Program-made: the position numbers and the translations under genes | Origin: Cryphonectria parasitica EP155 | Lineage: Eukaryota > Ascomycota > Sordariomycetes > Diaporthales > Cryphonectriaceae | Assembly: GCF_011745365.1 (NCBI RefSeq) | Contig: NW_024468911.1 | Location: forward strand, 1-64,000 | Direction: 5' to 3' | DNA: 64,000 bases | Notes under the pieces: generated by a model | Databases searched by the model: none | What the model saw: the letters and a program-made list of their open reading frames with translations, nothing else | What the model was told of the DNA's origin: nothing | In this document: positions 1-64,000 of the stretch, piece after piece | Numbering within the stretch: position 1 is the stretch's first letter | How the letters are laid out: each line of letters starts with the position of its first letter

Positions 1-149
1 CCTAGCCCTAGCCCTAACCCTAGCCCTAACCCTAGCCCTAACCCTAGCCCTAACCCTAGCCCTAACCCTAGCCCTAGCCCTAACCCTAGCCCTAACCCTA
101 GCCCTAGCCCTAGCCCTAGCCCTAGCCCTAGCCCTAACCCTAGCCCTAA
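1..149. repeat. Terminal telomere repeat tract, mixed CCCTAG/CCCTAA
   Basis: Uninterrupted six-base repeats from the first base. After a partial first unit I count 24 full units: 15 CCCTAG and 9 CCCTAA, so the G-rich strand is YTAGGG. In the first ~60 bases the two variants alternate almost strictly, giving a 12-base period; around 96-132 there is a run of CCCTAG. C-rich strand at the left edge means the chromosome end lies to the left. TTAGGG is the usual filamentous-fungal repeat; a majority of CTAGGG is unusual. The tract is short, so it may be clipped by assembly. Confidence 0.95.
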
Positions 150-1363
150 TTCTTTCTCTTTTTTTATTTTTATTTCCTTCTCTTTTTTACTAATCTACTT
201 ACTTTCTCTTTCTATTTCTTTAATTAATTTGCAAATCTTTCCTCTCTTTTCTCTTTATTCTCTCTTTCTCTCTTATATTCTCTCTTTTCTATTCTCTTTT
301 TCTACTAGCTTACTATTTTTCGTTTTTTACTATTTTCTTACTTTCTTTTCTCTTATTCCTTTTCTGCTTATAGCCTAGCTACTTTCTTTTCATATTCTCT
401 ATCTTTCCTATATACTACCTATAATTACTTCTCTTTCTCTTTCTAATTAGCTTGCCTATCTTTTCTCTACTAATTTATCTTCTTCTGCTATAGCTATACT
501 GCTTCTTTCTATATGCTTACTAGTTCTCTCTATTGCTGTATTCCCTCCTTTCTTCCTCTGCTTTTCCGCTTTCCTTTTCATCTAATCTCTTTTCTACCTT
601 GCTCTTTTTTATCTGCTTTCTGATTTCTTCCTAACTACTCCTTTTCTATGCTTTCTTTTCTATTAACTCTTTCTTATACTAATCTTTTTGCACTAGTCTC
701 CTCTCGCTGCTCTCTCTTTTATATAATCTTTTTATTAGTTTTTGCTTTTATCAGCTCTCTTATATTGCTTGATTTTCCTACTATTTAAATATATATAATT
801 CTTTTCTATTTCTGCTTCTTATTTTCTTATTGCTCTACTTTTTTCTATTGCATTTCTTGCAGCTTTTCTTATTCTGCTTTCTATGTGAATTTTGTTTTAT
901 ATTGTTATATTTTTGCTGCATACAAATATAAATACATTTTGCTTTTCTTTATAAACAATTCTTTTCTTTCTTCCTTTCTTCTTTCTTTTTATATCTCTCT
1001 TTTTGTTTTCTTATTACTCTGCTTATCTTTTGATTTTTTTTCTCTTTTCTCTCTCTCTTTCTCTACTTTTACTTTTTCTTTTTCTTTTCTCTTTTTCTTT
1101 TCTAGCTTTCTTTCTATTTTTATTTTCTTCTATGCTTTCTGCTTCTTTTTGATTTCTTCCTTAGCTTTTTATTTAGTATTCTGTTTGAATTAATTCTTTT
1201 TTTCTTCTTATTTATACATCTCCTTTCCTTCCTGCTTTATAGCTTCCCTTCTCTATAAGCTTACGGATTCTATCTACAGTTTTTGTACTATAGCTCTTAG
1301 CTTTCTATCTTAATACTTCCCAGCTCTTTTTTTCTATATCTATAATTCTTCTTTTTATTTTTT

Positions 1364-1490
1364 TATCCAGCTTCTTTTTATCCAGCTTCTTTTTATACAG
1401 CTCTTTTTCATACAGCTCTTTTTTATACAGCTTCCTTTTATACAGCTTCTTTTTATATCGCTTACCTTTTATACAGCTTCTTTTTTTTCT
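1364..1490. repeat. ~20-bp tandem repeat (TATACAGCTTCTTTT type)
   Basis: Six to seven imperfect units, each with an A-T-A/C-CAGCT core followed by a short T-rich run, spaced about 18-21 bases. It lies inside the pyrimidine-rich spacer. No coding meaning. Confidence 0.7.
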
Positions 1491-1823
1491 ACTAGTTTAT
1501 TTACCTACTGATCTCCTTTTTCATAAGCTTATAGCTTTCTTTCATATAGCTTTCTTCCTACTGCCCTTTTTTCCTACTGCTGCTTTTTTCTCAGCTCTTT
1601 TTTCTACTACTTCTTTCCATATAACTTTCTTTTCCTTTTTTTCATAGCTCTCTTTTATATAGCTTCTATTGTTTTCTACAGTTATTCTTTCTGATCACTT
1701 CTCTTTATCTAGCTTCTTCTCGATCCCTACTAAAACTGTCTTTATACAAAAAAAAAAAAAGCGATACTCTGCTCGCTTTCTAGCTCTTTCTATATCCAAT
1801 CTTCCCTTTCTGTTCTCTCTCTA

Positions 1824-2040
1824 TCTCGCTCCGGATCGGGCTGATCTTCTAGCTCTGCTGCATCCAACTATTCTTTCTATGCTCTTTAGATCTCGCTCCG
1901 GATTGGGCTGATCTTCTAGCTCTGCTATGCTCAACTATTCTTTCTGTGCTCTTCAGATCTTGCTCCGAATCGGAATAATCTTCTTATTCTGTTAGGAATC
2001 ACTTTTCCTTCTTCTGTACTCTTCTACAACTGCTTCGGAC
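1824..2040. repeat. 67-bp tandem repeat, about three units
   Basis: The phrase TCTCGCTCCGGATCGGGC starts at 1824 and recurs in mutated form at 1891 and 1958, exactly 67 bases apart each time; a further decayed unit may follow. Differences between units are mostly C/T and G/A. Confidence 0.75.
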
Positions 2041-2060
2041 TAGAATAGCTTTCTTGCACT

Positions 2061-2399
2061 ACTATATAAGTTAGCATTACTATATATATATATTATAATC
2101 TGTATATCCTGCTATAAAATCCAATACTGCTCCTTATTATATGCTTTTTATATAATCTTCTCTTACAATGCTAGCATATTCATTCCTTATATTCCGTAAA
2201 ATTACTAGCTCTTGCTTAGCTACTAGTAAAAAGCTTCTCTATTCTGCATTCTCATTCCAAACCTTATCTGCGCTAGCATTCATACTCATACTTATCTGCA
2301 GCTTGCTAGTATTACTGCTAGCATCTTATTTATATCTGTATATCCGCTTTCCAGTCTCTCTGCTCGCCTTTCCTTATATCAGTCCAGCAGAAGCTTATA
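2061..2399. other. Spacer between the repeats and the helicase relic
   Basis: AT-richer sequence without a convincing frame. It may hold the 3' end or downstream region of the helicase relic, which reads leftward into it. Confidence 0.4.
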
Positions 2400-5300
2400 C
2401 TTAAAGCAGCATATAAGCTTCTCAAACCGAACTCTTCTGCAAACTGCCTAATCATCCTCATTCTCATCCTCATTCTCCTCCTCCTCCCCCTCATCAAACG
2501 CCCTATAGTATTCATTCATATATCTTGCACTCTTCCACTTCTTCAGCTATCTCTCTTCCACCCATCCTAGCTCTAACCCCCGGTAATACTGCTGCATATA
2601 ACATACTGCATACTCACCTGCTATCTCATTCAGCTACTGCAGCAGCACTCGCACCCGCCCTTCTTCCTCCAGCTCATATGCTTTCCATATCTAGCCTCCC
2701 TCTTCTCCGCTATCCCTGCTCTCCTCTATAGCCTATAGTTGCTTCTAGCACTAATCATACTGCTCTGCTCTAGCTATATCCTTACATCTCTCTTCTTTAA
2801 TTCCATTCATAAATGCTGCAAGTATAGCTTGCTAGCACTCTATTATCAATACAAACTACTTCATCTGCTGCTAATTGCTCTTATCTATAAGCTCTACATA
2901 TTCATTCCTTCATTCCAACTTCCCATTATAAATAACTACTAATACTACTACCTCACCTGCTTGCTGCTTACCATACCCTGTTTGCTATACAAAATCCATC
3001 AGCTTATACAGAAGCTTCATATATACTACTGCTACAATGCTCTCAATATCCACTCCTATTCCGAGCTCAGTTATAGCTATAATCCACCAGCTCGCACCCT
3101 GCCCAGCAGCCCACGCCTCGCGCGCTGCCCGCTGCTCCTCCTCGCTCATCCTGCTATAATGAAAGCAGCAGCCTAGCTTCTCTGCTACTGCTACATACTG
3201 CTTTCTCAACCAGCAGTAGATCACCCCCTTCTGCTAGCCTATCATTCCCTGCCTAAGCTGCTCAGCTATCTTAACTATCTGCACCTGCATAGCACCTCGC
3301 CCGCCTCCCTGCATCAGCTTAATCCGATACTAGCAGTTTGCCTTAGTTATTCAAGCTCGTACAATCACTGCATTCTGTGCAAGCATCTCCTTCCGGAACT
3401 AGCTTTCTAGCGCTAGCAGCAGCATAGCTATCAGCAGCATTATTAAGCAGCTGAACTGCTGCAAGCTCTTCAGCTCGCCCAGCTATGCTTAATAGCCAAT
3501 ATCTGTAATCATTATATAATACTTATTCATGAAGATCTGCTACAGCAGCTCTACACTCAGCAGCCCATCTGCATATACAGTAAACTCAGCTATAAATACC
3601 AAGTCAGCACTAACTACTACTATCCTCGCTGCCCTTAGCAGCTCATCTTGCTCTGCACTGAATAATAACTTATACTGGAAATAATCTATCTCTATCGCCA
3701 CTACTCAAGCAATCAAGTTCTCTATCAGCACTACAAATAGCATCATTACAATGCTCGTCCTGCTATCTGCCAGCACTGCTAGCATCATGAATAGCAAGCT
3801 CTTGCTCGCTTCTATTGGAAGCATGCAGATAGCTGCCTCGTCTAGCTGAAGCTTTATAATCATCTGCATACTCTCAGCCTGCTTGCTCAACTTCTATACA
3901 GCCCCAAGCCCTAGCAGTACCTACAGCCCTGCTGCTAGCTCTGTCTTCATATCTACCGCTTCAGCATCAGCTATTATTCTCGCCCGCTTATGCTCTACTG
4001 CAGCTGCTGCTGCTGCTGCTACTGCTTCTGCTGCTGCTAGCTGCTCAAGCGCTATGCTTTTTCGCTTTATATTCCTTCTCAGCTTTCCTTCCTCTTGATT
4101 CATCTTCTTTTCCTCTATCTCCCTCTTGCTTTCCAAAAACTAGTATTACAGCTCGCTAATCGCTCGAAATATTGCTACCATCTCCAGCTGCAGCTTACCC
4201 AAGAATCCAATATATACTGCATAATGCTGCTAAGCAATCTTAATGCTATATATAGCTTACAGATTTCATACAATATTTCAGTTGCTCCTTATATCTACCA
4301 GCTCGCTCATCAGCAGATCCATATTTACATTATCATTCTTATTCACCTCTTCCATTCATACTTCAGCTTACTGCATTGCAAGCTTCCGGATCTGCTGCTC
4401 CAGCTCAATTACAATCAGCTGATACTAAGCTATATCCATCTGCATACCCATGCCTGCCTGCATCACTTGCAATAGCACTGCACTCAGCCATACTATATCC
4501 TATACCTTAAAGCTGCTATCTCTCTACAGATACTCGAGCTGCTCGCTCTGCACTTCCGCCAGCTTGCACTTGCACTGCAGCATCCGCTTTCCGAACAGCA
4601 GCTATGCAATATACGCTACCAGCACCCGCCCAATCCGATCCAGCAGAAACCGCGCTACCTTGCACCCATAGTTCTGGAGCGCCTTCATCTTATTGCAGTT
4701 ACTTACCAGCATTACCTGCTTATTCAGTACGAATACATTATAGAGCAGCTACTATGTATTGCAGTACTGCAATGTTATCAGCTTCAGCTTACGCCCGAGC
4801 TGCCCGCCCTAGATATAAACAAGTACTAATAGCATCTCTCGGAATAGCTGCAGCTAGCGCAACTACTTCTTCACCCCGCCCTGCTTTTACTAGCTCCATA
4901 CTGCATCTTATACAGATAGCTCGATCAGCTCAGCTACTTTGCTCAGCTTCGCATTCAGCTACTTATTCTTTGCATTAGTATTAAATAACTAGCCTGTATT
5001 AAGCTGAATCATGCTATTAGTAATTTATTTTATATTCAGCTTCTAGCTCGCCTGCACTTATAAGCCAGCTATCAGCCTATCAAGTAGCATCTCAGCATCT
5101 GCTACCAGCTTGCATGCTGTCTGCTTGAAATCCTCTATTGCAATCCGCTCTCCGCTGTAGTATAGCATTTGCTGATCTCCAGACCATCGTATAAATGCTT
5201 GCCCGCTCATCTGCTGCTGCTAGCTCTTGCCATACGCTATCCACTCAATAATTATGCTAGTAACTGTATATATGCTCATAAATATCCACTTCGCAAGCTC

Positions 5301-5660
5301 CTCGTAGAATGTGAGCACTGCCTCGATGCTAACCTCCTCAAGCTCCCTCAGCTAGCTCTCAAACCCAGCCTTCAGAAAAAACAGCTGCAATCACCACAGC
5401 ACAGCTGCAAGCATTCCGGTATATAGATACAGTTCTGCATATCCTAGCAGAATCGATTTAATGCCTAGCGCTGTACAAAAGCAGAGCAGCGGATTCGCAT
5501 ATACTCTGCTGCTGATACGCTGCTTGATAAAAGCAACGACAAATAAGAATACTGCTCAGTTGAGTGCTCTAGTTGGCTGTGATTCTTTTCCTCCGCTCGT
5601 TTCCCCGCCCATCTCTTCGTCCTTCTCGCTATCCTCCTCGCTCTTTTCTCTCTCTTCGCT
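2400..5660 (-). pseudogene. Telomere-linked RecQ-type helicase (TLH), RIP-degraded, copy 1
   Basis: Reads toward the telomere, the arrangement known for telomere-linked helicases of Magnaporthe and Schizosaccharomyces. Joining the minus-strand frames across stops gives a protein with the N-terminal region typical of fungal TLH proteins (about 5450-4300), an alanine/basic coiled segment (4136-3921), a decayed Walker A 'PIEASKSLLF' (about 3818-3789, expected PTGAGKS), a decayed DEAH-box region near 3540 ('MNKYY', expected MDECH) followed by 'LLIAML' (expected LLTATL), and the C-terminal RecA lobe at 3224-2985 with 'SRMSEEEQRAAREAW' and 'IAITELGIGVDIES' (expected IATTGLGTGVDI). Active-site changes are all explained by C-to-T/G-to-A. 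It is more degraded toward the N-terminus and belongs to a different subfamily from the TLH at 16870-12400. Confidence 0.85.
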
Positions 5661-5663
5661 CTA

Positions 5664-7350
5664 AGCTCAATATATATATTTAAGAATATAAGTATAGCAT
5701 ACTATTAAATAGTAGCGCTCAGAAAAACTTTATATTCCTATATATTATTAATCAGATATAATTACAATAGAAATGAAAGAAGCAGCTATATACTCTCAGC
5801 ACTGTGAAAGAATAATCTGTTATATATAATCAAGGAGTAATCAATAAAAAAACTGATTATCTACTTGTTTTGATTCAAGAATATGTAACCAGAGTTTCCT
5901 TTGATATTACGAATACAGCATAGCATAAGCTGATTATAGAGCTTTTATAGCTCAAGAAGCACAATTCTCGAATTAATTGAACTACTAGCCAGATTTCATA
6001 AGAACAAGCTATATCCAGAGAGATAGTTGCAATCAACAGCGCAGAATGAAAGTTAGTTATTGAAGAACACTCAGAAAAAGAAGCTTTAAACAACTTCATA
6101 TATACTTTCAAACCAGCAAAGCTAGCAATTCAAGGAGAAGAATCTAGTAATAGGCGGATTCAAACAGTGCTAGAGCGCTAACAGATTAGCAAAACAACGG
6201 AAGTAAAACTCTCAGCAAGTTAGTTCGCTCCGGAGCAATAAGGAAAGGCTTCAGAATATGAATTATAGATTCATACAAGAAAAACCTCGAAACCAAGCCC
6301 TCGAGCAGTCAGTCCAGCCCGAAGCGAATGCTCAAAGCTCTCAAAAACGCTATCAAAAACAACAGATGAAAAGAAGTACGCTTAATAGTATCTACTATTC
6401 CTCCAGATAGCAGAAACAGTATATAAACTAGAACCAATACTTGCAAGCATATTACAGAAATACTACAAATTCAAGAAATTATTCCAAAAGGAATTGGATA
6501 CAGGATTATCAAAACATAGCTTATACAATCATAAGATCCTGCTATAAGAAGGAAAACAGCCCAAGTTCTTTCTCATTTACGGATTAGATAAGATATAACT
6601 AGAGGCGCTTAAGAAGTATCTTAACGAAAATCTCAAAAAGGGATACATACAACTATTGCAATTACTAGCAGAATACCCCATCCTATTTGTACCCAAGAAG
6701 AATAGCAAGCTCAAGCTATATATTAATTACAAGCAACTTAACAATATCACAATCAAGAACCAATACCCGTTACTACTTATTAAGGAACTGCAAAATAGAT
6801 TGCAAGAAGTATAGTGATTTACAGCTTTAGATCTGAAAGAAGCTTACAATCTGATTAGAATAAAGGAAGGAGAAGAATAGAAAACTACTTTCAGAACACG
6901 CTACAAATACTACGAATATTTGATTATGCTCTTCGATTTAACGAATACTCCAGCTTCAGAATGTAAATTGTAGATCCACACAAGAAAAATCTCAAAACCA
7001 GGCCCTCGAGCAGTCAGTCCAGCCCGGAGCGAACGCTCAAGGCTTCCAAAAATGCCACTAAAAACAACAAGTGAAAAAAAGCATGCTCAACAGTACCTAC
7101 TATTCCTCCAGATAGCAGAAATAGTATATAGATCAGAATTAACACTTGCAAGCATACTACAGGAATACTACAAATTCAAGAAATTATTTCAGGAGGAATT
7201 GGATACAGAATTGCTAAAATACAGCCTATACGATCACAAGATCCTGCTACAAGAAGGAAAACAGCCCAAGTTCTTTCCCATCTACAGACTAAATAAGGCA
7301 TAACTAGAGGCGCTCAAGGAGTATCTTAACGAGAACCTCAAAAAGAGATA
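5664..7350 (+). pseudogene. Gypsy pol fragment (protease to reverse transcriptase), internally repeated
   Basis: Matches the internal region of the Gypsy elements further right (compare 43029 onward). The RT part is recognisable near 6700-6900 ('LKLYINYKQLNNITIKNQYP', then 'ALDLKEAYNLIRIKEGEE') and is full of TAG/TAA stops. At about 6956 the RT frame jumps back to upstream protease/RT sequence and repeats. The left edge cuts directly into the TLH relic without a recognisable element end. Confidence 0.8.
6245..7350. repeat. ~710-bp tandem repeat of Gypsy pol, 1.5 units (copy A)
   Basis: Phrases around 6256 (TACAAGAAAAACCTCGAAAC) and the following ~380 bases recur from 6965. The joint falls where 'CTTCAGAAT' occurs in both positions, while the uninterrupted Gypsy copies read on differently at that point (near 44330), so a short shared stretch probably mediated the duplication. 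Confidence 0.85.
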
Positions 7351-7482
7351 CCCAAAAGCAGTGAACACTTGCACAGTTACTCAGTTGTATTTCCATATTC
7401 AAAGCCTGTACTTAGCACTGCTCTTGTTAGCATAAACTCTTTGTGAACTTCGGAATCTTTGGATTACTGCAGTGCTCATTAC
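7349..7482 (+). repeat. Gypsy LTR 3' end fragment (copy A)
   Basis: Matches the last ~130 bases of the 480-bp Gypsy LTR (compare 44950-45082), including the GCATAAACTCTTTGTG phrase and the terminal TGCAGTGCTCATTACA. Confidence 0.85.
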
Positions 7483-8289
7483 ATTTATGCTTAACTGCTG
7501 TGCTAAGGAAAGGATTACTATTATAATTACTATTGCTGCTTTTGATAGGGAAAAATTGTATATAATACTGCTTTATATCTATAATTATTATAATCCTAAG
7601 ATTGCTAATCTTATTAATATTTTCTTAATATTATAATTAGATTAATTATATTTAAAAAGTAATTATTTTAGAATTTATTTTATTAATATAAGTTTATTTC
7701 TGAATTATTTCTTCTTCTCTGATCAGAGTATCTAGCTCTATTTAATATATATAGAGGTTTTATTTTCTTTTAATTAGAGTATCTATTTATCTTGATTATA
7801 TATATATACTTCGCTCAAGAAAACAAAAGAAAGAAAATATAAAAAAGAATTAAAATAAAAAACTATTCTATGCACAGAGCTAGATATAAAATTAGATAGG
7901 TTTCAAGCTTAAGATCTCTAGCAGAGAAGCTAATACTCTATATTACTAAGCTGCAGAACCAGAAAATACTCTAACCATATGCACAGCACTTTGAACTAAT
8001 CAAACTGCAACTATTTAATATATCTTAGATAGTAGAAGAAGAATCTCTACTGATTCAATAAATAACTAGAGGATTAGAAAAGCTTCTTAGAAACTTACTC
8101 TATTAATCTCTTCTAATCAGAATATCTATCCCTCTCAATCATCTATATATGCTGCGCTCTCTCTCCAATAGCTATCTTATTAGCTGATTAATCATATTAA
8201 TCTCTCCTCTATTCCTTTGCTGCTATCATATCTCAGCTCTTCTTAATATCAATCCGCAATTGCTTCTCTCTTTCTCTATATTATGCCTG
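7483..8289. other. AT-rich spacer of the TLH segment (copy A)
   Basis: Very AT-rich, stops in all frames. The 3' part of the neighbouring minus-strand gene may run into 8100-8290. Repeated at 21122-22000 in copy B. No RNA gene or terminal repeat seen. Confidence 0.5.
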
Positions 8290-9250
8290 CTTATGTATCG
8301 CTCCTATTATACTATGCTATTAAGCAGTTCAACCAGACCAACCTCTTCCTGTTCCTTTGCTGCTACCAAATCCTTCTCCTTCTTAATATCAATCCGCTGC
8401 TCTCGGAATGCTGTTCAGCTGAGCTGAAGCTTAGAGGAGAGCATATTCAGCAGCTCCTTGCCAAACTGATTCGAGTTCCAGCCTAAGTTAGTCTTTGGAT
8501 CTGATCAGAGTTCCAGCTTGCTTTCTATACTTACAAGAGTCTTGAAAGCTTGTACAGCTGGATATTTGCTTTACATCTTAAAGGTATACAAATGAGCCTC
8601 AACATGCTAGATATAGTTTGCATATACACTGTCTTGAATACTAGAGATAGAGCGGCATTCAAAAAAGGGAATTATAGCATGTACAACTGTTTCATCTGCA
8701 AGCTGGCATAAATAGCCTGCAGCTCTCTGAGAATAGCAATTACATGGATTGCAGTTGCGAAAGCTGAAGAGAGCGATAATTAGAGCTAGCATGCATTGCG
8801 TATCAATAGGATAGCTTAGAAAAGCAATATACTTTTCAAAGAGCCTGAATCCGCTAGCTTCTACAAAGATAGCATTAGATATAATCTTCTTGAATTTCTC
8901 AGCATAAGATATCCACAATGCCTGCTCTTGCGAGAGTAGTAGCTGATTGATTGCATTCCTAATTGCTTGCATTGATTTTTTCTGAATATTCAGAACTCAT
9001 ATACTATATAGCTCTCTAATAAGCATCTGCAGCTTACAGAACTGCAGAATATTATATAGCTCTCGATGCTTCTGGCAGTAGTGGGCATATCCAGGCTGGG
9101 GTATAGCTTTGAAAAGTGTAATCCGATTCTATACATTCTCTAGAGCGGTTGAACGAGCGGAGGTAAAGATGGGCTTGCTAGAGCTAGCTATAGCAGCTGG
9201 TGGGAGGTTGAGAGTGGGATGGTAGCTGATAAGCGGTTCGGAGGGTAGGG
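8290..9250 (-). pseudogene. Unknown TLH-segment gene 1 (copy A)
   Basis: Minus-strand reading gives a coherent protein once stops are passed: a Ser/Pro-rich start (about 9250-9130), then 'ITLFKAIPQPGYAHYCQK' (about 9120-9070), a globular stretch (8972-8607) with 'QALWISYAEKFKKIISNAIF', and a charged C-terminus 'RIDIKKEKDLVAAKEQ' (about 8390-8340). I do not recognise the family. Its reading frame survives for more than 120 codons in copy A and in parts in copy B (22568-22362), and differences between copies are mainly transitions. It is divergent from the plus-strand gene starting near 10195. Function unknown. Confidence 0.55.
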
Positions 9251-10194
9251 AAGGAGCAGCTGATGAGATTTTCAGCAATAAAGCTCAGTAGGATAAGCAG
9301 AGAAAAACGAGGGCAGTTGACCAGGCCTCTGATCAGAGGCAGGCTATTCAGTAGGCTGGAGAAGAGCAGCAGGTAAGCAGCATGGAGAATAAGCTGTTTG
9401 AAGGAGAAAGGAGGAGCAGTTCAGTTGATCAGATGTTCAGCAATAGAAGTTGAGAAGCTAAGTGGAAAAAGAAAAAAGATAGTAGATCTGGCTTTTGATA
9501 GAAGAGGAAGCTAACCAATATGGAGGGGAAGAAGGGGTGGACAGGCAGAGAGAAGGCTGGAGGCAGCTGAGCAACCTGGCAACAGAAGCTAGTTGGATGG
9601 AGGCTTGGTAAGATAGAAAGGGAAGAGGAGAGATCAGCCAGGCACTCTGATCAGCAAAGCAGAAGGCTTTTTTAATCTGAATAAGAGCAGGAGCTAATAT
9701 TCAGAGGGCTGAATAATAAGAATTAGTGATTCACTTGATAGCAGAGCTTGCTTAAGATCTGGAAGAGGGAAGGTGCATACTCAAATCTCACTCTCTGCTT
9801 GTGAATCACTTAATGCTTGCAAATCACTTCATATCTGTAAATCACTCCTACTGAGATATTGGAATATAAATATCTGCTATTCAGCTACCAAATATCAGCT
9901 TTGATTCTCTTCTCTTCTCTTCCTTTCTTATATCAAGTAACAGAGCTAGATAAAACCAATACATCAAGCTGTAGCTCTGCTTCTGTCTCACCTTCTCTCT
10001 TTCCTTACTGCCCTCATCAGGCCCAGCCTTTCTATCTCCTTGCTGATTACAGCCTAATCAATACCTTCCTGCTACATACCAAGCTATCTCTCTATTTCCT
10101 CCATACTGCACTCCTGTATATCCTTCACCAGCCCTCCTGCTACTATTCTTCAAAACTCATATTTTTCTTCTATTCCCTTTCACCCTTTCAGATC
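9251..10194. other. Region between two divergent relic genes (copy A)
   Basis: Purine-rich on the plus strand to ~9800, then CT-rich. The open frame at 9859-10190 is hydrophobic low complexity and probably not protein-coding. CACTT/AATCACT phrases recur near 9730-9850 (AATCACTTAATGCTTGCAAATCACTTCATATC region). This is where a shared promoter region would have been; no specific signal can be named. Confidence 0.4.
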
Positions 10195-12285
10195 TCAACA
10201 GACGATACAGCAGCCTACCAATCAGTACCTACGATATCTGGAAATAAAGGAAAGAAGCCTGCTATAAGCGCTGACTTTCCAATTCCCTCTCTCAAAGAGG
10301 CGCAGGCCCGACTGCTCTCAGGCAGTGAGCAGATGCAGGCCCGTCCTGCTAGCTCCTCTCGCTTTGCCTCAGTTCCTCCTCAGCAAACTAATCCCTTTCA
10401 AGCTGCAGCTGATAATATCATAAAGGATATTGATAAGCAAGACGAATAGCGCTATACTACGCCAGCAGAAGAGGCCCAATCAGTTCTGCAGACACCTGTC
10501 CCATCCGCTTTCAAAGCTCTTCCCCGACAACACCAGAAGACCACAGCAGACCTCAGCCGAGTAATTATGAACTCTGTGAACATTAACCACCCACCTGTCG
10601 AGAATGCTCTGCTAGCTAACCGCCCTAACTACTTCGATGCTGAGCTAGCCCACCCGCCAGAAGCAAGAGCAATCGAGCTCTTTAAGCACTACTTTCCTGG
10701 TGTTCACTTTCACCCTATACTGCGCAACTCTGATCAGAAAAGCTCGAATCTGAAGACTGGAAAGCTTAGTGAAATCCACTGAGTTTATACAGCTTTAATA
10801 CTATACAATATTGAGGATTTTATTCTGCAGCGCGAGCAGCTTACAGACTCAGCGCTGATGGACCTGATCAGATAGCAGCTGATGGATCTAATCTCGCAGG
10901 TATGAATAACAAATTAGTTCTTCAACTTTGCAAGCCAAAAGATCTCTCACTTCCGAAGGAAATACAGATCAGGAGTATGCTAAGCAATCTTCCCCTATCT
11001 TCGCAACAACTACTAGTTTGTTGCAATCTACAACTACTATTAACATGCTATTCAGATGCTTAACTCCTACTATCGTAAGAACTCTACTGTGCAAAAGAGG
11101 GTTATTCAGATAGTAGAGCAGCATCTAACTATTATGAAGCAGCAGCTAGCAAACAAGACTCTAGCTTATTAGCATATGCAGATCTGTATACAGAAGGATA
11201 GATGGAGCTATAGCTTGCATATAGCTAATAATCTGCGCTTTTTCTTTCGAAAGCCTGATAAGCAGCAGAATAATAGCTAGTTTACAGACTGATGGAACTC
11301 AGCATTATTTCAAAATGCTAATACTAATATCTCGCTTCAGCAACATATTGAGAAGGCTTTTCTCATTGCTATCCGATCAGAGCTGAGCAGGGCAAATGGA
11401 GTTCTACAATAGGCTGAGTTCCTCAGAAGAAGCCTAGACTAGTGGAGAGCAGAGAGGAATATTAAGAGCTTTGAGAGTATACAGATCTCAGACAAGGCTA
11501 GGGAAGCCTGGATTCATCCTGCGAATATACAGCTCCGAGAGAATACAAAGGCTATTGAGTTTGCTCCCAGCGAGATAAGCCGGATGCAGCGCTTGCTTCT
11601 GCCCCTGCCAGCCTCTTCTACAAGAGTAGAGAGCTAAGTTCCCCATCTTCTTTCACTAGTTCCTGAGGCAGCTCTCTTCTCTTCATCTTCTAGCAGGCTA
11701 TAAGAGCCTAGCTTTATACAGAGTACAATATGAATTGAGATTGCAAGCTGGAGTAATATTGCTATTATTACCTCTGCTTCTTCTAGCTCTGATTAGAGTT
11801 TTTCCTTCGGTGTTGCAGAGCGCTAGAAATCAGTTTCCTTCTTGCAATCGAAATCACAATCAGGATCAGAATCAGAATCGCTTATACAGATATATCTCTG
11901 CATTGATGCAGTAGCTAATCTGCTGCAAGATAATCAGCTGCAATCTTTCAATAGCAAGAATGTTGCTTAACGAGCTATTTCGAAATCTATGTTGCAGATG
12001 AGTATTCAGGAGAGGCTGCTATCAAGATCTCTTAGCATAGGAAGCGATGTCTCGATAGCTAGCCAATCTTCACAGAGCTCAGCAGGAAGGCAAAGCATAC
12101 GCTCTCTCTTTCCTATATCAGCAACAACTTCATTTCAACAGCCAATGCCAGCTTATGAAGCTGGTTTCGAAGGCTGGCAAGCTGTGCTAAACAGGCTTTT
12201 TCAGAGATCAGGACAGAGTTCAGAGCAGGATGCAAGAGCGCTGAGAATAGAGAGGCGTAAGGCGAGTAAAAGGACAGGAGCATAA
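10195..12285 (+). pseudogene. Unknown TLH-segment gene 2 (copy A)
   Basis: Plus-strand coding relic. It starts in a Ser/Pro/Gln-rich region ('KKPAISADFPIPSLKEAQAR' near 10255), continues through a conserved-looking block (10567-10782, with 'ANRPNYFDAELAHPPEARAI' and 'LFKHYFPGVHFHPILRN'), a basic/aromatic middle with many TAG stops where Trp or Gln codons stood, a segment with 'AIEFAPSEISRMQRLLLPLP' (11550-11610), and a Ser-rich basic C-terminus ending with a TAA near 12283 ('ERRKASKRTGA'). About 690 codons. No domain recognised. The opposite strand is far more broken, which supports the strand choice. It converges on the TLH helicase. Confidence 0.6.
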
Positions 12286-12399
12286 GAGTGATGATTAGAG
12301 AAGACTGGAGATAGCAGACATAAGTATTGCGCTGGTTTTTTTGAGCTTTTAACTTCTTAATTTATGTTTACAGCAAACGGAAATCGCTATCTCTATACG

Positions 12400-15300
12400 C
12401 TAAGCTCTGATTACTAGTTTATTAACTGATTTCTACTCTTCTCTTATCTGCTGATCTACAGCTTTTGTTATCTTGAGAAAAACTCAGCACAAATTATTCG
12501 TTTCTATATCATGCCACTTGCAGCGCTAGCCCATTCACTCATATAAGAAGCTCTTCTTAAAAAGCTCTTCTTGATCTTTTCCTATAAGATTATAAATCAG
12601 CACTTTCACCCTGAAGCTAAGAGCTTAGAGCTCTCCTGTAACTAATATAAGAAGCTTTGAGTACTAGCAGATACTGCTCAGCTTCTATAAGAAGAACTTC
12701 TAATCAGACGCTAGCTTGTTCCAAGAGGCGCAGTATGCCTGGAGTATACTACATTTGAAGTATTCAGCATATGCTGCCAGATGCTTTTGCGCAAAGATCT
12801 CTTTCTGCAGCTGAGCTTGCCTGCTCTCGATCTCGTGCTAAACTGGGTTATGCCTGAATGGGCAGCTCGCCCTAGTATACCGAGCTAGCAAGCTAAGCTC
12901 TCTCTCTCAGCCTTTGCAGAGAATACAGATGCCAGCCTATGCCTCAAGCTGCTGAACCAATACTATAATCATCTCGCCTCTCTCTTAGTAGTTCTTGAGA
13001 ACTTCTTTCTGCGCTCAGCTGCTTCTTTACTTCATCTATTCAAAATGCTTGCTGCTGAGCCCCTGATCAGAATTCAGCCTATACTCCTAGCTAGCTAGCC
13101 TGCAGTAATCGCAGGAAACCTTATCTAGCATGCACTGCATTCGATCAAACTACTCATCAAGAACCTGATTGAGAAGGATATATCGATATCTCTTTATACG
13201 CAGATATTAGCTTATCTCAGAGCTAGCATTTCAAGGCGAATATTCACTTTAGAAAAGAGTTGCTTAAGAGAACTTGCTATCTCAGTCTACTCGCTCGCTT
13301 TCTTAAGCATAATCTCGCATATTTCTTGGAAGCTCTGCATGAATAACCGTATATATATCAGAAATATCCAGACCCATCTCTAATGCACTAGTTGCAACAA
13401 TTATGCGATTGTAATTATTAATCCATTGCTGCAGAATTGCAGTCTTGCTTGAGGCATTAGCAACTCTGCTGTGATAAACTTTATATCTCAGAGCAGATTC
13501 GAAGCTTTCTATCTAGCGAACTGTGCTGCTATAGATGATTACTCTTCTCTTCTTCATCTTAGCGAGAGTTCTCTCTATCTTTCTGCAGATAGAAGCTTCT
13601 CTCTGATCAGAAGAGGTCTGTTGGATGATATAGCGAATATTCTTGCGAATAATAGATATTCGAAAAACTAATAGTTTAGAGATGCATAGAGCTTGAAAGA
13701 GAAATGCTTCATTCTTTGGCAGTAGTGTAGCTATGAGGAAGATCTGCTGTATACCAAACGCTGCAATAGCAGATCCAAGCTCTTGAAGTTTTGATTGAAA
13801 AGTATTATTTGCATCAAGAGCAATATAGCACTCATCTATTATAATGCAGTTAAGCTGCTCTCAAGTATGCAAATGATTGATAAAGCTGGAGAACTGCTTA
13901 GAAATAGCAGATTCAGATGAAATAAAGATGATAGCAGCAGTATAGTTAGGCTTGAATAAGATCCATATAGATATATCAATCTGATAGATTTAGTATCTCT
14001 GAAATAGATCTTCCTGAAGAGCAATAAGCGGAGTGATAATAATTGTTATGCTCTGGGGTGAACAGTATGCTGGAAGCAAAAAGGAAAGAGCTTTTTCACT
14101 GCCTGTGCTAGCAATCTGCAGAATAGGAGTCTCTTCTCGAGCAATTGCACGGAGAACAGGCTTCTGGTTGCCTCGAAACTGAGCTTCTGCTCTGATCATC
14201 TGTTGTAATTGGCTAAGAAGGTCAGTCTCGTATAGCTGATGAAAGCGCTGCAGCCAGCTCTGCTCTTGTTCCTTTTCAAAAACCTCTCTCTTTCGCTTGG
14301 AGAGCACTGTAGAAGCGGAATAGCTTTGAAACCCGAGAAAGCGATGCTACTAGATGCTGGCTCTTCGAAATCGGTTTCTCCAAACAGCTGTTTCAAACAG
14401 GCCCAGCTGCAGCTCTCTTCCGTATACCATATGCGCTATAGCTGTGCTGTATCCAGCTTGCAGATCGAGAATATTGTTAGCTTCTTCATCATTACTGGTC
14501 AGATTGTTTCCGCTGCTCTCAGGCTAGCCTTGCATATTGCTTTGATAGCTTTCCCTAAGATATTAATAAGCAATAGCAATCGCGATATGCTGCCAGGCAC
14601 TAATCGTAAGCTTTGTACCTATTAGCTGCAGGCTGTACTGCTGAAGAAAGCATCTCATCCGGTCTGCAGGCTATAGCTGGGAGCTAGGGGCTGAGGGGCT
14701 GTATTTCCCCTCTTCTTCTGGGTTTGCTAGCAGGAGGATCTGATCAGCTTAGAGCAGAGAGCTTCTTGCCTAGCCAGCTCCAAGAAGCTCTTCGATCTGC
14801 TGCTAGAAGAGGAGAGCTAGCCAGAGATATCAGATAAGAAGAGCGCTTACCTTGTGCAGCAGATATCAGTAGATAATCTTAAGCTGATCAGATGCTTAGT
14901 AGCTCTTGTAATAAAAAATAACAAAATAGATCAGCTTATTATAAAGAAAGATATTTCGGAGGCTTCCGTATGCTGAGTTCTCTGATCGGAGCCCGAGGAT
15001 CTCAGTAGTGCGGGCTAGCTGGCCTTCAGAGAAATGCAGAAGGAGGAGGATCTGCTTACGAAATCTCTTCGCTTGGGAGCGGAACTGGCTGATAGCAGAA
15101 GCTTGAAGCTGTTAGCTGTGCTTATCAAACTATGTGGTATACAGCTCTATGCTGCTCAGGATATGCTCTAGAAGCTACTGCTAGCTGTTTACAAGCTATT
15201 AGTTGCAGCGATCAGCAAGAAAGAAATAGCTAATCTGATCTTTATAATAATCATCCTGAAGCGAAAGCCAGTCAATCTGGAGCAGAGCTTCCAGGTCTGG

Positions 15301-16870
15301 CGATTCGAGCATCTTAGCAAGGCTCTGCTGTGCTAGGCTGAGGAGATTGTGAACCATATCAGAGATCTAATCAGTATGCAGCTGAATGTTACAATAGGAA
15401 ATAAGATTTCCTTGCTAGTTTACTCTGCTCTGAATAGCAGTAGTATAGCGGATCTTGAAGCTGTAGAATCTAGCCTCGAAGATCCAGTTGAGAGAAGTAA
15501 GCTTGGTTTCAGGGCTGGTGGTTGTTATAAATCGGGAGATCCTTGGCTGCAGGAGTTCGAAGAGCCTGCAGCAATGCTCCAGTGCTTCTTCCTGCAAGGT
15601 TCTCTGGAGTAGCACAGCCAGCTTCTTATTCATCTCCTCCTCCTGCTCGAGATAGGCCTGAAGAACTACAAGCATGCAGGCTAGCTTAATGATAGCAGAG
15701 TAAACAAAAGTATAATTAAGCGGTATTTCCTATCTACCATCTGCTTGGATACTAAGAATAGCAAGAGCGCTGAGAAGAGCACTCTTATATTCAGCATCTG
15801 AAAGAGGATAATCGAAAAGCTGAACTACAAAGTTCAGGCATGCTTTATCCTAGTACGCTGCAGCTATAGCAGAAGGAATCCCAGCTGTATTTTCAAGCTG
15901 ATATAGAAGGCGGGTATAAAGAGCGCTCTGTTCGGTAGTAAAGCAATAAAGAGATTTCTAATTAGAGCTGAGAGCTTGTATCCGTACAATATAGCTTAGA
16001 ATGCAGCGCTAAACCTCCGTATATTGCTGCTATGAACTGCTTTCAAGTCGGCTATCGAATAGCTATCTAGGCTTGATATGCTTATTCTTTCGGTTGATCT
16101 CGAAGAGAACAGAATAGCTGATAACAGATGCAACTGCGGTATGGCAGGCCTGCTGAGCATTGCGCTGAAAGCTCTGCTAGAGGGCCTGCAGGGTTGGCTC
16201 GTTGTTCCGGATCAACGAGACCAGCTTCTTGGTTCTGATCAGATCTAGCTTCTGCAGATGAGTTGCTCAGCTTACTCTTCGGAGCCAGAGGTTGGGCTCC
16301 AGCTGGTTGTTTCCTTCCTGAATGATCCGGTCTGTTGGGTTAGCCAGCTGCTGCTGTACCTGGCGGAAGGATGCTGTGATCAGCTGCCTCGGGTCCTCTG
16401 GAATGCTGGGCTGGCTGTTCTCAGGCCTGCTCTGGCGTTGAACCTCGAATCATCTGCTGGCCTGCTAGCTTGGAAAGAGCCTTTAGCAGCATATCTGCAT
16501 TCGCTATGAAACGGGGGAGGCTATCTCCTGAGCAGACGGGCAGCCACCTGTGCGGGAGTTTATCTACCCATGCAAGAGGCGGTAGTAATCTTGCATCTTA
16601 TAAGCCTGCCTGATAATAAAAGAGCATTCTCAACAGGCAAGGCTATTAGTCTGAACATTGCTAAGCAGCGGAATAGCGATGCTTGCTAGATCAGGAAACT
16701 GGAAATGCTGCAGATCTTATTGAGTGCGATAGATGCTAGGCAGGCTCTGGATGCAGCTTGCAATAGCTTATTGCTCTTTCCTAGGCATTCTATAGCATGC
16801 TGAAGCTAGATATGCTGCTATCTCATCAGCTATAACGCTAAACTGGTATTCTCTGTATATTATAATATGC
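12400..16870 (-). pseudogene. Telomere-linked RecQ-type helicase (TLH), copy 2A
   Basis: Long minus-strand relic, about 1,300-1,500 codons. N-terminus near 16870 ('EYQFSVIADEIAAYLAS'), then a C2H2-like finger (Cys pair at 16635-16624, His near 16580), the long helical TLH N-terminal region (16500-15000, for example 'LYTRLLYQLENTAGIPSAIA' and 'ADAEYKSALL'-like blocks around 15850-15780), and a segment 'SEGQLARTTEILGLRSEN' (about 15020-14970) resembling the first Arg box of tyrosine recombinases. Helicase core: 'RGNQKPVLRAIA' then Walker A 'ASTGSEKALSF' (14112 onward), 'ITPLIALQEDLF', motif II DECY at 13836-13825, motif V 'IIVATSALEMGLDI' (about 13408-13367), and a decayed QxxGRAGR block. Below ~13200 the frame is hard to follow and the C-terminal limit is uncertain. 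It would have been a DNA helicase/translocase acting on chromosome ends. Confidence 0.85.
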
Positions 16871-16965
16871 AATAGAGAGTAGAAAAACAAAGAATAGATA
16901 GAATTAGCTATAGCTGAGTTCTAATCAGAATAGCAGATTAGGAATGCGGATTGGAATAAGCCCTA

Positions 16966-17614
16966 AAAATAATGCTAGATAATTAGTTGTTTTCAATATG
17001 GATAGAAATGCAAGTCTGATCTTCTCAATCTTTACCCTAGAAATGCAAATTCTGCAATTGAAATAGAAAAAGAGATGATGAGAACTTGAAATTCAGAAAT
17101 GATAGAGTTTTAAGGGAGGCGATTAGACTTCAAATTGAAATGAGACAGAAAGCTTAAAATTTGAATTGAGAACAGTTTGCAGAAAAAAAAACGATCCGCT
17201 ACCCCCTGCATTTGCTAGCGCCGAAAATTCTCCCACCCAAAAAAACTGTCCTCTACCTTGAGAACACTTTGACTTTAGGATAGGGATATGCTCTAGAAAT
17301 AAGGCAAGGCAATTAGTTGTTTTTAATGCGGGTAAAAATGCGAGTCTAACCACCTCAATTCTTTACCCTAGAAATACAAATCCTGCAATTGAAATAGAAA
17401 GAAAGATAATGAGAACTTGAAATTCAGAAATGATAGAGTTTTAAGGAAAGCGATCAGACTTCAAATTGAAATAAGATAGAAAGCTTAAAAATTGAGTTGA
17501 GAACAGTTTATAGAAGAAAAAAACGATCCTCTTATCCCTGTTTTTGCTAGCGCCAAAAAATTTCCCGCCCAAAAAAACTGTCCTCTACCTTAAGAACACT
17601 TTGACTTTAGGATA
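16966..17614. repeat. Two ~320-bp terminal repeat units (copy A)
   Basis: Unit one is 16966-17285, unit two about 17290-17614. Both contain GATGAGAACTTGAAATTCAG, a GCTAGCGCC(G/A)AAAA phrase and end with ACACTTTGACTTTAGGATAG. Single or partial copies lie at 38461-38783, 60031-60140 and 60303-60511, always ending in the same GACTTTAGGATA. Little coding potential. It looks like a right-hand end sequence of the TLH segment. Confidence 0.85.
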
Positions 17615-17629
17615 GATAGCAATAAAAGA

Positions 17630-20600
17630 ATAAGAGTATATACTTAGTATAATTATAAGTAGTAGCAATTCGAACTGCTTTAATATTACTAAATAAAGTA
17701 TTTAAATATTAAAGAAAGAATTTAGTAATAATACTCTTTATTATTTCTCATTATTTATATTAGATATTATAATTAGAAATATAAACAAGAAATAATATTC
17801 TCTTAGCTATTAATATAAATATTTAGATAATACTGAAAATATTTCTTAAGCAATAAAAGAATCAAGCTAGAATAAATAATCTAATAATTCACTAGAGTTT
17901 TCCATAAATAACGAACTTAATAGCTTTATAGAAGTTCGGAAAGAAAGATTTCTTTTCAGCATTGAATAGAATAAGAAAATAATATAAGTTAAACATCTTA
18001 TTTATAGGATAGAGCTAGAGAAGCTTTTTATCTGCATTTCCTTACAAAATATTGAAGCATAGCAAAACAAGAATTCTCGAATCAGCTTACTTTATAATCT
18101 ATACTATAAGCTAGCATGGATTTTCTATGCTTATTATAGCTGTAGAGCGCATTTCTTGGAAAAAATATAATATAAATAGTTTTCTATTAAAGAACTAGAA
18201 CAAATTCTTCAGGCTGTTAAAGAATAAAAGCTTCACTTCAAAGAAGTTCTTAATAAACAGCATAATAATGCATATATCAGACTACTAGATAACTGCTTTA
18301 AGCAATGCATAAATAAGAAAATAGAATGATAGCAATGCAGAATAATATTCTATATGATTTATATTAATAACAAGATCTGCAACTAGTATTAACAGAAAAA
18401 AGATTAGGAATAATAATGATATAAGCAAAAGCAAGCTAAAAAACTTGCTTAAGAAGCAGTAAAGCAAATTCAGAGGAAGAATAAGCAGTTTTCAATAATC
18501 TCAAAAGCTAGAATTGCTTATAAGAGAATTGCAGATAATTAAACTAAAACAGTTTCTATATAAAGCCTTTAGAGTAAACTATACTCATATTAAGCTCAAT
18601 ATATATATTTAAGAATACAAGTATAGCATACTATTAAATAGTAGCGCTTAGAAAAACTTTATATTTCTATATATTATTAATCAGATATAATTACAATGGA
18701 AATGAAAGAAGCAGCTATATACTCTCAGCACTGTAAAAAAATAATCTGTTGTATATAATCAAGAAGTAATTGATAAAAAGACTGATTATCTACTTGTTTT
18801 GATCCAAGAATATATAATCAGAGTTTCCTTTGATATTACGAATACAGCATAGCATAAGCTGATTATGGAGCTTTCATAGCTCAAGAAGCACAATCCTCGA
18901 ATTGATTGAACTACTAGCCAGATTTCATAAGAACAAGCTATACCCAGAGAGATAGTTGCAATCAACAGCGCAGGATGAAAGTTAGTTATTGAAGAATACT
19001 CAGAAAAAGAAGCTTCAAACAACTTCATATATACTTCCAAACCAGCAGAGCTAGCAGTTCAAGGAGAAGAACCTAGTGATAAGCGGATCCAAACAGTACC
19101 AGAGCGCTAACAGATTAGCAAAACAACAGAAGTGAAACTCTCAGCAAGTTAGTTCGCTCTGGAGCAATAAGGAAAGGCTTCAGAATGTGAATTATAGATT
19201 CATACAAGAAAAACCTCGAAACCAGGCCCTCAAGCAGTTGGTTCAGCCTGGAGCGAATGCTTAAAGCTTTCAAAAACGCTACTAAAAATAACAGATGAAA
19301 AGAAGCATGCTTAACAATACTTACTATTTCTCTAGATAGCAGAAACAGTACATGAATTAGAACTAATACTCGCAAGTATATTATAGGAATACTACAAATT
19401 CAAGAAATTATTCCAGAAGGAATTGAATACAGAATTGCTAAAATACAGCTTATATAATCACGAGATTCTGCTATAAGAAGAAAAATAGCTCAAGTTCTTT
19501 CCTATCTATGAACTAGATAAGGTATAACTAGAGATGCTTAAGGAGTATCTTAATGAGAATCTCAAAAAGGAATATATATAATTATTATAATTATCAGCAG
19601 AATACTTTCATCTTATTTATATTTAAAAAGAATAACAAGCTTAGGCTATATATTGATTATAAGCAACTTAATAATATTATAATTAAGAACTGATACTTAT
19701 TGCTACTTATTAAGAAACTGCGAGATAGATTGCAAGAAGTATAGTGATTTACAGCTCTAGATCTGAAAGAAGCTTATAATCTGATTAGAATAAAAAAAGG
19801 AGAAGAATAGAAAACTGCTTTCAGAATATGCTACAGATACTACGAATATTTGATTATGCTCTTCGGTTTAACGAATACTTCAGCTTCAGAATATAAATTG
19901 TAGATCTATACAAGAAAAACCTCGAAACTAAGCTCTCAAGCAGTCAGTTCAGCCCGGAGCGAATGCTCAAAGCTCTCAAAAACGCTATTAAAAACAATAG
20001 ATAAAAAGAAGCATGCTTAACAATATCTACTATTCCTCCAGATAGCAGAAACAGTATATGAATCAGAACTAATACTTGCAAGCATACTATAGAAATATTA
20101 CAAATTCAAGAAATTATTCCAGAAGGAATTGAATACAGAATTGCTAAAATACAGCTCATACAATCACGAGATTCTGCTATAAGAAGGAAAACAGCTCAAG
20201 TTTTTTCTTATCTATAGACTAAATAAGATATAACTAGAAGCGCTTAAGAAATATCTTAATAAAAATCTCAAAAAGGAATACATACAACTATTGCAATTAT
20301 CAGCAGAATACCCTATCCTATTTATACCTAAGAAGAATAGCAAGCTCAGACTATATATTGATTATAAGCAACTTAATAATATTACAATTAAGAATCAATA
20401 TCTGTTGCTACTTATTAAGGAACTGCAAGATAGATTGCAAGAAGTATAGTAGTTTATAGCTCTAGATCTAAAAGAAATCTACAATCTGATCAGAATAAAG
20501 AAAGGAGAAGAATAGAAAACTGCTTTCAGAATACACTACAAATACTACAAATATTTGATTATACTCTTCAGTTTAACAAATACTCCAGCTTCAGAATATA

Positions 20601-20990
20601 GATTGTAGATCCATACAAGAAAAACCTTGAAACCAGGCTCTCGAGCAGTCAGTTCAGCCTAGAGCGAACGCTCAAAGCTCCCAAAAACGCTATCAAAAAT
20701 AACAGATGAAAAGAAGCATACTCAACAGTATCTACTATTCCTCCAAGTAGCAGAAACAGTATATGAATCAGAATCAATACTTGCAAGCATACTACAGAAA
20801 TATTATAAATTCAAGAAATTATTCCAGAAGGAATTAAATACAGAATTGCTAAAATATAGCTCATACAATTACAAGATCTCGCTACAAGAAGGAAAACAGC
20901 CCAAGTTCTTCCTCATCTATAGACTAGACAAGGCACAACTAGAGATGCTCAAGGAGTATCTTAACGAGAATCTTAAAAAGAGATACTCAA
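17630..20990 (+). pseudogene. Gypsy gag-protease-RT fragment leading copy B
   Basis: Begins in sequence equivalent to 42086 onward of the second Gypsy unit (gag/protease region) and runs colinearly into the part shared with copy A at 18597. RT phrases 'ALDLKEAYNLIRIKKGEE' occur near 19757 and again one repeat later. Every frame is interrupted, and C-to-T change is heavier than in copy A. Confidence 0.8.
19180..20990. repeat. ~710-bp tandem repeat of Gypsy pol, 2.5 units (copy B)
   Basis: The block beginning at the AGAAAAACCTCGAAAC phrase occurs near 19205, 19912 and 20620, about 707-710 bases apart, and the last unit stops at the LTR end fragment. Copy A has one unit fewer. Confidence 0.85.
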
Positions 20991-21121
20991 AAATAGTAAA
21001 TACTTGTACAGTTACTCAGTTATATTTCCGTATTCAAGGCTTGTACTTAGCACTGCTCTTATTAGCATAAACTCTTTGTAAACTTTGGAATCTTTGAATT
21101 ACTACAATGCTTATTATATTC
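20991..21121 (+). repeat. Gypsy LTR 3' end fragment (copy B)
   Basis: Counterpart of 7349-7482, with the GCATAAACTCTTTGTA phrase, more mutated at its end (ATGCTTATTATATT). Confidence 0.8.
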
Positions 21122-21999
21122 ATGCTTAACTGCTGTGCTAGGAAAAGAATTACTATTATAATTACTATTGCTGCTTTTAATAAGGAAAAATTGCATATAA
21201 TACTGCTTTATATCTATAATTACTATAATTCTAAGATTGCTAATCTTATTAATATTTTCTTAATATTATAATTAGATTAATTATATTTAAAAAGTAATTA
21301 TTTTAGAATTTATTTTATTAATATAAGTTTATTTCTGAATTATTTCTTCTTCTCTGATCAGAGTATCTAGCTCTATTTAATATATATAAAGATTTTATTT
21401 TCTTCTAATTAGAGTATCTATTTATCTTGATTATATATATATACTTTGCTTAAGAAAACAAAAGAAAGAAAATATAAAAAAGAATTAAAATAAAAAACTA
21501 TTCTATGTATAGAGCTAGATATAAAACTAGATAGATTTCAAGCTTAAGATCTCTAGCAGAGAAGCTAATACTCTATATTACTAAGCTGCAGAATCAGAAA
21601 ATACTCTAATCATATACATAGCACTTTGAACTAATCAAACTGCAACTATTTAATATATCTTAGATAGTAAAAGAAAAATCTCTACTGATTTAATAAATAA
21701 TTAAAGAATTAGAAAAGCTTTCTAGAAACTTACTCTATTAATTTCTTCTAATCAGAATATCTATCCCTCTTAATCATCTATATATGCTGCACTCTCTTTC
21801 CAATAGCTATCTTATTAGCTGATTAATTATACTAATCTCTTCTTTATTCCTTTGCTGCTATTATATCTCAGCTCTTCTTAATATTAATCTGCAATTGCTT
21901 CTCTCTTTCTCTATATTATGCCTGCTTATATATTGCTTCTATTATGCTATGCTATTAGGCAGTTCAACTAGACTAATCTCTTTCTATTCCTTTGCTGCT
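21122..21999. other. AT-rich spacer of the TLH segment (copy B)
   Basis: Counterpart of 7483-8289. Nothing else recognisable. Confidence 0.45.
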
Positions 22000-22950
22000 A
22001 TTAAATCCTTTTCCTTCTTAATATCAATCCGCTGCTCTTGAAATGCTGTTCAGCTGAGCTGAAGCTTAGAGGGAAGCATATTCAGCAGCTTCTCGCCAAA
22101 CTAATCCGAGTTCCAGCCTAAGTTAGCCTTTGAATCTAATCAGAGTTTCAGCCTGCTTTCTGTACTTATAAGAGCTTTGGAAGCTTATATAGCTAAATAT
22201 TTGCTTTATATTTTGAAAATATACAAATAAGCTTTAATATGCTAAATATAATTTGCATATGCACTGTCTTGAATGCTAGAAATAGAGCAGCATTCAAAAA
22301 AGAAGATTATAGCATATACAATTATTTCATCTACAAGCTAGCATAAATAGCCTGCAGCTTTCTAAGAACAGCAATCATATGAATTACAGTTGCAAAAGCT
22401 AAAGAAAGCAATAATCAGAGCTAGTATGCATTGCACATTAATAGGATAACTTAGAAAAGCAATATACTTTCCAAAGAGCTTAAATCTGCTAGCTTTTACA
22501 AAGATAGCATTAGATATAATCTTCTTGAACTTCTTAGCATAAGATATCCAGAATATCTGTTCTTGCAAAAGCAGCAGCTAATTAATTGCATTCCTAATTG
22601 CTTGCATTGATTTTTCCTGAGTATTCAGAACTTATATACTATATAGCTTCCTAATAAGCATCTACAGCTTACAGAATTGCAGAATATTATATAGCTCTTA
22701 GTGCTTCTAGCAGTAGTGAGCATATTTAGGCTGGGGTATAGCTTTGAAGAGCGTAATTCGATTCTATGCATTCTCCAGAGCGGTTAAACGGGCGGAGATA
22801 AAGATGAGCTTGCTAGAGCTAGCTATAGCAGCTGGTAGGAGGTTGAGAGTGGGATAATAGCTGATAAGCAGTTCAGAAAGTAGAGAAGGAGCAGCTGATG
22901 AGATTTTTAGCAATAAAGCTTAATAGGATAAGCAGAGAAAAACAAGAGCA
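22000..22950 (-). pseudogene. Unknown TLH-segment gene 1 (copy B)
   Basis: Counterpart of 8290-9250. The block 'FWISYAKKFKKIISNAIFVK' is still open at 22568-22362; elsewhere the frame carries more stops than copy A. Family unknown. Confidence 0.5.
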
Positions 22951-23130
22951 GTTGACTAGGCCTCTGATCAGAAGCAGGCTATTCAGTAAGCTGGAGAAGA
23001 GCAGCAGGTAAGCAGTATGGAGAATAAGCTGTTTGAAGGAGAAAGGAAGAGCAGTTCAGTTGATTAGATGTTCAGCAACAGAAGTTGAGAAGCTAAGTGG
23101 AAAAAGAAAAAAGATGGTAGATCTAGCTTT

Positions 23131-23355
23131 TGATAGAAGAGGAAGCTAATTAATATAAAGAGGAAGAAGAAGTAAATAAGCAGAGAGAAAGCTGAAAGCA
23201 GCTGAGCAATCTAGTAATAGAAGCTGGTTGAATGAAAGCTTTTGATAGAAGAGAAAGCTAATCAATATGGAGAGAAAGAAGAGCTGTGAACAGGCAGAGA
23301 GAAGGCTGAAGATAGCTGAGCAACCTAGCAACAGAAGCTAGTTGGATGGAAGCTT
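23131..23355. repeat. 112-bp tandem duplication found only in copy B
   Basis: TGATAGAAGAGGAAGCTAAT at 23131 and a close copy at 23243; copy A has one unit (9494-9610). It lies between the two divergent relic genes. Confidence 0.8.
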
Positions 23356-23929
23356 GATAAGATAGAAAGGGAAGAGGAGAGATCAGCTAAGCACTCTAAT
23401 CAGCAAAGCAGAAAGCCTTTTTAATCTGAACAAGAGCAGGAGCTAATATTCAGAGAGCTGAATAATAAGAATCAGTGATTCACTTGATAGCAGAGCTTGC
23501 TTAAGATCTGGAAGAGGGAAGGTGCATATTCAAACCTTATTTCCTGCTTGTAAATCACTTGATGCTTGCAAATTACTTCATATCTGTGAATCACTTCTAC
23601 TGAGATATTGGAATATAAATATCTGCTATTCAGCTATTAAATATCAGCTTTAATTCTCTTCTCTTTTCTTTCTTTCTTATACTAAGCAATAGAGCTAGAT
23701 AAAACTAATATATTAAGCTGTAGCTCTGCTTCTATCTTATCTTCTCTCTTTTCTTACTGCTTTTATCAGGCTTAGTCTTTCTATCTCCTTGCTGATTACA
23801 GCTTAATCAATACTTTCCTGCTATATATCAAGCTATCTCTCTATTTCCTTCATACTGCACTCCTATATATCCTTTACTAGCTCTCCTGCTACTATTCTTC
23901 AAAACTCATATTTTTCTTCTATTCCCTTT

Positions 23930-24621
23930 CACTCTTTCAGATCTCAACAAACAATATAGCAGCTTATCAATTAGTACTCATAATATCTGGAAATAAAGAA
24001 AAGAAGCCTGCTATAAGCACTGACTTTCCAGTTCCCTCTTTCGAAGAAGCGCAGGCCTAACTGCTCTCAGGCAGTAAGCAGATGCAGGCCCGTCCTGCTA
24101 GCTCCTCTCGCTTTGCCTCAGTTCCTTCTCAGCAAACTAACCCCTTTCAAGCTGCAGCTAATGATATCATGAAGAATATTAATAAGCAAAGCGAACAGCG
24201 CTATACTACGCTAGCAGGAAAGGCCTGATCAGTTCTGCAGATACCTGCTCCATCCGCTTTCAAAGCTCTTTCCCAACAACACCAGAAGATTATAGCAGAT
24301 CTCAGCTGAGTAATTATGAACTCTGTAAACATTAATTACCCATCTGTTAAGAATACCCTGCTAGCTAACCGCCCTGATTACTTCGATGCTGAGCTAGCTT
24401 ATCCGTCAGAAGCAAGAGCAATCGAGCTCTTTAAGCACTACTTTCCTAGTATTCACTTTCACTCTATACTGCGCAACTCTGATTAGAAAAGCTCGAATCT
24501 GAAGACTGAAAAGCTTAGTAGAATCTACTGGGTTTATACAGCTTTAACACTATACGATGTTAAGAGTTTTATCCTGCAGCGCAAGCAGCTTACAGACTCA
24601 GCGCTGATGAGCCTGATTAGA
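23930..24621 (+). pseudogene. Unknown TLH-segment gene 2, 5' part (copy B)
   Basis: Counterpart of the first third of 10195-12285. It ends at the Copia insertion inside the codons equivalent to 10860-10875 of copy A; the rest continues at 32365. Confidence 0.6.
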
Positions 24622-24788
24622 TGTGAAAAATGGGGCATATTTAACCCTAACCCTCTGTTTTAGTCTCCTCATAAACCATCTCAGAGCTTGGTTTAGTTAC
24701 TTAGAAGATCTTTCTTTTGTATTAGATAAATTCAATCTCAACACTCATTCAGCCACTTCCACGTGCTCAGCTCATACGTTTCTCCTTA
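24622..24788 (+). repeat. Copia 5' LTR
   Basis: 167 bp, TGTGAAAAATGG to TTTCTCCTTA. It contains TTAACCCTAACCCTCTG at 24641-24657, two telomere-like CCCTAA units. Confidence 0.9.
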
Positions 24789-24925
24789 GTTATGAGCCCG
24801 GTTCGCAAGAATCGGGTTTAATCTTCCCCTTATCTATCGAAACAGACTGAGCTGTTCACTTCTTATTCTTTCAGAACACATCTTTTGTTCCAAACAGTCA
24901 TACTCACGCTCCATCAAAGCCCACG

Positions 24926-27900
24926 ATGGAGCGCGAATCTGACGACTTCACGCTCTCGGTAAAGTGCACCGATACCTACTCCTTTCCATCCTGGTACAGC
25001 ATTTTGCAGTCCCAGAGCAAGAGAAAGGGTGTTTGGAAGTACCTAGATCCGGATAGCTCAGATGCACTCTTTCTCGAACCTGAAGACTTCGATCTCGAGT
25101 TCTCCAAGTTCACTCAGAATCTTGAGAAGAAGTGCAAAAACACTATAACGGAGAACTACAAGCTACTCTCTATCCAGGAACAAGCCATTCTCTATAATCA
25201 GAAGATGAAACGCTTTCAGCTTTATTAAAACAAGTAGTTGCATGCTTATTAGAATATACAGAGGATGTAGAATTGGATTCAGAAAACAGTATCTCTATCA
25301 GTTCTCATTCCTTATATGCATACCTATCCAGGAAAGAAGTCTCCCTCAATTCAACAGATGCTTAGGAATCTGAAGAAAGATCTCTGTCCGTCCAAGGAGA
25401 GCATGAAACAGATCGTTCGCCTCCAGTACTGCTATCACCTTAAGCTAGCTACCAGGCAAGGCACCGATTTCCAAAACTAGTGCTAGCAGCATTAGGATCT
25501 TCTGAATCTAGCTCGGATTTACAGTATTAACGAAGTTAAGAGACTTCAGAGCTCTGATAACTTTCTTGCCGCTATCAGAGTTCGCTTCCAGATAGAGTAA
25601 GCCAAAATGCAACAATATCTTCTTACTATAGCATCTGATAATAGTCTGCTTATCAAGACTATTAAATAGCTTTAACGAAATCTCGCTTCAATTCACCAAC
25701 TTCAGCCTGAGCAGAAAAAAGGCTCAATAGTGTTCGCTACTATAGGCGGAGAGAACCTACAATCCAGCAACTCAGGCATAAAATCTGGGAAGAAATAAGG
25801 TGAATCTTCCAGCTAGAGCGAAAAGAAAGATTACAAGTGCCCCTGCAAATCGTATCAAAGAAAGCATAAATGAGGCCCTATAAGCTGCGGAAGGCTGGAG
25901 TACGCCTATACCGGAGTTAAGCTAGATTCAATCTTCAAGGCTTTATCTAATGAGCAAAGAAAGAAGATCCTCTCTAAGCTAGCCAGCAAAAACTATTAGA
26001 AGCTCTATTCAAACCTTATCAGAACTGGATAGCTTTCTCAAGACTGGATAAAGAGGATTCTATAGAGAATGAAGAATAATAGGAATCTCTATCCAAGCAC
26101 TATCGAGTGCTAGAATCTCTCAATTATAATATTAAAATGCTAGATCTAATATTCTTCAAGCTTGAAACAAAGCATTCTTAATTCCTTTAAATAAATGCTA
26201 TCTTTAATCCTCAATTCTTCAATTAAGCAGTATTGCTATAAGTAAGCATAGCAGTCTTCTTAATACTGTTTCAGATATCTTATATTCTTTCTCAAAGCAT
26301 AATTCTGAATAACTATGAAGCTGTATATCTTATTAATAGCATTAATCTCCTGAAGCTAAATATCTTTTCTCTCTTAAGGGATGCAGAAGTTGTAAAAGCA
26401 AGAAGCTTATCATTACTAATATAAGGATTCAGGAAACAATGCTTCAAAAATGCACTGAATAAGAAGCAAAGAGAATATACTGAAAACCTAGTTCTTAACT
26501 GTATAGCAGTTGTAGATAGCTTCCATATTAATATAATTGCTGAAGCTTTCTTATACGAGAAAGGGATCTAGTATTGTAGCAAAGATAGCATACTGTGCTC
26601 AGAAATGCTTGAATAGAGCGCAGTAATTGCAAATCTATATAGAGAGTTCAACTTAGTTTTCTTCGAATACATTCCTTTTGCAAACTCTTCCTACTCTCGA
26701 GCTCTAGCTACACTGCTATACAGCTAAGCTAGCATTCTTGTATTCTCAATTCTAAAAAGAAACAAGCATTCTCATTCTTCATATGATGAAGTGTCTGAAA
26801 GAAGTGATTTAGAGCATCTTTAGCATCTAAGATCGGGATACCTGGATGCCAATGCTCTGAAGAAGCTTATCTACTCAGTTCGTAATGTTAGAATCAACGG
26901 AACTAGATGAATTAACTGTGAATACTGTGCTCTAGAGCGCATTACAAAGGTTATTCAACGTGCAAGATCTGAATATTATAGCTCTTAACTGTTCTAACGT
27001 ATTAGTTAGAATCTTCTCGATTATAATGAAGTATAGAATAGCTCAAAATGAGCTCTTATACTCAAAGATGAGTATAGTAGCAAGTTGTTTGCTTTTCCAA
27101 TATCTAATAAAGCACAATCTACAGTGTTTGATGTGCTTAGGTTATTCGAAACTTAGGTATAATGCTAATATCGCTTCTTCATTTGCAAAATCAGACAGAA
27201 TGCAGACTCCTCAGTTATAAGAAAGCTATACGAAACAGTATATATACAATAGTGTGCTAACAACAGCATCGATCTGAAAGTTACTCTACTGCATACGAAA
27301 GAATTAAATAGCGCTGCTGAGCAAGCTGGGCGTGAAATTCAGAAGCATGCGCTAGTCCTCCTGTTATCAGCCAAACTACCGAAAGATCTATGGCTAGAGT
27401 GTGTGAAAGCAGCTACCTAGCTGTTCAACATCTCTCCATCCATGCTCAAGCACTCCGAAATGCCAAATTCACTTCTGAATAGCTAGTTCAGACAGTACTT
27501 TCATTGATATGCGCTAGAAATAGTTAGAACAGCAATCTTGGATTTACAGCCCAACTAAGCCAGAATCTATACATATAAATACTGAGTATACATTCTGCAA
27601 AAAGAGCATAAACTTAGCTCTTATAAACAGAATATGAAAACAGAACTAAGAATATATAAGAGCTATCTTGTAGAATACATTGCAAGCAATCTGTACTGCA
27701 TATAGCTTCCAGCGCTTGCAAGAGTTGCAACTATGCACAATATTCTATTCAATAAAAGCCAATTCTACAATCCAAACAGCAGTAAGGCATTAGAAGCATT
27801 ATCTCATATTCAGCTAGCACTAATCATTCCAGAGATTAGAAATAATAAGGAAATCATGAATACAATCATTATTAGAAGTATATGGAATCCAGTTTTCTAG

Positions 27901-30275
27901 CTTAATGCTATAAATCGAAACCAAGGATCTTATCCGCTGTTCAATGAGAACAGTAGCTCATTCTCAGAGTTTCTCTCGGGAGGCATTTCGAGTTGGAACT
28001 CGGAGGTAAGAGTATCTGAAACTAGCAATGGAGCGCTTTTGCAAAGCAATCCATCCTAGAGAAGAAGCTCAGGGGATAAGGTGCAAGAATTTCCAACTTC
28101 TGAAAAATCTCTTGAAGTATCGGAATGAACAAATCAGCTAGAAAGAAGCGCTGCTGCAAGCAGCAAGGATGTTTCAGCAACTGAATAAGCATTTTCAAGT
28201 ACTGAATAACAAGCTATCAGCATATCTACTGCTCAGGATACAAGCTAGCCTGCAGTGCAAGAATATGAGCCTGATCAAGCTTTAACTAGATGTTATCAAA
28301 CAAAGAATGAGATCTATGAATCTCAACTCATATAGCATTCAAACAGAATACAGAAACTAATTGATAAAGCTTGCTAATACCAAGAGTTATTCGCCACAGC
28401 CTTTATAACAAGCTAAATAGCTCTAGTAAATCTTATAGCTATTTTTTTGCCTGATCAGCTAAAGAAAGCAATCAGAACATGGAATAAGCGTTTTCAAACC
28501 ATATACAGTATAGTTGCAGCTGCTATACTTGAGGCAAACTCTATATACAGAGAAGCCTTGCACTTGCAGCGAAAGCACTTTGATGCTCCTCAGCAAATCA
28601 CAGAGCTAGCAACAGCTGAAAAGAAGCATCATAAACAACTACCACCCGAATCTGGAATCTGGAAAGAAGCATGAAACAGTTCTTTTCACACCAAGTAGTG
28701 GAAAGCAATGCAATCAGAAATCCAGAGACTAGTCAACAAAAGGGTATAGCAGATCCTCGAGTATGGAAAAGCTAAAGAGAAACTACTGCTACTCAAATGG
28801 ATATACAGATACAAACTTGATAAGAATAGTTACTTAACTTCATTCAAAGCTCGAATCTGTATACAAGGAAATCTGCAAAAAGCAAGCAATCTTCAAAATA
28901 CGTATGCAGCAACGCTGGCTGTACGCTCCTTTCGCATACTTATAGCTGTAGCAGCATATTTCGATCTAGAGATCAACTAGATGAATATTATCAGAGCATT
29001 CCTGAATACTAGCAAGGAAAGCTAGAAAAGCGTTTTCTATGAGCTGCCTGATGAATTCAAGGAGAAAGAGAAAATCGTGCTCCTGGAAAAGGCACTGTAT
29101 AGCCTGAGGAACTTGCCAGTACTCTGGTACAAGTACTTCTGCTCAATTCTGCGAAATCTCGGCCTTATGCTCTCAACTGAAAAGCTCTGCATATTTATCA
29201 ACAAAGCAAACAAGCTGATCATTCTGTTCTATGTAAACAATATTCTGCTGTTCTATTCGCAGAATTAGGCATCAAAGATATGCAGAGTAAAGGAAGGGAT
29301 CTTCGAAGCATATGAGATAAAGGATTAGAAAGCAGCGGAATAGTTCTTGGAAGTTCGAATCATTAGAAACAGAGCTAACTGCATGATTAGCCTGATCTAC
29401 AATGCATATATTAAGAAAATAGCTAACAAGTTTAGCCTTGCAGCTAATACAGCTTTAATACTTCCAATGCTTCTGGATCTTGGAAAGCTTGTTAAATGGA
29501 AAGGGGAAGCATTAAAAAACCAAATCAAGGAGTATTAGGAGAAGATTGGATTGATTCTGTATACTGCTATTATAATAAGACTAGATATAGCTTTTGCATG
29601 CATTCTTCTCTTCAGATTTTTAACAAATCCAGAGCCAAAGCATTTAGAACAAGCAAACAGAGTAATCTATTATCTATACAGGATAAGATTTCTGGCAATC
29701 TAGTATAGAGAAAGCTACTCTAAAGCTTAAGCTCTGCTAATTGCTAGAGATGCTTCCTTTGCTAACAATACGGAGAACTGAAAATCCTTACAAGGATATA
29801 TCTTCAGCTTATTTGGAGATTCTATACAATGGAAAGCAATAAAGCAAAGCCTGATAACTATCTTAATCATAGAAGCTGAACTATACGCTCTCTCAGCTAC
29901 AGCTAAGGAAATGATTGCCTTACAATGCCTCTTTCGAGACCTCATCTTGAATCTCAGCAAGCTCTGGAATATCTTCTATAATAATCAACAAGCTATACAG
30001 CTGGTAGTTACAGAGCATAAAAGAATAAATACAAAGCTCCGCCATGTAGATATATACCAAATATAGCTCAAGCAGAAGTTTCAAAAGAGCAAATTTCAGA
30101 TCTCATATATGCTAATACAGAGCATGCTAGCTGATGAACTAACTAAGAATCTCAATCAAGCGCAGTTCGAACACTTTAGAGCGCTTCTCAATCTTCAGAA
30201 TATCAGCTATACCTTGAATCAGAAAACTAAGAAGGAATCTAAAGGAATACAGATAAGCAATTCGATCTTATATTA
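24926..30275 (+). pseudogene. Copia gag-pol polyprotein, RIP-interrupted
   Basis: Gag starts with ATG at 24926 and is open for 100 codons ('MERESDDFTLSVKCTDTYSF'). A Cys/His knuckle-like cluster CPC...HK...C lies at 25827-25890. The integrase C-terminal part is recognisable at 27330-27690 ('HALVLLLSAKLPKDLWLECV', later 'SYLVEYIASNLY'). RT spans about 28680-29270 with 'NTYAATLAVRSFRILIAVAA', 'EKALYSLRNLPVLWYKYF' and the catalytic box read as 'FYVNNILLFY' (expected YVDDI; both Asp changed to Asn by G-to-A). RNase H and the C-terminus run to ~30210 ('RHVDIYQIWLKQKFQKSK', 'MLADELTKNLNQAQFEHF'). Loss of the YVDD box means it cannot be active as it stands. Confidence 0.9.
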
Positions 30276-30289
30276 GCTCCTTTTGAATG

Positions 30290-32014
30290 CTTTTAATCAC
30301 TGAATTTCATTTATTAAAATCAAAAACAAAAGCTTATAGCTCAGAAATATCATTCAGAAACACACAAATCAAGCATGCAGCCTTCATCAAACAACGAACC
30401 AAAGAACTTAATTACAAAAAAAAACCCAATTATTCACCAAAGCCTAGAGCACACCTAAGCCTGAACAAGGCTTACTCCTTAGGTAAGGAGTGAAGAATAG
30501 CCAGCACTGCTTCAATATCAGCTTTAGCTTTCTCATACTTCAGATGCTATTCACAGTAAAACTCAATAGAATAATCATCAACAGAGTGCGAAACAGACTG
30601 AATAGCAGCTTATTTTTCCTTCTTCTTAGCTGAAACCATAGCTTTCCCCTCCTTAGCAGAGCATAAAACTGCTTCCTTACAATCAGCTTCCTGCTTAGCA
30701 AGAAGCATATTACGCTCTTCCGTAAGCGCCTCAATCTGCTTCTGCAGCTCGTCAACCTCCGAGAACTTGCCCGCCTCAAAATGCTCAAGAGCAGCTTTCT
30801 AAGCCTATACAGCATGCTTGGATCGGATTTCCAGAGGAGCAAGGTTAAGAATGGAGTTTTCCTTCTCCACTCCAGCATGCGTTCTTTTCTTCGAGAGCGT
30901 AGGAGTATTCATCTCCTCAGCAGAAGCAAGCATATGCTTAGCTATATAAAGCTTGTTTACAAAAAGCATGAGATAGAAAGGAACTGAAATATACTTGTAA
31001 TCCTTCGAATACTAAGCATAGCAAGCAGCAGATAAGTTTTTCTGGTTGTAATAGGAATTATTAGAGCTGCTTGCAGCTAGACTCTTAATACAGCTAATAT
31101 ATGGAACATTGCGAATAGCACTCCAGGAAGCATTGTTTTAGCTCTTCGAGAAATCTGCAGTGGGAATACTGGAAGGGGTAGCTACTGGAAAAGTCTTTTT
31201 AGCTTGCAACTAAGGAGTTCTCAACTTGGCAGCATCTCTAGCAGCCACATCGAGGCGCTCCTGCTAAAGCTCCTGCATCAACGCATCCTGAAACCTCAAA
31301 CGAGCCATATTCTGCTTGGTAACAGGCTTTGTTGCAACTGGCTCAGAACTTGAAAGGCTACCGGAAGCCTGAAAAAGAGTCAGCTAGGTAAACATTGAAA
31401 GAAAAAGCAGTGCGAACCTACAGTCTTGAGCGCTTCCTGAAGAAGCACAGAGCTGTCTTTATCATCATCATTATCATTATCGATAAACAAGCTAGAAATC
31501 CTTGTAGAATCAGCATCAGAGCGCTTGGAAAGATTAATACCAACTGAATCGGAAGCATCATCGACTGAAGAATGCAAAATCAGAGTATCAGCACGAGCAG
31601 CAGACAACTCAATTGGAGCTTGAGAACTTGAAGCAAGCAGGCTAGACTGCTGTTCCTAGAAATAAGAATAATCAGTTCAGCTCATACTAATCCCTAAGCA
31701 GCTCTTTCTATACTCATATCAGAAAGAGGATGCTAATCAGCAGTTGGAATCAAAACAAGCTGAACAGAGCTTGCGCTCTTCTCTGTAGCTATCGAGGAAC
31801 CACTATGCAACTCAGATATACTAGCAGGGAAGCTGGAGTTTGTACTCAAGGGATCTTCATTAGTCTCCACATCGGGAGAAGGACTAGAAGAAGCTACATG
31901 GATCTCGCCCTCAGCAGAGTTGCTGTTATCGGAAACAGCTATACTGAGCTTGCTAAGAGGGACAGAAACATCAGACTCGCCTAACGAGAAATCTGGAGTG
32001 ACTAGAAGAGGCAT
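30290..32014 (-). pseudogene. Antisense accessory ORF of the Copia element
   Basis: Opposite strand between pol and the 3' LTR, starting at ATG 32014. The first 93 codons are open ('MPLLVTPDFSLGESDV...'), Ser/Asp/Glu-rich and probably disordered. After a few RIP-type stops the frame continues with an acidic Ser-rich block (31607-31380, 'SLFIDNDNDDDKDSSVLLQE'), a basic helical block ('MARLRFQDALMQELQQERLD', about 31300-31240), 'SKKRTHAGVEKEN' (about 30890), and a coiled coil ('VDELQKQIEALTEERNMLL', about 30760-30700). About 575 codons. Family not recognised. Plus-strand frames here are short and incoherent, supporting the strand. It may be a regulator or envelope-unrelated accessory gene; function unknown. 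Confidence 0.65.
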
Positions 32015-32197
32015 ATTAATGCGCGGAGGCTTTCAAAAACCTTGAAAACAGATGGAAAAAGAGCTAATTGAAAAAGAAAGAGGACTGAAAGGAGGCAAGG
32101 TGACTGTAAAACGCGCCTACATAAGCTTAAACGCATCTGCAGGAACCTTACAAAAAACCCACTTTTCTAGCACATCTGACCAGTCAGATGGGGAGTG

Positions 32198-32364
32198 TGT
32201 GAAAAATGGAGCATATTTAACCCTAACCCTCTGTTTTGGTTTCCTCATAAACCATCTCAGAGCCTGGTTTAGTTACTTAGAAGATCTTCCTTTTGTATTA
32301 GATAGATTCAATCTCAACACTCATTCAGCCACTTCCACGTGCTCAGCTCATACGTTTCTCCTTA
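32198..32364 (+). repeat. Copia 3' LTR
   Basis: 167 bp, preceded by the purine stretch GATGGGGAG (polypurine tract candidate). It contains TTAACCCTAACCCTCTG at 32217-32233, unmutated as in the 5' LTR. Confidence 0.9.
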
Positions 32365-33780
32365 TTAGATAGCAGCTGATAGATCTAATCTTGCAGGTAT
32401 GAATAACAAATTGATTCTTCGACTTTACAAGCTAAAAGGTTTCTCACTTCCAAGGGAAATACGAACCAGGAATACACTAAGCAGTCTTCCCCTATCTTTG
32501 CAATAACTACTAGTTTGTTACAATCTACAACTACTATCAATATGCTATTCAAATGCTTAACTTCTATTATCATAAGAATCCTACTATGCAAAAGAAAATT
32601 ATTTAGATAGTAGAGCAGCATCTAATTATTATAAAGCAGCAGCTAGCAAACAAGATTCTAGCTTACTAGCATGTGCAGATCTGTATGCAGAAGAATGAAT
32701 AGAGCTATAGCTTGTATATAGCTAACAATCTACGCTTTTTCTTTCAGAAGCCTGATAAGCAGCAGAATAATAGCTAGTTCATAGACTGGCGGAACTTAGC
32801 ATTATTTCAAAATGCTAATACTGATATCTCGCTTCAGCAATATATTGAGAAAGCCTTTCTCATTGCTATCCGATCAGAGCTGAGCAGGGCAAATAGAGTT
32901 CTACAACAAGCTGAGTTCCTTAGAAGAAGCTTAGATCAGTAAAGAGCAGAAAGAGGTATTAAGAGCTTTGAAAGCATACAGATCTCAGATAGAGCTAGAA
33001 AGGCCTAAGTTCATTCTGCGAATATATAGCTCCGAAAGAATATAAAGGCTATTGAGTTCGCTCCCAGCGAAATAGGCTGGATGCAGCGCTCGCTTCCGCT
33101 CCTGCCAGCCTCTTCTACAAGAGCAAAGAGCTAAGTTCCCCATTCTCTTTCGCTAGTTCCTGAAGCAGCTCCCCTCTTTTCATCTTCCAGCAAGCTACAG
33201 AAGCTTAGCTTTATACAGAGTACAATATGAATTGAGATTGCAAGCTGAAGCAATATTATCATTGTTATCTCTGCCTCTTCTAGCTCTAATCAGAGCTTCT
33301 TCTTCGGTATTGCAAAGTATTAGAAGTTAGTTTTCTTCTTGTAATCGAAATCATAATCAGAATTAGAATCAGAATTGCTTATACAGATATATTCCTGCAT
33401 TAATATAATAGTTAATTTGCTGTAAGATAGTTAGCTGCAATCTTTTAATAGCAAGAATGTTGTTTAATAAGCTATTTCGAAATCTATGTTGCAGATAAGT
33501 ATTCAGGAAGAGCTACTATTGAGATCTCTTAGTATAGGAAGCAATATTTCGATAGCTAGCTAGTCTTTATAAAGCTTAGCAGGAAGGCAAGGCATACGCT
33601 CTCTCTTTCTTATACTAGCAACAACTTTATTTCAATAGCTAATGCTAGCTTATGAAGCTGATTTCAAAGGCTGGCAAGCTGTGCTAAATAAGCCTTCTTA
33701 GAGATCAGAATAGAGTTCAGAGCAGGATGTAAGAGCGCTAAGAATAAAGAAGCATAAAGCGAGTAAGAGAATAGGAGTAT
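32365..33780 (+). pseudogene. Unknown TLH-segment gene 2, 3' part (copy B)
   Basis: Continuation of 23930-24621 after the Copia insertion, colinear with 10869-12285. The C-terminal Ser-rich and basic parts are recognisable but carry more stops than copy A. Confidence 0.6.
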
Positions 33781-33929
33781 GAGAGTGATGATTAGAGAAG
33801 ACTGAAGGTAGCAGATATAGGTATTGCGCTGGTTTTTTTGAGCTTTTAGCTTCTTGATTTATATTTATAGCAAACAGAAATCGCTATCTCTATGCGCTAA
33901 GCTCTAATCACTAGTTTATTAACTGATTT

Positions 33930-36900
33930 CTACTTTTCTCTTGTTTGCTGGTTTATAGCTTCTATTATCTTGAGAAAAACTTAGTATAAATTATTCATTT
34001 TTATATTATACTACTTGCAGCGCTAGCTTATTTATTTATATAAGAAGCTTTCCTTAAAAAGCTCTTCTTAATCTTTCCCTATAAGATTATAAATCAGCAT
34101 TTTCACTCTGAAGCTAAGAGCTTAAAGCTCTTCTATAACTAATATAAGAAGCTTTAAGTATTAGCAGATACTGCTCAGCTTCTGTAAGAAGAATCTCTGA
34201 TCAGACGCCAGCTTGTCTCAAGAAGCGCAGTATGCCTAAGATATATCATATTTGAAGTATCTAGCATATACTGCTAAACGCTTTTGTATAAAGATTTCTT
34301 TCTGCAGCTGAGCTTGCCTGCTCTTGATTTTATATCAGACTGGATTATATCTAAATGAGCAGCTTGCCCTAATATACTAAGCTAACAAGCTAAGCTCTCT
34401 TTCTCAGCTTTTGCAGAGAACACAGATGCTAGCTTATATCTCAAGCTGCTGAACTAATGCTATAATCATCTCGCTTCTCTCTTAATAATTCTTAAGAACT
34501 TCTCTTTGCGCTCAGCTGCTTCTTCGCTTCATCTGTTCAAAATACTTGCTACTAAGCCCCTAATCAGAATCCAGCTTATACTCCTAGCTAGCTAGCTTAT
34601 AGTAATTGCAGGAAATCTTATCTAGCATATACTGCATTCAATTGAACTGCTTATTAAGAATCTAATTGAGAAGAATATATCGATATCTCTTTATATACAG
34701 ATATTAGCTTATTTCAGAGCTAGCATTCCAAGGCAGATATTTACTTCAGAAAAGAATTGCTTAAGAGAACTTGCTATTTCAGTCTGCTCGCTTGCTTTCT
34801 TGAACATAGTCTCGCATATTTCTTAAAAGCTCTGTATAAATAACTGCATATACATTAGAAATATTCAGATCTATCTCTAATGCACTAGTTGCAACAATTA
34901 TACAATTATAATTATTAATTCATTACTGCAGAATTGCAGTCTTGCTTAAAGTATTAGCAACTCTGCTATAATAAACCTTACATTTCAGAGCAGATTTGAA
35001 GCTTTCTATCTAGCAAACTATGCTATTATAAATAATTATTCTTCTCTTCTTCATCTTAGCAAGAGTTCTTTCTATCTCCCTGTAGATAGAAGCTTCTCTC
35101 TAATCAGAAGAGATCTGTTGAATAATATAGCAAATATTCTTATAAATAATAGATATTCGAAAAACTAATGATTCAGAGATGCATAGAGCTTGAAAAAAAG
35201 ATGCTTTATTCTTTAGCAGTAATGTAGCTATAAGAAAGATCTGCTATATACTAAATGCTATAATAGCAGACTCAAGCTCTTGAAGTTTTAATTGAAAGGT
35301 ATTATTTGCATCAAGAGCAATATAGCACTTATCTATTATAATACAGTTAAGCTGCTCTTAAGCATATAAGCGATTGATAAAGCTAGAGAACTGCTTAAAG
35401 ATAGCAGATTCAGATAAAATAAAGATAATAGCAGCAGTATAGTTAAGCTTGAATGAGATTCATATAAATGCATTAATCTGATAGATTTAGCATCTCTGAA
35501 ATAGATCTTCTTGAAAAGTAATAAGCAAAGTAATAATAATTGTTATATTCTGAAGTGAACAGTATGCTGAAAGCAAAAAGGAAAGAGCTTTTCCACTGCT
35601 TGTGCTAGCAATCTGCAGAATAGAGATCTCTTCTCAAGCGATTGCATGGAGAACAAGCTCCTAGTTGCTTTGAAACTAAGCTTCTATTCTGATTATCTAT
35701 TATAATTAGCTAAGAAGATTAGTCTTGTATAGCTGATAAAAGCGCTATAGCTAGCTCTGCTCTTGTTCTTTCTCAAAAACCTCTCTCTTTCGCTTGGAAA
35801 GCATTATAGAAGCAGAATAATTTTAAAATCTGAGAAAGCAATGCTACTGAATGCTGGCTCTTCGAAACCAGTCTCTCCAAACAGCTATTTCAAACAAGCT
35901 CAGCTGCAGCTCTCTTCCATATACTATATGCGCTACAGCTGTACTATGCTCAGCTTGCAGATTGAGAATATTATCAGCTTCTTTATTATTACTAGTTAGA
36001 TTATCTCTGCTGCTCTCAAGCTAGCCTTGCATATTGCTTTGATAGCTTTTCCCAAGATATTAATAAGCAATAGCAATTGCAATATGCTGCTAAGCACTAA
36101 TTATAAGCTTTATATCTATCAGCTGCAGGCTATACTGCTAAAGAAAGTATCTTATCCAGTCTGCAGGCTATAGCTGAGAGCTAGAAGCTAAGAGGCTATA
36201 TTCTCCCTCTTCTTCTGAGTTTGCTAGCAGAAGGATCTAATCAGCTCAGAGCAGAGAGCTTCTTATCTAGCTAGCTTCAAGAAGCCCTTCGATCTGCTGC
36301 TAGAAAAGAAGAGCTAGCCAGAGATACTAGACAAGAAGAGCACTTACCTTGCACAGCAGATATCAGTAAATGATCTTAAACTAATTAGATACTCGATAGC
36401 TCTTATAATAAAAAATAACAAAATAAACTAGCTTATTATAAAGAAAGATATTTCAAAGGCTTCTGTATACTGAGTTCTCTGATCGGAGCTCAAGGATTTC
36501 AGTAGTGCAAGCTAGCTAGCTTTCAGAGAAATGCAGAAGAAGGAGAATCTGCTCACAAAACCTCTCTGCTTGAGAGCGAAACTAGCTGATAGCAGAAGCT
36601 TAAAGCTGTTAGCTATACTTATCAAACTATATAGCATACAGCTCTATGCTGCCCAGGATACGCTTCAGAAGCTACTGCTGGCTGTTTACAAGCCATTGGT
36701 TGCAGCGATCAGCAAGAAAGAAATAGCTAATCTGATCTTTATAATAATCATTCTAAAGCAAAAGCTAGTTAATCTGAAGCAGAGCTTTCAGATCTAGCAA
36801 TTCAAGCATCTCAGCAAAGCTCTGCTATACTAAGCTAAAGAGATTGTAAACTATATCGGAGATTTAATTAGTATGCAGCTGAATATTACAATAGGAAATA

Positions 36901-38370
36901 AGATTCCCTTGCTAGTCTATTCTGCTCTGAACAGCAATAGTATAGCAAATCTTGAAGCTGTAGAATCTAGCTTCGAAGATCCAGTTAAGAGGAGTAAGCT
37001 TAGTCTTGGAGCTAGTAGTTATTATAAATCGGGAAACTCTTAGCTGCAGAAGTTCGAAGAGCTTGTAGCAATGCTTTAGTGCTTCTTTTCGCAAGGTTTT
37101 CTGAAGTAGTATAGCTAGCTTCTCATTCACTTCCTCCTCCTGCTCGAAATAAGCTTGAAGAACTATAAGCATGCAAGCTAGCTTAATAATAGCAGAGTAA
37201 ACAAAAATATAATTAAGCAGTATTTCCTATTTACTATCTGCTTGAATACTGAGAATAGCAAGAGTGCTAAAAAGAGCATTCTTATATTCAGCATTTAAAA
37301 GAGAATAATTAAGAAGCTGAATTACAAAGTTCAAATATACTTTATTCTAATATACTGCAGCTATAGCAAGAGGAATCCTAGCTATATTTTCAAGCTAATA
37401 CAGAAGATAAGTATAAAGAGCACTCTATTTAATAATAAAGCAATAGAGAGATTTCTAATCAGAGCTAAGAGCTTATATCTATACAATATAGCTTAGAATA
37501 CAGCATCAGATCTCTGTATATCGCTGCTATAAACTGCTCTTAAGTTAGCTATCAAACAGCTATCTAAGCTTGATATACTTATTCTTTCGATTGATTTTGA
37601 AGAGAATAGAATAGCTGATAACAGATGCAACTACAGTATAGCAAGCCTGCTAAGCATTATGCTGAAAGCTCTGCTAGAGAGCCTGCAGAGTTAGCTCGTT
37701 ATTCCGAATCAGCGAAATTAGCTTCTTAGTTCTGATCAGATCTAGCTTCTGCAGATAAGTTGCTCAGCCTATCCTTCGAAGCCAGAGATTGGGCTTCAGC
37801 TGGTTATTTCCTTTCTGAATAATCCGGTCTGTTGAATTAGCTAGCTGCTTCTATATCTGGCGGAAGAATGCTGTAATCAGCTGCTTTAGGTCCTCTGAAA
37901 TGCTGAGCTAGCTATTCTCAAGCCTGCTCTGGCATTAGACCTCGAACTATCTGCTGGCCTGCTAGCTCGGAAAGAGCTTTTGGCAGCATATCTGTATTCG
38001 CTATGAAACGGAAAAGGCTATCTCCTGAGCAAACAAGCAGCTATCTGTATAGAGATTTACTCATTCATGCAAGAAGCAGTAGTAATCTTGCATTTTATAA
38101 GCTTGCTTAGTAATGAAAGAGCATTCTCAACAAGCAAAGCTATTGATCTGAATATTGCTAAGCAGCAGAATAGCAATGCTTGCTAAATTAGGAAACTGGA
38201 AATGCTGTAAATCTTATTAAATGCAATAAATACTAAGCAAGTTCTAAATGCAGCTTGCAATAATCTATTGCTCTTTTCTAAGCATTCTATAGCATGCTAA
38301 AGCTAGATATACTACTATCTCATTAGCTATAACGCTAAACTAGTATTCTCTGCATATTACAATATATAAT
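33930..38370 (-). pseudogene. Telomere-linked RecQ-type helicase (TLH), copy 2B
   Basis: Counterpart of 12400-16870, colinear throughout, with the same N-terminal block (37172-36912, 'LIVLQAYFEQEEEVNEKLAI'), motif I area near 35600 and DECY box near 35325. Heavier RIP has removed most open frames. The apparent plus-strand frame at 36531-36797 is complementary to this gene. Confidence 0.8.
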
Positions 38371-38460
38371 AAAGAGTAGAAAAACAAAGAATAAATAGAA
38401 TCAATTATAGCTAAGTTCTGATTAAAATAGCAGATTAGAAATGCAGATTAGAATAAGCTC

Positions 38461-38783
38461 TAAAAATAATGCTAGATAATTGGTTGTTTTCAATATGAAT
38501 AGAAATGCAGATCTAATCTTCTCAATCTTTATCCTAGAAATGCAAATTCTGCAATTGAAATAGAAAGAGAGATAATAAGAACTTGAAATTCAGAAATAAT
38601 AGAGTTTTAAGAAAAGCAATCAGATTTCAAATTGAAATGAGATAGAAAGCTTAAAATTTGAGTTGAGAATAGTTTGCAGAAAAGAAAACGATCCGCTACT
38701 CCCTGCATTTGCTAGCGCCGAAAATTCTCTCACCCAAAAAAACTGTTCTCTACCTTAAGAATACTTTGATTTTAGGATAGGGA
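38461..38783. repeat. ~320-bp terminal repeat unit (copy B)
   Basis: Single unit matching 16966-17285, ending in the TTTAGGATAG phrase. It marks the right end of copy B. Confidence 0.85.
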
Positions 38784-38784
38784 T

Positions 38785-39171
38785 TCTGTAGTTGATTTCT
38801 GAGCTATTCAATTTTCTTAAGAAGTTGCTTATAATTCTTAGATGCTCTTGGTTATTTTATTAACTAAGTTGTTCTTCAAATGCATATTCTAATGCATTAG
38901 TTTCAATTTTAAAGGATTTATAAGGATCTGCTTTATACAGAATTAGTTCTGAGATAATATGCTTGATAATCTCATTGAAAGCTTCTTATATCTTGGGAGT
39001 TTACTCGAAAAGCTGCTTCTTTTTAGTAAGATTTGTAAGAGGATGTGCAATTCAGCTGTAGTTCTTAATAAACTGCTTATAGAAGTTAATGTATTCGAGA
39101 AAAGATCTAATATCTCTAATGTTTCTGAGAACTGGCTAATTTCTAATAGCTTCTATCTTATCTTTCTATAG
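38785..39171 (-). pseudogene. Inverted Gypsy RT/RNase H fragment
   Basis: Reverse complement of about 48860-49215 of the third Gypsy unit: AAGATCTAATATCTCTAATG here corresponds to the AATATCAGAGATATTAGATC area there. It abuts the next LTR directly at 39172. Confidence 0.8.
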
Positions 39172-39621
39172 TGTTATAACCCATCCAACATGCTGATCAC
39201 AGGATAAGCTCCACCGACCAAGGGACCAGGTATCACAATCCAACGTCGGATACCAATCAGGATTATATAACCCGGATTAGGATTGCTAGCGCGACTATGT
39301 TAGCTATGGATATAATCAACATATTCGGGGAAATAACTATAAGGAATTATAACATAGTCAGGTTAGCTAGAATTGAAGAGCTGAATATATAAGGATACAT
39401 TCATTATCATTAGATGGATTCAGTATATAGCTCTTCAGTTATTAATCTAAGTATCAGATTACTCTCTACTCTAATAGCTCCAAAGGCAGTGAATACTTGC
39501 ATTGCTTATTAAGACTTGTATAGTTCCGTATTCAAGAACTTGGCACTTCGATACTGCTCTTGTTAGCATAAACTCTTTTTGTATACTTGGGAATCTTCGG
39601 ATTACTGCAGTGCTTATTACA
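39172..39621 (+). repeat. Gypsy LTR 1
   Basis: TGTTATAACCCATCCAACAT to GCTTATTACA, about 450 bp. The telomere-like motif seen in LTR 3 is here decayed to GGATTAGGATT. Confidence 0.85.
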
Positions 39622-40339
39622 TTTTAATAACTCTTGTTCAAGAACAGTTCAGTATTATCCCTTGAGCAATACAGAATACGATAGCTTTTTCAGAAACTCT
39701 TTCGTTCTTATACGCTCCTATTCAAGAAGAACTAGTTAATCAGGTATATTAGCTTACTTAGCGTATTCAGAATCTGTGCGAATAATAGCAGGCTTAGAGT
39801 GCTATTATTGCTAACTAATAAGCTCAGCTAGCTTAACAAGCTCAGCAGATGCAATCTACTTCTGTAACTATCAGTAGCGCTGGAAAAGTATACAAGATGG
39901 ATAAACTTGCTATGTATGATGGTAATCAAAAGATGCTGCATGGATTTCTTATCTATTGCAAAGCATATTTTCTGTACTATAAGATTCAGTTTGTTAAGAA
40001 ATCTGAGAAAGTTATTCTTGCAGGAACTTGTTTCGAAAAGAATGCTTTTATCTAGTACAAGCTTTCTCTGCACAACTACTTAGAGTATCAGAACAACTCC
40101 AATGCGCATACTCAGAGTATTAAGAATATATTTGATTCTTTTGAAAGCTTTGAGAAAGCTCTCAAGGAAACCTTTGGTAATCTTAACGAAAAACGCATTA
40201 CAGCTTAGCAGCTCATAAACCTCAAGCAGACCAAATTAGCTTCTGCTTATATAATCAGATTCAAGCAACTCTTAGTGCAACTTCTATAAGAAGATAAGAA
40301 TCTTATAAAGCATTATTATAAGAAACTTAAGAACAATAT
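39622..40339 (+). pseudogene. Gypsy unit 1: gag N-terminal part only
   Basis: Leader plus the first part of gag. The open stretch 39849-40055 ('MQSTSVTISSAGKVYKMDKL') and following codons match gag of units 2 and 3. It is cut off in gag at 40339, where LTR 2 begins; the missing remainder is not found to the right of the array. Confidence 0.8.
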
Positions 40340-40805
40340 TGTTATGATTCATTCAACATGCAGGTCACCAGTTAGGACACCCGGAATAACTGTTCGAAAA
40401 GACAGGGAAGGATTCAAACATCTCAAGAACTAAGGCTTACATAAGCAAGGATTAGGATTACAGGATTAGGATGGATTAGTAGCTGATTCATAGTAATCCG
40501 GATCAGTTGAATTACTTAGATAATCCAAGGAATCCAACAACCAATACTACTAATAGAACTGAAGAGCTGAATATATATAAGAATACATTCATTGCTATTA
40601 GATGGATCCAGTATATAGCTCTTCAGTTGTTAATCTAAGTATTCAGTCTCATATACTAAGTAGCTTCAAAAGCAGTGAATACTTGCATTATTCATCAGAA
40701 CTTGTATAGTTCCGTATTTAAGAACTTGATACTTTAATACTGCTTTTGTTAGCATAAACTCTTCGTATACTTGGAAATCTTCGGATTGCTGTAGTGCTTA
40801 TTACA
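40340..40805 (+). repeat. Gypsy LTR 2
   Basis: TGTTATGATTCATTCAACAT to GCTTATTACA, about 466 bp, same orientation as LTR 1. Confidence 0.85.
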
Positions 40806-43800
40806 TTTTGATAACTCTTGTTCAAAAACGGTTTAGTATTACCTTCTTGAGCAATATAGAATACGATAGCTTTTCTAGAAACCTCTTTGTTCTTACACGC
40901 TCCTACTCAGAAAGAACTAATTAATCAGATATATCAGCTTATCTAGTGTATTCAGAATCTGTATAAATAATAGCAGGCTTAAAGCGCTATTATTGCTAAT
41001 TAGCAGGCTTAGCTAGCTCAACAAGCTCAGCAAGTACAGTTCATTTCTGCAGTTATTAATAATGTTAGAAAAGCATACAAGATAGATAAGCTTGCTATAT
41101 ATAACAGCAATCAGAAGATGCTATATGAATTCCTTACTTACTGCAGAGCATACTTTTTGTATCATGCAACTCAGTTTATCATGAAATCTGAAAAAGTTAT
41201 TCTTGCAGAGATTTATCTCAAAAAGAATGCTCTTATTTAGTATAAGCTTTCTCTATACAATTACTTGGAATATTAGAACAATTCCAATACATATATCTAA
41301 AATATTAAGAATATATTCAATTCTTTTAAAAGCTTTGAGAAAGCTTTTAAGAAGATCTTTAGTAATCCTAATAAAGAATGTATTACAGCTTAGCAGCTTA
41401 TAAATCTCAGATAAACTAAATCAGCTTCTGCTTATACAATTAGATTTAAGCAGCTCTTAGCAAAACTTCTATAAGAAAATAAGAATCTTATAAAATATTA
41501 TTACAAAGAACTTAAGAATGATATTAAAGATGAAATCTCTAAGCAGAATTAGCTGAAGAACTTTACAATATTCTCCAATTAAGCTATCTGCATTAATAAC
41601 TATCTGTATAAACAACAGATAGAGAAGTCCAAGAAGGAAGAAAGCCAGATTTAGAGATTTCCAGCTAATATAAGCAAGAAATTCCAAAATAAGAATAGCA
41701 ATCAATATAGCAGTATAGCTTAAAGCAGTATTATGCATGCTAATTCCATAGAACTTGATATAGCTAATAAGCAGTATAGTAAGAAGAATAGTATTACTTG
41801 CTATAACTGTAACAAATAAGAATATATTGCATGCAATTGCTATTAATTCCGAAAGAATAAATAGCAATTAATTCAGAAAGAATGCTAGATAAATATTGCT
41901 TGATAATAGAAACTCAATCAACTAAGCAAAAATACCTCTTTGAAGCAAATATTGGATTCTATTGATTATAGAAGTCTTAGCTGAATATTCTGCTATAATA
42001 ATAACTGCTTAATATACTTTTCGAATAAGGAAGATTCAGAATAGTTCTCTCAGAAACCTAAGCGCTGCAGATAAATAGCAACAGTAGAGCAAGAGTACAT
42101 ATCTAGCATTTCTATGAATAGCAATTCGAATTGCTCTAACATTGTAGAATAAAGCATCTAAATATTGAAAGAAGAGCTTAGCAACAATACTCTTTATCAT
42201 TTCTTATTATCTACGCCAAGCATTATAATCAGGGAGATGAACAAAGAATGATATTCTCTTGATTATTAGTATAAATACTTAAATAATACTGAGAATGCTT
42301 TTTAGATAATAGAAAAATCAAGCTAAAATGAGCAATTCAGTGGTTTATTAGAATCTTTCATAAATAATAAATCCAAGAAATCTATAGAAAGATTTCTCTT
42401 CAGTATTAAGTAGAACAAGGAAACAATATAAATTGAATATCTCATCTATAGAATAGAATTAGAAGAGCTCTTTATCTGCATTCCCTTGCAAAATATTAAA
42501 GCATAAGAAGATGAGAATTCTTAAATCAGCTTACTTTACAATCTATATCATAAACTAGCTTGGATTTTCTGCACCTATTATAGCTGCAGAATGCATTTCT
42601 CAGATAAGATACAATACAAATAGTTTCCTGTTAGAGAATCAGAATAAATTCTTCAAGCTGTTGAAGAATAGGAATTCCGCTTTAAAGAGATTTTCAATAA
42701 GCAATACTATAATGCATATATTGAGCTACTGAATAATTGCTCTATATAATGTATAGATAAAAAGATAGAGTAGTAGCAATATAAAATAATACTCTGTACA
42801 ATTTATATTAATAATAAGATTTGCAATTAGCATTAATAGAAGAAAGATCAGAAATGATAATGATATAAGCAAAGGCAAGCTAAGAAGCTTGCTTAAGAAG
42901 TAGCGAAGCAAGCTTAGAAGAATAAGCAGTTCTTAACAAACTCAAAAGAATAGAATTGCTTATAAAGAAACTGCAGATAATCAAATCAGAATAGTTTCTA
43001 TATAAAGCTTCTAGAACAGATTATGCTTATATTAAGTTTAATATATATATTCAAGAATACAAGTATAGCATATTATTAAATAGTAGCGCTTAAAGAAACT
43101 TTATATTCTTATATATTATTAATTAAGCATAATTACAATAGAAATGAAAGAGATATTCATATACTCTTAGTACTATAGAAGAACAATCTGTTGCTTATAA
43201 TCAAGAAGTAATTAATAAAAAAACTAATTATCTATTTGTTTTGATTTAGAAATATGCAATCCAGATTTCTTTTGATATTATGAATACAGCATAGCATAAG
43301 CTAATTATAGAATTTTTATAGCTTAAGAAGTATAATTCTCAAATCGATTGAACTACTAGCCAGATCTTATGAGAACAAGCTATACTTAGAGAAATAGTTA
43401 TAATCAATAGTGCAGGATTGAAATCAGTGATTGAAGAATACTCAGAAAAAGAAGCTTCATACAACTTCTTATATATCTCCAAGTCAGCAGAGCTAGCAGT
43501 TCAAGAAGAAGAATCTAATAATAAGCAAACTCAAATAATATCAGAGTGCTAATAAATTAGCAAAATAACGAAAGCAAGATCCTCAGCAAGTTAGTCTGCT
43601 CTGGAATAATAAGGAAAAGCTTCAGAATATGAATTGTAGATCTATACAGGAAAAATCTCGAAACCAGGCTCTTGAGCGCTCAATCCAGCCTGAAGCGAAT
43701 GCTCAAAGCTCTCAAAAACATCACCAAAAACAACAAACGAAAAGAAGCATACTTAATAATACCTACTATTTCTCCAGATAGCAGAAACAGTATAAGAATC

Positions 43801-44602
43801 AGAACTAATACTTGCAAATATATTACGAGAATACTACAAGTTTAAGAAATTATTTCAGAAAGAATTGAATACAGAATTACCGGAATACAGCTTATACAAC
43901 TACAAGATTCTACTACAAGAAGGAAAACAGCCCAAGTTCTTTCCTATCTACAGACTAGATAAGATATAGCTAGAAGCACTTCGGAAGTATCTTAACAAGA
44001 ATCTTAAGAAAGAATATATATAACTATTGCAATTATCAGCAGAATATCCCATTCTGTTTGTATCTAAGAAAAATAGCAAGCTTAAGCTATATATTAATTA
44101 TAAATAATTCAACAATATTACAATCAAGAACTAATATTCATTACTATTCATCAAAGAATTATAAGATAGATTGCAAGAAGCATAATGGTTTATAGCTCTA
44201 AATCTGAAAGAAGCTTATAATCTGATTAGAGTAAAGAAAGAAAAAGAATAGAAAACTGCTTTCAGAATATACTATGAATACTATAAATATTTAGTTATGC
44301 TTTTTGATTTAACGAATGCTTCAGCTTCATTCCAGAAAATGATTAATTATGTTCTATACAAGCATTTAGATCAGTTTATCATTGCTTATCTCAACAATAT
44401 TCTTATTTACTCTTGAATATTGAAAGAATATAAGAAATATATGAAAACAGTATTGCAAATGCTTCAGAATGCAAAGCTTCTTGTAGAACTTGCAAAGAGC
44501 TACTTTTACGTACAAAAAGTCAACTATCTCAGATTTACAATTAAGCTAGAATGCATTAAACTACAGAAAAACAAGGTAAAAGCTGTTAGAAATTAGCTAG
44601 TT
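40806..44602 (+). pseudogene. Gypsy unit 2: gag, protease, part of RT
   Basis: Gag at about 40890-41880 with a CCHC knuckle ('CYNCNKQEYIACNC' when stops are passed, about 41800-41840), then the protease region and RT through the 'YLNNILIYS' box (expected YLDD, near 44385). It is cut at 44602 in the RT/RNase H region by LTR 3. This unit is the best match to the fragments in copies A and B. Confidence 0.8.
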
Positions 44603-45082
44603 TGTTATAACCCATTCAACATGCAGGTTACGAAAACAGGTCACAGGCAAACAGGGACTAGGTATTATAACTCAACATCAGACAACTCACAAGGATTACA
44701 TAACCCAGGGTTAGGGTTATAAGCTAACTAATCAGACAATAGAGCGATTACTAGTAATCACCAGCGCTCAGTAATCAGTAGTGATCCGGAATAATCAGTG
44801 ATGATCTAGAATGATTACCAGCAAGTAAGAAACTGAAGAATCAAGTATATAAAGGTTCACATTTCTTACTGCTAAATAGATTTCCTTCAGATAGTTCTTC
44901 AATTATTAATCTAAGTATTCAGTTTCATATACTAAATAGCTTCAAAAGCAGTGAATACTTGCATTGCTTATCAGAACTTGTATAGTTCCATATTCAAGAA
45001 CTTAATACTTTAATACTGCTCTTGTTAGCATAAACCCCTTTGTATACTTAGAAATCTTCGGATTGCTGCAGTGCTCATTACA
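44603..45082 (+). repeat. Gypsy LTR 3 (5' LTR of unit 3)
   Basis: 480 bp. It contains TAACCCAGGGTTAGGGTTAT at 44701-44720, with an intact TTAGGGTTA. Confidence 0.9.
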
Positions 45083-45159
45083 TTTTAACAATTCTTATTT
45101 AAGAACAGTTTAGTATTACCTCTTTGAGCAATACGGAATACGATAGCTTCTCCAGAAAT

Positions 45160-48100
45160 CTCTTTATTCTCATACGCCCCTATTCAGGAAGAACTAATTA
45201 ATCAGATATACCAGCTCATCCAGCATATTCAGAACTTGTGCGAACAACAGCAGGCTCAGAGCGCCACTATTGCTAATCAGCAGGCTTAGCTAGCCTAACA
45301 AGCTCAGCAGGTGCAGTCCACCTCAGCAGTTATCAGTAGTACTAGGAAAGCATACAAGATAAACAAGCTCGCTATATATAATAGCAATCAGAAAATGCTA
45401 CATGAATTCCTTATCTACTGCAGAGCGTATTTCTTGCACTATATAATCCAGTTTACTATAGAATCTGAAAAGATTATTCTTGCAGAAACTCATTTCAAAA
45501 AGAATACTCTCATCTAGTACAAGCTATCTCTATATAATCACTTGAAGTATCAGAATAACTCTAGTATATATACTTAGAATATTAAGAATATATTTAACTC
45601 TTTTGAAAGCTTTAAGAAAGCTCTTAAGGAAATCTTTAGTAATCCTAATGAAGAATATACTACAGCTTAGCAGCTTATGAATCTCAAGCAGATCAAATCA
45701 GCTTCTGCTTATATAATTAGATTTAAGCAACTCTCAGCGCAACTCCTGTAAGAAGATAAGAATCTTATAGAATACTATTATAAGGGATTTAAGAATAATA
45801 TTAAAGATGAAATCTCCAAGCAGAATTAGCTGAAGAACTTTGTAATATTCTCTAATCAAGCTATTTATATTAATAATTATCTGTATGAATAACAGATAGA
45901 AAAGTTTAAGAAGGAAGAAAGCTAGATTTGAAGATTTCTAGCTAATATAAGCAAGAAACTTCAGAACAAGAATAGCAGTTGATATAGCAGTATAGCTTAG
46001 AGCAGCACTATATATATTAGTTTTATAAAACTCGATGCTACTAATAAGCAGTATAGTAAGAGGAATAGCATTACTTGCTACAATTACAATAAATAAGAAT
46101 ATATTGCATACAACTGCTATCAATTCTAAAAGAACAAATAGCAATCAGTTTAGAAAGAATGCTAGATAAATATTGCTCAATAATAGAAATCTAATCAACT
46201 GAGTAAAAACATTCTCTTGAAGCAAATATCGAACTCTATTGATTATAGAAGTCTCAGCTGAATATTCTGCTATAATAATAACTGCTTAATACATCTCTCG
46301 AGCAAGGAAGATTTAGAATAGTTTCCTCAGAAGCCTCAGTGCTGCAAACAAATAGCAACAGCAGAATGAGAATGCATGCTTAGCATCTTTATGAATAGCA
46401 ACTCGGACTGCTCTGATATTGTAGAACAGAGCATTCAGATGTTAGAAGAAGGGCTTAGCAACAATACTCTTTAACATTCTTCATCGCTTATGCTAAGCAC
46501 TATGATCAGAAACATGGATAAGAAATGATACCCTCTTAGTTACTAATACAAATACATGAATGATACTGAAAATGCTTCTCAGGCAACGAAAGAATCAAAC
46601 CAGAGTAGACAGCTCAACGATTCACCAGAATCTCCTGCGAACAATGAACCCAAGAAGCTTACAAGAAGGTTTTCCTTTAGCATTGAATAGAATAAGAAAA
46701 TAATATAAATTAAATATCTCATCTATAGAATAGAGCTAGAAGAGCTCTTTATCTACATTCCCTTGCAAGATATCAAAGCATAATAAGATAAGAATTCTCG
46801 GATCAGCTTACTTTATAATCTATACTGCAAACTAGCATAAATCTCCTGCATCTATCATAACTGCAAAATGCATTTTTCGAACAAGATACAATACGAATAA
46901 TTTCCTATCAGAGAACTAGAATAAATTCTTCAAGCTATTGAAGAAAAGAAACTCCGCTTCAGAGAGATTCTCAACAGATAGCATTATAATGCATACATCG
47001 AACTACTAGATAATTGCTTTATGCAATGCATAAATAAGAAAATAAAATGGTAGCAATACAAAACAATACTCTGTATAATTCATATTAGTAATAAGATATA
47101 TAATTAGCATTAATAGAAGAAAGATTAGAAATAATAATGATATAAGCAAAAGCAAGCTAAGAAGCTTGCTTAAAAAGCAGCAAAGCAAGCTTAGAAGAAT
47201 AAGTAGTTCTTAATAATTTCAAAAGAATAGAATTGCTTATAAAGGGATTGCAAATGATTAGACTGAAACAGTTTCTATATAAAGCTTTCAGAATAGATTA
47301 TGCTTATATTAAGTTCAATATATACATTCAAGAATACAAATACAGCATACTATTAAATAGTAGCGCTTAGAAAAACTTTATATTTCTATATATTATTAAT
47401 TAGATATAACTATAATAGAAATAGAAGAAATGCTTATATACTCTCAGTACTATAGAAGAATAATCTATTGCATATAACCAAGAAGTAATCGATAAGAAGA
47501 TTAATTATTTATCTATTTTGATTCAAGAATATATAATCAGAGCTTCCTTTAATATTACAGATATAGTACAGCACGAGCTGATTATAAGATTTCTATAGCT
47601 CAAGAAGCACAATTCTCGAATCGATTGAACTACTAGCTAGATCTTATAAGAACAAGCTATATCCAAGAAGATAGTTGCAATTAACAATGCAGAATCGAAG
47701 CTAGTTATTAAAGAATACTCAGAAAAAGAAGCTTCAGATAACTTCATACATACTTCCAAGTTAGCAGAGCTAGCAGTTTAAGAAGAAGAATCTAGTAACA
47801 AGCGAACCCAAACAGTACTAGAGCGCTAATAGATTAGCAAAATAATGGAAGCAAGATCCTTAGCAAGTTAGTTCGCTCCGGAGCAATAAGGAAAAGCTTC
47901 AGAATGTAAATTGTAAACTTATACAGGAAAAACCTCGAAACTAAGCTCTCAAGCATTCAATTCAGCTTGAAGCAAATGCTTAAAGCTTTCAAAAACATTA
48001 CTAAAAACAACAAATAAAAAAAAGCATACTCAATAATATCTACTATTCCTTCAGATAGCAGAAACAGCACAAGAATCAGAACCAATACTTGCAAACATAC

Positions 48101-50889
48101 TACAAGAATATTATAAGTTCAAGAAACTATTCCAGAAAGAATTGAATACAGAATTGCTAGAATATAGCTCATACAACTACAAAATCCTGCTATAAGAAGG
48201 GAAACAGCTTAAATTCTTCCTCATTTACAGATTAGATCAAGTACAACTAGAAGCACTCAGAAAGTATCTTAATAAGAATCTCAAAAAGAAATATATATAA
48301 TCATTGCAATTATTAGCAGAATACTCTATCCTATTTATACTTAAGAAGAATAGCAAGCTTAAGCTATATATTAATTATAAGCAATTTAATAATATTATAA
48401 TCAAGAACTAATATCTATTACTACTTATCAAAAAACTACGAAATAGATTGCAAGAAGCATAATAGTTTATAGCTCTAGATCTAAAAAAAGCTTATAATCT
48501 AATTAGAATAAAGAAAGAAGAAGAATGAAAAACTGCTTTCAGAATATGCTATGAATACTACGAATATTTGATTATACTCTTCAGTTTAACAAATGCTTTA
48601 GCTTTATTCCAGGAAATAATCAATCACATCCTATACAAGCATCTAAATCAATTCATTATTATCTATTTCAATAATATTCTTATTTACTCTCGAATACTGA
48701 AAGAATACAAGAAATATATGGAAACAGTATTGCAAACGCTTCAGAATGCAAAGCTTCTTATAGAACTTACAAAAAGCTACTTTCACATACAAAAAGTTAA
48801 CTATCTCGGATTCACAATCAAGCTAGAATGTATTAAGCTACAGAAGAATAAGATAGAAGCTATCAGAAACTAGCTAATTCCTAGGAATATCAGAGATATT
48901 AGATCTTTCCTCGAATATATCAACTTCTACAAGCAATTCATTAAAAACTATAGCCGAATTGCACATTCCCTTACAAATCTCATCAAAAAGAAGCAACCCT
49001 TCAAATGAATCTCCAAAGCACAAGAAGCTTTTAATAAGATCATTAAGCATATTACTTCAGAACCAATTCTATATAAAGCAGATCCTTACAAGCCTTTTAA
49101 AATTGAAACCAATGCATCAGAATATGCACTCGGAGAACAACTTGATCAGCAAGATAACTAAGAACATCTAAGAATTATAAGCAACTTCTTGAAGAAGTTG
49201 AACAGCTCAGAAATCAACTACAGAATCTCTAATCAGAAACTCATAGCAATAGTAAAAGCTTTCAAGAAGTAGCAATACTATCTCATTAGCATACAATATT
49301 CAATCATAGTTTACTCGAATTATAAGAATCTAACTATATTTATAACAACTAAGATTTTGAACAAGCAATAAGTTAGATAAGCAGAATTCTTCTTACAGTT
49401 CAACTTCAAGATTGTATACTGCAAAAGCTTGAAGAATGAATAAGCAAATGCTTTCAGCAGAAAATCAAACTATCGAAATGTAGATTTCTCGAATATACAG
49501 AACATCTTCGCTCAAAACGAGTCAGGAAATCTCATTAATATATATAAAGAACTGAATGCTGCTCTCAGAATCGAATTCTTAGAAAGAAATTCAGAATCAA
49601 TAATTCCGAACAAATAAGATAATTATATCAAGAATATATACAGTATATCAGCATATAAGCATTAGAGAGTTAGAGCAATCTATGAATGCATCAAAAGATA
49701 TTAAAACTTATTAAATCTTAAGAAAAGAATTAAGAGCATTCTATAACAATATAATAGCTGCAAGAAGAATAAAGCAGAAAGATATAAGCCTTACAGACTA
49801 TTGCACTCCTTACTAATACTTATAACTATTTAGCAATTCATTAATCTAAACTTCATTACCAAGCTATCTCTCTTATAAGAATCCTTAATTAAGATATAAT
49901 ATAATAGCATCTTAGTAGTAGTTTGCAAACTGAGCAAGTATACTTACTTTCTCTTCTACAAGAAAAGCAGTATAGCAGAAGAACTCGTATATGCATTTCT
50001 CAGAATAATCATCATTAACTATAGCATACTAAAAGAAGTAATTTCTAATAGAAATAGAAAGTTCAACTCGAAATTTTGAACTTCATTTATGAAATAGCTC
50101 GGAATATACTATAGAATATTCATAGCATTTCATCTGCAAACAGATGAATAAATAGAAAGAGTAAATCAAGTTATTAAATAGTATTTATAATACTATATTA
50201 ACTAGAAACAGAACAACTGAATTAATCTATTATCTTTTGCATAGTTTGCTTATAATAGCGCAGATACAAGCATAATAAAGAAGTTACTATTCTTCGCACT
50301 CTATAAATATAATTCAATAGCTTACTACGAAATACTACTAGAAGCAGATGCAAAAGCTGCAAATAAAAGAATTAGAAAGATTAAGAAAGTTTAGAAAAAA
50401 CTTTAGTTAGAATTACAATTTATTCAAGAATGAATAATGCAATATACAAACTCTAAAAGAATTAAGAAACCAATCCTACAAAAGGAAGATAAAGTCTACC
50501 TATTTCGGAAAAATATCAAAATAATCAAGCTCAGCAACAAACTTGATCACAAAAAACTGAAATTCTTCAAAATCTTGCAATAGATTTCTCCAGTTAATTA
50601 CGAGTTAGCATTATCTTATGAAATAAGATTATATCCAGTTTTTCACATCTTACTGCTAGAATTAGCAGTACAGAAAATACTAACGAATAATATAGCAAAA
50701 GTAGAAAATAATGAATCAGAGTATGAGATAGAGAAGATTCTCAAGCACAGAAGCACAGATAATACAAGAGAATATCTTATTAAATGAAAAGATTACTCAG
50801 CAAGCGAAAATTCATAAGAATTACAGAAGAATATTAAAAACGCTCAGAAGAGAGTAACTGAATATTGGAAAAGGAAAGCCAGCACCTAA
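45160..50889 (+). pseudogene. Gypsy unit 3 gag-pol polyprotein
   Basis: Gag (about 45160-46400) has a Gln-rich coiled start, the retrotransposon gag fold ('SASAYIIRFKQLSAQLLQED') and a CCHC knuckle at 46077-46120. RT is best preserved at 48568-48873: 'MIILFSLTNALALFQEIINH', then 'IYFNNILIYSRILKEYKKYM', where expected YLDD reads YFNN. RNase H follows (about 49000-49500). The integrase core is decayed at 49790-50180 (Asp/Glu changed). A chromodomain lies at about 50725-50870 ('YEIEKILKHRSTDNTREYLI'). The pol TAA stop is at 50887-50889. Most stops are TAG/TAA from Gln or TGA from Trp/Arg. Confidence 0.88.
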
Positions 50890-51614
50890 GATAATTGCTC
50901 CACTCCGAACTGAGATCCAGGGGCTTCAAAGACCTCGCCCTCCAGGAAACCCGACCAATCCACCACTGCATTCCCCACATCTACAGAATTCCAGTCGAAA
51001 CCTCCAGAAGAGGAACTCCCAGGAACAACCACGAGCTCTGCAGAAACCACAGCCTGCATCTCAGCCGCCATGCGCTCGCACTCCTCCTCCTCCAAGCTCT
51101 TATTCACCAGTTTTATCCCCTTCTCCTGAAGAAAGCATTGCTGCTTCTTCAAACGAGATAGACAACCTAGGAATTCGAACAAACGAGCCTGAGCATCCGC
51201 TAGCTCTTGCTAACGCTCCAACAAATACTCCTCCTCCTCTATCTTCCTACTATCCAAACGAACCAATTCATCAGTAATACAAGATACTAAAGCAGTATTA
51301 TTAGCAAGAACTAAGAAAGAGGAAAGAGAAGGCTTACGAGAAGACATAAGAATTCAACCAGCATCACAGGAACAACCTCGTTTCATACACTGAGAACAGC
51401 TCTTGATCCCATTCACCATCTTACATCGCACTCCCTTTTCCAGATATAATAAGCACAGCATAACTTCGTAGCTAGTAGACTCAATATACGAATAACGCTT
51501 GAGATAATGAAGATATAGCTTCAAGAAGGTAATGGAAGCACCAGAAGAAGATTTGCTAACACAGGAATTTAAGATTCTGTTCAACATCTCGATTAGAAAG
51601 GCATAACCACGCAT
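50886..51614 (-). pseudogene. Antisense accessory ORF of the Gypsy element (Cys-rich)
   Basis: Minus-strand frame of 243 codons from ATG 51614 to TAG at 50888-50886, interrupted by only two stops, far better kept than pol. The N-terminal half ends in a Cys cluster C-x7-C-x2-C-x4-C-x-C ('CKMVNGIKSCSQCMKRGCSC', about 51420-51361), a likely zinc-binding module. The C-terminal half holds a coiled coil ('LVRLDSRKIEEEEYLLERQ', then 'NKSLEEEECERMAAEMQAVV') and a Gly/Asp-rich tail. Its stop codon overlaps the pol stop on the other strand (shared CTAA). Codon content is GC-richer than the surroundings. Role unknown; it sits like the antisense ORF of the Copia element. Confidence 0.75.
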
Positions 51615-51678
51615 ACGAAGAACTTGCTGAATACTTACAGGGAATTGTTGAGAACAACAACTGATAGGAGGAAGATGA

Positions 51679-52158
51679 TGTTATAACTCATTCAACATAC
51701 AGATCACGAAAACAGATTACAGGCAAACAGAGACCAGATATCATAACTCAACATCAGACAACCCACAAGGATTACATAATCCAGGGTTAGGATTACAGGC
51801 CAACTAATCAGACAATAGAGCGATCACTAGTAATCACCAGCGCTCAGTGATCAGTAATGATCCGGAATGATCAGTGGTGATCTAGGATGATCACCAGCAA
51901 GCAAGGAACTGAAGAACCAGGTATATGAAGGTTCACATTTCTTACTGCTAGATAGATTTCCTTCAGATAGTTCTTCAGTTGTCAATCTAAGTATTCAGTC
52001 TCATACACTGAGTAGCCCCAAAGGCAGTGAACACTTGCATCGCTCATCAGAACTTGTACGGTTCCGTATTCAAGGACTTGACACTTTGACACCGCTCTTG
52101 TTAGCATAAACCCCTTCGTGTACTTAGGAATCTTCGGATTGCTGCAGTGCTCATTACA
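51679..52158 (+). repeat. Gypsy LTR 4 (3' LTR of unit 3)
   Basis: 480 bp, preceded by GGAGGAAGATGA (51667-51678), a polypurine-tract candidate. It is nearly identical to LTR 3 and slightly GC-richer. The telomere-like motif here reads CCAGGGTTAGGATT. Confidence 0.9.
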
Positions 52159-52199
52159 TTATAGCAGAACAGAATCATTATCTGCTATATTGCTCTATA

Positions 52200-52800
52200 G
52201 ATTCTAATTAATAAAACTAATAAATATTAATATGCAGCGCTCAAGCTATATTTCCAAGATCTTAGAGCAGCTTAAAAATCTTGCTAAGGCTTGTAAGAAA
52301 GCTCAGGAAAGCTTTAATTATGCAAGATAAATATATATCAAGTAGTATAATAAATGCTATACTAATAAAAGATTCTTTCTTAGCAATTATATTCTTATTT
52401 TAACTAAGCATTTATACTAAAAAAGCATTAATAATAAACTAGCAAATAAATATCTTAGCTCTTTTCAAGTATTAAAGATTGTAAAAATGTATAGATTAGC
52501 ATATAAGCTTGAATTGCTAGCGAAATATAAGATTTATAATATCTTTTCAATTATAGCTCTGAAGAACTTTAATAAATAAGATGGAGAAGAGCTTGAGGCG
52601 CATTCTGATATCAATCTCGAGAAAGAAGCATATTGGAAGATAGAAGCTATTCTAGCATACTAAAAGCTATCTAGGAACTGCTAATTCCTCATATATTAAA
52701 AGAAATATAGCAGTAATAAGAATTTATAGGAATTATAAGTATTTATTAATAATGAACTATTAATCAAAGAATATAAAGCATGATTAAAGCAGTAATAATA
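52200..52800 (+). pseudogene. Integrase C-terminus and chromodomain of a second Gypsy family
   Basis: Frame with 'MQRSSYISKILEQLKNLAKA', 'KINNKLANKYLSSFQVLKIV'-like integrase C-terminal sequence, then a chromodomain-like block ('EAYWKIEAILAYQK', later 'LQVFINNELLIKEYKA'). It differs from the chromodomain at 50725-50870. No LTR of its own seen. Heavily AT-mutated. Confidence 0.65.
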
Positions 52801-52929
52801 CAGCACAGAAGCTACTTAGTCTTTGATTGAAAAACTAAAAACTCTTATATAGCTTATTTATCTAAAGAGTTAGCAATGCCCCTACATTATAGCAATCAGT
52901 GCTAGTTATTTCTCATGCTATAAAAGCAT

Positions 52930-53400
52930 ATTTACTCACTCAGAGTTTTTAAAGAAGTTACTCTTCCTCTTCAAGAGCTGCTTCAGAAAGCTTGCAAGCT
53001 GCTTCAGCTAGCATCTCCAGAGCGCTAATACTGCATTAAAGCAGCAATATCAACTTCCTGCTTATAATAGAAGCAGAAGATGCGCTGATTACTAGTACAG
53101 AAGCAGCGCTTACAGAGCATACTAGCTGAAGAACATTCTGTAAATTCTTATTAATTAGCTTCTAATTAAAGAAGCAAGCATTGTTCAGAGCTAAATCCGC
53201 TTTATAAGAAAGCTATAATAGCTTATAAGCAGTGCAAAAGATAAGAAAGAGCAGAAGTAATACTACTTACAAGCTAGCAGAAGTGATTGCTGCAAGCATA
53301 CTGAAAACAATAAGCATTAAAGCTTATAATAAATCAATATAAGAATTTGTAAAGCAAGGAAACTAATATATCTAATTAATTCTAATATTAAATTTTAAGC
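52930..53400 (+). pseudogene. Unassigned coding relic
   Basis: One plus frame stays coherent if TAA/TAG are taken as former Gln codons and TGA as Trp: helical and Cys-containing, with 'ELNPLYKKAIIAYKQCKR' near 53190. No family recognised. It may be part of the same retroelement scrap or of another repeat. Confidence 0.35.
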
Positions 53401-53519
53401 TTCTGAATGCAGCGATGCATACATTTCTAGCACCAGCTAACAGAAAGATATACTGCATCCGATCTCTCGGAAACCTTCTTCCTCTTAATAGCTTAGCAAT
53501 ATTAGCGCAGCGCTGTATA

Positions 53520-53910
53520 TACGATATATATGAGTATTCACAGAGGCTGTAGAAGTGATAGAAGGCGGAGCCTTCGGAGCAGGAGTCTTGGAAGACTTAA
53601 GGGGGGGCGAGAGAAAGGGCGAGAGCGAGGGAGAAGCTTTCTTGCGCTTCTTGCTGGCGGGGGCCTTGCAGCTATCATGCTAACTGCTGCAGCAGCTACG
53701 AGAGGAAGAGGATGCAGAAGCAGCGGGAGCGCCTGAGAGCAGAGAGTAGCGAGGAGGGAGCACTGCATTAACAGCGCTGAAGAAAGCATTGCTAGCTTCC
53801 AAAGCCTCAGAGACAGTCTAACTCTTAGAGATCTCAGAGGCTAGCGCAGCCTTCCCAGATACGTTAATAGTAATAAAAGAAAATATCTGCAATAAATTAG
53901 CTTTTATACA
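53520..53910 (-). pseudogene. GC-rich Lys/Pro/Ser-rich coding relic
   Basis: A small island much richer in G and C than its surroundings. The minus frame reads an Ala/Ser-rich stretch then 'KAPASKKRKKASPSLSPFLS' and 'LKSSKTPAPKAPPSITSTAS' (about 53660-53530). The basic-proline composition suggests a disordered nucleic-acid-binding tail, as in gag-like or accessory retroelement proteins. Other frames in the island are Arg- or Leu-rich and look like shadows. Confidence 0.4.
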
Positions 53911-54690
53911 ATACTTTAGAGGATAAGGATATATATACTGTACTATTGCTGCTATTATTATTGTTATTGCTGCTGCTGCTGCTATAATAGCTGAGAAAAG
54001 GGAAAAACAGAAAGAGAGAAGAGTTTAAGCGCAAGAGCGAAATAAGGAATAACAATACCCTACTAGCGCATATACCTCAAGCAACCCTATTATCTGGCTC
54101 TAAAAGCTATTCCGAGATTACAGTAGCATAAACAACTATACTAAGCTGTACAGTCTTCGTAATTATGCTGCATCTGCACTGCGCTAGCGCTGAAGCAATC
54201 TTCACAACATCACATAACTTACTAGCAGAGAGAAACTTAGCTCTCTAAAGCAAGACATTCCAATAATAAGAATCAGCTAATAAGAGAATTATTGATAAAT
54301 ATGAAGAGATCTGTAAGTCTATGCGAGAGCAGCTTAAGCGCATAGTTTCTGAAAACAGGAATCTGGAAGAGGAAGGATTCTGTCAGAGCTTGTATGCATA
54401 CAAAGGAAATAAATAGCCCTTACAACCTCTGGTAGCAATTCAGAGCTGCTGCAAGAGCTTCGCTCTGAAGTAGCGCTCTTGTACGATACTGCATAGCTAT
54501 CAGACTATTATTATCCTATCTAGTTCAAGCTAATTGTATACATAAGAGAAAGAGGAATAACAGATTCAGCAGCGAAAAGAGAAGGAGGGAGATAGGTTCA
54601 GTAGTCCCTTTGAATGGAAGCGTTAATAGAGCAGCTTGGGAGCAGCTCACACCCCTTCACCTCACTTGTGTGCTCTTTTTACCCTGACAT
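53911..54690. other. Mixed relic region with a CTG/TTA triplet tract
   Basis: A short TTATTGCTGCTGCTGCTGCT tract lies near 53960-53990. A plus-strand coiled-coil-like frame ('DKYEEICKSMREQLKRIVSE', about 54295-54360) is visible but not assignable. Sequence up to 54690 ends in a TACCCTGACA phrase just before the inverted Gypsy starts. Confidence 0.35.
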
Positions 54691-56039
54691 GATTCGAGAA
54701 TCCTTATCTTATTATATTTCAATGTTTTGCAAGAGAATGCTAGTAAAGAGCTCTTCCAGCCCTATTTTATAAACAAGATGTTCAATCTATGTTATTTCCT
54801 TATTCTATCCAATGCTGAAGGGAAATCTTCCTTTTCAGACTTTCGTAAAGCTGTTGGGTTCGTTATTCACAAAAGATTCTAGCAGATTGCTGAATTGTTT
54901 GCTCTAGCTTAACTCTTCTGTTGCTTGAGAAGCGTTTTCAGTATCGTTTCAGTATTCATACCAATAACCAAGAGGATACTATCTCTTATTCATATCCCTG
55001 ATTATAATGCTTAGCATAGATGATGAGGAATGATGAAGAGTATTATTGCTAAATTCTTTCTTTAATGCTTAAATGCTCTATTCAGTAATATTGAAGCAGT
55101 TCGAGTTGTTGCTGCTCGTTATTGCGCTAAGCATATATATTCGCTCTGCTATTGCTATCTGCCTGTAGCGCCTAGATTTCTAAGAGAATTATTCTAAGCT
55201 TTCCTTATTTGAAAGATGTATTAAGCAGTTATTATTATAGCAGAATATCCAGCTGAAACTTCTATAATTAATAGAGTCTAATACTTGCTCCGAGAAGATA
55301 TTTTTGCTTAGTTGATTAGATTTCTATTGCTAAGTAATATTCATTTAGCATTCTTTCTGAATTAGTTGCTATTTATTCTTTTGGAATTGATAGCAGTTGC
55401 ATACAATATATCCTTGTTTGTTACAATTATAGTAAGTAATACTATTCCTCTTGCTATACTGCTTATTAGCTGCATTAAGTTTTATGAAGCTAGCATGCAT
55501 AGTACTGCTCTGAGCTATACTGCCTTATTAACTGCTATTTTTGTATTAGAATTTTTTGTTTATATTAGCTGAAAACTTTTAAGTTTAGCTTTCTCCTTTC
55601 TTAGATCTCTCTATTTATTATTTGTACAAATGATTATTAATACGGATTGCTTGATTGGAAAATGTTGCAAAGTTCTCTAGCTAATTCTGCTTAGAGATTT
55701 CATTCTTAATATCATTCTTGAATTCCTTATAATAGTGCTTTATAAGGTTCTTATCTTCCTATAGAAGTTGTATTAAGAGTTGCTTAAATCTAATTATATA
55801 AACTGAAGCTAATTTGGTTTATTTAAGGTTCAAGAGCTGCTAAGCTATAATGCATTCTTTATTAAAATTGCTGAAGATTTCCTTGAGAGCTTTCTCAAAG
55901 CTTGCAAAGAAGTTAAACCTATTCTTGATACTCTGAATACATGCATCAGAATTATTCTGATACTTCAAGTAGTTATGCAGAGAAGATTCATACTAGATAA
56001 AAGCATTCTTTTCAAGATAAGTTCCTGCAAGAATAGTTT
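54691..56039 (-). pseudogene. Inverted Gypsy gag/protease fragment
   Basis: Reverse complement of the gag-protease part of the Gypsy units (compare 54694-54760 with 46740-46820). The apparent plus frame 55366-55572 is the mirror of the gag CCHC region. It runs into the element at 56040. Confidence 0.8.
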
Positions 56040-56394
56040 TGTCAGGTGGAAAGGTTGCAAAGGCAATGTGGCGAGGTCTTTTCTCTCTTTCAGGAGCATA
56101 CAACCAGAATAATATTGAGGCCTAAGGAGCTAAGTTCTGCTCAGCAGTGCTGACGTAGCTAGAAAGCCGCTTTATAGCTGCATATTGCTTAGTCATCCGT
56201 AATCCAGCTGGCTTAGCTGGCTCTGAGCCTTGCTGGCACAATCGGCCCTGACAGATTGTTCTCTCTTATCAGGCTTTATCCTCAAGGCCTTTGAGGCTTC
56301 CGAGCTTTTGTTGCTTCCAGGCTTCCGTTGCTCCCAAGCTTCCGTTGCTTCCAGGCTTTCGCTGCTTCCTAGCTGCTCCTATGCCTTCTCAATG

Positions 56395-56785
56395 CTTCAG
56401 GCTCTTAAGATCTCTCAGTGCTTCAGGCTTCTCAAAGCTTCTCAAGATCCCTCAGTGCCTCAGGTTTCTCAAAGCCTCTCAAGATCTCTTAGTGCCTCAG
56501 GCTTCTCAAGGCTTCTCAAGATCTCTCAGTGCCTCAGGCTTTTAGGCTACTCAAGGTCTCTCAAGGTCTCTCAGTGCCTCAGGCCTCTCAAGGCCTCTCA
56601 AGATCTCTCAGTGCCTCAGGCCTCTCAAAGCTTCTTAAGATCTCTCAGTGCCTCAGGCTTCTAAGCCACTCAAGGTCTCTCAGTGCCTCAGGCTTCTCAA
56701 AGCCTCTCAGAGTCTCAGGCTTCTCAAAGCTTCTCAAGATCTCTCAGTGCCTCAGGCCTCTCAAGGCTTCTCAATCATCTCCCTT
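56395..56785. repeat. 37-bp minisatellite, about ten units
   Basis: CAGTGCCTCAGG recurs at 56416, 56453, 56490, 56527, 56572, 56609, 56646, 56681 and 56746 (with a variant at 56708), mostly 37 bases apart. Leu/Ser-rich open frames across it (56230-56855) are repeats, not genes. Confidence 0.9.
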
Positions 56786-57190
56786 CTTCTCTTCTAGCTT
56801 TATCCCTGAAGCTTGTGAAAAAAAAAATCTCTTTTTAATCACATTCCAAACATAAGTCTTCCGAATACAATATCCGTACTATATATGCTGCTCAGTTGCT
56901 ACTTTCTTAGCATTTTATCTAAGCATTCTTCAGAACTTAAAGCTGTTTAATATAGATTGCAAGCTTTTCATTAGAAACTTAGTTTGCAGCTAAGAAGCTT
57001 AGTATTCAGAATAGCATCTTTATAGCTATAATGAATAATTATAGCTTTTCATTTTAAGAGTTGCTTTCTAGCAATTCTAAAATTATTACTATACTTTGCT
57101 TTATTGCTAAGTATAAAAGAGTAATTAGTTTGCAATCTAATACTTAAGCAACTTCAATTACTAAGTAGATATTCCGCTTCAGCTTTGCAT

Positions 57191-57505
57191 TCTTACTCGA
57201 ATAGCAAAAAGCATACTTTCGAAAACAGAAAATATTCAGATCTACTGCTTGCTTACTCTGCTTTTTCGCTTGAATAGCAAAGAATATACTTTCGAAAACA
57301 GAAGATACTCAGATCTACTATTTGCTTACTCTGCTCTCTTGCTCGAATAGCAAAGAATATACTCTCGAAAATAGAAGATACTCAGATCTACTGCTTGCTT
57401 ACTCTGCTCCCTTGCTCGAATAGCAAAAGATATACTCTTGAAAACAGAAAATATTTAGATCTGCTGCTTGCTTACTCTACTCTCTTACTCAAATAGCAAA
57501 GAGCA
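57191..57505. repeat. 73-bp tandem repeat, about five units
   Basis: AATAGCAAA starts at 57200, 57273, 57346, 57419 and 57492, exactly 73 bases apart. Units share AATATACTCTCGAAAA and CAGATCTACTGCTTGC. Confidence 0.88.
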
Positions 57506-57514
57506 TACTTTATT

Positions 57515-57780
57515 CTAGCTTAGCAACTCGAATGCTCTGAATCTTTTCTAAATGCTTCTTATATACTGCTTGCATACTGCTTGCTTGCTATTTGCTTTAG
57601 CTTAGCAACTCGAATACTCTGAATCTCTTCTGAATACTTTTTATATGCTGCTTGCATACTGCTTGCTTGCTATTTGCTCTAGCTTAGCAACTCGAATACT
57701 TTGAATCTCTTCTGAATACTTCTTGCATACTGCTTGCATACTGCTTGCTCAATACTGCTTGCTCGCTATATTCAAGGCTC
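57515..57780. repeat. 82-bp tandem repeat, about three units
   Basis: GCAACTCG at 57523, 57605 and 57687, each 82 bases apart, with nested CATACTGCTTG repeats inside. Confidence 0.85.
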
Positions 57781-58161
57781 AAAAGCTCGAAAATTGAAAG
57801 CTTGAAGGTTAAAAGCTTGAAGATTCGAAAAGGATAGTAGTCTGATCGTTTGCTCTGCTTCTGCTCAGTATTAGCGCTGCTCCTAGGGAAAAAAAAAGAT
57901 AGAAAGCCTTGCCGGATTGCCTCCTTTAAAAGAGCTAGGCTTCAAACTATCAGGTAGAAAGGTTGCAAAAGCAATGTAGCAAGGTCTTTTCTCTCTTTCA
58001 GGGGTATACAATCAGAATAACATTGAGGCTTAAGGAGCTAAGTTCTGCTCAGCAGTGCTGATATAGCTAGAAAGCCGCTTTATAGCCGCATATTGCTTAG
58101 TCATCCGTAATCCAGCTGGCTTAGCTGGCTCTGAGCCTTGCTGGCACAATCGGCCCTGACA

Positions 58162-58320
58162 CTAAAGTTCTTCAATACGCTAAGTAAGAAAGCGAATCTA
58201 ATTAATTAGATTCTTCTATATAAATTAATATAAGAACGAGAAAGGGATTTCTGAAACTATTGTATTCTGTATTATTCAAGAGAATAATACTAAATTATTC
58301 TTAAACAAGAGTTATTAAAA
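58162..58320 (-). pseudogene. Inverted Gypsy leader and gag start
   Basis: Reverse complement of the sequence right after the Gypsy 5' LTR (compare 39622-39770). It continues the inverted Gypsy of 54691-56039 on the far side of the non-autonomous element. Confidence 0.75.
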
Positions 58321-58778
58321 TATAATAAATATACTATAATATCCGAAAATCTAAAGTATACAAAAGGTTTATGCTAATAAGAGCAGTATTAAAGTAGAAT
58401 TTATTAAATACAGAATATAACTGTAATTTGTATAAGTGCTTGATTATTCGTTTTTGAAGCTATTTAAATGTATAATAAATGAATACTTAGATTGATAACT
58501 AAAGAGCTATATTCTGATAATCTATCTAGTGATAATGAATGTATTCTTATATATCCAGCTCTTCAGTATGGGTTGACAGAGTCGATATCGATTCCTTCGA
58601 CTGGTTAACAGAGTTGATATCAACTTCTTCAACTGTGCAACCATTATAACCCTAACCCTGGTTATGTATCCTTTCCGTGGGCTAGTGTTGAATCTCTGGC
58701 GCCGAAGGGTCCGTTCTGGACGTCCTTGGTGCTGTGCCGCTTCCTTGTCGTGACCTGCATGCTGGATGAGTCATAACA
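58321..58778 (-). repeat. Gypsy LTR 5, inverted
   Basis: 458 bp on the minus strand, ending GATGAGTCATAACA at 58778. It is less mutated than LTRs 1, 2 and 4 in its 5' half and carries ATAACCCTAACCCTGG at 58645-58660. It interrupts the pogo transposase at 58779. Confidence 0.88.
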
Positions 58779-59235
58779 CTTCTCTAGCTCTCAAGTATCT
58801 TTCTGAATCTCCAGAATCCTCTGAACAAAATGCTTAAGCTCTGAGTAGCTTGGTACAAGCCCTAAGCTTTCCTGAACAAGAATCTATTCATCTAACTTCT
58901 TTTTCTGAGGAAAGAAGAGCTTTTGCTAATGTTAATGAACTGTTTGATGCGATTCTCTTCCTGCTAGGCGATAAAGAAGAGTAGTCCTCGGGATTCCGTA
59001 TTCGCATGCAGCTCGTTTCTGAGATCAGCCTTTTTTAACAGCCTCGATGGCCTGGGCTATTTCAAACTCGGTATATAACTTCATTATTGTCGTATGAAGG
59101 CCCTGTAAAAAGGTGAAGTTATTCGGATAAGAATTGGTTAAGAAAAGGTTATAAAAGTAAAGGTGGTGAAAATGGCGGTGTGGCTGGCCAGGGGTGTCCA
59201 CAAGGGGGGGGTGTTCACAAGGGGGTGCTTCGACT
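58779..59235 (-). mobile_element. Pogo/Fot1-like DNA transposon, 5' part
   Basis: The transposase relic begins at ATG 59084 on the minus strand: 'MKLYTEFEIAQAIEAVKKG', then 'SQKRAACEYGIPRTTLLYRL', a psq-type helix-turn-helix, followed by a Tc5-type second helix-turn-helix region ('ILVQESLGLVPSYSELKHFV'). A few RIP stops. Upstream, 59235-59185 holds a terminal-inverted-repeat-like sequence starting AGTCGAAGCACCCCCTTGTG next to a TA dinucleotide, as expected for this superfamily. The catalytic DDE part and other end are missing, cut off by LTR 5. Confidence 0.75.
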
Positions 59236-59422
59236 TATTGCAGGAGGATAACGAGGCTGTGAAGTGCTAGCAAACTAGCGTAATAAGCTCCTCAGAGGAG
59301 AGCATGCAGTTGTACTCCGTGATTGTGATGCACTTCATACAGACGAGGTGCTGCACAACTAGAGGAGAGTCGCGCTTAGTAGCCTCCAGATGAGCGCCTT
59401 TTGTCTTACGGGTAGGAGGCAT
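59236..59422 (-). pseudogene. Cys-containing ORF relic interrupted by the pogo element
   Basis: From ATG 59422: 'MPPTRKTKGAHLEATKRD', then a Cys-rich part ('CMKCITITEYNCMLSSEEL', then C-stop-H) with one TAG that may be a former Gln. The frame runs into the pogo end at 59236. Lys/Arg start plus Cys pairs recall the antisense ORF of the Gypsy element, but similarity is too short to claim. Sequence 59423-59613 upstream is unmutated-looking and without a recognised motif. Confidence 0.45.
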
Positions 59423-59613
59423 CGTATCGGCGGCGAGTTGCGTGGTGATACAATAACAATTGATGGAGAGAGAGATGGACAGAAGGCAGGGACCGTGAAG
59501 GGTGTGCCTGATGATTAGACTGATGGTATCAAGACTAATTCTTGCTGAGTGCAGGAACAGAATTGAGAAGGCGATACGCTGGCTATGTAAGAGAGAGTGG
59601 CATGTGATCTGCT

Positions 59614-59644
59614 AGCGCTCCGAAGGCGCCTTGGCGGGAGCGCT
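59614..59644. repeat. Palindromic GC-rich sequence
   Basis: AGCGCTCC near the left edge pairs with GGAGCGCT at the right edge, around an AAGGCGCCTT core. It lies exactly at the junction with the following LTR scrap and could be an element end or hairpin. Confidence 0.6.
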
Positions 59645-59649
59645 ACTCC

Positions 59650-59875
59650 TGATAGTATTCTTATATATTCAGCTCTTCAGTATGGCTTATCTGGCTTACT
59701 GATGATTCAGATAATTCAGCTTACTTGGCTTACTAATGATCCAAATAATCCATCCCTGTTATAATTCTAACTCTTGATTATGTAATTCTGGTTGATTAGC
59801 TATTATGATGTCTTAATGCTTAGTTCTTGTTGCTGGAGCCTGTTTCGTAATCTGCAAGCTGGGCGGGTTATAACA
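59650..59875 (-). repeat. Inverted Gypsy LTR fragment
   Basis: Carries the LTR 5' half on the minus strand, ending in GGGTTATAACA at 59875. It is diverged from LTR 5 and includes CTTACTGATGATTCAG repeats. Confidence 0.7.
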
Positions 59876-59886
59876 ATACACTTGAA

Positions 59887-60030
59887 TAGCTTCAAAGACG
59901 AATGATTAGTACTTGTACAGATTACTTAGTGATATTTCCGTATTCAGTGGATTCTATTTCAATACCGCTCTTGTTAGCATAAACCCTTTGTATACTTCAG
60001 ATCTCCGGATTTTGCAGTGCGCTCATTACA
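59887..60030 (+). repeat. Gypsy LTR 3' end fragment, forward
   Basis: Matches the final ~140 bases of the LTR (ACTTGTACAG...GCGCTCATTACA). With 59650-59875 it leaves two oppositely oriented LTR halves facing outward. Confidence 0.75.
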
Positions 60031-60140
60031 AGTTTGCAGAAAAGAAAACGATCCGCTATCCCCTGCATTTGCTAGCGCCGAAAATTCTCTCATTCAAAAA
60101 AACTGTCCTCTATCTTGAGGACACTTTGACTTTAGGATAA
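60031..60140. repeat. Partial TLH-segment terminal repeat
   Basis: Matches the last ~110 bases of the 320-bp unit (AAAACGATCCGCTATCCCCT through GACTTTAGGATA), directly after an LTR end. Confidence 0.85.
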
Positions 60141-60302
60141 GCGCTCTTAATTCAGCTGGTCTAAGAAGCGCATGGGCCACTGTGTGTGAGTCGGCTAAGT
60201 GAGTTGTGTAAGCTGGTATAGGAATCAGCAGCTCGCTTTTGCTAACTACGAACGCCATGGTTGTGTGAGTACGGGCTCCCTCAAGACTTTCATATGTTAA
60301 GA
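60141..60302. other. Spacer with no recognised feature
   Basis: About 160 bases of balanced composition between two terminal-repeat scraps. Confidence 0.5.
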
Positions 60303-60511
60303 TGATGAGAACTTGAAATTTAGAAATAATAGAGTTTCAAGGGAAGCAACCAGACTTCAAATTGAGATGAGACAGAAAGCTTAAAAATTGAGTTGAGAAC
60401 AGTTTACAGAAAAAAAAAATTATCCTCTTATCCCTGTTTTTGCTAGCGCCAAAAAATTTCTTATCCAAAAAAACTGTTCTCTACCTTGAGGACACTTTGA
60501 CTTTAGGATAG
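60303..60511. repeat. Partial TLH-segment terminal repeat, second stray copy
   Basis: Matches from GATGAGAACTTGAAATTTAG to the TTTAGGATAG end; closest to unit two of copy A (TTATCCCTGTTTTTGCTAGC form). RIP-affected repeats stop here. Confidence 0.85.
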
Positions 60512-60703
60512 GGAGATCTACTTTGATATTTTTACGCAAACGCAGTCTGTTCTTATAAGATTCAGTAATATTGCTTAAATTATACTGTCTCCAGAGCTGG
60601 TATATCTTGAGTCATGCAAGAAATCTTGAATCTGTTCATTTTCACTTTATTATGTAAACGAGATCGACAAGGTTATTTCTCAGTCAGCTCGTCTATCAAA
60701 AAA

Positions 60704-61402
60704 CTACATTACTTGACAATACTTCCAGCTATCGCCAGCATTGTCATTTATAGCCCTTCCCTGCTTCAATTCCGGATATTCTCGGCCAACGAACTCCTTG
60801 ATATCCCAGAAATGGCCTGAATCAGGGCCTCCTTCGGGTCGCTTCCACTCAGAACGCGGGGGATACGGCGATTTGTCAAAGAGAAGTCGGAATGCATACC
60901 TCCTACTAAACGAGCTCGAGGGCCCGATATAACAAGGTTCGACAAAATTGCCTTTCTCGATCGTGATAGTATATTTCTTCGGTTGGAATGCATCGTCCGT
61001 AAGCCCACGCTCGTTGAGAACATAACCCCTTGCCCCAGGCTGTTTGTCGAGCGTTTCCGGGAGTCGCTTCATTAGGGTAACTGCCAGTTCAAGCTTCCCT
61101 AGAATCTGAGGCCCCCCCTTCGGATAGGCATCCTCGGCTGCCGTCTCATCTCCGCCACGCGCAGATATCTCGAGGCGCTTCCATTCAGTCGCCATAGCTA
61201 TCCAGAAATGGCCATCTTCACAGCACCAAAGCTGTCAAGTCATCAGCAAACAAAGCAGATCGGGGGAAAGGGGCAGTGATCTTGTAAACAGGACAGCACA
61301 CACCTCGCCGGTCCCATCATTGTTAAACTTGATCGATTTGCCCTCGCTGTGAAACACCCATTCGTTCTCCCCCGTGAGAATGGAGCAGAGTGCTTCATTC
61401 AT
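60704..61402 (-). CDS. Conserved fungal hypothetical protein, two exons
   Basis: Model: exon 1 from ATG 61402 to 61304, intron 61303-61232 (72 bp, GTGTGT...GACAG), exon 2 61231-60704; 208 residues, phase-0 junction. Exon 1 gives 'MNEALCSILTGENEWVF' and 'FNNDGTGE'; exon 2 continues 'LWCCEDGHFWIAMATEWKRL', 'LELAVTLMKRLPETL', 'YTITIEKGNFVEPCY', 'YAFRLLFDKSPYPPRSEWKR' and 'GHFWDIKEFVGR'. This pattern (a DGTGE box followed by a Phe-Asp-Lys-Ser-Pro-Tyr-Pro-Pro box) matches a family I remember among uncharacterised ascomycete proteins; no function is known to me. No signal peptide or membrane segment. The splice join is supported because the reading frame extends upstream of the internal Met without a stop. 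No RIP signature. The tail after about 60790 is less typical and a further intron cannot be excluded. Confidence 0.8.
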
Positions 61403-62066
61403 GTCGGGAGGTTGGTGCTCGAGTATTCGAGGCTCGCGGATAGATCGTTGTCCTTCTTTCAAGTAACAAAGGAGCCTGAACTGTGCGCTACAATGAATCG
61501 GTACGGAAGAGTTCGGCGCAAATCTTGATGAAGTCAGGTCTGTTGGCAACGTGGCCTAAGTATTAAATAAAAGGCGGAAGCACACTGCGCTGCCACAAAA
61601 GTGGGGAGATGACGGGTCGACCCGAAGGAACCTTGTCCTGGGCTGAACATACAACTCTGGAGGACGTTTCTTCCCACGGGAATGCCTTGGTACCTAGAAA
61701 AGAACAGAACAGGTACTTTAACCTGTTGCGAGTTAATAATGTTTTCCTTTGTTAATGCATGTGTGAATAATGCTAGGAAGAACATGATTTTTAGTTGTCC
61801 TTTTACTTTAGACAGGCCGTGCAGTACCTTCTAATTATATCCGATCTCAGACTAGACCGGCACAGGATAATTCTGCCCTCAATCCTGGCCGCCGTAAGCT
61901 GACACATTTTATATGAAACAATATTTGATAAATATAATATTTGGGACTATTTTATTCAATTTAGTGTTGCACAGCCGTTTGCGAAATTGGGGTCCGCTAC
62001 CAAATTATTGCAAATATTTAATTGTTGTGATGAGGCGATGTTTTATTAAAACCTATTTCGAGAGTG
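61403..62066. other. Intergenic region, no feature supported
   Basis: Presumed promoter side of the minus-strand gene ending its 5' exon at 61402. Open frames at 61534-61785 and 61235-61549 give no coherent protein beyond exon 1. Composition becomes AT-rich near 61900-62040. Confidence 0.4.
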
Positions 62067-62677
62067 ATGAGTTTCGAAGAAGAATGTAGAAGAGGCTTGT
62101 CTCGGTAGTAAAGAAAACGTTTCTTTTATAGGTCTGAACATTCGTAAGCAAAGGAGAGGCCTTGTGACTCGGCAGACCCCAATGAAGACTACACTTGCGA
62201 ATATAATGAAATGCTTTCCTCCCAGCCCGTTTCACCCAGCAGCGAGCCGCCTCCGGAACAGGTCTCCGCTACTTTGGATAAGTATGATAGGTACTACGAA
62301 ATACCGGAGCATTTTCCCCGAAGAGAACAAGCAAAGCAAAAATCCCCATCAAAGCAGACTATCTGTATGAAAATACAATGTAATAAATAGATTGATTCTA
62401 CTGTACGTCGACACTGATGTCGCTTCCTGTGAATAGGAATAATGCACAACCTCCGGTGACTATGTCTGTTCGGATTCGACGCAGGTAGAAATTTGCAAGC
62501 AGACAGAACATTTAGTAAATAAAACAACAGACAAACTTGAACTCACAACAAAAATGAAAAGCCTGTGCTAAAAATATGCCAGGTTCCGCCACGTATAGTA
62601 CTTGCGAGAGCATCGCCGACCCAGGCAAGATCCAAGTCTTTTCGATGTCCCAGAGTGGTAACCGTGAACGCTCCTAA
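62067..62677 (+). CDS. Tentative small Cys-containing protein, three exons
   Basis: Best model: 62067-62085, 62149-62364, 62583-62677 (109 residues), with GT-AG introns and matching phases at both joins. The middle exon is the strongest part: 'CDSADPNEDYTCEYNEML', 'SSEPPPEQVSATLDKYDRYY', 'EIPEHFPRREQAKQK'; the last exon reads 'SATYSTCESIADPGKIQVFS' and ends at TAA 62677. The last acceptor has a plausible branch site (GTGCTAAAA) and ATGCCAG. A frame at 62443-62484 ('CTTSGDYVCSDSTQ') could be another exon but is preceded by an in-frame stop and fits no phase. No signal peptide in this model. Family unknown; the first exon is the weakest call. Confidence 0.35.
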
Positions 62678-62764
62678 CTCTAGAATCCTCAGAAACACCG
62701 ATTTTCTCTGTAAATTCGAACCCAGATATTATACTACTGAATTTCTGAAGGCGGCATCAATTCC

Positions 62765-63677
62765 TCACGCCTCGGATTCCACCGACTGTACGACCCCTTT
62801 CACGTTTGTCCAGCTGCTCCAGTCTATCTCACCCTTGTTAATGCTTGCATAGCTATCTGCCCCATTGTTACCTGCGCTTTGCTCGAACTTGACACACTCT
62901 GTCCTGATTCCAAGAGGGTTTTTGCCACCGACCAGAGCTTCCGGTATCAACATCTGTAGTTTCGTCTTTGGTTGATCGCCCATGTCAATCAGGCTGAACA
63001 AAATTGTATTGTCCGTAGTGAACCCCGTCCCCCCGATTTGTTTCAGGTACGTCGCTCTGCCAAATTCTTGTTCTACGGAACGCGTTGAGTCAGCAAAGAG
63101 ACAGCAGCGATGTATAGGAGCGTTAATTCCAAGCCACGTACTCGTCCCCATCCACCATGCTGGGATACAGCCTTGCTCATCTGCTGAAGGGGTTTCGAAG
63201 TTCGCCGTAACCGTCTCGGGCACCCAAGCCTTGTTGGCGAGATTCCATTGGGTTGTGTCGGCATAGAGAGCGCAAACATATTTTCCCTGGGTTGGAAACC
63301 AGTCTCCGGCTATAGGACTCGTGTACACACCCGGTCCCAGCTGATTAGAGGAGGCGATATTTGGGTCCATCACGATTGTATCTCCATTTTTCTCGTATAG
63401 TGCGGCTAGGCCCTGGGCGATAGGTACTGATTGTCAGCTGAATAATGCACATCAGCAGTACTCGGCACCCCGAGCTACCAGCGCCTCTTATACAATAGCG
63501 GAATATTGTCACAAAAGCCAGTATTCCTATATAGACACTCTATCAAAGAAAGGTGAGAATTCATATGAACTCTCATTGGCTTACCGAGCTAATTACTCTG
63601 TACGCAATCAAAGTCTCTGAGGCTGCGACCGCAACAATCAAGTTCAAGGCCACCCAGAACTTCATGACCAGATACAT
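62765..63677 (-). CDS. Secreted ADP-ribosyltransferase-like protein, two exons
   Basis: Exon 1 63677-63585, intron 63584-63413 (172 bp, GTAAGC...GCCCAG with a CTGAC branch site), exon 2 63412-62765; 246 residues (an in-frame Met at 63665 would shorten it by four). Exon 1 encodes a signal peptide ('MKFWVALNLIVAVAAS') followed by 'AYRV', fitting the conserved Arg of ART folds. Exon 2 has 'QLGPGVYTSP' and 'YVCALYADT', the Gly-Tyr-Thr pattern seen in enterotoxin-A/HYD1-like ART families and related secreted fungal proteins, then a Trp/Cys-containing C-terminal half ('LQMLIPEALVGGKNPLGI'). A catalytic Glu cannot be assigned with certainty, so activity is unproven. A 60-bp alternative exon within the long intron is possible (after TTTGATAG). 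Intact, no RIP. It may be an effector-type or defence protein; that is inference. Confidence 0.65.
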
Positions 63678-64000
63678 CGTTCGGGTGCTGAGGATCAAAA
63701 AATAGGTGAAAGGAACATCAAAACTGGGACACAATGAGAGTAGCAAAAAGGAAAGAACGAAGAGTTAAACGATAATGTCCACTGCCCATACAAGTAGTAA
63801 TATGTAAAGTGTGTTTGGTGCGAAGAAAAGGCAAATGCTTCAAGAACCAGTAGCCGAAATGGGAGTCCTCCAAAGAAGTATTGAGAATCGAATTTCCGAG
63901 CGTAAGAACTCTCCTATGGAAAGTTGGAGAACACGAAGACTTCCGCTGCTACAAATCCACAAACGCGTTGGGTCCTCGCTAGTACCAATCTTATTACTAT
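63678..64000. other. Upstream region of the secreted protein gene
   Basis: Unique sequence of ordinary composition and no supported ORF. It presumably holds the promoter of the minus-strand gene beginning at 63677. No TATA box can be named with confidence. Confidence 0.4.

Follow-up and report, generated by a model that had tools for sequence, protein, structure and literature searches.

When the 64,000-nt stretch of the Cryphonectria parasitica EP155 genome analysed here (the window) was first annotated, a minus-strand open reading frame was singled out between the pol gene and the 3' LTR of a decayed Gypsy element. It raises the question of whether such an antisense frame, hereafter the aORF, is a gene at all, whether it belongs to the element that carries it, and what its product might do. 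The source genome, that of a Sordariomycete, spans 43.8 Mb in 17 contigs, and all our statements on element context refer to this one genome.

The antisense frame and its element

The Gypsy element occupies positions 44603-52160 of the window and is stop-rich and very AT-rich (GC 0.28 in pol), a pattern as expected after RIP. Its LTRs, both on the plus strand at 44603-45085 (5') and 51679-52160 (3'), are 88.8% identical over 482 nt (90% in a 300-nt comparison) and enclose the RIP-mutated remains of gag-pol (45103-50889, plus strand), in whose tail a domain search finds an SH3_Tf2-1 match at 50488-50661. The aORF runs on the minus strand from 51614 to 50886, its start adjoining the U3 side of the 3' LTR, and comprises, exactly as annotated, 243 codons counting stops; two of these stops are internal and premature, and ORFs of 86 and 98 aa are listed within the frame. 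Its terminal TAG (50888-50886) and the TAA of pol (50887-50889) overlap in the tetranucleotide CTAA at 50886-50889.

The first-pass annotation described the aORF as much less damaged than pol, and in plain counts this holds, with 2 premature stops in about 217 aORF codons versus 14 in the last 300 codons of pol. However, GC content is 0.44 in the aORF and 0.42 in the 3' LTR but only 0.34 in the 5' LTR, so that the better preservation is partly, and in our judgement largely, regional; the lower damage is therefore uninformative on selection after insertion and no evidence of function.

The element lies in a neighbourhood of other Gypsy remains. Just upstream of the 5' LTR, at 44000-44600, a fragment matches the RT region of the element itself (48277-48876) at about 85% identity, which indicates that the element sits beside or inside another copy. 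To the right of the 3' LTR, the segment 52170-53900 resembles a RIP-mutated copy of another Gypsy family, and a minus-strand ORF at 53538-53789 is similar, by eye, to an ORF in locus L039 (7288-7539). The same Gypsy pol frame, open over 1243 codons, is found in L039, L040 and the locus G000:C7:2678750, and the LTR pairs of the first two are 99.7% and 100% identical, respectively, over about 310 nt; the three are probably young copies of a different family. A tblastn search of L039 returned no aORF relative, and the only aORF match in L040, 66 residues at 8858-8661, falls outside its LTRs.

A gene family attached to Gypsy elements

The 86-aa N-terminal piece of the window copy has 56 matches in the genome, itself included, and two relatives, P0008 and P0005, match at least 150 and at least 172 genome stretches, where one gene may yield two stretches and the 150 of P0008 are those listed out of 383. 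Long open aORF frames are present in some copies (L035, L043). Beyond this genome, three protein searches returned 11, 62 and 79 relatives at E-values up to 1e-3, with named hits in Cytospora, Verticillium, Colletotrichum, Monosporascus, Apiospora, Pyricularia, Gaeumannomyces, Cordyceps, Hirsutella, Chaetomium, Canariomyces and Trichoderma, and one weak relative in Pyrenophora. Verticillium is a Sordariomycete according to a taxonomy look-up, and we take the other genera of the main list to belong to the same class; relatives of the aORF, as recognised by sequence similarity, occur in many Sordariomycetes. A scan of viral_contigs with P0010 gave three stretches that fit a pattern and no relative.

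For a closer reading we used three groups of copies: W, the best 30 of the 56 matches to the window's 86-aa piece; Q, 20 of the 150 scored P0008 matches, with no or one stop each; and V, 16 loci picked from the listed P0005 matches (172 stretches), L084 with only its second half among them. These 66 copies are not random samples. A convergent pol tail adjoins the aORF in 64 of them, and an LTR lies upstream of the aORF start in 64; it follows, in all three groups, that the aORF belongs to the element, as was first proposed, and is not a captured neighbour. The shared stop had likewise been pointed out from the window alone, and CTAA carries both stops in 44 of the 66 copies, the window's included (23 of 30 in W, 11 of 20 in Q and 10 of 16 in V); in a further 15 pol ends 17-20 nt sooner, and 7 are not scorable.

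The same arrangement is seen from the side of pol. Among the 150 SH3_Tf2-1 matches listed out of 417 candidates, 95 have an aORF match within 2.5 kb and 55 have none among the matches listed; 93 of the 95 pairs are convergent, with the aORF downstream, and the other 2 are on the same strand at more than 2 kb. Conversely, 94 of the 206 aORF matches listed converge with a listed SH3_Tf2-1 match, 2 are placed otherwise, and 110 have no SH3_Tf2-1 among the matches listed.

These counts bear on the idea that a host gene was captured once and has since been carried as passive cargo. Genes of the Zn2Cys6 type, which the aORF recalls (see below), are abundant in fungi. Capture is, moreover, known for LTR elements, according to the sections available of a review (PMC7264820). 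Passive cargo nonetheless sits poorly with at least 150 matched stretches of one subtype and 56 of another, with the constancy of place and orientation across the copies read, and with a gene that is under selection and spread over many genera. A stand-alone host relative did not appear among the copies examined, which take in a minority of the 110 aORF matches that have no listed SH3_Tf2-1 partner. We regard this origin as very improbable.

Two exons and a conserved intron

What was first read as a single 243-codon ORF is, by comparison with relatives, two exons that in the window copy carry one disabling stop each. A 51-nt segment of the window frame (51337-51287; GTAAGC...GCTAAT...TTTAG) is missing from the relatives, and once it is removed the flanking sequence joins, by eye, as it does in P0001, a Cytospora protein. 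In the resulting model, exon 1 (51338-51587, minus strand) encodes the N-terminus and a six-Cys cluster, the predicted phase-1 intron occupies 51287-51337, and exon 2 (50886-51286), delimited from homologues, encodes a long helix and an acidic tail and ends with the TAG. Sequence comparison further brings out a conserved acidic and aromatic motif near the C-terminus, FDWNSVDVGNAVVDWSGFL (50943-50999). The start is probably the tenth codon of the minus frame (51587), where, by homology, the relatives begin with MSNRV or MSGRV.

Across the 30 W copies, the intron measures 50-71 nt and comes, by eye, in several sequence types with similar exon edges; GT is found in 20 copies, AG in 27, both in 20, and a CTRA branch-like motif in 29, and the length is not a multiple of three in 10. 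All 10 of the non-GT donors begin with AT, a change that RIP can make. In V, the intron is found at the same place and in the same phase, with GT and AG both present in 13 of 16 copies, and the Q-type frame of L043 reads through the site without an intron. By these sequence features, the aORF is apparently spliced at a conserved intron, which is also an indirect sign of antisense transcription. Splicing does not remove a spliceosomal intron from the sense genomic RNA when the intron lies in antisense, and such an intron thus survives retrotransposition, so that the orientation of the aORF would allow it to keep its intron.

The leader between exon 1 and the 3' LTR (51588-51678, minus strand) may hold another. 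In 62 of the 66 copies (28 of 30 in W, 20 of 20 in Q and 14 of 16 in V), a GTAAGT-like donor and a CTAAT-like branch site are conserved there, with an AG around the MSNRV start. The acceptor of this possible leader intron closely precedes or follows the first ATG, which could give a shorter protein starting with MPCSFC.

Selection as a protein

RIP makes only transitions, and we therefore counted the alignment columns in which both purines and pyrimidines occur (R/Y columns), which are immune to it. A column was scored as variable when purines and pyrimidines were each present in at least two copies, and the columns were tallied by codon position 1/2/3 and compared with Fisher tests, which treat them as independent. 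The 30 W copies yield 8/10/21 R/Y columns in exon 1 (p 0.003) and 10/8/23 in exon 2 (p 0.0014), the 20 Q copies 53/34/78 of 168 each (p 3.7e-6) and the 16 V copies 2/3/16 of 217 each (p 5.5e-5). The flanks, used as a control in two groups, are flat (Q, 38/36/29 of 129 each; W, 4/6/4 of 38-40 each), and in the Q pol tail, the positive control, pol's own frame is visible, with 10 of 13 columns in one phase. Indels in Q, counted per copy against L049, are multiples of three in 38 of 41 cases. The excess of transversions at codon position 3 in three groups indicates that the aORF was selected as a protein, and the selection on the minus frame for which a test had been proposed at the outset is borne out. 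Comparative sequence evidence thereby identifies the window copy as the remnant, inactivated by RIP, of a two-exon gene for a protein, which belongs to a group of fungal Gypsy elements and lies in antisense between their pol and 3' LTR.

A frame open by chance in RIP-mutated, AT-rich DNA might be suspected from the window copy alone, with its two stops and without a match in a Pfam scan. This is refuted by the codon-position signature in W, Q and V; copies with long open frames exist, family and placement also speak against it, and we give it practically no weight.

The antisense RNA could instead be the functional product, acting in silencing or copy-number control, with the frame incidental to it. 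Spliced antisense lncRNAs arise from fungal retrotransposons of Blumeria hordei, several of them Ty3 elements, and control by dsRNA has been raised for plant aORFs, as far as the accessible parts of these sources go (PMC10648671; PMC7264820). The Blumeria transcripts were, in the same portion of that report, judged noncoding and without meaningful peptides, whereas selection marks the aORF as protein-coding, and the position-3 excess in three groups, the mostly frame-preserving indels and a six-Cys protein conserved across genera all need translation. An RNA-only function is improbable in this light, and an RNA role in addition to the protein is possible.

A protein resembling Zn2Cys6 regulators

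The Cys cluster recognised in the first annotation lies at 51455-51366 on the minus strand, and the window copy still has Cys at five of the six family positions. We take the spacing consensus of Zn2Cys6 clusters to be C-x2-C-x6-C-x5-12-C-x2-C-x6-8-C. This six-Cys spacing is found in its strict form in 39 of 113 relatives (30 of the 57 with at least 180 aa) and in a relaxed form in 68 of 113 (52 of the same 57). A profile search of PDB sequences returned 22 rows, among them LAC9 at an E-value of 0.056, Cep3 at 0.2 and PUT3 at 1.4 and 2.2, and Foldseek returned Zn2Cys6 regulators in 9 of 10 rows, at a best E-value of only 0.63; with a second model Zn2Cys6 chains were not listed, and a BFVD search gave 13 rows, none below an E-value of 5. 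The Pfam family Zn_clus (PF00172) is touched at E-values up to 1 by 6 of 25 and 9 of 19 members in two scans, its curated cut-off of 21 bits not being reached (best shown, 18.1 bits for P0030), and no aORF match at a curated cut-off was among those listed in the Pfam and NCBIfam scans. The N-terminus is basic: across 36 relatives of full length its net charge has a median of +4.5 and ranges from 0 to 7.

The aORF protein thus weakly resembles, in sequence and predicted structure, Zn2Cys6 regulators such as LAC9, PUT3, Pho7, Leu3 and HAP1, with which it has in common the Cys spacing, a predicted small helix after each CxxC and a predicted following helix; it differs from them in scoring below the Pfam cut-off, in a loop that is often not basic, and in being encoded by a retrotransposon. 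The initial suggestion of a nucleic-acid-binding or regulatory protein gains support, at the level of sequence and structural models, from the Zn2Cys6 spacing and the weak fold and sequence matches.

Probable exchange of the aORF and U3 between elements

Closely similar gag-pol sequences are found with very different aORFs. Per 500-nt block over 45103-50602, transversions between the window element and L043 amount to 0-1.6%, while at 51103-51602 only 59 of 500 nt align, and the LTRs of the two elements differ by about 10%. The pol of L042 differs from that of the window element by 2.8-15% over 47103-50602, and its gag region did not align; its aORF is 70% identical to that of L043, near-identical for the first 107 residues and then different. 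Between these two aORFs, the half with the Zn cluster and helix is thus nearly the same, the C-terminal half is different, and the last residues meet again, a mosaic inside the aORF. When three copies, one from each group, are compared by blocks, transversions make up 0-2% on the pol side and mostly 10-45% inside the aORF; the shift from low to high values comes in the final 50-200 nt of the aORF. The group means follow the same course, with transversion distances of 0.004 (W-V) and 0.016 (Q-W) in the pol tail against 0.256 and 0.262 in the aORF, where between-group values are near saturation and alignment-dependent.

In the LTR, the whole-length distance between Q and V (0.084) is not above that within Q (0.087). 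A hypervariable U3 block of about 180 nt, located 60-240 nt from the LTR end that adjoins the aORF, shows 0.11-0.40 transversions per 60-nt step between groups versus 0.09-0.10 within W, 0.04-0.06 within V and 0.10-0.30 within Q, itself a diverse group; the remaining LTR steps show 0.02-0.09 in all comparisons. Over 61 copies, aORF distance correlates with the U3 block (Mantel r 0.45, p 0.001) and hardly with either the rest of the LTR (0.12) or the pol tail (0.06). Within groups, the coefficients for U3 block, rest of LTR and pol are 0.57, 0.51 and -0.02 in W, 0.40, 0.31 and 0.36 in Q, and 0.04, 0.18 and -0.10 in V. By these distances, the aORF and the U3 core tend to covary between groups, through a loose link to which neighbourhood alone could contribute. 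The genomic RNA has the order R-U5-gag-pol-aORF-U3-R, and one template switch in co-packaged RNA could move aORF and U3 together.

Short repeats in both orientations are found on the hypervariable U3 side, GATCAC in W and V and ATAGTC in L049, L050 and L068. Only at some loci do they exceed the level of dinucleotide shuffles, and they do not keep strictly to one aORF type; as candidate binding-site arrays they are a lead, not evidence.

These distances also bear on a different role for the protein, that of a helper protein that binds nucleic acids in the replication or the integration complex (an RNA chaperone, a nuclear import factor or a chromatin tether) instead of a transcription regulator. 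The basic N-terminus, the Cys cluster and the long helix would suit such a helper too, and the kinetochore protein Cep3 is among the profile matches. A helper would, however, be expected to stay with its own gag-pol, whereas over the 61 copies the aORF follows the U3 block and not the pol tail; the contrast is clear within W, but not within Q, where the two coefficients are similar, or within V, where both are close to zero. We consider this role unlikely, while according it some weight.

Our preferred reading, to which we assign a probability of roughly 0.6 on sequence and structural models, is that the aORF is the element's own antisense gene for a DNA-binding protein that regulates the element's LTR. 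Transcription would start from the U3/leader side and run against pol, and the product of about 216 aa would combine a divergent Zn2Cys6-type cluster with an acidic tail and a long helical region that probably dimerises. This product would enter the nucleus and, as a dimer, regulate the LTR promoter of its own element, either as an activator or as a repressor. Exchange between elements, for example by template switching in reverse transcription, would place several different aORFs on one gag-pol backbone, and the U3 core would vary along with them, as a match between protein and promoter would lead one to expect.

Relation to known antisense genes and implications

The aORF is not the first antisense gene recognised in fungal Gypsy elements: Zhao et al. 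(2011, Virology 417:248) reportedly described one, brtn, in Boty-like Gypsy elements of Botrytis cinerea. Like the aORF, brtn is an extra antisense gene beside gag-pol (with a chromodomain, PMC4227169) in an LTR element of a filamentous fungus; in the excerpts available, its title is cited in PMC8365987, PMC4227169 and PMC7264820, and the gene is also mentioned in PMC5987419. No Botrytis-named protein was among the matches listed in the three aORF protein searches. In plants, the aORF-3R genes (gene23 of maize Grande, RIRE2 of rice, ORF4 of Silene Retand) are antisense and located between pol and the 3' LTR, the position indicated for the fungal aORF by convergence with the pol tail in 64 of 66 copies and by the adjoining LTR in 64 of 66. 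The accessible sections of the review describe the plant genes as kept in all or most copies, with some products nuclear and an antisense promoter of its own in Grande, and as lacking clear similarity to other proteins (PMC7264820). The fungal aORF differs in its Zn2Cys6-like cluster, its conserved intron and the occurrence of different aORFs on a common gag-pol backbone.

A more distant parallel is the HBZ gene of HTLV-1, which is spliced and whose product acts on the LTR. HBZ is likewise an antisense-strand gene of an LTR retroelement that encodes a regulator of DNA-binding type with a dimerising helix, in the portion of the source available (PMC3112605), but it is a bZIP protein of an animal retrovirus, and no homology is claimed. 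The prior descriptions found in open-licence literature, as far as its accessible text reaches, are those of brtn and the plant aORFs only; neither an antisense gene with an intron and a Zn2Cys6-like cluster nor the exchange of one was found described there, an absence that, in literature so restricted, proves little.

By analogy with the immunity region of lambdoid phages, the aORF and U3 core might even form an exchangeable pair of regulator and operator, a proposal that we hold to be quite doubtful. If it were true, the DNA-binding repressor of resident copies would silence elements with a matching U3, which elements would evade by taking up another aORF and U3 core while keeping their gag-pol; fungal retrotransposons would then fall into 'immunity groups'.

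Both plant and fungal elements are on record as carrying antisense genes next to the 3' LTR, without a known function. One of these genes can now be likened to Zn2Cys6-type regulators and, as the comparison of its copies shows, was selected as a protein and carries a conserved intron, and both it and the U3 core differ between elements with a common gag-pol. If each protein binds only its own U3, fungal retrotransposons would themselves encode transcription factors, and some of the 'hypothetical proteins' annotated in Sordariomycetes would be retrotransposon regulators.
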